A stretch of DNA of 40,292 nt, from contig JAFGFY010000040.1 in assembly GCA_016930795.1 (NCBI GenBank), positions 1 through 40,292 of the forward strand, written 5' to 3'. A model generated the notes under the pieces. That model was not told where the DNA came from, searched no databases, and saw nothing but the letters and a program-made list of their open reading frames with translations. The stretch comes from Deltaproteobacteria bacterium (lineage in GTDB: Bacteria > Desulfobacterota > DSM-4660 > Desulfatiglandales > HGW-15). This document shows, piece after piece, positions 1-40,292 of the stretch. Positions within the stretch are counted from its first letter, which is position 1, and every line of letters starts with the position of its first letter. The position numbers were made by a program, and so were the translations under genes.

Positions 1-86
1 AGAGAGGGATTCGAACCCTCGGTAGAGCTTTACACCCTACACTCGCTTAGCAGGCGAGCGCCTTCAGCCAACTCGGCCATCTCTCC
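1..86 (-). tRNA. tRNA-Ser (anticodon GCT), 3' end cut by window edge
   Basis: Read on the minus strand, the gene starts GGAGAGATGGCCGAGTTGG at position 86. The anticodon stem-loop contains CTGCTAA, giving anticodon GCT (serine AGC/AGT codons). A long variable arm marks a class II tRNA, and the T-loop TTCGAAT is intact. Only the first three bases of the 3' acceptor strand (TCT, pairing with the end of GGAGAGA) lie in the window, so the last four acceptor bases, discriminator and CCA are outside. It sits 30 bases downstream of a second serine tRNA on the same strand, probably co-transcribed. Confidence 0.97.
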
Positions 87-116
87 GTGTGTGTTGATGG
101 GATTCCGTCAACTATG

Positions 117-202
117 TGGCGGAGGGAGTAGGATTCGAACCCACGGAGCTTTCGCTCAACGGTTTTCAAGACCGCCACCTTAAACCACTCGGTCATCCCT
201 CC
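117..202 (-). tRNA. tRNA-Ser (anticodon TGA)
   Basis: The minus strand reads GGAGGGATGACCGAGTGG from 202. The anticodon loop CTTGAAA gives TGA (serine TCA and other TCN codons). The variable arm is long (class II), the T-loop is TTCGAAT, and the acceptor pair GGAGGGA/TCCCTCC is perfect. Discriminator G and an encoded CCA occupy 120-117. This is the upstream member of a serine tRNA pair with the GCT gene at 1-86. Confidence 0.97.
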
Positions 203-376
203 GATTATTTCGTCCAATCCATAAAAACGGGGATACAAGGTATCATGGATCGACTTGAGAGTCAAAAGGTTTGACCATGAAAAGCCTTTTCTCTCGCCCA
301 TTCTCCCGCCTATTCGGGCGGGATCACTCGAGCCACAGAGCTTCAGAGAAGAGAAAACAAATTCTTTGAAGAGAAG

Positions 377-434
377 ACTTGAAGGAGTTATATTCCCGGA
401 CGAGTCCGGGCTCCTGTGAGGAGCTCCTTCAAGT
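377..434. repeat. Inverted repeat with two internal hairpins (three-way junction)
   Basis: An 11-bp perfect outer stem (acttgaaggag, 377-387, with ctccttcaagt, 424-434) encloses a 6-bp hairpin cccgga/tccggg with a four-base loop (395-410) and a 4-bp hairpin ctcc/ggag with a five-base loop (411-423). It lies in the 289-base gap between the serine tRNAs and the rpe stop. There is no T-run, so it does not look like a factor-independent terminator. The rest of the gap (203-376 and 435-491) shows no gene. Confidence 0.6.
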
Positions 435-491
435 CGGTGCAGAAAAACTGCGTGTCCTCTGTGCGCTCAGTGAGAGATAATTTTTGTGTTG

Positions 492-1145
492 TTACATCCT
501 CTCTCTCATGAGGCGGATGGTTTCGGCATAGTCCTGACTGTGATAGATGGCGGAGCCGGCCACGAAGACGTCCGCGCCGGCCGATGAGACCCGGTTGATG
601 GTCTCCGGCCCGATCCCTCCGTCCACTTCCAACTCGATGTCCAGCCCCTTTTTATCGATCATTTCCCTCAGCTTCTCTATCTTCGGAATGACCTCGGGAA
701 TAAACTCCTGGCCCCCAAAGCCGGGATTGACGGTCATCAGGAGGACCATGTCGATATGGTCAAGCACATATTCGATCATGCTGAGGGGCGACGCGGGGTT
801 CAGGGAGACACCTGGTTTAATACCGACCTTTCTGATATGCTGGAGGGACCTGTGGAGATGATAGCCCGCTTCGGCGTGAATCGTCAGGATGTCGGCCCCT
901 GACTGGACAAAATCATCGATGAAGTCATCGGGATTTGAGATCATGAGATGGACGTCAAGGGGCAGCTTGGTGGCCCTCTTGACGGCATTGACAATAATGG
1001 GGCCGATGGTGATATTGGGCACAAAATGCCCGTCCATCACGTCAATATGGATGTAATCGGCACCGGCCTGCTCAACGGCCTTGACCTCTTCACCGAGTCT
1101 TGAAAAATCCGCTGAAAGAATGGAGGGGGCTATTTTTTTATTCAT
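492..1145 (-). CDS. rpe: Ribulose-phosphate 3-epimerase
   Basis: Interconverts D-ribulose 5-phosphate and D-xylulose 5-phosphate in the cytosolic pentose phosphate pathway. The 217-residue length is normal for this TIM-barrel family. Visible motifs are the N-terminal [15 protein letters not shown], the metal-binding segment [17 protein letters not shown], the histidine of DVHLM, the loop [10 protein letters not shown], and the phosphate-binding strand VDGGIGPET near the C-terminus. It is the last gene of the minus-strand def-fmt-DUF116-rsmB-rpe run. It is separated from rsmB by 116 bases that contain a direct repeat of ggattcaa near 1166-1180. No terminator hairpin with a T-run is evident just downstream. 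Confidence 0.97.
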
Positions 1146-1261
1146 ATTCGTTCCTCACAAAAAAGGATTCAAGGATTCAAGGGGGGTGGAATAAACCCTT
1201 GATGTCTCCTTGAGACCTTGGTCTCTCTGTAAAGTTAATACTTTTCTGTCAGTGATCCATA

Positions 1262-2617
1262 TCATTCCTTTGTAAAAAGGGCCGCGAAGAACCCGTCCAT
1301 GTTATGTATATGAGGAAAGGTCCTGAAGAAACCCTGTTCATCCACAAGGTCCCGGCACCACTCTGGGGCATGATCTCTCAGGTTCAAGAGTAAGAGATCC
1401 TGATGCCGTTCCAGGGCCGCGTTGACCACCCCCTCATTCTCCTCTTTCAGAAGGGTGCAGGTCACATAAAGGAGCCTGCCCCCGCTCCGCAGTAACGGAA
1501 CGGCCTCATCCAGCATGCGCCCCTGGATTTGGGACAACCGGTCGATATCCCGATTGTTTCGACTCCACTTTCCATCCGGATGTCTGGACACCACTCCCCA
1601 TCCCGAACATGGGGCATCCAGGAGGATTCGATCGAATTCGGCGTGTAGCAGCCCGGAGAGTGATTCGGACGCATCGGCCACAGTTGATGTGATCCCTTGA
1701 AGCCCAAGGCGCTCACAGGTCCTGGCAAGACTTACCAATCTCTGATGGCTGATGTCAAGTGCGAGAAGAAGGGCCTTGTCCTGGGTCAGCTCTGCCAGAT
1801 GCGTGGTTTTCCCTCCCAGACCCGCGCAGAGGTCGAGGATGGCCTCTCCGGGTTGAGGCGCCAGGAGGTGAGATGTAATCTGAGCGGCCTCGTCCTGGAC
1901 CTGAAACAGGCCCTGCTTAAAGGAGGCGATTTCATCGGGCTTTCCCCTCAATCCCTCGACTTGAATCCCTTCAGGAGTATGGGAGGTCGGGTATGCCTGA
2001 ATCCCCTCCTTTTCAAGAAACTCCATGAGACCCTGCCGATCAATTCGCAGGCGGTTTGTTCGAAGGGTCAAACCGGGGATACGGTTTCCGGCTGAAAGGA
2101 GCTCTTCGGTGAATTTCATTCCCCAATCTTCAATATACCTTTCAACAAGCCACGAGGGGTAGGCGTAGAAGGTAGACAGGTAATGGACCGGGTCGGTCTT
2201 CTGATCCGGAAATGGGATCTCGTTTTTTTCCCTGCATATGCGTCTCAGTATCCCGTTGACAAAAGAGACGACATGTTTCGGGGCGTGGGCTTTGCTTTCT
2301 TGAACAGCCTCATCGACTGCCGCAGATTGAGGGACTCTGTCCAGGAAATAGATCTGATAAAGCGCAAGTCGCAGGATGTTCAGGACGGTCGAAGAGATCT
2401 TTTCCAGGGGGAAGTCGGATTTTTGCTCGATGATCCAGTCGAGCCGGAGCCGCCAACGAAGCACGCCGTGCACCAGATGGTTGAAAAAGGCCTTATCCCT
2501 CTCATTCAATTGTGGATTTTGCTGAAAGATATCATCTAAAAGGGTGCTGGATAGGAAGGGCTTATGAGACAGCCCGTTCAACACCGTCAGGGCCAGGTTC
2601 CTTGGTGTCTTTGTCAT
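1262..2617 (-). CDS. rsmB: 16S rRNA (cytosine-967-C5)-methyltransferase RsmB
   Basis: Methylates C967 of 16S rRNA using S-adenosylmethionine. At 451 residues it has the full family architecture: an N-terminal NusB-like RNA-binding domain (about 1-140, starting TKTPRNLALTVLNGL) and a C-terminal Rossmann methyltransferase domain. In the latter the SAM-binding segment LDLCAGLGGKTTHLAEL, the DAPCSGWG motif and the VTCTL segment supply the two conserved cysteines of the m5C enzymes. The ATG at 2617 gives the usual N-terminus and overlaps the end of the DUF116 gene by 56 bases in another frame. That is a large overlap, but both reading frames are well conserved across it. Part of the translation-related operon with fmt and def. 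Confidence 0.96.
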   Translation of the reverse strand: MTKTPRNLALTVLNGLSHKPFLSSTLLDDIFQQNPQLNERDKAFFNHLVHGVLRWRLRLDWIIEQKSDFPLEKISSTVLNILRLALYQIYFLDRVPQSAAVDEAVQESKAHAPKHVVSFVNGILRRICREKNEIPFPDQKTDPVHYLSTFYAYPSWLVERYIEDWGMKFTEELLSAGNRIPGLTLRTNRLRIDRQGLMEFLEKEGIQAYPTSHTPEGIQVEGLRGKPDEIASFKQGLFQVQDEAAQITSHLLAPQPGEAILDLCAGLGGKTTHLAELTQDKALLLALDISHQRLVSLARTCERLGLQGITSTVADASESLSGLLHAEFDRILLDAPCSGWGVVSRHPDGKWSRNNRDIDRLSQIQGRMLDEAVPLLRSGGRLLYVTCTLLKEENEGVVNAALERHQDLLLLNLRDHAPEWCRDLVDEQGFFRTFPHIHNMDGFFAALFTKE

Positions 2618-3413
2618 TATACTCCAAAAAGGTCAAGATTCCCTTTTCAACCAGATCCAGATCAACTTGTGTGTCAAAGCAGGGCCCGAAAGGTCTGTTG
2701 TTGAGGATACCGAAGACAGGGAGAGGATAGGTGTCCTGTATCCCCGTGGTGAGTTCGCGCTGGCAGGCGACCGCGATGATCATATCCGGTCTTCGTTGAA
2801 CCACAATTCGTCTGGCCACGGACCCGCCGGTGGCGACGGATATGGCGATATGATATTTTTGGGACAAGGCGACCAGACCCTTTATCTTGCACTTGCCGCA
2901 GCCCTTGCAATTCTCCACATTGACGGTGATTCTCATATCGCAATCGTGATGCTGCAGACAGTGGGGAAGAAGAATAAGAAGTTTTTCAGGGGGGCAGCGC
3001 CGGGCCTCCGCCAGGACCAGTTGATTATTGATGGTTACAAAGGCCCGCATGACCTGATCTTTGCTCTTGCCCACTACTTTTCCGACCAATACCAACAAAG
3101 GGAACAGCCAGCGGATGACGACCCCCCGAATGCGGCGGTTAAAAAAAAGGTTTTTCCCACGAAGGATGGTGCAGACCAGGGTCAGGGCCCCACCGATCAT
3201 GTATAGGACAATCCCGGCAAAAACGATGGCCATGATCAGGGGAAGGTGTGGGTGGATATTTTTAAGACCCACATAGGGCACCAAATAGAGGACGACGGCG
3301 ATACCGACCATGGCCACACAGGTGAGGAGGAGCAGTAGGATAAATGTCCACTTGTCGGATCTTTGGTTATCTCTTAGGTCTTCTTTCACATCTATTCTCT
3401 TCAGAGTATCCAA
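2562..3413 (-). CDS. DUF116 membrane protein
   Basis: A 283-residue member of the DUF116 family, whose biochemical function is unknown to me. Two hydrophobic segments near the N-terminus (about 25-50 and 60-85) look like membrane spans and a third hydrophobic stretch follows (about 105-120). The C-terminal half is soluble and cysteine-rich: HCLQHHDCDMR, then CKGCGKCK, which could bind a metal or an Fe-S cluster. The start is TTG at 3413, preceded by GGAG eight bases upstream; a GTG eight codons in is an alternative. The gene is 16 bases from fmt and overlaps rsmB. Placement of DUF116 in a def-fmt-rsmB operon recurs in Desulfobacterota, suggesting a role tied to translation or the envelope (inference only). 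Confidence 0.88.
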   Translation of the reverse strand: MDTLKRIDVKEDLRDNQRSDKWTFILLLLLTCVAMVGIAVVLYLVPYVGLKNIHPHLPLIMAIVFAGIVLYMIGGALTLVCTILRGKNLFFNRRIRGVVIRWLFPLLVLVGKVVGKSKDQVMRAFVTINNQLVLAEARRCPPEKLLILLPHCLQHHDCDMRITVNVENCKGCGKCKIKGLVALSQKYHIAISVATGGSVARRIVVQRRPDMIIAVACQRELTTGIQDTYPLPVFGILNNRPFGPCFDTQVDLDLVEKGILTFLEYNDKDTKEPGPDGVERAVS

Positions 3414-3429
3414 ACGTTGTGCTCCGTTT

Positions 3430-4395
3430 TCACTTTCCTAATACTGTCCCTTCAGATAATGGGAATCCCCTCAAGAAATCAGAGACCATGAGTCTCTTTT
3501 TCCCGGGAACCTGTATTGCTCTAATCCCCACGATTCCTCGGCCGGACTGTACATGAATTTCGTCCTCTTTGCATTCAAGAACGCGACCGGGCACGTCATT
3601 TGTCCCATTTTCTTCAATGACGGTCGATGCGAACAGCTTCACCTCTTTGCCATCCAGGAGGGTGTAGGCCCCGGGGCTGGGGTCCAGAGCACGGATGCGA
3701 CAGGATATTTCAGAGGCGGGTGGTGTCCAGTCCACTCGGGTATCTTTTTTTTGAATCTTGGAGGCATAGGTGGCTGCTGAATCATCCTGAGGGATCTCTT
3801 TGACAGGCTTATCAGCCATATCGGCCAGACTCTTGATGATCACCTCTCCTGCCAACAAGGCGAGGCGGTCATGGAGTTGACCGGCTGTCTCATCTTTGAG
3901 AATCAAGAGTTCCGTCTGATAGATTATCGGCCCCGTATCCATGCCTTCGTCCATGTGCATGATCGTCAGGCCGGTCCGGGATTCATTGTTGAGAATGGCC
4001 CGCTGTATGGGGGCGGCCCCGCGATACTTTGGCAAAAGGGAGGCGTGGATATTGACGGCTCCCCATTTTGGAATTCTGAGAAATTCCTTACTCAGGATTT
4101 GACCGAATGCCACTACGATGATGAGATCCGGTCCCATATTCTGAATATGGGCACAAAACGGATCATTCGATGCCTTTTCCGGCTGTAACACATCAATATG
4201 GTGTGTAAGGGCCAGCTCTTTGACCGGTGACACTGCGAGTTTTCTCCCCCTCCCCTTGGGACGGTCCGGTTGGGTAACCACGGCGAGGATCTCGTAATCA
4301 TGGGCTATGAGGGCTTTAAGGGCAGGAAGGGCGAATTCAGGTGTGCCCATGAAGATTAACCTTGGTTGGCTGGGGAATGTGTTGTCGGGAAACAT
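3430..4395 (-). CDS. fmt: Methionyl-tRNA formyltransferase
   Basis: Transfers the formyl group of 10-formyltetrahydrofolate to initiator Met-tRNA. The 321-residue length is typical. The N-terminal formyltransferase domain starts LIFMGTPEFALPALKAL. The catalytic and folate segment includes VNIHASLLPKYRGAAPIQ, with the conserved Asn and His, followed by MDEGMDTGPII with the catalytic Asp. The C-terminal OB-like tRNA-binding domain begins around residue 205 (DWTPPASEISCRIRALDPSPGA). It lies between def (95 bases upstream) and DUF116, so formylation and deformylation genes are adjacent as in many bacteria. Confidence 0.97.
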   Translation of the reverse strand: MFPDNTFPSQPRLIFMGTPEFALPALKALIAHDYEILAVVTQPDRPKGRGRKLAVSPVKELALTHHIDVLQPEKASNDPFCAHIQNMGPDLIIVVAFGQILSKEFLRIPKWGAVNIHASLLPKYRGAAPIQRAILNNESRTGLTIMHMDEGMDTGPIIYQTELLILKDETAGQLHDRLALLAGEVIIKSLADMADKPVKEIPQDDSAATYASKIQKKDTRVDWTPPASEISCRIRALDPSPGAYTLLDGKEVKLFASTVIEENGTNDVPGRVLECKEDEIHVQSGRGIVGIRAIQVPGKKRLMVSDFLRGFPLSEGTVLGK

Positions 4396-4490
4396 GTCAG
4401 TTAATTGGGACCATCTCCGAATTAGTTCACCCTCCAGATCAGACTACTGTGGAGGATGGGTTAATCAATGATCAGGATTCAAGGATTTTT

Positions 4491-5012
4491 TTACATTTTC
4501 TTGCCTTTGGAAGACGCGGCCCTTTTCATTATCTTCTTCAATCTCTTGTTATACAAAGCCCTCTTGAGCGTGCTGATATGGTCAATGTAGAGGACGCCGT
4601 TGAGATGATCGATCTCATGTTGGAGACAACGGGCCAGGAGTCCTTCAGCCTCAATATCCAACGGGTTTCCATCTTTGTCTACGCCTCGTACCTTGATCCT
4701 TTCCTTCCGACGTACGTCAGCGGAGAAATCGATGACACTTAGACATGCCTCCTCTTGGACAATGTCTCCTTCGGTAAGGATAATCTCCGGATTAATGAGA
4801 ACCGACGGATTCGGGCCTGCCTTAGTCTGAGTCACGTCATATATAAGAATCCGTTTAAGTTCCCCCACCTGGTTGGCAGCCAGGCCGATCCCCATAGAGG
4901 AATACATCGTCTTACACATATTATCCACCAATTTTTGGATTGCCTCGTCTATGTTCTGAATAGGCTCGGCCTTGGCCCTCAGAACGGCGTCAGGGTAAGT
5001 GAGTATTCGCAT
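4491..5012 (-). CDS. def: Peptide deformylase
   Basis: A metalloenzyme that removes the N-formyl group from nascent proteins. The 173-residue sequence carries motif 1 as GIGLAANQ (residues 41-48), motif 2 as EEACLS (metal ligand Cys90), and motif 3 as HEIDH (metal ligands His132 and His136, catalytic Glu133). Motif 2 is usually EGCLS; Ala replaces the Gly here, a mild variation that should not affect the ligand. It is the first gene of the minus-strand operon and has a plausible promoter at 5116-5144. The short lysine-rich C-terminal tail resembles type 1 deformylases. Confidence 0.97.
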   Translation of the reverse strand: MRILTYPDAVLRAKAEPIQNIDEAIQKLVDNMCKTMYSSMGIGLAANQVGELKRILIYDVTQTKAGPNPSVLINPEIILTEGDIVQEEACLSVIDFSADVRRKERIKVRGVDKDGNPLDIEAEGLLARCLQHEIDHLNGVLYIDHISTLKRALYNKRLKKIMKRAASSKGKKM

Positions 5013-5115
5013 TTTCTATGTCCTGGGTATGAGAGTTATGGTTTCAGCGGCACTATTCTCGCCACATCCTCGATCTTTGCAGCATAAGGCTCAATACTGT
5101 ATAATGATACATATG

Positions 5116-5144
5116 ATACTAAAACTTGGAGGCAAATAAATCAA
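5116..5144 (-). promoter_or_regulatory. Candidate sigma-70 promoter for the def operon
   Basis: The minus strand reads TTGATT (5144-5139), 17 bases, then TAGTAT (5121-5116). Transcription would start near 5109, about 100 bases before the def start codon. It lies back to back with the gene at 5205. Pattern match only. Confidence 0.5.
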
Positions 5145-5167
5145 GGTAGAATAAGAAGAAATCCTTC

Positions 5168-5196
5168 TTGACATTTTGTCGTCTTATCCCTATCAG
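5168..5196 (+). promoter_or_regulatory. Candidate sigma-70 promoter for the HD-domain gene
   Basis: TTGACA (5168-5173), 17-base spacer, TATCAG (5191-5196). The predicted start near 5203 almost coincides with the ATG at 5205, and no Shine-Dalgarno sequence is visible. If real, this would give a nearly leaderless transcript. The -10 match is weak. Confidence 0.35.
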
Positions 5197-5204
5197 TGAA
5201 CATC

Positions 5205-5798
5205 ATGAAACAGCTCATAAACTTTCTCTTTGAAGTGGGGATGTTGAAAAAGACGCCCCGAACAGGATACCAGTTTCTGGGATCCGGTCGGGAATCCGTT
5301 GCCGAACACTCATTTCGGACAGCCGTTATCGGTTATCTCCTCTCTCAGCAAGAGCCGGATGCCGACGCACATAAGATCGTCCTGATGTGTCTTTTCCATG
5401 ATTTTCATGAAGCACGGACAGGGGATCACAATTATGTGAACAAGAAATACGTTAGGGTGGATGAAGACAAGGCTGTTCGGGATCTGTCCAAGAATCTCCC
5501 TTTTGGGGATGATGTCATTTCGCTCACCCGTGAATTCAATGAGGGAGATTCCTTAGAGGCCCGTATTGCAAGGGACGCGGATCAACTCGATCTGATTCTG
5601 GAGCTGAAAGAGCAGCAGGATCTGGGAAACAGGTCTGCTAAGGATTGGCTGGGCTATACCCTCAAGAGGCTGCAGACAGAGAGCGCAAAAAGGCTGGCCC
5701 AAGAGGCGATGAATACCGCATACACGGATTGGTGGTTTGAGAAGAAGAGTGATTGGTGGATAAATGGCCCCGGAGACGATAAGAATAACCCTGTATGA
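5205..5798 (+). CDS. HD-domain phosphohydrolase (YfbR/HDDC2-like)
   Basis: A 197-residue HD-superfamily protein resembling the YfbR/HDDC2 5'-nucleotidase group, which dephosphorylates (deoxy)nucleoside monophosphates using a divalent metal. Visible metal-binding elements are VAEHSFRTAV (first His), LMCLFHDFHEARTGDH (the HD pair plus extra acidic/His residues) and ARDADQLDLILE (distal Asp). ATG 5205 is chosen; a GTG three codons upstream (5196) is an alternative. It overlaps the next gene by 35 bases, so the two are probably co-expressed. Substrate is not determinable from sequence alone. Confidence 0.88.
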   Translation: MKQLINFLFEVGMLKKTPRTGYQFLGSGRESVAEHSFRTAVIGYLLSQQEPDADAHKIVLMCLFHDFHEARTGDHNYVNKKYVRVDEDKAVRDLSKNLPFGDDVISLTREFNEGDSLEARIARDADQLDLILELKEQQDLGNRSAKDWLGYTLKRLQTESAKRLAQEAMNTAYTDWWFEKKSDWWINGPGDDKNNPV

Positions 5799-6369
5799 TC
5801 CGTCACCTTTTCGATTCGGGAAAACGATCAAAGTGTGTCTGATTGCCTCCTTTCTGTTTCATGCCGTCGGTATTCTGGCCTTTCATGATGCTATCCATTT
5901 GAGTTGGACGATGGAGGAATCCCGGACCTATAAGGTAGACCTTATCAGGGCCCCGGTGGATGATCTTGATCCTGATAAAAAACCAGGCGCCGATATCTCA
6001 GAGACAAAGGAAGAATCTAAGCCGCCTCCCACTCTTGACCAGGACACCATATCCCTGGACACAAAGGACAAGAGGTATGTGAGTTATGCGACGTTGATCA
6101 AGGGAAGGATAGGCTCTCAGTGGAGATATCCCTCAGCGGCCAGGGACAGGCTCATTGAGGGGGAGCTTATGGTTTTATTCAGCCTTGTCAAGGAGGGTGA
6201 AGTCATTGAAATTAGAGTGATCAACCCCTCGGGATACGACGTCCTCGACGAAGAGGCCGTTCGGGCCATCAAGGCAGCGGCTCCTTTCCCCCCCTTTCCC
6301 GATCATGTGACTGTGAAGCGGCTGAATATACAGGCAAGCTTCGACTATCGACTGACGGGAAAGAGATGA
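5764..6369 (+). CDS. TonB family protein (TonB C-terminal domain)
   Basis: A 201-residue protein with the classic TonB layout: a short cytoplasmic N-terminus, one membrane anchor (about 23-45), an extended acidic/Pro/Lys-rich periplasmic linker (about 60-100), and a C-terminal TonB domain (about 110-195) containing YPSAARDRLIEGELMVLFSL and DEEAVRAIKAAAPFPPFP. It may transmit proton-motive force to an outer-membrane receptor, or act in envelope organisation. No exbB/exbD or receptor is adjacent, so a partner must be encoded elsewhere. It overlaps the HD-domain gene by 35 bases. Confidence 0.9.
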   Translation: MAPETIRITLYDPSPFRFGKTIKVCLIASFLFHAVGILAFHDAIHLSWTMEESRTYKVDLIRAPVDDLDPDKKPGADISETKEESKPPPTLDQDTISLDTKDKRYVSYATLIKGRIGSQWRYPSAARDRLIEGELMVLFSLVKEGEVIEIRVINPSGYDVLDEEAVRAIKAAAPFPPFPDHVTVKRLNIQASFDYRLTGKR

Positions 6370-6643
6370 TAAAGGTCCCGGTGCTCTAAGATGCCGCCAG
6401 AAATGTGAAGTGTCAAGGTGCTGGTAAGTGAATGCACGGCTTGACTAAATGGATATGGTGATTATTGTTCACTTAGTGTAAGTATTTATTTTTTATAATA
6501 AAAGAGTTATCTTCTTTTCTTACTGATCCCGAGGCCAATCAACAAGAGGTTGTATCTGGTTTTATTGGTTATACGTCAAACTAGGAAATTTTGGGGGCGG
6601 ACGAGATTGGGAGAAAATTCGAAAGGAATCATGCGAGAGCGCC
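6370..6643. other. Intergenic region upstream of the dnaJ-like gene
   Basis: 274 bases with an AT-rich core near 6461-6510 that includes TATAAT at 6494-6499. No good -35 sits at 16-18 bases, and I found no heat-shock sigma-32 promoter, CIRCE element, terminator or small gene. Promoter location is unresolved. Confidence 0.3.
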
Positions 6644-7573
6644 ATGTCAGGAAAAGACTACTACAAAATTTTGGGTGTTGCCAAATCAGCCTCTAAAGAC
6701 GAGATCAAAAAGGCCTATCGGAAAATGGCCCTTCAATACCATCCCGACCGGAATAAAGGGGATAAGGCCGCCGAGGATAGATTCAAAGAGATTAGTGAGG
6801 CCTATGCTGTTTTAAGTGATTCGGAGAAGAAAAAGCAGTATGACATGTTTGGCGCGGATGGTTTTCAGCAACGGTATACCCAGGATGATATCTTTCGGGA
6901 CATGGATTTTGGTAGTATTTTCAAAGAGTTCGGATTTGGCGGCGGCGGGAGAGGTGGATCTCATATTTTCAGTCAGATATTCGGAGGAACCGGTGGGAGG
7001 CCTCAATACGGGCGTGGCGGTCCCTTTGGGGGCGGGCAACCCCGGGGTGTAAAAGGCCAAGATCTGATATATGAGTTGCCCGTGACCCTGGAAGAGGCGG
7101 TGAACACAACTGAAAAAGTCATAGCGTATCAAGTCGATGGCCGTCAGGAGAGGATCTCAACCAAGATTCCGGCAGGAATCTCTACGGGAAAGAAGTTGAG
7201 ACTCACTGGAAAAGGAAACCCTGGGGCCTATGGAGGCCCCAATGGGGACCTTTACGTGCAGATCAAAGTGCTTGACCATCCGCTGTTTAAAAGAGAGGGG
7301 GATGATCTCATCTTAGCCAGAAAGATCAAGTTCTCAGATGCCCTTTTGGGAACAGAACTTGATGTTCCCACTATTGATAAGAAGACCATGCGAATAAAGA
7401 TCCCTGCCGGAACTCAGAATAATGCCAAGTTCAGGCTTAAGGGCCAGGGTATGCCCCACATGAACAAGAAGGGACGGGGTGATGCCTATGTTCAGGTGAC
7501 TGTCGAAGTCCCAAAGAAACTGGATAAGAAGCAGAAGGCATTGGCTGAAGAATTGAGAGGAGTTGGATTATAG
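6644..7573 (+). CDS. DnaJ-class co-chaperone without zinc finger (CbpA-like)
   Basis: A 309-residue J-domain protein. The J domain (about 1-68) has the HPD signature within YHPDRNKG, needed to stimulate Hsp70 ATPase. A glycine-rich region follows (about 90-135). Then come two substrate-binding C-terminal beta domains (about 140-215 and 220-300; for example ISTKIPAGISTGKKLRL and MRIKIPAGTQNNAKFRLKG). The four CxxCxGxG zinc motifs of true DnaJ are absent, so it belongs to the CbpA/DnaJ type II group. No dnaK or grpE is nearby. Its 3' end touches the next gene, suggesting co-transcription. Confidence 0.93.
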   Translation: MSGKDYYKILGVAKSASKDEIKKAYRKMALQYHPDRNKGDKAAEDRFKEISEAYAVLSDSEKKKQYDMFGADGFQQRYTQDDIFRDMDFGSIFKEFGFGGGGRGGSHIFSQIFGGTGGRPQYGRGGPFGGGQPRGVKGQDLIYELPVTLEEAVNTTEKVIAYQVDGRQERISTKIPAGISTGKKLRLTGKGNPGAYGGPNGDLYVQIKVLDHPLFKREGDDLILARKIKFSDALLGTELDVPTIDKKTMRIKIPAGTQNNAKFRLKGQGMPHMNKKGRGDAYVQVTVEVPKKLDKKQKALAEELRGVGL

Positions 7574-7574
7574 A

Positions 7575-8546
7575 GTGAAAGCCTTATGCGCCTTTTCAGG
7601 AGGGCTGGACAGTCTACTGGCTTCAGAACTTCTAAGGGCCCAGGGCGTTGAAGTCCTGGCCCTTTTTTTTGAGACCCCTTTTTTTTCTTCAGAAAAGGCC
7701 GTAAAATCGGCCGCTGCCGCCAATCTACCCATCAAAATCGTGGATATTACACATCGGCATCTCAGTATGCTGCAAGATCCGAAACATGGTTTCGGCGGTT
7801 ATATGAATCCCTGCATAGACTGTCATGTCCTCATGATCCGCATCATAGGGGAAATGCTCCAAGAAGAGGGGGCGAGCTTTGTCATCACTGGTGAGGTTCT
7901 CGGTCAGCGCCCCATGTCCCAGAACATAAAGGCCTTATCCATGGTAGAGTGTGAGAGTGGGCTTCGAGGTCTGGTCTTGAGGCCTTTGTCGGCAAAGAGA
8001 CTTCAGCCGACGATTCCCGAGGAAAGGGGATGGGTTCAGAGGGAGAAGCTGATGGGTTTCTCCGGCCGGTCTCGAAAACCGCAGATGGAGCTTGCTGAAA
8101 GACTTCATATCAAGGAATACCCTTCTCCGGCAGGGGGGTGTCTGCTGACCGACGAAGTGTTTTCGAGGCGTCTAAAGGACCTCTTTTCTGCAAGGCCCGA
8201 CTTTGAACTGAGGGAGCTTGAACTGCTCAAAGTCGGTCGCCATTTTCGTCTTGGCCCAAATACAAAACTCGTCGTGGGGAGAAATAAGAAGGAAAACCAG
8301 ACCATCCAGACCTTGTGGAAAGAAAGTGACCTTTTGATGAGCACCATCTCTGTTCCGGGACCAACGGTGCTTGTCTCAGGAGATGTGTCCCCTGAATTCG
8401 CCGATTTGGCAGCCTCCATGACCGTTTCTTACAGCGACGCGAAAAATGATGATCTCACGAAAATTGCTCTAAAGGGGCAGGGAATGGATGAGGAGAGAAT
8501 GGCCAAGGGACGGGATAAGGATGGATTCAGGGATTATATGATTTAA
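7575..8546 (+). CDS. PP-loop ATP pyrophosphatase, tRNA-thiolation-like, with NFACT-R_2-like C-terminus
   Basis: A 323-residue protein resembling the ThiI/MnmA-like PP-loop enzymes that adenylate tRNA before thiolation. The N-terminus carries the PP-loop SGGLDS and a downstream cysteine pair MNPCIDCH (about 80-87). ITGEVLGQRPMSQN is typical of the fold. The later GGCLLTDEVFSRRL and C-terminal RLGPNTKLVVGRNKKEN segments resemble the NFACT-R_2 RNA-binding domain found in this subgroup. GTG 7575 immediately follows the dnaJ-like stop and has AGGAG 12 bases upstream; TTG 7563 would lack a usable ribosome site. The thiolation target is unknown, and a sulfur relay role for the cysteines is inference. 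Confidence 0.85.
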   Translation: MKALCAFSGGLDSLLASELLRAQGVEVLALFFETPFFSSEKAVKSAAAANLPIKIVDITHRHLSMLQDPKHGFGGYMNPCIDCHVLMIRIIGEMLQEEGASFVITGEVLGQRPMSQNIKALSMVECESGLRGLVLRPLSAKRLQPTIPEERGWVQREKLMGFSGRSRKPQMELAERLHIKEYPSPAGGCLLTDEVFSRRLKDLFSARPDFELRELELLKVGRHFRLGPNTKLVVGRNKKENQTIQTLWKESDLLMSTISVPGPTVLVSGDVSPEFADLAASMTVSYSDAKNDDLTKIALKGQGMDEERMAKGRDKDGFRDYMI

Positions 8547-8547
8547 A

Positions 8548-8690
8548 GAGACCTTTGAAAAACGCCCCATTTTGCCCAATCTCGGCGTCAGGCTCAAATT
8601 CTAATCCTCGAAATACTTAAAGGTATTCCTGTGGTTTGAATTCTCGCCTTTCTTGACCTTGAGCAAAATTGAGCATTTTTCAAAGGTCTC
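8548..8690. repeat. MITE-like inverted repeat, 143 bp
   Basis: It begins gagacctttgaaaaa and ends with the exact inverse tttttcaaaggtctc (15 bp perfect). The pairing continues imperfectly inward for about 35 bases on each side (cgccccattttgcccaa against ttgagcaaaattgagca). The centre folds as aatac/gtatt. It begins one base after the stop of the PP-loop gene. No protein is encoded. Similar sequences are, from memory, common in Desulfobacterota genomes. It may also act as a transcript-end hairpin. Confidence 0.75.
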
Positions 8691-8725
8691 ATACAGGCTG
8701 AAAGCTGAAGGCTAATGGCTAAAGG

Positions 8726-9574
8726 TTAGAGCCTGAGAAGCCTAGCCATAAAGGATCTTTTGTTCATTTCATCGATCTTTTTTTCCATTTCATCAATGCG
8801 TCTTTGATAGACATCTATTTCCGCCTGGGCAGACAATGCCTGTTCATTGATTTCATGGATCACCAGGGTTAGGTCCAATACTCTGGCCATTTCCTGGCGA
8901 CTATAGTCGCCTTCTCTTATCAAATTTAATTCTTTGTTGATTCTCTCTTTTTCAGCATCGGCGTTTGAGACAATAGCCAGCTGTCCCTGAATGTGGCTTC
9001 GGTATTGGCTGATCTTATCGAGCAGATCTTTCTGGGAATCCATGCTTAGAAACAGAGAGGCAAAGACGACGAGCAAGATGGAGACCGCTATCGCCGCGAT
9101 TTTGACCGTTAGGGTGGAGAGAGCAAAGAGTTGATGCCCGATGGATTTGATCCATCCGGTGAGCGCCAGAACAGATTCGGCCTTTGAATAAGTGACGAGT
9201 TCCCCTTCCACCTGGCCCTCAATCGCCTCCAGGGCGTGTCCCATGACGTTGACAACATTCTCCAAATCCAACCCTAACGCTCCGGTTCGGCATTTTTTGA
9301 GTGTTTCTTTGTCAGGCTCATGCAGTTGTCGGACAATTCCTTGGAAATTCTCAATGACCTGATCAGTGTCCACTTCCTTTATGAATCGGCCCGGAAACTT
9401 TTTCTTTAGAAAAGAGATATCACTTTTGAGTTCTTCAAGATGGTTGCCGATGGCGAGACCGACCTTTTGCAGATAAACCTCTTCACAAAGGTGGGTGTTT
9501 GCCATGTTCAGCAAAAGGGCCATGTCCCTGATGCCATGCAGGCTTTTAGGCGTTTTATGGGTTTTTGCCGCCAT
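8726..9574 (-). CDS. Hypothetical membrane protein with C-terminal coiled coil
   Basis: I do not recognise the family. The product has about 282 residues (296 if a GTG at 9616 is used). A largely helical N-terminal region of about 150 residues precedes one strong membrane segment (TVKIAAIAVSILLVVFASLF, roughly residues 162-181). A long C-terminal region rich in Glu, Lys, Arg and Gln follows, with heptad-like spacing consistent with a coiled coil. It stands alone between two inverted-repeat elements and downstream of a terminator. Its shape suggests a signalling or scaffold role, but nothing here establishes one. Confidence 0.7.
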   Translation of the reverse strand: MAAKTHKTPKSLHGIRDMALLLNMANTHLCEEVYLQKVGLAIGNHLEELKSDISFLKKKFPGRFIKEVDTDQVIENFQGIVRQLHEPDKETLKKCRTGALGLDLENVVNVMGHALEAIEGQVEGELVTYSKAESVLALTGWIKSIGHQLFALSTLTVKIAAIAVSILLVVFASLFLSMDSQKDLLDKISQYRSHIQGQLAIVSNADAEKERINKELNLIREGDYSRQEMARVLDLTLVIHEINEQALSAQAEIDVYQRRIDEMEKKIDEMNKRSFMARLLRL

Positions 9575-9741
9575 GCTTCTTTTGCCTTTGCCCGAACCGC
9601 TTCTCCAACTCTTCACATAATCTTCAATTATATCATAGTGATAAACAACTTGCCACTATCTTTTGAAAATGGAGAAAAGGGAAAAAAGAAAGTTTTTTCA
9701 GCTAATGAGTACGATGGAAGGGAGAATATGCTCACGGCCTG

Positions 9742-9849
9742 GTCATTTTAGGATGTTAGAGTCGGGTGAACCCTCCCCCCCTCCACTGTTCCCCTCGCTC
9801 GCGCTCGGCGCCAGGGGGTGTCCCACACTCTCTAACATCATGAAATGAC
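9742..9849. repeat. Inverted-repeat element, 108 bp
   Basis: gtcattt..gatgttagag at the left end (9742-9762) is mirrored by ctctctaacatc..aaatgac at the right end (9826-9849) with about 17 of 20 matches. The interior is C-rich (ccctcccccc) and GC-rich (tcgctcgcgctcggcgcc). No coding. The 385-base gap 9617-10001 otherwise contains only the terminator at 9942-9979. Confidence 0.55.
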
Positions 9850-9941
9850 GAAGGCCTCCCGACAGTCATTCTGAAAAGATACCATGACCCCTTTCTAGAT
9901 CTAAAAGGGTTATATAATTAGGGTACTCATTACCGGAAGAA

Positions 9942-9979
9942 CAAAAAAGAGTCCCCTGCAAAAAACTGCAGGGAACTCT
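9942..9979 (-). terminator. Rho-independent terminator of the nuoE-to-nuoF operon
   Basis: On the minus strand a 7-bp perfect stem CCCTGCA/TGCAGGG with a T-rich loop is extended by AGAGT/ACTCT and followed by TTTTTT. It lies 23-60 bases after the stop of the NuoF-GltD gene and closes the nine-gene operon. Confidence 0.88.
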
Positions 9980-10001
9980 GAAGACCATCGTGTTTTCAGT
10001 A

Positions 10002-13000
10002 TTACACGCTCTCATCCAGCTTGACATCACAGCGAAGACAACGCGCGCACTCCTTTCTGGCCGTCTCCTCGTCATACCCCATTTCCACTTCTGCGGCGAA
10101 TTCCTTGATCCGGTCCGCGGGATCGAGTTTCGGCATCTCGGCCCTGGCCTGTTTGATGACTTCCTCAGGCACTTTCATGGTCACGTTGATGGTCTCCACA
10201 TATTGCTGATGAGGCTTATCCCCCCTCTTTTGTGCCAGGTATTTATCTATCTCTACCGCGGCTCGCTTGCCGTGTGCCAGGGCATCAACAACTCGGGCCG
10301 GTCCAGTGACGGCATCCCCCCCTGCAAAAATGCCGGGGATGTTCGTGACCAGAGTATGACGGTCTACACTTATGGTGTTCCACTTGGTGACAATGGATCC
10401 GGTAAAATCAAGATCCGGGGCTTGGCCAATGGCGGAAAAGACCGTGTCATATTCTTCACTGATGACGCAGCCCTCGATAGGGACCGGTCTTCGGCGTCCG
10501 CTTCGATCAAAATCCTTGAGTTCACATTCATCCATCTCAAGAATCAACTTGCCATTGCTCCGGGTTATGCCTTTGGGGGCTACAAGCTCTTTGAGCTTGA
10601 CACCCTCGGCCAGGGCATCCATGACTTCCTCTTCATCAGCGGGCATGTCTTTTCTTGCGCGCCTGTAGGCAATGGTTACATCCGCCCCCAGCCTCCGGCA
10701 GACCCTGGCGACGTCAATGGCCACATTTCCGCCACCCATGACGACAACCTTTTTTCCGGGATCCGGGGCGGTTCCCAATTCAATGTCTCTCAGAAATTCC
10801 GCGCCCCCTATCACACCGAGAAGGTCATCTCCGGGAATGCGGATGGGCAGGCTCCTATGGGCGCCCACGGCGACGAAGATCGCGTCAAATTCCTTTTGGA
10901 GTTGTTCCAGAGAGACGTCACGTCCCACCCTAGTGTTTTTCCTGACTTCGACACCTACGTCCAGAATGAAGTTGATCTCCTGATCCAGGATATCCCTGGG
11001 GAGACGATAAGCCGGTATCCCGTAACGAAGCATGCCGCCCAGATGAGGAAGCTCCTCAAAGATCGTGGGATTGTATCCCATCAAGGCCAGCTGGTAGGCG
11101 GCGGCGAGACCCCCCGGGCCTCCTCCGATAATAGCGATCTTTTCCTCCTTTGAAGAACCCTTCTTAACCGGCACGGTGAAACCCCTCTTGATGGCCATAT
11201 CCGCGGCGAATCGCTTGATCTTGGGGATACTCAAGGGCTCATCGGTTTGTCCTCTGAGACAGACTTCAGTACATGGGTGAGTGCAGACCCGACCACAGAC
11301 TCCGGGAAGGGGGTTTGTCTGATAAATCAAAGAGATGGCCTCCTCATAGCGCCCCTCTCCCACAAGAGAGAGGTAGCCGGGGACGTCTTGGCCGATGGGA
11401 CAGGCATTAATGCATTTGGCCTTGAAAAGGGCTGAGCAGACCCCTGCCTCGCAGTGCTTATGAAGGATATGGTCTTCATATTCGTGGCGAAAATATCTCA
11501 GGGTGGAAAGGACCGGGTTGGGAGCGGTTTGACCGAGACCGCAAAGGGATGAATCCTTGATGAAATAACACAGCTCCTCCAACGTGTCGATATCCTGCAT
11601 CTCCCCTTTCCCCTGGGTGATTCGATCAAGGATTTCCAGCATTCGCCGGGTGCCTTCACGGCATGGCGTACATTTGCCGCAGGACTCTTCCTGGCAGAAG
11701 TCAATGAAAAAACGGGCCATATCCACCATGCAGGATGCTTCGTCCATGACGATCATGCCGCCAGACCCCATAATGGCGCCCACTTTCGCGATCTCCTCGT
11801 AATCCGTCGGCGTATCCAGAAGATACCCAGGAATGCACCCTCCGGATGGCCCGCCCAATTGTACGGCCTTAAAGGATCTATTATTAGCAATGCCCCCACC
11901 AATCTCATAGATGATGCTCTTGAGCGTGGTCCCCATGGGAACCTCCACAAGACCGATGTTGTTGACGGCCCCTGTCAGGGCGAATACCTTGGTTCCCTTA
12001 CTGTTTTCCGTCCCCAAGCTGGCATACCATTCTCCCCCTCTTAGGATAATCTGAGGAATATTGGCCAGTGTTTCCACATTATTGAGCACGCTGGGCTTTT
12101 TCCATAACCCGGCGACCGCTGGAAAGGGAGGCCGAGGCCGGGGCATCCCCCTTTTTCCCTCAATGGAGTGCATAAGGGCGGTCTCTTCACCACATACAAA
12201 GGCCCCGGCACCCTGGTAGATCTCAAGGTCAAAGTCAAACCCCGTGTCGAGAATATCTTTGCCCAGGAGTCCGTATTCTCTGGCCTGAGTAATGGCGATA
12301 TCCAGACGTCGAAGGGCCAAAGGATACTCTGCACGGCAGTAGATGTATCCGTGATGGGCGCCGATGGCCTTGGCCGCGATGATCATGCCTTCCACCACGG
12401 CGTGGGGATCTGCTTCCAGGACGCTTCTATCCATGAATGCGCCGGGATCGCCTTCATCCGCGTTGCAGAGGACATATTTAACATCTCCAACCGATTTGCC
12501 GGCGAATTCCCATTTCATTCCCGTGGGAAAACCGGCGCCGCCTCGGCCCCTGATCCCCGACGTCTTTATCTCATGAATGATCTCTTCGGGCTTCATATCC
12601 TGCAATGCCTTGGCCGCCGCAAGATATCCGTCTTGAGCGATGTATTCATCAATGTTCTCGGCGTCCACTTTCCCCTTGTTCCTCAAGACACGTAAGACCT
12701 GTTTTGAGAAAAAAGGAATATCATCCAGGCTGGGAATGGTCTCGGCAGAGGCCGGCTCTTTGTAGAACAGCCGTTCCACCGGTCTTCCTTTGAGAAAATG
12801 TTCTTCCACCAGTTCGGGTATATCCTCCGGCTTCAGTTTTTGATAAAAGATGTTGCCGGGCTGGACGACCATCACGGGGCCCTGGGCACAAAACCCGTTA
12901 CATCCGGTGACGATGATCTGAATTTCCCTATGAAGATCTCTTTTGACAATCTCTTGTGCAAGTGCCTCTTTGACTTTAGCGGCACCCGATGCCTCGCACC

Positions 13001-13043
13001 CTGTGCCCCCACAGATCATCAGGTGTGATCGAAACGAACTCAT
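10002..13043 (-). CDS. NuoF-type NADH dehydrogenase fused to GltD-type FAD/NAD(P) oxidoreductase
   Basis: A 1013-residue fusion flavoprotein. The N-terminal thioredoxin-like 2Fe-2S domain has Cys11, Cys16, Cys48 and Cys52. The NuoF/HydB core (about 140-560) shows GRGGAGFPTG, the NADH/FMN element GAGAFVCGEETAL, an SLBB region, and the 4Fe-4S motif SCGKCTPCREG with a distal Cys in SSLCGLGQ. From about 580 a GltD/NfnB-like half begins: CINACPIGQDVPGY and CGRVCTHPC for 4Fe-4S binding, GGGPGGLAAAYQLA for FAD, GGGNVAIDVARVC for NAD(P), and a terminal CARCLRCD. The architecture points to electron transfer between NAD(P)H and ferredoxin-type carriers, as in bifurcating hydrogenase or formate dehydrogenase complexes (inference). 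AAGGAGG lies six bases before ATG 13043. It is the last gene of the operon, and no catalytic hydrogenase follows it. Confidence 0.93.
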   Translation of the reverse strand: MSSFRSHLMICGGTGCEASGAAKVKEALAQEIVKRDLHREIQIIVTGCNGFCAQGPVMVVQPGNIFYQKLKPEDIPELVEEHFLKGRPVERLFYKEPASAETIPSLDDIPFFSKQVLRVLRNKGKVDAENIDEYIAQDGYLAAAKALQDMKPEEIIHEIKTSGIRGRGGAGFPTGMKWEFAGKSVGDVKYVLCNADEGDPGAFMDRSVLEADPHAVVEGMIIAAKAIGAHHGYIYCRAEYPLALRRLDIAITQAREYGLLGKDILDTGFDFDLEIYQGAGAFVCGEETALMHSIEGKRGMPRPRPPFPAVAGLWKKPSVLNNVETLANIPQIILRGGEWYASLGTENSKGTKVFALTGAVNNIGLVEVPMGTTLKSIIYEIGGGIANNRSFKAVQLGGPSGGCIPGYLLDTPTDYEEIAKVGAIMGSGGMIVMDEASCMVDMARFFIDFCQEESCGKCTPCREGTRRMLEILDRITQGKGEMQDIDTLEELCYFIKDSSLCGLGQTAPNPVLSTLRYFRHEYEDHILHKHCEAGVCSALFKAKCINACPIGQDVPGYLSLVGEGRYEEAISLIYQTNPLPGVCGRVCTHPCTEVCLRGQTDEPLSIPKIKRFAADMAIKRGFTVPVKKGSSKEEKIAIIGGGPGGLAAAYQLALMGYNPTIFEELPHLGGMLRYGIPAYRLPRDILDQEINFILDVGVEVRKNTRVGRDVSLEQLQKEFDAIFVAVGAHRSLPIRIPGDDLLGVIGGAEFLRDIELGTAPDPGKKVVVMGGGNVAIDVARVCRRLGADVTIAYRRARKDMPADEEEVMDALAEGVKLKELVAPKGITRSNGKLILEMDECELKDFDRSGRRRPVPIEGCVISEEYDTVFSAIGQAPDLDFTGSIVTKWNTISVDRHTLVTNIPGIFAGGDAVTGPARVVDALAHGKRAAVEIDKYLAQKRGDKPHQQYVETINVTMKVPEEVIKQARAEMPKLDPADRIKEFAAEVEMGYDEETARKECARCLRCDVKLDESV

Positions 13044-13137
13044 TCTATACCTCCTTATTTAACCCGCCTGCAGTTAACGCTCTCAGCGAGAGGCTTCGCA
13101 AGGCTTTTATCCGTCCTATTCAGTCCCGATTGCTTTT

Positions 13138-13506
13138 TCAACCTCTTGCCAAAGCAAACTCCGTCTGGACCTCTCCGGCCAGGACATGCCTCTTGAAAAC
13201 CTGACGCATCTTATTGGCATCCATATGTTGGTACACGACGGGTTTTTGGCCTTCTATTTCAATCGTCACATTCGGTTCGCTGCTGCACATCCCCATGCAG
13301 CCGGAATTCATGACTCGAATGTCCTGTCTGTCCGTCTCCGCCATCTGCTCCAGGAGGGCATCCATCACCTCCCTGGCACCAGCCGCGATACCGCAGGTCC
13401 CCATGTGAACCGTAATCTTTACACTTGAACCTCCCCCACGAAGGGCTGTATCTTTCCGGACTTTATCCTTGATCTTCTTGAGGTCTTCAATGGTCAGCTT
13501 AGCCAT
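13138..13506 (-). CDS. Thioredoxin-like 2Fe-2S ferredoxin (NuoE C-terminal-like)
   Basis: A 122-residue small ferredoxin of the type that accompanies HydB/NuoF proteins and probably passes electrons to the flavin subunit. Visible motifs are VHMGTCGIAAGARE (Cys38) and NSGCMGMCSSEP (Cys70, Cys74). The usual second cysteine of the first pair is Ala42, so only three thiol ligands are apparent, a trait of this subgroup. Start ATG 13506 is set by GGAGG seven bases upstream; the frame opens further upstream without a better site. It precedes the NuoF-GltD gene by 94 bases. Confidence 0.87.
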   Translation of the reverse strand: MAKLTIEDLKKIKDKVRKDTALRGGGSSVKITVHMGTCGIAAGAREVMDALLEQMAETDRQDIRVMNSGCMGMCSSEPNVTIEIEGQKPVVYQHMDANKMRQVFKRHVLAGEVQTEFALARG

Positions 13507-13586
13507 ATTTCTTCCTCCCCTATGATTTCGCCTTTGGTATTTCAAGAAACAAAGACGTTTTCTGTTTACCGAAGGATAATGGTCGT

Positions 13587-14144
13587 TTAAGAGCTTTGCT
13601 CTCCAGCTTTCCGCCCTTCTAGGAATTTTCGAATCGTGCGGGCAACGTGGGTCATCACCTCAGGGTGATAAATAGGCACGTCATCAAGCTCCTTCTTTAT
13701 TTGACGCGTGTCCATTTCAAATCTGTCCCCATCAGCCTCATGGGTATAAACAAAATCAACCTCGGGGTGTGTCATGATCAGGCTGGTTAAAGAGCCTGCC
13801 ATGTCTCCCAGAGGGGGTGTGTCAATGTGATCCGTTCGAAAGGAGGCACGGACCATGGTTCCCTCCCCCTGTTTTGAACAGATATCAAACTCGCCGTCAC
13901 ACCTCTTGGCGGATTCCTTGAACAGGGATAGCCCCAATCCCACCCGCCGCGTCGCGCGTGTGGTGACAAAGGGATCGGTAATCTGTTCAAGCATGCTGTC
14001 CGGAATCCCCCGACCATTGTCTTTGATAGAGATTCGGAGGATCTTTTCTTCGTCGTCTTCCTCAATGGACAGGGTGATCAGACTCGCTTCGGCGTCCAGG
14101 CCGTTCTCGATAATATCCATGATATGGAGGGCGATCTCACGCAA
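13587..14144 (-). CDS. GHKL ATPase domain protein (histidine-kinase-like)
   Basis: A 185-residue protein made mostly of one GHKL ATP-binding domain: N box DIIENGLDAEAS, G1 box IKDNGRGIPDSM, F box DPFVTT, G2 box GLGLSL, and a C-terminal GEGTMVRASF. There is no phosphoacceptor His domain, sensor or receiver, so it may act like an anti-sigma-type kinase or as half of a split kinase. The C-terminal 70 residues are unassigned. Start TTG 14144, with GGAGG upstream, overlaps the PHP gene by eight bases, implying translational coupling. It is the second GHKL protein of this operon. Confidence 0.88.
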   Translation of the reverse strand: MREIALHIMDIIENGLDAEASLITLSIEEDDEEKILRISIKDNGRGIPDSMLEQITDPFVTTRATRRVGLGLSLFKESAKRCDGEFDICSKQGEGTMVRASFRTDHIDTPPLGDMAGSLTSLIMTHPEVDFVYTHEADGDRFEMDTRQIKKELDDVPIYHPEVMTHVARTIRKFLEGRKAGEQSS

Positions 14145-14880
14145 TCAGGCCCTCCACCTTTCTTCCCGATTCGCCCAAAAGGGCCATTCGTATCTCATCA
14201 AAATCCGGACTCTCCATGAGAAACCGGGTGGATATACGGCCCACATCAGATATGAAATGGGCATCGGAGAAACTCACGACAGAGAATCTTTCTATGCCGG
14301 GAATTTGCTGCTTTCCGGCCTCCCATTTGTCGGGACGCGAGATTTCGAGTGCATCCACTTCCAAATCAGGAGGAATAAAACCCAACTGGCTGGGTACGCT
14401 GAAGCTTGGCCGGTCCACATGACTGGCGATACTGAGCCCTCCCAACCTGTGTACTTCCCGGATGATATCAGAGAGTTTCAGATCCACCGCCCCGATCAGC
14501 AAGCGATCATTGAACCCTTCCACTTCGTCCCATTCGTTTGCCACCACCTGGTCACCAAAAAGCTCCGCTCGGTTGGTCCCTTTGAGGTGTTCATAGACCA
14601 TACTCTGCATCAGATAGACCTTTTCCACGCTTTCAAAGATGGCCAGTGAATGGACTTCCTCTATCGAGTTGATTTCCATTCCAGGCAGTACCCGAAGATC
14701 GCATCGGGTCGCGGCACGAATGGATGCCTCTACGTTTTCAGCGGAGTTATGGTCACAAATCGCAATGATATCCAGACCCCGCTCGAGGCTCTTTCCTACC
14801 ACAGCCTTTGGACTCATATCCAGTTCCGCACACGGTGACAAACAGGTGTGGATATGGAGGTCGGCCTTAAAAAATTTCAT
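14137..14880 (-). CDS. PHP-domain phosphoesterase
   Basis: A 247-residue PHP protein of the trpH/YciV-like class, a metal-dependent phosphoesterase or nuclease fold. Metal-ligand motifs are ADLHIHTCLSPC at the N-terminus, ICDHNSAEN, GMEINS, SHVDRP and FSDAHFISDVG. The natural substrate (nucleoside bisphosphate, oligonucleotide or phosphoprotein) cannot be read from sequence. Its start overlaps the stop of the DRTGG gene (ATGA-type overlap) and its end overlaps the GHKL ATPase gene. PHP proteins recur next to bifurcating hydrogenase genes in anaerobes, which suggests a regulatory role there (inference). Confidence 0.9.
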   Translation of the reverse strand: MKFFKADLHIHTCLSPCAELDMSPKAVVGKSLERGLDIIAICDHNSAENVEASIRAATRCDLRVLPGMEINSIEEVHSLAIFESVEKVYLMQSMVYEHLKGTNRAELFGDQVVANEWDEVEGFNDRLLIGAVDLKLSDIIREVHRLGGLSIASHVDRPSFSVPSQLGFIPPDLEVDALEISRPDKWEAGKQQIPGIERFSVVSFSDAHFISDVGRISTRFLMESPDFDEIRMALLGESGRKVEGLIA

Positions 14881-15224
14881 ACCTCTGTCTTGCCAATGCC
14901 TGCGCCATAAATTTGGCCGGCCAATTGGTAGGCCGTTGAAGATGACAGCAGGATGGGGAGTCCTTCTTCCTTAGCCTTAGCCTTGGTATTCTCGTCGGGA
15001 AGTCGTCCGTTCACCAAGATGATGGCGGCCATCTCTTTAAGCACAGCCACCGCCACAATATTCTGGTGGGACTGGATAGTCAACCATATATGGCCCTCCA
15101 TAGCGTTGGCCATGACGTCGCTCAGCAGGTCCCCACAATACCCCCCCTTTACTTCTCGCTCCAGGCCTATCTCTCCTGTTGCCACATCCAAGTGAAAAAG
15201 GCCCTGAATATCCCTAACATTCAC
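14877..15224 (-). CDS. DRTGG-domain protein (second copy)
   Basis: A 115-residue single-domain DRTGG protein, the ligand-binding fold otherwise found beside CBS domains and in phosphotransacetylase N-termini. The core is GGYCGDLLSDVMANAMEGHI and AAIILVNGRLPDENTKAKA. GTG 15224 is chosen because GGGAGG lies six bases upstream and the product then starts MNVRDIQGLFHLD, matching family N-termini; a longer frame from 15263 lacks such a site. It overlaps the hydrogenase-like gene by 11 bases and the PHP gene by four. It is paralogous to the DRTGG gene at 16947. Confidence 0.86.
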   Translation of the reverse strand: MNVRDIQGLFHLDVATGEIGLEREVKGGYCGDLLSDVMANAMEGHIWLTIQSHQNIVAVAVLKEMAAIILVNGRLPDENTKAKAKEEGLPILLSSSTAYQLAGQIYGAGIGKTEV

Positions 15225-16518
15225 GAGCAACCTCCCTTCGCCCCCGATCCTGTCGGCATACACAGTCTTCGAGTCGAGCTATACCGTCAACCACATCTTC
15301 CGCGAAGGTTCTGCAATCAGGGGAACCGCACGCCCCGCATTCAATCCCCGGCAGTTTCCGTATGAGGTCTTCTATCTTATTTTGTCGCTCGATATTCTCG
15401 GAAATAGAGAGCCGGGGGCTTCCGCTTTCCAGAGGTACACGTTTCCACTGACTCCGAAACCATCCCTCGTTATAAAGCTTGAGCACGTAATTGTATTTGA
15501 CCCGTCTTTCTTCGCCGAACATGCGGACAAGTCTTTCGATCAAATGTTTTGCCTGATACCGATCAGCTACGGTGAAGGGACCGCCGATACATCCCTCGGT
15601 ACAGACCCGAAGCTCGAGGAATTCAAGGTCCTCGAGGAGTCCCATTTCCACCTTCTTCAGATAACGAATACTCTCATGTAGTCCTGATACCGCAAGGCTT
15701 TGGGCATTGAGCGCGGCGATTTCACCCCCCGACTTGCCCCAGCCTACACCTACACCGCCGGAGTAGTGAAGGACCCTATCCTGTTCCATGGCCTGTTCTT
15801 GGGCCTTTTGCCTTATGCGTTCATGGATAGCCGAAATCCCGATAGCCCTATCCTTGTTTGATGCGTCATGCAAAGAGTGCTCCATGAGCTGACTCGACAT
15901 GGCCGGACAGGGTGTAATGTGCAGAAGACTGACATCTTCAGGCCTGCACTTGTTCTTATCTGAAAAACGTCTCTTCGCTTCTCTCGTGACGATCTCACGG
16001 GGTGTCGCCAGCGGCACAATATGTTCCAGGAGAGAAGGAAAACGATAGGCAATGAGGCGTTCCACAACCGGGCAGATTGCAGAGATCAGCGGAAACTTAG
16101 GCTCCGGCTTTTTTCGTTCCTCCCTGATGTACAGCTCCAATGCAAAATTGTATATCTCACTGGTATATGACTGGTCATGGACATAGCCGTACCCCATGGC
16201 CCTTAGTCCCAGAAGGATGTCATTTGGAAGAAAACCTGCTCCAAACTGGGAATAGAGCACCGAGGAAGGGCTCACCACGTAATGCTCCCCATTCTTCAAA
16301 TCGGAATAGGGCGGGGTTACCCCCTTTACCGCTCCTCTAGGGCAGACACGAACACATTCGAGACAATCGACACAAACCCCTTGAATGCGGGCAAGTCCGT
16401 CTCTCACACGTATGGCCTTGGTTGGACACGCCTTCATGCACAAGACGCAACCATTGCATAGGGTCTCATCAATTTGCACGGAGGAACCCCGACTCAGTGT
16501 GTGAGTGAGTTCAGCCAA
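15214..16518 (-). CDS. Hydrogenase-like iron-sulfur protein (HydS-type, probably non-catalytic)
   Basis: A 434-residue protein with an N-terminal 2x[4Fe-4S] ferredoxin (Cys21, 24, 27, 31 and 49, 52, 55, 59), a central region related to the [FeFe]-hydrogenase H-cluster domain, and a C-terminal 4Fe-4S domain (Cys394, 397, 402, 419). H-cluster positions are altered: L1 is SAICP (Cys149; the first Cys of TSCCP is Ile), L2 is TPCPAMS (Cys204; the Lys of PCxxK is absent), L3 is RVCTEGCIGGP (Cys306, Cys310). Cluster-binding cysteines survive while proton-transfer and cyanide-anchoring residues do not. A sensor or electron-relay role therefore seems likelier than H2 turnover. TTG 16518 follows GGAGG by six bases and overlaps the RsbW-like stop by eight. 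Confidence 0.85.
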   Translation of the reverse strand: MAELTHTLSRGSSVQIDETLCNGCVLCMKACPTKAIRVRDGLARIQGVCVDCLECVRVCPRGAVKGVTPPYSDLKNGEHYVVSPSSVLYSQFGAGFLPNDILLGLRAMGYGYVHDQSYTSEIYNFALELYIREERKKPEPKFPLISAICPVVERLIAYRFPSLLEHIVPLATPREIVTREAKRRFSDKNKCRPEDVSLLHITPCPAMSSQLMEHSLHDASNKDRAIGISAIHERIRQKAQEQAMEQDRVLHYSGGVGVGWGKSGGEIAALNAQSLAVSGLHESIRYLKKVEMGLLEDLEFLELRVCTEGCIGGPFTVADRYQAKHLIERLVRMFGEERRVKYNYVLKLYNEGWFRSQWKRVPLESGSPRLSISENIERQNKIEDLIRKLPGIECGACGSPDCRTFAEDVVDGIARLEDCVCRQDRGRREVAREC

Positions 16519-16945
16519 AATCCCCCTCCAGTTCAAAACCGATATTCAGAGTAGTCCCATGTCCCTCCTCTGAATGAATTTCAATGCTATCCGCGCTCTC
16601 TTTGATGTTTGGAAGGCCCATTCCCGCCCCGAATCCCATTTCCCTGTGCTTGAGATTCGCCGTGGAATAGCCCGGTTTAAAGGCCAGTTCAATATCTTTA
16701 ATCCCCTTGCCTTGATCCGTAAAAACAAGGGTAACACTATTCGGGGACACCTTGAGTAGCGCTTCCCCGTCACCTCCGTGCATGACGACGTTCATCTCAG
16801 ACTCATAGGCGCATACCGAGATCCTTCGGATGAGAGCAGGGTTAAAACCAATGTGCTTAAGAATGCTTTGAATCTCCAGAGATACTTCACCGGCATTGAC
16901 AAAGTCATTGGCTCTGATCGTGAATCTTCTCTCCAGATCGGGCAT
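16511..16945 (-). CDS. RsbW-like GHKL serine kinase / anti-sigma regulator
   Basis: A 144-residue protein consisting of one GHKL ATPase domain of the RsbW/SpoIIAB kind: YESEMNVVMHGG (N box), VFTDQGKGIKD (G1 box), GAGMGLPNIKESAD (G2 box) and GHGTTLNIGF at the end. Such proteins bind sigma factors or STAS-domain antagonists and phosphorylate the latter on serine. No STAS protein or sigma factor is in this operon, so the partner is unknown. It starts one base after the first DRTGG gene and overlaps the hydrogenase-like gene by eight bases. An RsbW-like gene beside a HydS gene recurs in hydrogenase loci of anaerobes. Confidence 0.9.
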   Translation of the reverse strand: MPDLERRFTIRANDFVNAGEVSLEIQSILKHIGFNPALIRRISVCAYESEMNVVMHGGDGEALLKVSPNSVTLVFTDQGKGIKDIELAFKPGYSTANLKHREMGFGAGMGLPNIKESADSIEIHSEEGHGTTLNIGFELEGDFG

Positions 16946-16946
16946 A

Positions 16947-17348
16947 TTACGGGTTTCCCGTTATCCCTTTCCTTAAACCGCTCCTATAAACCTGTTTCTC
17001 GACCCCTCGAAGCCCCTTTTCATAGAGCCTTCCACAGGCTGAAAACATGGTACAGGGAGTAGAAAGCAGGGGTAACCCGTGTTTGCGGGCATGGGCAACA
17101 AGAGTCTCGTCCGGCAGCTTTTCCCTCACCAGAATCACGGCGGCTACCCCCACGATGACCGCGGTACGGATGACCTGAATATTGTTCAGGCCTGTGACCA
17201 GAACCGTTCCCTGGGTGGCCCCCCTGAGTATGTCGCTCATTAGATCGCCGGCGCAGCAGGCGCTGACGGAGGTATTCAGCTTGTCGTCCCCCACCTGTAC
17301 AGTGGCATTCAGTAGGTCTCTGATTTCGGATAGCTTCACAGAAGTCAT
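16947..17348 (-). CDS. DRTGG-domain protein (first copy)
   Basis: A 133-residue single-domain DRTGG protein (core ACCAGDLMSDILRGATQGT, AAVILVREKLPDE). It lies nine bases after nuoE and one base before the RsbW-like gene. It shares fold and layout with the copy at 14877-15224, including the final PLLSTPCTMFSACGRLY segment matching ILLSSSTAYQLAGQIY. The ligand is unknown; some DRTGG/CBS proteins bind nucleotides, so an energy- or redox-nucleotide sensor is conceivable (inference). Confidence 0.88.
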   Translation of the reverse strand: MTSVKLSEIRDLLNATVQVGDDKLNTSVSACCAGDLMSDILRGATQGTVLVTGLNNIQVIRTAVIVGVAAVILVREKLPDETLVAHARKHGLPLLSTPCTMFSACGRLYEKGLRGVEKQVYRSGLRKGITGNP

Positions 17349-17357
17349 TCATTCACC

Positions 17358-17858
17358 TTATTCGTATCGTGAAAGGATTTCCGAGACAGTGTTCGGCTTC
17401 ATGGCGCCATGTGTATCTTCGTTTACCACCATAACTGGGGCCAGCCCGCAGGCCCCCAGACATCGAACTGCTTCCAGAGAGAACCGCCTGTCCTCCGTAG
17501 TCTCGCCAATCCCAATACCGAACTCCGCTGATATCTTCTCCATAATTTGCTTTGTTCCCCTGACATAACAGGCGGTTCCGAGACAGACCTTAATGACATT
17601 CCTTCCTTTGGGGACCATGGAAAAGAAGGAGTAGAAGGTCACAACACCATATATCGTGCTTCCGGGTAAATTGAGTTTTCCGCCGATATAGTCCTGCAAT
17701 TCGACCGGCAGATATCCTACAATAATCTGACACTCCTCCAAAACAGGGATGAGTGCCCCCGGTTTATCTTTGAATTTCCGGATGACCTCGTCCACTTTTG
17801 ACATCACTTCAGGTGTGAGATCCGGATTCAAAGCCTCGAGATCTTGAAACTGGTGCAT
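17358..17858 (-). CDS. NuoE/HydC-type 24 kDa 2Fe-2S subunit
   Basis: A 166-residue NADH-dehydrogenase 24 kDa-type subunit, the usual partner of NuoF/HydB flavoproteins. The N-terminal helical bundle is followed by a thioredoxin-like 2Fe-2S domain with VCLGTACYVRG and RCLGACGLAP. The first pair is C-x4-C and the second C-x3-C, giving four ligands. ATG 17858 is chosen because GGAG sits eight bases upstream; an in-frame ATG at 17924 would add 22 residues without a ribosome site. First gene of the nine-gene operon. Its regulatory region lies in 17859-17960, where I could not fix a promoter. Confidence 0.93.
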   Translation of the reverse strand: MHQFQDLEALNPDLTPEVMSKVDEVIRKFKDKPGALIPVLEECQIIVGYLPVELQDYIGGKLNLPGSTIYGVVTFYSFFSMVPKGRNVIKVCLGTACYVRGTKQIMEKISAEFGIGIGETTEDRRFSLEAVRCLGACGLAPVMVVNEDTHGAMKPNTVSEILSRYE

Positions 17859-17910
17859 GATCTGTTCTCCTTGGTTTACTATTATTGGCAAAAACTTGGT
17901 TTGTTCCTTT

Positions 17911-18139
17911 ATGGTTGAAGCCAAAGGCCGCGACGAAAGAATCCCGTTTTCTCAGGTAGATGAGTCCCTTGAAGCACTCAGTCAACTACGTTATGAGGAC
18001 CAGGCCAAAGGTTGGCAGAGTATAACAGATGAAGAGTTTTTTTCAATAGATTTCTGGAGGGGTTATCATGGATAAATCCAATATTTTCAGTCCAAGCCTC
18101 CACCATATTGAAAATGCACAGCGAGCGCATTCCCCGTAG
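17911..18139 (+). pseudogene. Remnant of a two-gene unit, possibly toxin-antitoxin-like
   Basis: A 54-codon frame (17911-18075) with gene-like codon use ends DEEFFSIDFWRGYHG. Its stop overlaps ATG 18068 of a second frame (the ATGGATAA overlap), which has GGAGGGG six bases upstream. The second frame runs only 23 codons and ends at 18137-18139, inside the hairpin repeat that begins at 18107. A small acidic first gene coupled to a second gene is the usual shape of an antitoxin/toxin pair, but no known family is recognised. The repeat appears to have truncated the second gene. Confidence 0.35.
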
Positions 18140-18238
18140 CTTGTCCGTCCGTAGTCCCGCTTCAGCGGGACGGAGGACGGACTGCGGGGTTAGCGAGCGA
18201 ATTACAATAATAGAAATATCCTTACATTTGGAAGGTTT
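18107..18238 (+). repeat. Hairpin repeat element, copy 1
   Basis: It begins attgaaaatgcacagcgag and carries a central stem of 18 bp with one three-base mismatch (18143-18160 against 18165-18182, loop ttca). Flanking arms ccccgtag/ctgcgggg also pair. The same sequence occurs in inverse orientation at 34955-35126, where an extra 13-bp hairpin is inserted. No coding capacity of its own. Confidence 0.8.
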
Positions 18239-18633
18239 CCCGCGGCTTGCCGCGGGGAGCTTCAATCACTCAATTCGTTTGCATTTTCAAATAATTAATG
18301 ATGAGAGCCCAATGTTCGACGAAATTTGTCTTCATAATTTGACGAGTTAGAGTATGGCTTTTCTCCCAATCAGTTGGGAGAGAGGAGTCAAGGATTCGAG
18401 GAGTCAAGGATTCAAGGGTCGCTTTCAACTGGTTTTGTCTACGCTTTATGCTTCCTTTCAACCTCCTGCACCTTGCTGATTTTCCTTCCGAAACCCCCTT
18501 AGTTCCTTGTTATTCTTTAGAATTTCACTTGAGTCCTTGAACCCTAGGCCCCTTGATTCCTTTAGACATCCTGTCTCTTAAGGGAAAGTCTTTCGCTGAA
18601 CGACAAATCTTTCGGAGATGATCCGAAAATGAT
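18239..18633. other. Non-coding gap with short direct repeats
   Basis: No gene seen. It contains a GC-rich palindrome at the left (cgcggcttgccgcgg, about 18240-18255) and a cttttctcccaatcagttgggagag hairpin-like stretch near 18358. Degenerate direct repeats of gagtcaaggattc follow (about 18387-18417), of a type also present at about 1166-1180 and 4466. Confidence 0.45.
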
Positions 18634-18662
18634 TTGACAAAATGCCAAGTTGGAACTAGAAG
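18634..18662 (+). promoter_or_regulatory. Candidate sigma-70 promoter for korDABC
   Basis: TTGACA (18634-18639), 17 bases, TAGAAG (18657-18662). The -35 is perfect and the -10 weak. A start near 18670 would exclude the TTG at 18650 as the korD start and favour ATG 18713. Confidence 0.45.
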
Positions 18663-18712
18663 AAAAGATTACCTTTTTGGCTGTACGAGAATGGGTAACC
18701 GCTCAAAAGGCA

Positions 18713-18958
18713 ATGAAGAAGATGGCGAAAGGCAAGAAAAGAGGAAAGATCGTTGTCCATCAAGAGCTATGCAAGGGGTGCGGGCTCTGTGTCGCATTTT
18801 GCCCTCAAAATGTGATGGCGATCTCTGATACCTTGAATCAAATGGGATATTTTCCGGCAAAATGGCTCGATAAGGGCCACAACGGCAAGACGTGTGTCGC
18901 CTGCGCCACGTGCGCTATCATGTGCCCGGATGCTGCCATAGAGGTCTATCTTGAGTGA
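18713..18958 (+). CDS. korD: 2-oxoacid:ferredoxin oxidoreductase, delta (ferredoxin) subunit
   Basis: An 81-residue 2x[4Fe-4S] ferredoxin subunit with motifs CKGCGLCVAFCP and CVACATCAIMCP, the electron acceptor arm of the Kor complex. ATG 18713 is preferred over an in-frame TTG at 18650 because a candidate promoter lies between them, although its ribosome site is weak. The stop overlaps the korA start by eight bases. Gene order D-A-B-C is the standard four-subunit 2-oxoglutarate (or related 2-oxoacid) enzyme order. Confidence 0.92.
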   Translation: MKKMAKGKKRGKIVVHQELCKGCGLCVAFCPQNVMAISDTLNQMGYFPAKWLDKGHNGKTCVACATCAIMCPDAAIEVYLE

Positions 18959-20021
18959 AAAAGTACTGATGAGAGGAACACATGTCGTTGCGGAGGCAGC
19001 GGTTCGAGCGGGTTGTCGATTCTATGCGGGATATCCCATCACGCCGCAGAATGAATTGCCGGAATATATGTCCGACGCCATGGCTAGGCTAGAGGATGGG
19101 ACCTTTATTCAGGCCGAAAGCGAACTGGCTGCTATCAACATGGTCATTGGCGCTTCTATAGCCGGGGCGCGGGCTATGACCAGTTCATCGAGCCCGGGCA
19201 TCAGCCTCAAACAGGAGGGGTTCTCTTTTCTGGCCGCTCAGGAATTGCCTGCCGTGATTGTTAATATTATGAGAGGCAGCCCCGGTTTGGGGAATATCGC
19301 CCCTTCACAGGGTGATTATTTTCAAGCCACACGGGGAGGAGGACATGGTGATTATCGCAGCATTGTCTTGGCACCTGCCTCAGGGCAGGAAATGGCTGAT
19401 TTGACGCGGAAGGCCTTCGATTATGCAGACCGATATCGTATACCCGTCATGATTCTCGCAGATGGGATGATGGGGCAGATGATGGAACCGGTTCTACTTC
19501 CAGAGAGTATTGATCCCAGAAAACTCCCTCCAAAGCCTTGGATTTTGAATGGAGCAAAGGGACGTCCCAGTCGAGTTATCAAGTCTTTGCTACTGGATCC
19601 GTCCGTCGAAGAGGCCCACAACTGGAAATTGGTGCGCAAACACGAAATGATCGGTCGGGAGATTAGTGATGCGGAAACGGACCTCATGGATGACGCCCGT
19701 ATTGCGGTCATCGCCTATGGGACCGCGGCAAGGATTGCCAAAGGTGCCATAAAGCGTGTCCGTGAGACAGGGCTGAAGGTGGGACTTCTTCGGCCTGTGA
19801 CCCTGTGGCCTTTTCCAGAGAAGGTCTTCCGGGGTTTGGACGAATCTGTAGAGAATTTCCTTGTCTTTGAAATGAGTACAGGCCAGATGCTGGAGGATGT
19901 AAAGCTTTCGCTGGCCGGCAGGGGCGAAGTCCATTTTTACGGCCGGCCGGGAGGCCCGATTCCAACGCCGGATGAAGTGGCCAAGGTGATCAGCCGTTTG
20001 TATCATCGGCAAAAGCTGTAG
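18951..20021 (+). CDS. korA: 2-oxoacid:ferredoxin oxidoreductase, alpha subunit
   Basis: A 356-residue alpha subunit of a four-subunit 2-oxoglutarate-type ferredoxin oxidoreductase, which oxidatively decarboxylates a 2-oxoacid to acyl-CoA, CO2 and reduced ferredoxin. Recognisable are AGCRFYAGYPITPQNE at the N-terminus (pyrimidine-binding domain), TSSSSPGISLKQEG, and GSPGLGNIAPSQGDY. TTG 18951 is used: GAGG lies six bases upstream and the overlap with korD fits translational coupling; ATG 18969 is the alternative. Substrate could be 2-oxoglutarate or branched-chain 2-oxoacids; sequence alone does not decide. Confidence 0.93.
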   Translation: MSEKVLMRGTHVVAEAAVRAGCRFYAGYPITPQNELPEYMSDAMARLEDGTFIQAESELAAINMVIGASIAGARAMTSSSSPGISLKQEGFSFLAAQELPAVIVNIMRGSPGLGNIAPSQGDYFQATRGGGHGDYRSIVLAPASGQEMADLTRKAFDYADRYRIPVMILADGMMGQMMEPVLLPESIDPRKLPPKPWILNGAKGRPSRVIKSLLLDPSVEEAHNWKLVRKHEMIGREISDAETDLMDDARIAVIAYGTAARIAKGAIKRVRETGLKVGLLRPVTLWPFPEKVFRGLDESVENFLVFEMSTGQMLEDVKLSLAGRGEVHFYGRPGGPIPTPDEVAKVISRLYHRQKL

Positions 20022-20054
20022 TTGAAGGATATAAGGGGTTGATTAGGAGCGCGA

Positions 20055-20804
20055 ATGGCGAAGCTAGTCTTCAAAAGGCCAAAGACCCTCAAACAGGTGA
20101 TTTCCCATTATTGCCCTGGCTGCGGGCATGGTATCATCCACCGTCTTATAGCAGAGGTGATCGAGGATCTTGATATCGGGGAGAAGACCATCGGTGTACC
20201 GCCGGCCGGTTGTGCGGTGCTGGCCTATAACTACATTGATGTGGACATGGCGGAGGCGGCTCACGGGAGGGCAACGGCGGTCGCCACAGGCATTAAGAGG
20301 ATTCTTCCGGACAGAATCGTTTTTGCCTACCAGGGTGATGGTGACATGGCCGCTATCGGAACGGCTGAAACGATTCACGCGGCAAACCGGGGCGAGAATA
20401 TCACCTGCATATTCGTGAATAACGGCGTTTATGGAATGACCGGAGGACAGATGGCACCCACTACTATTCTAGGTCAACTCTCGACAACCACCCCCGGAGG
20501 ACGCGATATGGCCCGTGACGGTGGCCCTCTTGATCTGAGTGAGATGCTGGCGCTGACTTCGGGCAGTGTCTATATTGAGCGAACAGCCGTTAACTCCCCC
20601 AAGAACGTTAGACGGACCAAGAAGGCGATTGCCAAGGCCTTTAAGTCGCAGATGGCCAATCGAGGGTTCTCTCTTGTGGAGATCCTCTCTCCCTGTCCTA
20701 CCAATTGGAAGATGTCTCCTGTAGATTCACATAGATGGATTGATAAGGTCGCAGCCTCCGTCTTTCCCCTTAGAGTGATCAAGGATAAGACGGAAGAGAG
20801 TTAG
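20055..20804 (+). CDS. korB: 2-oxoacid:ferredoxin oxidoreductase, beta (TPP) subunit
   Basis: The 249-residue thiamine-diphosphate-binding subunit. It shows YCPGCGHGI near the N-terminus, the TPP/Mg motif QGDGDMAAIGTAETIHAANR, and NNGVYGMTGGQMAPTT. AGGAG sits five bases before ATG 20055. It follows korA by 33 bases and precedes korC by 15. Length and motifs match KorB/VorB proteins, which lack the extra Fe-S domain of pyruvate-type enzymes because the clusters are on KorD. Confidence 0.95.
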   Translation: MAKLVFKRPKTLKQVISHYCPGCGHGIIHRLIAEVIEDLDIGEKTIGVPPAGCAVLAYNYIDVDMAEAAHGRATAVATGIKRILPDRIVFAYQGDGDMAAIGTAETIHAANRGENITCIFVNNGVYGMTGGQMAPTTILGQLSTTTPGGRDMARDGGPLDLSEMLALTSGSVYIERTAVNSPKNVRRTKKAIAKAFKSQMANRGFSLVEILSPCPTNWKMSPVDSHRWIDKVAASVFPLRVIKDKTEES

Positions 20805-20819
20805 GAAAAAGGTTCTATC

Positions 20820-21377
20820 ATGCTGAAGAAAACAGTCTTTGCAGGTTTCGGCGGGCAAGGGGTCCTAATGATGGGCTATGTTCTTGCCTTCTCTGCCATG
20901 AGGGATGGCCTGCAAGTGACATACTTGCCTTCCTATGGCGCCGAGGTCCGAGGCGGGACCGCAAATTGTACGGTGGTCGTTTCGGACGAGGAAATCGCGT
21001 CCCCCGTGAGTTCGTCTCCGGATTTTGCCGTTGTCCTAAACAGGCCATCCATGATGAAATATCAGGGAGTAATGACAAGCGGCGGGATCATGATTCTCAA
21101 TTCGAGTCTCGTGGATGTTGATCCTTCGAGAAAGGATCTCGATGTCGTCAAGGTCCCTGCCAATGATATTGCTGCAGAACTGGGCAGCGACCGCACGCTG
21201 AATATGATTATGCTCGGGGCCTTTGTGGCCAAGACAGGGATTTCCTCGGTGGACTCCGTGATGAATGGATTGGGAGAAATTGTGAAAGGAAAGAACGCCC
21301 GTATCATGGAGTTGAATCGAAAAGGTTTGGAAAGGGGGGCCGCCTACGCCCTTAGAGAACAAAAGGTTTCCCGGTGA
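20820..21377 (+). CDS. korC: 2-oxoacid:ferredoxin oxidoreductase, gamma subunit
   Basis: The 185-residue gamma subunit, which forms the domain that completes the CoA-binding region of the complex. It starts FAGFGGQGVLMMGYVLA and includes YLPSYGAEVRGGTANCTVVV, both diagnostic of this family. AAAGG lies seven bases upstream of ATG 20820. Followed after 45 bases by the tandem-ACT protein, probably on the same transcript. Confidence 0.95.
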   Translation: MLKKTVFAGFGGQGVLMMGYVLAFSAMRDGLQVTYLPSYGAEVRGGTANCTVVVSDEEIASPVSSSPDFAVVLNRPSMMKYQGVMTSGGIMILNSSLVDVDPSRKDLDVVKVPANDIAAELGSDRTLNMIMLGAFVAKTGISSVDSVMNGLGEIVKGKNARIMELNRKGLERGAAYALREQKVSR

Positions 21378-21422
21378 CTGCATCGGGATCTTTCATCCTT
21401 TTGATTGGGAGAAAAACCTGAA

Positions 21423-21854
21423 ATGAAAACAATCAAGGAAATCGGCCTTGCCGCGGAAAATGGGGTGGATCAGTTGTCCCTGGTTAGTGAGTTGTTCGAT
21501 GCCAATGGGATCCATATGATAGGTTTTCATGTGCACAATGAAGAGAAGAAATGTGGACTTCGCATGGTGGTCGATGACCCGGAGAAGGCAGAGAATATCC
21601 TGAACACGGCCGGCTATGACCTGCAAGTGACGGATGTCATCGCCTGTGAACTCCCTGATCATCCGGGTGGGCTCAACGCGGTTTTAAATCCGCTGAAATC
21701 GGCGAACATCGAATTGGACACCATCTACCCCTGCCTTGGAACTGGGGAGACCACCGTCTTGATTATTGTCACCGGTGCTATCAAAGAAGTCTTAGGCGTG
21801 ATGGAAGAGAATTGGATACGGGTCTATGGGAGTGAGTTCTATGGTTTCTACTAG
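21423..21854 (+). CDS. Tandem ACT-domain amino-acid-binding protein
   Basis: A 143-residue protein with two ACT-like halves (about 1-70 and 71-143), including AAENGVDQLSLVSELFDANG and ELPDHPGGLNAVLNPLKSANI. The second is a clear ACT ligand-loop pattern (PGGL). ACT domains bind amino acids and control metabolic enzymes. Proteins of this type accompany 2-oxoacid:ferredoxin oxidoreductase or aryl-CoA ligase genes, so it may sense an amino acid from which the Kor substrate derives (inference). ATG 21423 is preferred to TTG 21405, with GGGAG about 11 bases upstream. Confidence 0.87.
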   Translation: MKTIKEIGLAAENGVDQLSLVSELFDANGIHMIGFHVHNEEKKCGLRMVVDDPEKAENILNTAGYDLQVTDVIACELPDHPGGLNAVLNPLKSANIELDTIYPCLGTGETTVLIIVTGAIKEVLGVMEENWIRVYGSEFYGFY

Positions 21855-21987
21855 TATCTTAGAAATGGTTCTTTTTCCGCTGAGCGTCGTTCTCCGCGGG
21901 TTTCCATCTGCCTGTCCCGTGAAATGTGGGTATCATTTTACTGGGGCGACGTGCTTTTAAGAGTGCTCTACCCGGACTCAAAGGGGC

Positions 21988-22190
21988 TACGGGGGTCTCT
22001 TTTCAGAACCACCACCATTTATTCAGAGGTTGTGGAACGGCACCAGGTTTATGCAGGCTATAGAGCAGCCTTACTAGCAATGTCATCATAGCGACGGGCA
22101 TCCCTTGTGCCTATCCATTGAGACTCGGTCAATTTGTGAGTTAAAGGCTCCGGCGTCTTTGGGTGGTGGAACTGAAAAGAGACCCCCGTA
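21988..22190. repeat. MITE-like element with 29-bp terminal inverted repeats
   Basis: The left arm starts tacgggggtctcttttcag (21988-22016) and the right arm ends ctgaaaagagacccccgta (22162-22190), with 27 of 29 positions complementary. The 145-base interior has no protein-coding frame of note. It sits in the 524-base gap 21855-22378, which has no gene. A related right end appears at 26278-26312. The ends resemble those of an insertion sequence but no transposase remains. Confidence 0.7.
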
Positions 22191-22312
22191 CACCCCTATC
22201 ATGCGTCATAGGGTTTTTTAGGATGGTAAAAGTAATTTCTGGTTTTGAAAGTAAGGGTGATATTCATCAGATTATAGTTTGAGGCCCAAGGTATCCAAAA
22301 GATTTGAATCCT

Positions 22313-22371
22313 AAACCGTAGACCGTAGAACGTAAACCGTGAGCCGTATACCGTACACCTTATACGTAGAT
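22313..22371. repeat. Degenerate accgta tandem repeat
   Basis: About seven imperfect repeats of 7-8 bases around the core accgtag/accgta (aaaccgtagaccgtagaac and onward). It lies immediately upstream of the acyl-CoA dehydrogenase gene, which lacks a visible ribosome site. Too short and irregular for CRISPR. Confidence 0.6.
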
Positions 22372-22378
22372 TTTACCC

Positions 22379-23521
22379 ATGCGCTTTGAACCGACAATGA
22401 AACAGGCCGTGATTCGACGGACGGCAAGAAAATATGCGGAGGAAGTACTGGCCCCGGCTGCTGTGGAAATGGACAGGACAGGTCAGTTCCCTCAGGATAT
22501 TGCTGATGAAATGGCGGAACTCAAATATTTCGGCCTAGAAATTCCACCCGAATATGGGGGTGCCGGACTGGACCCGGTAAGCTACGCCATTGTCGTTGAA
22601 GAGATTTCAAGGGCAAACGCCGCCATGGGCCTATGCGTGGCTGTACACAACGGTGTCGCGGCCGCCCCCATGTATGAGTTTGGTAATCAATTTCAGCGGA
22701 AGAAATTCTTGGTGCCTGTGGCGACAGGCAAGAAGATCGGCACCTTTTGTCTGAGCGAACCGAATGCGGGCTCTGATGCTTCGGCTATCGAAACCACGGC
22801 CGTCCGAGACAACAAGGATTATATTCTCAATGGCAACAAGGTTTTTGTGACCAACGGGCACGTTTCCGGGACGAACCTGATCTTTGCCAATACCCGCCCG
22901 GGTGAGAAGAAGAAAGAGTATACGGTTTTTTTTGTGGAATCCGAGAGGGAAGGGGTGGAGAAAGGCCCTCTTGAGGAGCTGATGGGAATGCGGGGTAATC
23001 CCGTTTGTCCCATTACCCTCCATGACTGCCGTGTTCCCGAGGAAAATCTGTTGGGAGAACAAGGCCAGGGATTGAAGATCGCCTTTGCCACACTCAATGG
23101 CGGACGGATAGGCATCGCCGCGCAAGCCCTGGGTATTGCCCAGGCCTGTTTGGATGTATCGCTAAGATACGCAAAGGAGAGGCATCAGTTCGGGAGGTCC
23201 ATCGCCCAATTCGGCGCCATTCAGAAACACCTGGCGGATATGGCTACCCAGGTGGAGGCGGCCAGACTCTTGGTCTACCGGGCCGCCGGATTGAGGGATA
23301 AGGGTTTAGAATACGGCATGGAGTCAGCTATGGCCAAACTCTATGCCAGCAAAATTGCGGTCGACGCGGCCAGGATCGGGATTCAGATCCATGGGGCCTA
23401 TGGATACTCAAAGTCCTATCCTATAGAGCGATATTACAGGGACGCCAAGATCACCGAGATCTATGAAGGCACCTCCGAAGTGCAGCGTATCGTGATTGCC
23501 CGCAGTCTGATGGAACGGTGA
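22379..23521 (+). CDS. Acyl-CoA dehydrogenase
   Basis: A 380-residue FAD-dependent acyl-CoA dehydrogenase that introduces a trans-2 double bond and passes electrons to ETF. Standard signatures are CLSEPNAGSDASAIETTA (FAD/substrate region), ERHQFGRSIAQFGAIQ, GIQIHGAYGYSKSYPIERYY, and the catalytic-base region IYEGTSEVQRIVIAR, with Glu at the position used by short-chain and branched/aryl acyl-CoA enzymes. Full length for the family. ATG 22379 gives the usual N-terminus (MRFEPTMKQAVIRR) although no Shine-Dalgarno is seen. Adjacent etfBA are the likely electron acceptors. Substrate chain length is not readable. Confidence 0.94.
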   Translation: MRFEPTMKQAVIRRTARKYAEEVLAPAAVEMDRTGQFPQDIADEMAELKYFGLEIPPEYGGAGLDPVSYAIVVEEISRANAAMGLCVAVHNGVAAAPMYEFGNQFQRKKFLVPVATGKKIGTFCLSEPNAGSDASAIETTAVRDNKDYILNGNKVFVTNGHVSGTNLIFANTRPGEKKKEYTVFFVESEREGVEKGPLEELMGMRGNPVCPITLHDCRVPEENLLGEQGQGLKIAFATLNGGRIGIAAQALGIAQACLDVSLRYAKERHQFGRSIAQFGAIQKHLADMATQVEAARLLVYRAAGLRDKGLEYGMESAMAKLYASKIAVDAARIGIQIHGAYGYSKSYPIERYYRDAKITEIYEGTSEVQRIVIARSLMER

Positions 23522-23530
23522 ACCTTTTCA

Positions 23531-23590
23531 AGAAACAACGAACAACGAACAATGATCAATGATCAATGAACAATGATCAATGAACAGTGA
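23531..23590. repeat. Degenerate tandem repeat (aacaacg / aatgatc units)
   Basis: A run of 7-base units aacaacg then aatgatc and aatgaac variants between the acyl-CoA dehydrogenase stop and etfB. Period seven, imperfect. No coding role seen; related tandem motifs occur elsewhere in the window. Not a CRISPR (no spacers). Confidence 0.7.
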
Positions 23591-23621
23591 AGAATAATAA
23601 ATGATGAATGATGGTTGAGAA

Positions 23622-24434
23622 ATGAACATCGCGGTTTGTATTAAACAAGTTCCCGACACGCCGAGCATTCGAATGGACCGGGAGAGAATGACCATCATTA
23701 GAGACGGCGTGGAGAGCGTGATCAACCCTCTGGATTACGTTGCCCTTCAGGCTGCCCTGGACTTGCGGGATCGGAAAGGGGGGGAGGTGGTTGTGATCAC
23801 CATGGGGCCGCCGCAGAGTGAGGAGGCCCTCAGAGAAGCCATAGCGGCCGGCGCGGATCGAGCCATCTTGGTGACGGGAGCGGCTTTTTCAGGGGCCGAC
23901 ACCCTGGCTACCTCCCATGTGCTCGCCGTGGCCATTTCAAAACTCGACCCATTTCCCGACCTGGTGCTCTGTGGCGCCCATACCACGGATAGCGATACGG
24001 CTCATGTGGGACCCCAAATGGCAGAGGAACTGAATCTTCCCCAAATTTGCGGCGTCAATGAGATCCATATGGAGGAAGATTACCTGACTGTAAAGCGTCT
24101 CAGTGACGGTTTTGTTGAGACCCTTCAGGTGAGTCTGCCTGCCCTTCTGACTGTGACTCAGGAGCTTTGCTCCGTCGGGCACCTGCCGCTCGGGGACTTA
24201 CAGATAGCCTTCTCAGAAAGGGAGATCACGCAGTGGGGCCCTGAAGACCTGGGGTTGAAGGAGGAAGAAGTGGGGCTTAGGGGCTCTGCCACACAGGTCT
24301 GGAAACTCTCCGTTCCTCCGCCCAGGAGGGAAGGGGACCTCATCAGCGGGTCTCCCCAAACCCTGGTGGATCACCTTATTCGTAAGCTGGAAGACTTGAG
24401 TATTTTGGACGAGGAAGATGGATACAAGTCATGA
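23622..24434 (+). CDS. etfB: Electron transfer flavoprotein beta subunit
   Basis: The 270-residue small ETF subunit. It shows the N-terminal MNIAVCIKQVPDTPSIRMD, INPLDYVALQAALDLRD, the nucleotide-binding segment GADRAILVTG, and DLVLCGAHTTDSDTAHVGPQMAE. The dehydrogenase-docking recognition loop is present in the C-terminal half. With EtfA it accepts electrons from the neighbouring acyl-CoA dehydrogenase. The stop overlaps etfA by 17 bases, indicating coupling. Confidence 0.95.
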   Translation: MNIAVCIKQVPDTPSIRMDRERMTIIRDGVESVINPLDYVALQAALDLRDRKGGEVVVITMGPPQSEEALREAIAAGADRAILVTGAAFSGADTLATSHVLAVAISKLDPFPDLVLCGAHTTDSDTAHVGPQMAEELNLPQICGVNEIHMEEDYLTVKRLSDGFVETLQVSLPALLTVTQELCSVGHLPLGDLQIAFSEREITQWGPEDLGLKEEEVGLRGSATQVWKLSVPPPRREGDLISGSPQTLVDHLIRKLEDLSILDEEDGYKS

Positions 24435-25419
24435 CTTAGAGGGTGTCTGGGTTTTCGGGGATTATCGGAACTATTTTCAGAACCGGGTCACCCTCCAGCT
24501 CATTGCCAAGGCTAGAGACTTGGCGGATAAACTCGACACGAGGGTCATCGCCCTGGCCTTAGGAGACAAGGTCCATCAATGGGCCATGGAATACGTGGCA
24601 CACGGCGCAGACATCGTTCTGGCGGCCGAACATCCGGATCTCAAATCCTATCAAGTTGAAACGTATTGTAGTGTAGTGGCCCCTTGGGTTGAAGCCTTTC
24701 AGCCGCAGGTTTTCCTTGCGGGGGCCACCTCTTTTGGCCGAGAATTTTTCCCTCGATTGGCAAAGAGGCTTCACACCGGCCTGAGCGCCGATTGTGTGGC
24801 CCTGGAAATAGACCCAGAGACAGGCCTTCTCCTTCAGACGACTCCAGGCTTTGGGGGGGAGCTTTTAGCGGAGATCGTCACTCCAGACCATCGGCCCCAA
24901 ATGGCCACGGTCCACCCAGGTGTATTCCAGGAACGCCCACATGATCCAGGGGCTGTCGGTCGCATCCTGTATCCGGATGTAGACGTGGTGCCTGAAACCC
25001 GCGTCAAACTCATACGAAGCAAACGGCAACAGACACGACAAGCCAAGCTTGAAGAGGCGCAGGTGGTCATTGCAGGAGGGAGAGGCCTCGGATCCAAAGA
25101 GAATTTCGAACGTCTTTATGAGCTTGCTGAGTTGCTCGAGGGAGAGGTTGGGGCCACGAGACCGGTGATCGGGAGTGGATGGACTGACAAGGAAAGGCTT
25201 CTGGGTCAAACCGGAAAGACAGTGAAGCCTAGGCTCCTGATCTCCATCGGGGCTTCCGGAGCCGTTCAGTACACCACGGGCATTTTGGGATCGGAGAACA
25301 TTGTCGCCATTAACCGGGACCCGCAGGCCCCTATCTTCAATATGGCCGATCTCGGGCTTGTGGGGGACGCGAACACACTCCTGCCCCTCCTGATTGAAGC
25401 GTTGCGTAAAAGGGTCTAG
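24418..25419 (+). CDS. etfA: Electron transfer flavoprotein alpha subunit
   Basis: The 333-residue FAD-binding ETF subunit. The C-terminal FAD domain has VIAGGRGLGSKENFERL, GATRPVIGSGW, LLGQTGKTVKPRLLISIGAS and NRDPQAPIFNMADLGLVGD. In the usual SGAIQH motif the His is Tyr here (SGAVQYTTG), a position that lies near the flavin in characterised ETFs and may tune its potential. No ferredoxin domain is fused. It follows etfB with overlap; ETF dehydrogenase or a quinone reductase is not in the window. Confidence 0.95.
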   Translation: MDTSHDLEGVWVFGDYRNYFQNRVTLQLIAKARDLADKLDTRVIALALGDKVHQWAMEYVAHGADIVLAAEHPDLKSYQVETYCSVVAPWVEAFQPQVFLAGATSFGREFFPRLAKRLHTGLSADCVALEIDPETGLLLQTTPGFGGELLAEIVTPDHRPQMATVHPGVFQERPHDPGAVGRILYPDVDVVPETRVKLIRSKRQQTRQAKLEEAQVVIAGGRGLGSKENFERLYELAELLEGEVGATRPVIGSGWTDKERLLGQTGKTVKPRLLISIGASGAVQYTTGILGSENIVAINRDPQAPIFNMADLGLVGDANTLLPLLIEALRKRV

Positions 25420-25428
25420 TGCCTCGTC

Positions 25429-25626
25429 TCAAAATCTCTTGTACAGATATTCGGGATTTTTGACAGAATTTCCGGTTATTATGGTGTGCAATAAGGCACG
25501 GACTATTCCCTCAAGACGATATCTATAGGGGCCGGCGGCGGTGATCTGAACTTTGAGGGTTTGAGAGGCCGCTTCTTCCAAGCGTGCTATACATTCTGCG
25601 GAAAGTTCCGGGGTGTAAACCCTCAA
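25429..25626 (-). pseudogene. Gene fragment within an inverted duplication
   Basis: A 65-codon frame opening at TTG with coding-like composition, including the segment TLKVQITAAGPYRYRLEG. The opposite strand at 25617-25700 holds a second, diverged copy of the same segment whose translation again contains RYRLEG followed by TAHASFLTRLANM, interrupted by a divergent stretch. Both look like pieces of one unidentified gene. I do not recognise the family, and neither piece appears functional. Confidence 0.35.
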
Positions 25627-25682
25627 AGTTCAGATCACGTGAGATTCAGTGGAACTCTTTTTGAGATATCGTCTTGAGGGAA
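25506..25682. repeat. Nested inverted repeats (inverted duplication)
   Basis: Outer arms of 19 bp are perfect (ttccctcaagacgatatct at 25506-25524 with its inverse at 25664-25682). Inner arms of 22 bp are also perfect (25541-25562 with 25617-25638). The stretches between outer and inner arms differ in sequence and length (16 and 25 bases). Similarity continues weakly outside the outer arms. It occupies most of the 330-base gap after etfA. Confidence 0.8.
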
Positions 25683-25749
25683 CAGCCCATGCCTCATTTC
25701 TTACTCGATTAGCAAATATGTGATACAAACCGATAAAAGGAAGATATCG

Positions 25750-26208
25750 ATGATTGAGTTTACAGAAAGCAGGGTCAGCGCCCATCACAACTATCTGGTC
25801 AACGACCGACTCACTCCAGGTTTTGTCGTGGGAAATCCGAATTCCGATAACGGCTTTTTCTTCCTGGCAGATTTCCTTCTTCACGGTCAGGATACGCCCC
25901 TTATCTCGACGCGACTGGTGACTAAAAAAGGGGATACCCTTCTTGAACTCTATTTAAATGACATGGCCGACAATCCTATGGGGTGCACGGTTCAATCCCT
26001 TCCCCGGGGTTTTCGAATTCTCAACTCTTCATCCGAACCTCTGTTGGAGGTCCTTACTCAGGATTTTCCAATGGGACATCTAACCCGTATAAAGGCCAAG
26101 CTGTTTGATGAGCGTGGCGTTTTACGTATAAGCCCGTTAGGCGAGAGCATTCAGGTCCATGGTGAAGCAAGACTGATTCTTGATGCTCCCTTTGTCTTTA
26201 ATAGTTAG
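25750..26208 (+). CDS. Hypothetical protein
   Basis: A 152-residue soluble protein of unknown family. It has no signal peptide or membrane segment, and the predicted secondary structure looks beta-rich with an N-terminal MIEFTESRVSAHHNYLVND. The start is fixed by AAGGAAG six bases before ATG 25750; a GTG at 25720 lacks a ribosome site. It follows the inverted duplication and precedes pspF by 193 bases. No functional clue beyond a possible link to the envelope-stress module downstream. Confidence 0.7.
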   Translation: MIEFTESRVSAHHNYLVNDRLTPGFVVGNPNSDNGFFFLADFLLHGQDTPLISTRLVTKKGDTLLELYLNDMADNPMGCTVQSLPRGFRILNSSSEPLLEVLTQDFPMGHLTRIKAKLFDERGVLRISPLGESIQVHGEARLILDAPFVFNS

Positions 26209-26277
26209 CCCAAGAGGTTAAATCCCAGTGTGGTGTCTCAGAATTAACTTGAATAATAAGTACCTGATTCACAGATT

Positions 26278-26312
26278 CAAAAGAGACCCCCATGCCTCCA
26301 ACGTGTCATAGA
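26278..26312 (+). repeat. Fragment related to the right end of the 21988-22190 element
   Basis: aaaagagacccccatgcc and the following gtgtcatagaat match the right end and flank at 22175-22213 (aaaagagacccccgtacacc, then gcgtcataggg). The left end is missing. It lies in the 193-base gap upstream of pspF. Confidence 0.45.
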
Positions 26313-26401
26313 ATCGGCTAAAATTTTGGAATGCATTTTTGGGACACGACACGGGTTTGCCTAGAGAGAATAATCATTTTAATCGAGATTAGGTTTCTTG
26401 T

Positions 26402-27343
26402 ATGGACGACTCCAATCAAATCATTGGTGAAAGCAAGGAGCTGAGAGAATTACTCAAAAAGGCTGAAGCGTTTTCTCCGGTGCCAAGACCCCTGCTCATC
26501 CGGGGAGAACGAGGCACCGGCAAGGAGCTATTGGCATTGTTCATACACAGAAAAAGCGCCTATTCGTCCGGACCGTTTGTTGGGGCCAACTGCGCGGTCT
26601 TCAATGACGAGCTGCTTGCCAGTGAATTGTTCGGTCACGAAAAGGGGGCCTTTACGGGCGCTTCTTCACAGCGCAGGGGCTGTTTGGAAAAGGCCTACGG
26701 GGGAACGCTTTTTTTCGACGAAGTCGGCAACATGTCTCTGCGTTTCCAAGAGACACTGCTCAGGGTGCTTGAAACAAAGAAGTATGAGCGACTGAGCGGC
26801 AGAGAGACGCTGGAGGCGAACACACGGTTTATCTTTGCCACAAACGCGGATCTCGAAAGCATGATGGAAAAAGGTGAGTTTCGAAAGGACCTGTATGACC
26901 GTATGGCGTTTGAGACGTTGACTTTACCGTCGCTTCGAAAGCGAAGGGAGGATATCCCCTTGCTCGTCAAACATTTTACTCTGATGTTGATGCGGGAGAT
27001 TCCCAACTTTGAACCCAAGCAGTTTTCTCCCGAGGTGGTGCGTCAAATGATGCATTATTACTGGCCCGGCAATATTCGGGAACTGAAGAATGTTGTTGAA
27101 CGATTACTGTTGAGGCCCGGCGATGAAATCGTGGAGACCTCTGATCTACCCCTAGAAATAATGGCAGCCGCCCCTGAAGGAAGGACCTTCAATGAAAAGG
27201 TGGAGGCGTTCAAGAAACATCTGATTCTAGGCGCATGGCTGGAGGGAGGGAAGAGCCAGAAGAGGGCCGCAGAGAGACTCTGTATCACCTATGATCAATT
27301 CCGCCATTACTTCAAAAAATACGATATAGACCATCTGTCCTGA
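26402..27343 (+). CDS. pspF: PspF-type sigma-54 activator
   Basis: A 313-residue bacterial enhancer-binding protein with no N-terminal receiver or sensor domain, the hallmark of PspF. The AAA+ domain (about 5-240) has Walker A GERGTGKE, the sigma-54-contacting loop GAFTGA, Walker B GGTLFFDEVGN and the arginine-finger region EFRKDLYDRM, followed by YWPGNIRELKNVVERL. A C-terminal Fis-type helix-turn-helix follows (KSQKRAAERLCITYDQFRHYF). Directly downstream are a sigma-54 promoter and pspA, the expected target. In known systems PspA inhibits PspF until membrane stress occurs; the same loop is inferred here. Confidence 0.93.
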   Translation: MDDSNQIIGESKELRELLKKAEAFSPVPRPLLIRGERGTGKELLALFIHRKSAYSSGPFVGANCAVFNDELLASELFGHEKGAFTGASSQRRGCLEKAYGGTLFFDEVGNMSLRFQETLLRVLETKKYERLSGRETLEANTRFIFATNADLESMMEKGEFRKDLYDRMAFETLTLPSLRKRREDIPLLVKHFTLMLMREIPNFEPKQFSPEVVRQMMHYYWPGNIRELKNVVERLLLRPGDEIVETSDLPLEIMAAAPEGRTFNEKVEAFKKHLILGAWLEGGKSQKRAAERLCITYDQFRHYFKKYDIDHLS

Positions 27344-27478
27344 GTAATGTTTATGGGACAGATAGAGGACGAATCTGCGTGATGGGTGCTTTTTCCCATT
27401 TTGCCGGTGAAAAACACCAAAGAAATCAAGGGCTCGTCCGGCTACAAATTCAGTCTTCCTACGGACCTTCTATAATTA

Positions 27479-27491
27479 TATCAACTGGTTA
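27479..27491 (+). promoter_or_regulatory. IHF-binding-site-like sequence
   Basis: TATCAACTGGTTA matches the consensus WATCAANNNNTTR at every position. It lies 20 bases upstream of the -24 element, a position where IHF bends DNA in sigma-54 promoters such as pspA of E. coli. Confidence 0.55.
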
Positions 27492-27509
27492 ATGACTCTT
27501 CCATGCCTT

Positions 27510-27525
27510 TGGCACCAAAATTGTT
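27510..27525 (+). promoter_or_regulatory. Sigma-54 promoter of pspA
   Basis: TGGCACCAAAATTGTT has the -24 GG at 27511-27512 and the -12 GT at 27523-27524, 12 bases apart as required; the last consensus C is T. The predicted start is near 27535, about 42 bases before the pspA ATG. Its placement between pspF and pspA makes the assignment strong. Confidence 0.78.
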
Positions 27526-27576
27526 TATAGTCTGACAGAACAGGTCATTACATCAGACTGAAATGGAGCTGTGAAT

Positions 27577-28284
27577 ATGGCAATTCTAGATAGAATAAGA
27601 AGAATCATCTCTTCAAATATCAACAGCCTCATCGAGAAGGCGGAAGATCCGGAGTCTCTCCTCAAAGAGTTGATCAGGGAAATGGACGAGAACATCATTA
27701 ACCTGAGAAACGAGATTATTAGGTCGGTCGCAGGGGAAAAGCGGCTTGCCCGCCGGATTGAATCGGCCAAAGAGAAGATACAGACTTGGCAAGAGAACAG
27801 CGAAAAGGCGGTTCAAGACGGCAATGATGGGTTGGCAAGAAAGAGCATTGCACGGAAGATCCAGGAAGAGCAGCGAATGTCTGATCTTGTAAAACATCAT
27901 AAGCGCGCATTTGAATCGAGTGTGAGCATGAAAGAACAACTCAGAATTCTGGAAGATAAAGTCCAGGATGCGCGTCGCAGAAAGGAAATCCTGGTGGCGC
28001 GAAAAAGAAGCGCCCAAGTAGAGAAGGCCATGCTGTCAGCGACTCAGGGTTTTGCCAAAGCTGCTCGGGAAAGCAATGCGCTTTTGTCTGAAACCGAACC
28101 GGATATCTTCGGAGCATCATCTTTGGAGGATGACATCCTCAAGATTGAGACCGAGGCAGAGGCCATGAGAGAACTCACAGCTCAAGAACCGACCCTCGAA
28201 GAGGTGTTCGAAAAGTCTAAGGCCGAGGAAGAAATCGAACGTAGGCTGAAGGAGTTGAAAGACAAGTTCAAGATAATGAATTAG
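27577..28284 (+). CDS. pspA: Phage shock protein A / IM30 family
   Basis: A 235-residue ESCRT-III-like PspA homologue that binds stressed inner membrane and, in known systems, holds PspF inactive. It starts AILDRIRRIISSNINSLIEKA with the amphipathic N-terminal helix and family segment EDPESLLKELIREMDENI. The rest is a long coiled coil rich in Lys, Glu and Arg. ATG 27577 is chosen: GGAG sits nine bases upstream, whereas GTG 27571 would be too close. It is transcribed from the sigma-54 promoter at 27510 and followed by NfeD and flotillin genes. Confidence 0.95.
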   Translation: MAILDRIRRIISSNINSLIEKAEDPESLLKELIREMDENIINLRNEIIRSVAGEKRLARRIESAKEKIQTWQENSEKAVQDGNDGLARKSIARKIQEEQRMSDLVKHHKRAFESSVSMKEQLRILEDKVQDARRRKEILVARKRSAQVEKAMLSATQGFAKAARESNALLSETEPDIFGASSLEDDILKIETEAEAMRELTAQEPTLEEVFEKSKAEEEIERRLKELKDKFKIMN

Positions 28285-28321
28285 GTTCAACGAATCACCA
28301 CTATATAGAGGAGGCAATACG

Positions 28322-28897
28322 ATGGAGGCCTTTTACAGCAGCCTAAGCGCGGTTCAGAAAGTCTTTCTTTTTTGCGCCCTAGTGGGGGGCGTCATCTTTG
28401 TCGTCAGGATCATCTTCATGGTCATCGGCCTTTCCGACCATGATATCCATGATGGTGGTTTGGACCATGCTGATGGTCATGGTGATTCCGATGCCAGCTT
28501 CAAACTCTTTTCGCTGCACGGTCTGACCTGTTTCTTCATGATGTTCGGTCTTGTGGGATTAGGACTCTCTCGACAGTTCTGGATCCCGGATATCATTGCA
28601 GCGGCGATCGGAATCATCGCCGGGCTATTCACATTCTGGATTATCGCCAAACTCTTTTCGAGTATGACAAAGCTGCAATCAGACGGCACCTTGAAATTAA
28701 GCAACGCCATAGGCCAACAGGGCAAGGTCTATCTTACCATACCCGCTGATGGGACTGGGCAGGTTCAGGTGGCGTTCCAGGGACGCCTGATGATCTATGA
28801 TGCCATATCGGCCAATAAGGAGGAGATCAAAACCGGCGATCAGATTGACGTGATAGATATCGCGGGCGGCAATATACTTGTCGTCGAGCGGTCATAA
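28322..28897 (+). CDS. NfeD-like / YqiJ-type membrane protein
   Basis: A 191-residue protein with an N-terminal membrane segment (about 13-37), a His/Asp-rich loop (about residues 39-58, DHDIHDGGLDHADGHGDSD), two further membrane segments (about 65-110), and a C-terminal OB-fold domain (about 125-190) typical of NfeD/YuaF/YqiJ. These proteins pair with flotillins. The His/Asp loop could bind a divalent metal (inference). It lies 37 bases after pspA and 28 bases before the flotillin ATG. Confidence 0.88.
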   Translation: MEAFYSSLSAVQKVFLFCALVGGVIFVVRIIFMVIGLSDHDIHDGGLDHADGHGDSDASFKLFSLHGLTCFFMMFGLVGLGLSRQFWIPDIIAAAIGIIAGLFTFWIIAKLFSSMTKLQSDGTLKLSNAIGQQGKVYLTIPADGTGQVQVAFQGRLMIYDAISANKEEIKTGDQIDVIDIAGGNILVVERS

Positions 28898-28925
28898 ACG
28901 CCATAGAGGAGAGGAGGATAGGAAC

Positions 28926-30518
28926 ATGGCATATTTTACAATAGCAGTCGGGGCGTTTGTCTTTATTTTTATTGCAACGGTTCTCATCCTGGCAAGCCGG
29001 TACAAACGGTGCCCTTCGGATCAGATCCTGGTCATTTATGGAAAGGTCGCGCAGGGACGCTCAAGTCGATGTCTGCATGGGGGTGGTGTATTTGTATGGC
29101 CGCTTGTCCAGGACTATGCATACCTCAATTTGACTCCCATGACTATCAGCATTCCCTTACAGAATGCGTTGTCGTTTCAGAATATACGCATCAATGTGCC
29201 CAGCACTTTTACGGTCGGCATCAGCACTGATCCGAATATCATGACCAACGCGGCCGAACGTTTGCTCGGTATCTCGAATAAAGAGGTCGAGGAGATGGCC
29301 AAGGAGATCATTTTCGGCCAACTTCGTCTGACGGTGGCATCCCTAACCATCGAGCAGATCAACCAGGATCGCGAGAGTTTTCTGGAGGCCATTCGAAAGA
29401 ATGTGGAACCGGAACTGAACAAGATCGGGTTATATCTTATCAACGTGAATATCACGGACATCACCGACGAATCTGATTACATTGAGAGTATCGGGAAAAA
29501 GGCGTCTTCAGAGGCCATCAACAAGGCCAAAGTGGACGTCGCCGAGCAGGTCAAGATGGGCGCTATCGGGGAGGCTGAGGCAAACCGGGAGAAAGAAATC
29601 CGGGTCGCGGAGAATATAGCGCAATCTGAAAAGGGCAAGAAGAGGGCCCTGGCGGACCAGCGAATCTATGTCCAAGCCCAGGAGGCAGAGGCCGTGGCCG
29701 GTGAGAACAAGGCCAAGGCGGATATCGCGAGTGTGGAAGCGACCCTTCGGGTTCGGGAAGCCGAAGCTCAGGCGGAAGCGGAGAAAGGCAGGAAGAAGGC
29801 CGAGGCGGATCAACGGATTTATGTTCAGGCCCAGGAAGCAGGAGCCGTAGCCGGCGAGAACAAGGCCAAGGCGGAGATCGCGGACTATGAAGCGACACTT
29901 GCCGTAAAGCGCGCGGCGGCCCTGCGGTTGGGTGAGGTGGCCAAACGGGAAGCCGAAGTCGAGATTCAGAAGGCACAGTATCTTGCCGAACAGGAGCGTT
30001 TGAATGCCCAGGAGATTGTCGTCAAGGAGATCGAGAAACGCAAGATCGAGATAGCAGCGGAAGCCGAGGCCGAGCGCATTCGTCGTGAGGCCAAGGGAGA
30101 GGCTGATGGTATTTTGCTCAAATACAAAGCCGAGGCCGAGGGTATTCAGAGGCTCCTTGACAGTAAAGCCGCGGGCTACGACGCGTTGGTCAAAAGCTGC
30201 GCAGGCGACGCCAAAGCGGCAGCCACCCTGCTGATGATCGAGAAGCTGGAAGAGATTGTGGAACAACAGGTGAAGGCGATCAGCAATCTGAAGATCGATA
30301 AGATTACGGTTTGGGATTCCGCCGGTGGTGATGGGAAAGGCTCTTCGACATCAAATTTTTTATCCAGTCTCATAAAAAGCATTCCACCGCTGCAGGACGT
30401 GGCTACTATGGCCGGAGTGGAACTCCCATCATATCTGGGAAAAATGGTGGAAACGCCGCCTGTAGCCAAGGGCGCTTCCGAACCAAAGAAACCCGGGCCG
30501 CGGGAGGTCAAAGAGTAA
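28926..30518 (+). CDS. Flotillin (YqiK/FloT-like SPFH protein)
   Basis: A 530-residue flotillin. A single N-terminal membrane anchor (about 4-25) precedes the SPFH domain (about 30-210, with ALSFQNIRINVPSTFTVGI and SLTIEQINQDRESFLEAI). A long Ala/Glu/Lys-rich flotillin coiled coil follows (about 215-430) and a Gly/Ser-rich tail. The coil contains a 51-residue tandem duplication. ATG 28926 has GGAGG eight bases upstream. It probably organises membrane microdomains together with the NfeD-like protein, and is here under sigma-54/PspF control through the shared operon (inference). A terminator follows at 30579. Confidence 0.94.
   Translation: MAYFTIAVGAFVFIFIATVLILASRYKRCPSDQILVIYGKVAQGRSSRCLHGGGVFVWPLVQDYAYLNLTPMTISIPLQNALSFQNIRINVPSTFTVGISTDPNIMTNAAERLLGISNKEVEEMAKEIIFGQLRLTVASLTIEQINQDRESFLEAIRKNVEPELNKIGLYLINVNITDITDESDYIESIGKKASSEAINKAKVDVAEQVKMGAIGEAEANREKEIRVAENIAQSEKGKKRALADQRIYVQAQEAEAVAGENKAKADIASVEATLRVREAEAQAEAEKGRKKAEADQRIYVQAQEAGAVAGENKAKAEIADYEATLAVKRAAALRLGEVAKREAEVEIQKAQYLAEQERLNAQEIVVKEIEKRKIEIAAEAEAERIRREAKGEADGILLKYKAEAEGIQRLLDSKAAGYDALVKSCAGDAKAAATLLMIEKLEEIVEQQVKAISNLKIDKITVWDSAGGDGKGSSTSNFLSSLIKSIPPLQDVATMAGVELPSYLGKMVETPPVAKGASEPKKPGPREVKE
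29634..29909 (+). repeat. 153-bp tandem duplication inside the flotillin gene
   Basis: Two units with a period of 153 bp (51 residues) share the protein core ADQRIYVQAQEAxAVAGENK and the sequel KAKA(D/E)IA..EATL. The DNA has diverged at third positions, so the duplication is not recent. Confidence 0.8.
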
Positions 30519-30578
30519 CGAGACGCTCACGCTGGAATAGTCGCGGAGCGTAGAAAAGAGTTTGGGAGGTTCATTCGG

Positions 30579-30616
30579 CCCCTGAATCCTTCTCCAGGGT
30601 TCAGGGGTTTTCTTTT
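30579..30616 (+). terminator. Rho-independent terminator after the psp operon
   Basis: The stem CCCCTGAA/TTCAGGGG (8 bp perfect, 13-base loop) is followed by TTTTCTTTT. It lies 61 bases after the flotillin stop. Confidence 0.9.
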
Positions 30617-30631
30617 GTCCTCGAAAAGGCA

Positions 30632-30660
30632 TTGACAAATATGCTAAATTTGGCTAAATC
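30632..30660 (+). promoter_or_regulatory. Candidate sigma-70 promoter for the pentapeptide-repeat gene
   Basis: TTGACA (30632-30637), 17 bases, TAAATC (30655-30660). Perfect -35, moderate -10, about 65 bases before the gene start at 30733. Confidence 0.45.
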
Positions 30661-30732
30661 TTCCTTAGAATTTGGTTGGGTTTTTATATTATGAGTAGAG
30701 TCTGATTTGGTTTTATGGGAGGATAGGACGCC

Positions 30733-32112
30733 ATGACAAAATCCGGTATGTTCATCCTAATCTTGCTGGTATTCATATGCGGCTTTGTCTTGTGGTATGC
30801 CCCCAAGCTGCAAATCCATGAAGCAGGAATCGAGAACCCAAAAGAACGGATCGAGCTTGAAAACGATCTTCGCGCGACCTATGCCCAAATACTGGGAGGA
30901 GCCATCCTGCTCATAACCCTTCTCTTTGCCTGGAAACGGATGAGCACTACAGAGAAAATAGTTGAAGTCTCCAGGCAGGCTCAGATGACAGAGCGTTTTA
31001 CTAGGGCGGTTGATCAGCTCGGAGCCAGTCTCTTGACCGGAGAAAAGAAGTTCGAGATTCGCCTGGGGGGGATCTACTCCCTTGAACGAATAGCCAGAGA
31101 GTCTGAGGAAAACCATTGGTCGGTGGTGGAAATTCTGACAGCCTATGTTCGGGAAGACGCTCTTCGGAAAAAAGGGCCTGACCAGCGATCGGAAAAGATG
31201 TCGGATAAAACCGGAAACGCCAAAAGATTTATCCCATCCGCCTCTCCTCTAAGGGCCCCTGCCGATATTCAAGCGATCCTCACGGTTTTAGGAAGACGAG
31301 GACTGACCTACCATGATGGGGAAGAGCATCGCCTTGATCTGGCGCATGCCAATCTTCAAGGAGTTGTCCTTAGAGATGCGAACCTCAGAGGGGCTATTCT
31401 CTCCGGAGCTGATTTGCAGGGAGCCATACTCCATAAGGTGAACCTCATCGACGCCCTTTTAGATGAGGCGGATCTTCATTCATGCAATCTTAACTACGCC
31501 GATCTCGAGAGAGCCAACCTCAAGAATGCGAGAGTCGAGAAGGCCTATCTCATGAGCGCCAAACTCCAGAATGTCAAACTTACGGGGGCAGTTCTTTCCG
31601 GTGCTGATCTGAGAGGCGCTGATCTGAGAGGAGCCGAACTTGAATCCGCCAAACTGAGAGGAGCCAACCTCCAGCGGGCAAAGCTGAGTGATGCCAAACT
31701 TGGGGGTGCCTTTCTTGATACAGCTAATCTAAGGGAAGCCGATCTAGAGAGAGCCGATTTGAAGATGGTCGACCTAAGGGAAGCCAATCTTGAAAGGGCT
31801 AATCTGGAAGGCGCCAACTTGGAGGGGGCCGACCTTCAAGGAGCTAACTTGAAAGAAGCCAATATGGAGGGTGCCAACCTTCAGAGGGCATTTTTGAAGA
31901 GAGCAGACCTGGAGGGAGCGAATCTAAAACGCGTCAATCTGGAGAATGCCGAACTGGATCAGGCTGATCTAATGAATGCAAACCTGCGAAAGGCAAAAGG
32001 GTTGCCTATTAAGAAGCTCTCCAAAGTGAAGACCCTTTATGAAGTTGATCTGGAATCACCTCTCAAGAAACAAATAAAAAAAGAGCATCCTCATCTTCTG
32101 CGAAAACCGTGA
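30733..32112 (+). CDS. Membrane-anchored pentapeptide-repeat protein
   Basis: A 459-residue protein. Two N-terminal membrane segments (about 5-25 and 53-70) are followed by a helical linker (about 75-150, including RFTRAVDQLGAS). A long run of pentapeptide repeats A(D/N)LxxA then occupies about residues 200-425 (for example ADLRGADLRGAELESAKLRG), which folds as a right-handed quadrilateral beta helix. Similar N-terminal regions occur in many pentapeptide proteins of unknown role. DNA gyrase protection of the MfpA/Qnr kind is possible in principle but those lack membrane anchors. The site of action is presumably the cytoplasmic face of the inner membrane. Confidence 0.9.
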   Translation: MTKSGMFILILLVFICGFVLWYAPKLQIHEAGIENPKERIELENDLRATYAQILGGAILLITLLFAWKRMSTTEKIVEVSRQAQMTERFTRAVDQLGASLLTGEKKFEIRLGGIYSLERIARESEENHWSVVEILTAYVREDALRKKGPDQRSEKMSDKTGNAKRFIPSASPLRAPADIQAILTVLGRRGLTYHDGEEHRLDLAHANLQGVVLRDANLRGAILSGADLQGAILHKVNLIDALLDEADLHSCNLNYADLERANLKNARVEKAYLMSAKLQNVKLTGAVLSGADLRGADLRGAELESAKLRGANLQRAKLSDAKLGGAFLDTANLREADLERADLKMVDLREANLERANLEGANLEGADLQGANLKEANMEGANLQRAFLKRADLEGANLKRVNLENAELDQADLMNANLRKAKGLPIKKLSKVKTLYEVDLESPLKKQIKKEHPHLLRKP

Positions 32113-32115
32113 TAT

Positions 32116-32250
32116 ATGGAAACAAGCCTAGCGCTTCTGTCCAATAAAGGTGCTTCTCCAAGGGAACCCGGGATAGTCATGGCGTTTAACAAGAATGCGA
32201 AAACTGATGGAGTATCACCGACGGATATAGATCCGAAGGTCAAAGAGTGA
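32116..32250 (+). CDS. Possible small protein, 44 aa
   Basis: An ATG at 32116, four bases after the pentapeptide gene, opens a 44-codon frame. Its TGA overlaps the ATG of the next gene as TGATG, the classic coupling overlap. No Shine-Dalgarno is seen at its start and no family is recognised; the product would be soluble and polar (ending SPTDIDPKVKE). It may be real, or merely a chance frame in a 140-base gap. Confidence 0.3.
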   Translation: METSLALLSNKGASPREPGIVMAFNKNAKTDGVSPTDIDPKVKE

Positions 32251-33614
32251 TGATGGACTGGTTGCTTGTGTGGCAAGTCTTTAAGATCTTACTTGCCTTT
32301 GGCTCAATTCTGTTAACCATCATCACTATCATCGGCATTTGGCGGCTTCGAGGGGTTCTCCATTGGAGGCATTTCCTCCAAAACGAACTCAAGGACCTGA
32401 ATAAGGAGGCTGTAACAGCCAACAAGGCTCGACGGCGTGCCCTTGAGCTGGTGAAGGATCGTTGTCAGAAGGCGTGTCGGGCTTCTTCGCCTGAACTAGG
32501 GGAGTTGCTGGAGATTTCTTCTTTTGTGCGGTCCATTGCCGGTTGCTATCATAAAGGCGCGGAAAAACCTGAATGGAAGATATCTGTCGGTCGGTTCATT
32601 CACGCCGCCCAAGAACTTGTCCATCAGTTAGAGTTGATCCTAAGCCGGCCTGGATTTCGGAGACTAGGGCGAGTTCGCATTCGCCATATCAGACAATCCT
32701 TTGAATGGTACGAACACGCACGAAAGAATCGGATTGTTCAGTATCTGAGACGTAACATGAATTTGATCAAGAAGGCCCTTCGGATACGGTTCGTCATTCT
32801 CCCTGATCCTTTTTCCTGGTTGGCCTATCTTTCCAATCGATTGACCGTCATAACCCTTACCAGATGCCTGCTGGTGGATATCTATCTTTTTGTGGGAAAA
32901 ATGGCTGTTGACGCCTATGACGATGAAAATCAAAGGGACACTCCAGTGGCTGGGATGGGTGAATTAGAGAAGACCCTGGATGATTTGGACTCTCTGGAAA
33001 ATCTTGAGTCCGACATCAGTGACCCGCAAATTCGACGAATCCGCGATCGCCTGGTGGGCTTTCCTTCTCTGGTGACTTCCAGTCCGGGGCTTAAAGAATG
33101 GAAGGAGGCGCTCGTTCAAACCGCTTGCATTGTTGCCAAAAGGCATTTTCCTGAATCGGTAAGGCCTTTGGAGGAAGCCGCCTTGGGCCCGCTCTTAGCA
33201 AGAAGTCGGGTTTGGATTAAGTCTCTGTGCGAGGCTGATGCGTTCCCAATATTTAATAGACTCTACATGGTTAGGATAGAATCGCTTTACAATATGAAAT
33301 CCTTTGCCGACACCCTTCTTCCCAAAAAATTCAGAAGTCTGATGAAGAAAGGTTGGGAGATGTACGGATGGATGAAATGGCCGCTCAAGGGCTATCGATG
33401 GATTAAGAGGGGATCACCGGCCGGAGCGGCTATGGGTGTAGGATGGGTGTTGGCCAAAAGGGGCGTCATCAATCTTGTCTATCGCCGGACCTATGATATG
33501 GCTTACAAAGAGTTGAAGATCGTTTACCGTCAATCTCGATCTTCCCCTTTGTCACAGGAAAGCGGGTCTATGACCGGTGGTATTGCTGTGATCCGAGGAG
33601 AAGAGAATATTTGA
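32250..33614 (+). CDS. Hypothetical membrane-anchored protein
   Basis: About 454 residues, family not recognised. One strong N-terminal membrane segment (VFKILLAFGSILLTIITIIG) precedes a basic, helix-rich region. A second moderately hydrophobic stretch lies near residue 200 (LTVITLTRCLLVDIYLFVGK), an acidic stretch follows (ELEKTLDDLDSLENLESD), and a C-terminal GSPAGAAMGVGWVLAKRG segment resembles a glycine-rich membrane-associated helix. ATG 32250 or 32253 are equally possible starts. It lies between the pentapeptide-repeat protein and a small three-helix membrane protein, so the three may work together at the membrane (inference). Confidence 0.72.
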   Translation: MMDWLLVWQVFKILLAFGSILLTIITIIGIWRLRGVLHWRHFLQNELKDLNKEAVTANKARRRALELVKDRCQKACRASSPELGELLEISSFVRSIAGCYHKGAEKPEWKISVGRFIHAAQELVHQLELILSRPGFRRLGRVRIRHIRQSFEWYEHARKNRIVQYLRRNMNLIKKALRIRFVILPDPFSWLAYLSNRLTVITLTRCLLVDIYLFVGKMAVDAYDDENQRDTPVAGMGELEKTLDDLDSLENLESDISDPQIRRIRDRLVGFPSLVTSSPGLKEWKEALVQTACIVAKRHFPESVRPLEEAALGPLLARSRVWIKSLCEADAFPIFNRLYMVRIESLYNMKSFADTLLPKKFRSLMKKGWEMYGWMKWPLKGYRWIKRGSPAGAAMGVGWVLAKRGVINLVYRRTYDMAYKELKIVYRQSRSSPLSQESGSMTGGIAVIRGEENI

Positions 33615-33634
33615 TTTGAGAAATGGTTGTTTAA

Positions 33635-33952
33635 ATGAAATCAATTAAGAATATCAAGATTCCGATTATCGTCATGACCGCGGTGGCTAGTCTTATTGGT
33701 ATGGCAGAGCTTTACTGGCTAAGATCTCAAAAGAGTCTCGATTTTGGAATATGGGAATTTGGGGTCTATATGTTGCCTTGGCTTTGCATGTCCGCGGGTT
33801 TTTTGGCTTTGTTGCATTTGAATCTGTTTTCTCCTGAAAGAGCCAAGATGAGAACTCAGATCATATCCTGGATTGGTTTTGTGATGGTGACGAGCGTGCT
33901 GTTGGCTCTATGGATCACCATAGTCAGTAGATTCATCTTATTGCCATCATAA
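33635..33952 (+). CDS. Small membrane protein, three predicted segments
   Basis: A 105-residue protein with hydrophobic segments at about 9-28, 42-63 and 79-100. No family recognised. It starts 20 bases after the preceding gene and is probably co-transcribed with it. The only visible polar feature is the loop NLFSPERAKMRTQ between segments 2 and 3. No terminator is evident before the convergent nitrilase gene. Confidence 0.65.
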   Translation: MKSIKNIKIPIIVMTAVASLIGMAELYWLRSQKSLDFGIWEFGVYMLPWLCMSAGFLALLHLNLFSPERAKMRTQIISWIGFVMVTSVLLALWITIVSRFILLPS

Positions 33953-34057
33953 AGGAAAGGTCCCGCATATTTTCCAGCCCATCTCCACTGATGCGACCAC
34001 TTCATCAATGGACCGCTCGGATGAATCATGGATACTGGAAATTCCAGACACTAAAAA

Positions 34058-34870
34058 TTAGTTTCCAAGAGGTCTCAATAACGCGTCATAGAATTGAGGG
34101 CGTCTGTCCACGAATCGATTATTTTGGACGGTGATTTTCTTGTCTCGTGCTTGAATGACGTCAATGTTCACAACCGATACACCGGGTTCTGCCTCTGCCA
34201 ACCCGGTGAGAACCTGACCCCAGCAATCCAGTATCTGACTTTTGCCCGTGAAGATCAGGGGGGGCTTTCCCCCTCTGGCTTCGCTTCCGACTCGATTTGC
34301 CGTGGCTGAGAAGACCCCATTTTCCAGAGAGCGGGTGGTCATGGCCTGTTGACATTGACTGAGTACGAGATTGGCCGGATGGCAGATGATATCAGCCCCC
34401 TCCAACGCCAGAACCCTTGCGGATTCCGGAAACCACCAGTCAAAACAGATCATTACCCCTATTTTCGCCGGGCCTAAATCAAAGACCTGAAATCCGCTAT
34501 CACCCGGATCGAACCAATCCTTTTCTTCCGCGAAAAGGTGCGTCTTTCGATATTTGCCGATAAACCCCTCCGGCCCCACCACCGCAGATCCATTGTAGAT
34601 GTGGTCTCCATCCCTTTCAGCCATCCCAAAGACAAGGAAGTCCCCTTTTCTCTTGGCAAAATCGATCATGGCTTGACAGGTTTTTCCCAATGGGATCTCT
34701 TCGGCCAATGATTGGGCCTCTTCTTTGGAGAGGAATTGGTATCCCGTGTTGAAGAGTTCAGGCAAGACCATGAGATCAGTCTCGACATCGGTCAGCACCT
34801 GTACGGCTTGTTCAATATTGAGGTCTACTTCACCGAAGACGGGATTGTTCTGATATACACCGATTTTCAT
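34058..34870 (-). CDS. Nitrilase-superfamily carbon-nitrogen hydrolase
   Basis: A 270-residue nitrilase/omega-amidase-type enzyme that hydrolyses a carbon-nitrogen bond of an amide or nitrile. The Glu-Lys-Cys triad is visible: Glu in VLPELFNTGY, Lys in KYRKTHLF, and Cys in GVMICFDWWFPE. Branches such as amidase, carbamoylputrescine hydrolase or deaminated-glutathione amidase cannot be separated from sequence alone. ATG 34870 is selected because GGAG lies six bases upstream; ATG 34873 is also possible, and the frame extends to 34960 without a better site. It converges with the gene ending at 33952. Confidence 0.9.
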   Translation of the reverse strand: MKIGVYQNNPVFGEVDLNIEQAVQVLTDVETDLMVLPELFNTGYQFLSKEEAQSLAEEIPLGKTCQAMIDFAKRKGDFLVFGMAERDGDHIYNGSAVVGPEGFIGKYRKTHLFAEEKDWFDPGDSGFQVFDLGPAKIGVMICFDWWFPESARVLALEGADIICHPANLVLSQCQQAMTTRSLENGVFSATANRVGSEARGGKPPLIFTGKSQILDCWGQVLTGLAEAEPGVSVVNIDVIQARDKKITVQNNRFVDRRPQFYDALLRPLGN

Positions 34871-34954
34871 CATGTTCTCCTGGCTTTTGTCTGGAAATAG
34901 TTCTTCATTCGATTGAAGATCCCTGCAGTCCCGCTGAAGGCAGGATAGGGAATC

Positions 34955-35126
34955 TCCCAAATGTAAGGAAGTATTTATTGTAATTCGCTTGCCCCGTTAA
35001 ATTCTTTCGGTTACTAAAAGCCTAATTTAACGGGGCGAGATAACCCCGCAGCCCGTCCTCCGTCCCGCTGAAGCGGGACTACGGACGGACAAGCTACGGG
35101 GAATGCGCTCGCTGTGCATTTTCAAT
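34955..35126 (-). repeat. Hairpin repeat element, copy 2 (with insertion)
   Basis: The inverse of copy 1 at 18107-18238, including the stem around tcccgctgaagcggga and the end cattttcaat. Relative to copy 1 it carries about 48 extra bases with a perfect 13-bp hairpin (gccccgttaaatt at 34991-35003 with its inverse at 35024-35036). It fills most of the 428-base gap between the nitrilase start and the ACT gene. A degenerate piece of the same hairpin (cagtcccgctgaagg) precedes it near 34926. Confidence 0.8.
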
Positions 35127-35217
35127 TTTATTCTGAAACATGACATTATAACAGGGGCTGTAAATCATCAAGTCGATATCCCCACTGCACCAAGTCTGTG
35201 TTGGGGTTTCACAGCCA

Positions 35218-35246
35218 TTGACGTACCAAGGTATATTCCCTATACT
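35218..35246 (+). promoter_or_regulatory. Sigma-70 promoter for the ACT-UPF0210 operon
   Basis: TTGACG (35218-35223), exactly 17 bases, TATACT (35241-35246). One mismatch to consensus in each box. The predicted start near 35253 is about 46 bases before the ACT gene. Confidence 0.68.
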
Positions 35247-35298
35247 TTCCCCTAACAATCGGGAATTTCTGTGACATAAACTAATCTGGGGTCATGAT

Positions 35299-35577
35299 AT
35301 GGAAAAAGAACTGCTTTTCATCACGGTAATCGGAAAGGATAGAAAGGGCATTGTCGCAAAGATTTCGACACTTCTATACGAATACGACATCAATATCGAG
35401 GACATTAACCAGAAGATCATGGACGACTATTTTGTTATGATTATGCTCGTGGATATGAAAGAGTCAAAACAGAGCCTGGAACGAGTCCGTGCGGAGCTTG
35501 AAAAGATTGGTGACACACTTCAAGTGAAGATCCAGATTCAGCACGAGGATATTTTTAAAATGATGCATAGGGTGTAA
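35299..35577 (+). CDS. ACT-domain protein, UPF0237 family
   Basis: A 92-residue single ACT domain (LLFITVIGKDRKGIVAKIST, then INIEDINQKIMDDYFVMIML) of the UPF0237 type, related to glycine-cleavage regulator GcvR. It probably binds an amino acid and acts on its operon partner. It is three bases from the UPF0210 gene. This two-gene unit is conserved across many Gram-positive and anaerobic bacteria, and its function is not established to my knowledge. Confidence 0.92.
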   Translation: MEKELLFITVIGKDRKGIVAKISTLLYEYDINIEDINQKIMDDYFVMIMLVDMKESKQSLERVRAELEKIGDTLQVKIQIQHEDIFKMMHRV

Positions 35578-35580
35578 GAG

Positions 35581-36939
35581 ATGTCCATATCCGCCGAAGA
35601 AGTATTTGAAACCGCTAACATGATTCTTCGTCAGAATCTTGATATCCGAACGACAACCCTAGGAATCAACCTAAAGGATTGTATTGATAACGATTTCGGA
35701 AGATTTACAGATAATGTGTATCAAAAGATTCTTAAGCACAGCCTTCGTCTTATCAGAGAAGCGGACAAGCTTGAGATCAAATACGGCATACCCATTGTAA
35801 ATAAACGGATCTCCGTCACACCAATCAGTCTCATCATGGAGACCCATTGCTCAAAACAGAGCTTTGTTGAGATGGCCAAAACACTCGATCGGGCGGCAAA
35901 GGATGGCGGGATTGATTATATCGGAGGATTCGGTGCTTTTGTACAAAAAGGACTCACCGATTCTGACAGGGTTCTGATCGAGTCTTTGCCGGACGTGTTT
36001 GCCTCAAGCGATAGAGTCTGCTCATTCTTGAATGTGGGCACCAACGTTGCCGGAATGAATCTGGATGCCATCAATATGCTCGGTCATATGCTCAAAGAGA
36101 CGGCTTCAAAAACCAAAGACGCGGTTGGCTGCGCGAAATTTGTTGCCTTTGCCAATGCTCCTGAAGACAATCCCTTTATGGCAGGGGCTTATCATGGGAT
36201 TGGGGAACCTGATACGTCACTGAATATCGGTGTGAGCGGGCCGGGTGTCGTGCACAGTGTTGTGGAAAAAAACAGGGATTGCGACCTCACACAGCTGTCA
36301 GAGATCATCAAAAGAACAGTCTTCAAGGTCACGAGAAGCGGGGAATTGATCGGTCGGGAACTGGCCAAGAACCTCAATGTCCCTTTCGGGATTGTGGACA
36401 TTTCATTGGCACCCACCACAGCTCAGGGGGACTCTGTGGCGAATATTATCGAGGCATTTGGAATTGAATCTATCGGCGCACACGGGACGACAATGGCTGT
36501 GGCACTGCTCATGGATGCCGTAAAAAAAGGTGGTGCCATGGCGAGTGGCAATGTGGGAGGATTGAGTGGGACGTTTATCCCGGTCAGCGAAGATTCGGGC
36601 ATGATCGAGGCGGTCAGAAAGGGGGCTCTCGACCTGAACAAATTGGAGGCCCTCACTTCCGTCTGCTCAGTAGGGCTTGACATGTTCGCTATTCCCGGCG
36701 ACACCCCGGCTGAGACCATTAACGCGATTATTGCCGACGAATTGGCGATTGGTGTCATTAATAATAAGACGACCGCCGTAAGGGTTATTCCGGTCCCGGG
36801 AAAAAAGGCCGGAGAATCCGTGGATTTTGGGGGGCTCCTTGGTGAGGCGCCTGTGATGGATGTGAATCCCTATTCCGCCAGGGATTTCCTGAAAAGAGGA
36901 GGCAGATTGCCGGCTCCCGTGACAAGTATGAGGAATTGA
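35581..36939 (+). CDS. UPF0210 / DUF711 family protein
   Basis: A 452-residue member of the UPF0210 (DUF711) family, of normal length. It begins [21 protein letters not shown] and contains the family segments [25 protein letters not shown]-like glycine loops ([13 protein letters not shown]), [17 protein letters not shown] and [10 protein letters not shown]-like [15 protein letters not shown]. The fold is related to glycyl-radical-like alpha/beta barrels by prediction, but no reaction is known to me. Coupled to the ACT protein upstream, which suggests amino-acid-responsive regulation of an enzyme (inference). Confidence 0.93.
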
Positions 36940-37035
36940 CGAGATCCCCGATTTCCATTGGGCTAAACTTTCGGTGACTAGGAATGTTTCACAATGGATT
37001 GAGTTTTTCTCTGTAAATGGTGTCTAATATTAAAA

Positions 37036-37617
37036 ATGACCCATGGCTGGACTGAAGATGAGCTGATCGAGAGGCTTAGGAAAGGGCAAGAAGAGGCCTA
37101 CAGAGTCCTCGTTCGTGAATACCATTCAAGACTTTACAGTCTGGCCTGCGGAATCACCCTAGACAGAGAGGAGAGTCAGGATATCCTTCAGGAGGTGTTC
37201 CTAAAAGTATGTTCAAATATCAAGGGATTCAGAGGAAAGTCCTCGTTATTTACCTGGTTACGACGTATAACGGTGAACGAATCCCTGAACTGGCGGAGGC
37301 GGGCAAAGAGGAGATTCAGATGGAAACACCAGCCCCTTGAAGCAGGGGAGATTGAAGGTGGGCTGGATCTGGAAAGCGAAGACGCCGGCCCGGAGGTCAT
37401 GTACCAAAAAAAGGAACTTGAAAAGTCATTGAATAACGGGTTAAATTCATTGCCGGAAGAGGCGAGGACCATATTTATCCTTCGGGAGTTGGAAGGGCTT
37501 TCATACGAGGAGATCGCGGCGCAGTTGAATCTCAGGAAGGGCACTGTGAGTTCCAGGCTTTTCTATACCAGGCAGAGACTAAAGGAATTCCTGGAAAGAG
37601 GTCAGGGGAGGAGCTAA
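37036..37617 (+). CDS. ECF sigma factor (RpoE-like)
   Basis: A 193-residue group 4 sigma factor. Region 2 is at about 15-85 (VREYHSRLYSLACGITLDRE, then DILQEVFLKVCSNIKGFRGK with the typical TWLRRITVNESLNWRRR), and region 4 at about 130-185 (LPEEARTIFILRELEGLSYE, EIAAQLNLRKGTVSSRLF helix-turn-helix). There are no extra domains. The next gene, one base away, encodes a zinc-finger anti-sigma factor, so activity is probably controlled by its release. I could not identify an autoregulatory promoter in 36940-37035. Confidence 0.94.
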   Translation: MTHGWTEDELIERLRKGQEEAYRVLVREYHSRLYSLACGITLDREESQDILQEVFLKVCSNIKGFRGKSSLFTWLRRITVNESLNWRRRAKRRFRWKHQPLEAGEIEGGLDLESEDAGPEVMYQKKELEKSLNNGLNSLPEEARTIFILRELEGLSYEEIAAQLNLRKGTVSSRLFYTRQRLKEFLERGQGRS

Positions 37618-37618
37618 C

Positions 37619-38104
37619 ATGCAGGGGAATCTTTCTCACTGTGATTCGGAGTTGATCAGCCGATACTATGATGGGGAGCTTGGGAGGGTGGAACGCTCTC
37701 AGGTGGAAAGCCATATCCTCGTGTGCTCTTCCTGTAAGAAAATGCTTGAAGACCTGAAGACGATTTCCAGCCAATACGGGGCCCATCTTGCGCGTCAACC
37801 TATCGGGATTGATACCCGTGAAACCGAAGAACATGTCCTGGACCGGCTTCGGAGAGAAGAGACCCCGTGGTGGGCCAAAGTGAAAGAGACTTTTCTTTCA
37901 AAGAAGATTCTAGTCTCTGCCACGGCTACAGCGTGCGTGGCTCTCTTGCTTATTACTGTTTTGCGGGTCCCTGTTCCTGACAGCCCATCGGCTATTGTCG
38001 CCTCAGTTTCCGGAGATGTCTCATCCATCATCATTCTAGAAATTCCTGAGACCCGCCAAACGATCCTCTGGTTCAATGAACGCCCTGAAGGACAAAGCCT
38101 ATGA
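37619..38104 (+). CDS. Zinc-finger anti-sigma factor (membrane)
   Basis: A 161-residue anti-sigma factor. The N-terminal zf-HC2 domain has the ligands His and Cys of SHCDSELISRYYDGEL plus HILVCSSCKKML (H-x3-C-x2-C). One membrane segment follows at about 101-118 (LVSATATACVALLLITVL), leaving a short periplasmic tail rich in hydrophobic residues. It presumably binds the sigma factor encoded immediately upstream. Its stop overlaps the start of the next gene by four bases (ATGA). Confidence 0.9.
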   Translation: MQGNLSHCDSELISRYYDGELGRVERSQVESHILVCSSCKKMLEDLKTISSQYGAHLARQPIGIDTRETEEHVLDRLRREETPWWAKVKETFLSKKILVSATATACVALLLITVLRVPVPDSPSAIVASVSGDVSSIIILEIPETRQTILWFNERPEGQSL

Positions 38105-38553
38105 AAAGATATGGAATAACTTTGTTATGCGCCGTTATCGTTTCAATCCTCATGGCACAAGCATATCAGGCCTGGTCAGAAACGACCATTGATCTGAGTG
38201 TCAAAACCATCCTCGCTTCCCAAAAGCCCGGACAGAGTGATCCCAATCTTAAGAACTTCACGAACGGAATGAAAGACGTCTTTGGCTATTCTTCATACAA
38301 ACTTTTGAGTAGGGACAACCTAAGACTGAATCAAGACAACTCCGGCAGGATTTCTCTCCCAGGAAACCGTTCCATGAAGATCACTTCAAAGGGAATATCT
38401 GGTGATCGGGTGACCCTACAGGTAGAAATATTTAGGGATAGCAAACAGATATTTCAAACCGTCGTGCGCCTTCTTAACGATAGCGAAGTGACCGTGGGGG
38501 GGCCTAAACACGAAGACGGGAATCTGCTGATCAATATTTTCGCATCTTTTTGA
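38101..38553 (+). CDS. Secreted/periplasmic hypothetical protein
   Basis: A 150-residue protein with a signal peptide (RYGITLLCAVIVSILMAQAYQAWS, cleavage likely after residue 26). The mature part is small and probably beta-rich, containing SYKLLSRDNLRLNQDNS and RVTLQVEIFRDSKQIFQT. No family recognised. It is translationally coupled to the anti-sigma factor, making it a candidate target or stress sensor of this sigma system (inference). Confidence 0.78.
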   Translation: MKRYGITLLCAVIVSILMAQAYQAWSETTIDLSVKTILASQKPGQSDPNLKNFTNGMKDVFGYSSYKLLSRDNLRLNQDNSGRISLPGNRSMKITSKGISGDRVTLQVEIFRDSKQIFQTVVRLLNDSEVTVGGPKHEDGNLLINIFASF

Positions 38554-38699
38554 GTCTTTCCTGCACTTCAAAGGAAAGATATGATACCGTATTATTTATT
38601 CCAGCACTTTTTTAACGGGTCATTCAATTTTCCCCTTGACATCTCCATAGAATCGTATAAGTTGCCGAATCTCAAGGAAAGGAGTAGGGAATATATCTC

Positions 38700-38862
38700 A
38701 TGGAATGGGTAGACTGGACAATGATTAATCGCACTCTTCTGGACCTTTATGGTCTTTGTCGGCGGGGTTGTGTATAGCTATTATTATCTATTTTTATATC
38801 AAAACCCCGCAAATTCTTGCGGGGTTTTTTTTGGGGGGGTCATCAAGAATCGCCAGAAGTGA
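38700..38862 (+). pseudogene. Possible small membrane protein with frameshift
   Basis: ATG 38700 is preceded by AAAGGAG (about 15 bases upstream) but its frame ends at 38777 after 25 codons. One frame away, from 38725, the sequence encodes LIALFWTFMVFVGGVVYSYY, a convincing membrane helix. A one-base slip near 38724 would join them. The helix frame runs through the terminator hairpin, which argues against a normal gene. It may be a decayed gene or chance. The rest of the 333-base gap 38554-38886 shows only the terminator. Confidence 0.25.
38805..38832 (+). terminator. Rho-independent terminator
   Basis: Stem CCCCGCAA/TTGCGGGG with a four-base loop, followed by eight T residues and preceded by AAAA. 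It stands between the ECF sigma operon and the MATE gene, and could work in both directions. Confidence 0.92.
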
Positions 38863-38886
38863 ATTCGTTCAATATCAGGTGCAACC

Positions 38887-40266
38887 ATGAAAATGGATCG
38901 ATTTATAGATGAATTCTATCGAGGTCCCGGAGGCATCAAAGCGCTCCTAACCATAGCTACGCCCGTTATGATTAGCTATGGGACGGAAACGGTTATGATG
39001 TTTACGGACAGGTTATTCCTCTCCAGACTGGGAAGAGAGCACCTTTCTGCGGGTATGAGCGGTTCCATGACCACCTTCCTTTGTATGTCGCTATTCTTGG
39101 GTATTGTGAGCTATGTCAATGCTCTTGTGGCGCAACACTATGGGGCAGGCAAGAAGGCCTATTGCTCCAAGGCTTTGACCCAGGGGCTCATTATTTCTTT
39201 GCTCAGCTATCCGATAATGATTTTCGTAGCCTTCCAGGCAAAGTGGCTTTTTGTCAAATCAGGCCACGCTCCGGATGTTGTTGAACTGGAGTACGCTTAC
39301 TTATCCGTACTCATCTATGGTTCTCTCATTTCCTGCTTTCGGACTGCCTTCAGCTCATTCTTCGCGGGAATAGGCAGGACCAGGATCGTGATGATCGCGA
39401 ATTTCTTGGCTATGTTGCTCAATATCCCTTTTAATTATGTCTTCATTTTCGGCAAGCTTGGTTTCCCGGCCATGGGGATTCGGGGAGCGGCCTATGGTAC
39501 CCTTATTGGCATTTTTGGCGGTCTTCTCCTGTTGCTTTTCGCATATTTCCAGGAGTCGAACCGAAGGGAGTTTCAGATAGATGAATCCTTTGTCATTCAC
39601 CAGGACCTGTTAAGGAAGCTGGTGCGATACGGTTTTCCATCCGCCGTTGAGCTGACATTGAATATCTCTGCTTTTACCATTTTTCTGCTGTTGTTTCAGT
39701 CCTATGGGAAGTCGGTCGCTGCGGCCGTGACAATCGCGTTTAACTGGGATCTTGTCTCGGTGATTCCCATTCTCGGATTAGGCATCGGATCGACAGCCCT
39801 CGTTGGACAGAGGTTGGGGGCGCGAGATATACCATCGGCGAAACAGGCCTGCCTTTCAGGTGTGATTATCGCGTTTTCTTGGGCTATGATGATGTCAACC
39901 ATATTCCTGAGCGCAACAGAATACTTAGTGCGTGTCTTTATCCCAAGTGATATTGCTGAGTTCGCGGATGTGCGCCCCCTCGGCATCATACTCCTTCGGC
40001 TGACATCATTGTATCTCATATTTGACGCTTGTTTGGTCATTATAGGCGGCGCCCTTAGAGGAGCCGGGGATACGGTATGGATTATGTGGATGTCAGTTGC
40101 TCAACACTGGCTCATGATGATGGGGCAGTATTACTTGATAAAGATCAGACATATATCTCCAACCAACTCATGGCTCTTATTTGTGGGATTTGTTATCGTG
40201 CTGAGTATCACATTTATGCTTCGATACCGATCAGGAAGATGGCAACAATTCAACTTGGTGGAGTGA
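38887..40266 (+). CDS. MATE family multidrug/metabolite efflux transporter
   Basis: A 459-residue inner-membrane protein with about 12 hydrophobic segments in two homologous halves (about 15-235 and 240-450), the MATE fold. The first half has MMFTDRLFLSRLGREHLSAG and a loop with VNALVAQHYGAGKKAYCSKA. The second half repeats the pattern with GLGIGSTALVGQRLGARDIPS. Such proteins export cationic drugs or metabolites using sodium or proton gradients; the substrate is not predictable. AGGTG lies six bases upstream of ATG 38887. It follows a terminator, so it is an independent transcript. The last 26 bases of the window hold nothing recognised. Confidence 0.94.
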   Translation: MKMDRFIDEFYRGPGGIKALLTIATPVMISYGTETVMMFTDRLFLSRLGREHLSAGMSGSMTTFLCMSLFLGIVSYVNALVAQHYGAGKKAYCSKALTQGLIISLLSYPIMIFVAFQAKWLFVKSGHAPDVVELEYAYLSVLIYGSLISCFRTAFSSFFAGIGRTRIVMIANFLAMLLNIPFNYVFIFGKLGFPAMGIRGAAYGTLIGIFGGLLLLLFAYFQESNRREFQIDESFVIHQDLLRKLVRYGFPSAVELTLNISAFTIFLLLFQSYGKSVAAAVTIAFNWDLVSVIPILGLGIGSTALVGQRLGARDIPSAKQACLSGVIIAFSWAMMMSTIFLSATEYLVRVFIPSDIAEFADVRPLGIILLRLTSLYLIFDACLVIIGGALRGAGDTVWIMWMSVAQHWLMMMGQYYLIKIRHISPTNSWLLFVGFVIVLSITFMLRYRSGRWQQFNLVE

Positions 40267-40292
40267 ATGCTTTAGGATTCTGACTCCTTTAT

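Follow-up and report, generated by a model that had tools for sequence, protein, structure and literature searches.

By its sequence, the HydS-like protein encoded in the window, the 40,292-nucleotide stretch of DNA from a Deltaproteobacteria bacterium that was analysed here, is a relative of the group D (M2e) putative sensory [FeFe]-hydrogenases. The protein probably acts as a redox module carrying [4Fe-4S] clusters only, which would use an RsbW-type ATPase to control an electron-bifurcating NAD(P)H enzyme and would belong to a lineage that is independent of maturases and lies next to classical group D. As the genomes carrying this family lack the machinery to make an H-cluster, HydS most likely reads the redox state of the cell rather than hydrogen.

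The HydS-like protein and its relationship to group D

The first in-frame TTG of the gene is located at position 16536 and opens a reading frame of 440 amino acids (15214..16536, minus strand). The TTG at 16518 is preceded by a good Shine-Dalgarno sequence (GGAGGGGGATT-TTG), with GGAGG six bases upstream, and is likely to be the correct start of HydS. Residue numbers are given here from TTG 16536 unless noted and are six higher than those counted from TTG 16518. The gene has the following features:

15214..16518, minus strand: HydS-like protein, 434 amino acids from TTG 16518 (open reading frame; PF02906, E 7.7e-20; Shine-Dalgarno sequence)
16327..16479, minus strand: N-terminal dicluster ferredoxin domain with two [4Fe-4S] motifs, residues 20-70 of 440 (PF13237/PF00037; eight Cys invariant)
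15577..16233, minus strand: H-domain with the hydrogenase fold, residues 102-320 (PF02906; fold match to [FeFe]-hydrogenases)
16069..16083, minus strand: L1, S-A-I-C-P, in which Cys155 is CpI C300 and C299 is replaced by Ile (alignment with HydA)
15889..15915, minus strand: L2, T-P-C-P-A-M-S-S-Q, in which Cys210 is CpI C355, K358 is replaced by Met, and M353 by Thr as in group D (alignments)
15580..15609, minus strand: L3, R-V-C-T-E-G-C-I-G-G, in which Cys312 and Cys316 are CpI C499 and C503, M497 is replaced by Arg and G501 by Glu (alignments)
15259..15354, minus strand: C-terminal FeS domain, C-x2-C-x4-C-x16-C, with Cys400, 403, 408 and 425, residues 395-426 (PF04060, E 3.8e-12)

An earlier note on this DNA had named Cys149, 204, 306 and 310 as cluster ligands; these numbers are exact from TTG 16518 (155, 210, 312 and 316 from 16536). 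Its motifs SAICP in L1, TPCPAM in L2 and RVCTEGCIGGP in L3 were all recovered in the open reading frame, and the flanking 4Fe-4S modules that it described were recognized by Pfam, two clusters on one flank and one on the other. The alignment with catalytic HydA proteins that it had proposed placed the four cysteines at CpI C300, C355, C499 and C503; the remaining pocket positions are Ile at 299, Thr at 353, Met at 358, Arg at 497, Glu at 501, Arg at 325 and Ser at 230. The CpI numbers 299, 353 and 497 are from PMC10055695 and PMC8163306. The HydS matches to the NCBIfam [FeFe]-hydrogenase models were far under the cut-offs (e.g. 84 bits versus 450). Structure modelling, also proposed in the note, led to the same fold: an AlphaFold2 model made from a 23-row alignment (pLDDT 78, pTM 0.79, low pLDDT in the H-cluster loops) had [FeFe]-hydrogenases as its best PDB matches.

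Scanning of GTDB species genomes yielded approximately 25 relatives, in Desulfobacterota, Gemmatimonadota, and WOR-3. The 23 closest full-length relatives are 39-59 % identical to the window HydS, and across them 58 residues are invariant. The four cysteines of the H-domain, the eight N-terminal and the four C-terminal ones do not vary in this set. The four [4Fe-4S]H cysteines are kept, far beyond chance, in all 98 group D-like proteins wherever the stretch is present. No further invariant set of cysteines for a second cluster in the H-domain was seen among the aligned relatives. The second family member in the window genome (L002; G000:C56:18512-19195) is located outside the HydS operon, its neighbours being, by eye, response regulators, a transporter, and a universal-stress-like protein. 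An in-frame repeat in L002 (LSVSPVFYTQF/LSVSPVFYTQS) coincides exactly with the pocket loop that corresponds to CpI A230.

The domain order of HydS, two [4Fe-4S] clusters followed by the H-domain and the Cx2Cx4Cx16C domain, with no PAS domain, is that by which group D (M2e) was defined, including the spacing of the C-terminal cysteines (PMC8163306). The four [4Fe-4S]H ligands expected of an [FeFe]-hydrogenase are present, and the group D signature of Ser or Thr at M353 with a residue other than Cys at C299 is represented by Thr and Ile. At the group D pocket positions A230, Met325, K358 and G501, the window protein deviates, with Ser, Arg, Met and Glu, respectively. In an H-domain tree rooted on HydA, in which group D was represented by homologues from HydG-positive genomes, the group D-like set (42 rows) formed one clade with a support of 100. 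The HydG-less lineage of the window (21 sampled rows) fell inside this clade with a support of 93, beside classical group D, while the placement of one other HydG-less lineage was not settled by the tree. Group D proteins of HydG-positive genomes scored 369-418 bits against the model of the window family. The earlier note missed both the relationship of the protein to group D HydS and the conserved multi-gene operon in which it resides.

Maturases and the diiron pocket

No HydE, HydF or HydG over the cut-off was found in the window genome, which is 94 % complete, or in any of the 25 genomes with the family (that of the window and 24 others), including the chromosome-titled records L019 and L027. 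A clostridial control genome (G025) was positive for all three. The window genome encodes two PF02906 proteins, HydS and its paralogue L002, neither of which is catalytic; no catalytic [FeFe] HydA and no [NiFe] hydrogenase were detected in it. Of 345 genomes of the phylum Desulfobacterota, 50 carry a strong PF02906 protein (catalytic-type HydA), and HydG was called in 40 of these. As it was uncalled in the other 10, HydE and HydF were added to the maturase test. Another 44 of the 345 have weak PF02906 proteins only, with a HydG call in three, and in 28 genomes HydG-like matches over the cut-off occur with no H-domain. Absence of HydG alone was rejected as proof on account of these 10 and 28 genomes, and a single maturase gap in a single draft genome would be poor evidence.

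Four genomes of the window's phylum that are 99-100 % complete (G099, G132, G302, and G322) combine a strong catalytic-type PF02906 protein with no HydG over the curated cut-off, which may be read as a divergent HydG or as maturation outside the reach of the model. H-domain proteins of other architectures were also encountered. In L131 (1364-3751, G350), a PF02906 H-domain and an FeS domain are joined in one protein with a sigma-54 activator and an HTH of the Fis type; L132-L134 and L139 are in one clade with it, and their genomes have no HydG over the cut-off. Maturase-less H-domain regulators thus seem to have emerged among group C-like proteins as well. A histidine kinase-fused H-domain from Gemmatimonadota (L032) has FCEGC as its L3, one residue shorter between the cysteines, and no HydG was found in its chromosome-level genome (G016).

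The diiron pocket was compared between 29 group D proteins of the HydG-positive set, 23 from the class of G025 and six from the window's phylum, and HydG-less group D-like sets of 20 proteins from the class of G025 and 49 around the window. One of the six, from G226, has no HydG call itself and belongs to the same family as the five that do. Cys at position 299 was seen in none of the group D-like proteins. The residue counts at the other positions are naive, with few independent events on the trees, so that the association is one at the level of clades: Ala230 is present in 26 of 29 HydG-positive versus 0 of 47 HydG-less proteins of the window's set, Met or Ile at 325 in 29 of 29 versus 0 of 47, Gly501 in 28 of 29 versus 4 of 47, and Lys358, lost in the window's subclade, in 26 of 29 versus 31 of 47. 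Only two changes on the tree are needed for the window's HydG-less set, and when pocket residues were tested against HydG by independent pairs, none of the readable tests reached significance, there being too few informative contrasts. The substitutions typical of the window clade (CpI numbering) are Ser for A230, Arg at 325, Arg at 497, and Glu or Asp for G501. The 20 HydG-less proteins from the class of G025 are mixed; some look classical, possibly because their genomes are incomplete, and others have changes of their own, such as Lys to Arg.

These results bear on the argument of the earlier note that the residues for proton delivery and for anchoring the diiron site are gone. The Cys and the Lys are indeed missing, but neither loss serves as proof that there is no diiron site: C299 is absent from all 29 proteins of the HydG-positive set, and the Lys of PCxxK is kept by the 31 HydG-less relatives. 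The conclusion drawn there, an ordinary 4Fe-4S cluster with no diiron site and sensing of redox state rather than gas, is still the best reading, although the note's arguments do not suffice to show it. It is supported by the lack of HydE, HydF and HydG, of a catalytic HydA and of a [NiFe] hydrogenase in the window genome, together with the clade-wide substitutions in the pocket. The survival of Lys358 in most relatives, in which no diiron site is expected, is a point against it.

The HydS operon and the probable function of HydS

The gene order NuoE-DRTGG-RsbW-HydS-DRTGG-PHP-HATPase-[2Fe-2S]-NuoF(-GltD) is conserved in Desulfobacterota and WOR-3, and partly in Gemmatimonadota. Besides HydS, the operon in the window consists of:

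17358..17924, minus strand: NuoE/HydC-like [2Fe-2S] subunit (PF01257, E 1.8e-48)
16947..17348, minus strand: DRTGG-domain protein 1 (PF07085), almost always next to RsbW and HydS in the relatives
16511..16945, minus strand: RsbW-like HATPase of the anti-sigma-factor kinase type (PF13581), overlapping the start of HydS
14877..15263, minus strand: DRTGG-like protein 2, overlapping the 3' end of HydS (PF07085, E 5e-5, under the cut-off; conserved position)
14137..14880, minus strand: PHP-domain phosphoesterase-like protein (PF02811; conserved position)
13587..14144, minus strand: histidine kinase-type ATPase with no phosphoacceptor domain (PF02518, E 3e-17; conserved position)
13138..13545, minus strand: thioredoxin-like [2Fe-2S] protein (PF01257, E 6.6e-5, just under the cut-off; conserved position)
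10002..13043, minus strand: NuoF/HydB fused to GltD, an NAD(P)H/flavin bifurcation-type subunit (PF01512, PF10589, PF07992)

The N, G1 and G2 ATP-binding boxes of the RsbW-like protein are kept in 53 orthologues. HydB and StnB are the best PDB relatives of NuoF-GltD, with StnC/NfnA for the GltD part. No DNA-binding protein or STAS partner was found in the operon. An open reading frame of 296 amino acids downstream of NuoF-GltD (8726-9616, minus strand) had no Pfam or NCBIfam match. A divergent set of genes on the plus strand (18650-21854), identified by eye from the open reading frames, resembles a 2-oxoacid:ferredoxin oxidoreductase (ferredoxin, alpha, beta, and gamma) with an ACT-like protein, and would represent a ferredoxin supply adjoining the bifurcation module.

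The enzyme that accompanies the module varies. In the window's phylum, the group D genes of the HydG-positive set occur in the same module, and several of their contigs also carry a catalytic HydA (e.g. G349:C44, G226:C26). In HydG-less L008, NuoF-GltD and then a molybdopterin formate dehydrogenase precede DRTGG-RsbW-HydS; the catalytic subunit of this dehydrogenase (L008:6321-9104) is split by an in-frame TGA in a Sec-like position (CARL-TGA-HSSTVAGL). A molybdopterin (FdhA-type) protein is fused to a NuoE domain in HydG-less L013, and HydG-less L003 adjoins, by eye, Rnf-like genes and an FdhA-like start. The association of one module with HydA in HydG-positive genomes and with formate dehydrogenase or transhydrogenase-like enzymes in HydG-less ones suggests that the common input of the group D HydS module may be redox state and not H2 itself. 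In the limited set of papers covered, nothing on this system was found in the literature on DRTGG proteins with [FeFe]-hydrogenase or on maturase-less sensory hydrogenases.

From the operon, we infer a role of HydS as a redox sensor. Its H-domain would carry a plain [4Fe-4S] cluster, the diiron cavity being either empty or occupied by the side chains of Arg180, Arg310 and Glu314. How oxidized the chain of clusters is would be governed by electrons from ferredoxin or from the bifurcating NuoEF module; a change in conformation would follow and be passed to the RsbW-like ATPase and the DRTGG partners. This relay would adjust the electron-bifurcating NAD(P)H enzyme of the same operon, which is transhydrogenase-like here and a formate dehydrogenase in relatives.

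HydS could instead be no sensor at all, serving the NuoEF-GltD (or formate dehydrogenase) complex as a subunit for electron transfer or assembly, with the H-domain as a structural scaffold for a relay cluster. It shares its operon with oxidoreductase subunits, its four predicted [4Fe-4S] clusters might line up as a chain, and StnC retains a catalytically inactive FdhF domain that is needed for assembly (PMC10482914). We nevertheless consider such a role rather unlikely, as the most constant neighbours of HydS are RsbW and DRTGG1 and not redox subunits, L006, L007 and L010 have DRTGG1-RsbW-HydS with no oxidoreductase subunit detected (on short contigs), the paralogue L002 lies outside the operon, and the same module accompanies HydA in HydG-positive genomes. 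The possibility that HydS still binds an H-cluster and senses H2, matured by unrecognized or imported machinery, is improbable: none of the 25 genomes has any of the three maturases, the window genome has no hydrogenase of either kind, Arg occupies two pocket positions and Glu that of G501, and the window protein has lost Lys358. It draws on the four cysteines and much of L3 being kept, on the Lys358 of the 31 relatives, on some HydA-bearing genomes that also lack a HydG call, and on TamHydS of group D, which works without C299 and M353 (PMC8163306).

Equally improbable is a cavity that holds another cofactor or ligand, be it a [2Fe-2S] cluster, as proposed for the cavity of Nar1 (PMC12621388), or a small anion held by Arg, such as formate or bicarbonate. 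Arg at 325 and 497 recurs across the clade, and some of the operons encode a formate dehydrogenase, whereas the H-domain has no extra invariant set of cysteines and the placement of the Arg residues is by alignment only, and the H-cluster loops have low pLDDT in the model. A bolder version would have a large HydEFG-independent lineage beside group D turn the diiron pocket into a different sensing site lined by Arg, Arg and Glu, with formate, bicarbonate or an additional [2Fe-2S] cluster as possible occupants, and report through the RsbW-DRTGG relay to electron-bifurcating formate/NAD(P)H enzymes. This is speculative and we doubt it; if true, a hydrogen sensor would have been re-purposed for another substrate. 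That the gene is a decaying hydrogenase on its way to loss, as the several changed canonical active-site residues might suggest, is refuted by the intact open reading frame, the 58 invariant residues over 23 proteins and the conserved operon. In surveys of the Pfam type, HydS-like proteins pass as [FeFe]-hydrogenases although their genomes appear unable to make an H-cluster, so that sediments and other metagenomes would seem to hold more hydrogenases and H2 sensors than they do.

Comparison with known systems

The characterized group D member TamHydS has an H-cluster and no proton-relay Cys, and it has been proposed as a sensor (PMC8163306; PMC13104023). With this type, the window HydS shares the domain order with no PAS domain, the lack of C299 and the Ser/Thr at M353, and with group D of HydG-positive Desulfobacterota it shares the DRTGG-RsbW-HydS-DRTGG-PHP module. 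The window family differs in that its genomes have neither HydEFG nor a catalytic HydA, in its pocket (Ser for A230, Arg at 325 and 497, Glu for G501, and in the window also the loss of Lys358) and in the enzyme of the operon, which is NuoEF-GltD or formate dehydrogenase and not HydABC. In TamHydS, H2 did not reduce the C-terminal cluster (PMC13104023). Group C (M2f) TmHydS likewise has an H-domain and a C-terminal FeS domain and no proton-relay Cys, but the window HydS has no PAS domain and its genomes have no maturases; the group C-like kinase fusions form a clade apart from it in the tree.

The Stn enzyme is an electron-bifurcating transhydrogenase on a HydBC-like core, and it resembles the module in the window in having NuoE- and NuoF-type subunits with a GltD domain (PMC10482914). 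GltD is here fused to NuoF, whereas in Stn it is fused to the NuoG/FdhF-like StnC; no NuoG/FdhF-like subunit was seen beside NuoE and NuoF-GltD in the window. For a hydrogenase fold with no diiron site, the nearest precedent, by analogy, is Nar1 (IOP1/CIAO3), which from its description likewise has a hydrogenase-like fold with ordinary [4Fe-4S] clusters, at two sites, and no [2Fe]H, and preparations of which carry a [2Fe-2S] cluster (PMC12621388). Nar1 is a eukaryotic Fe-S assembly factor, and the window HydS would present this kind of fold in another context and presumably in another role.
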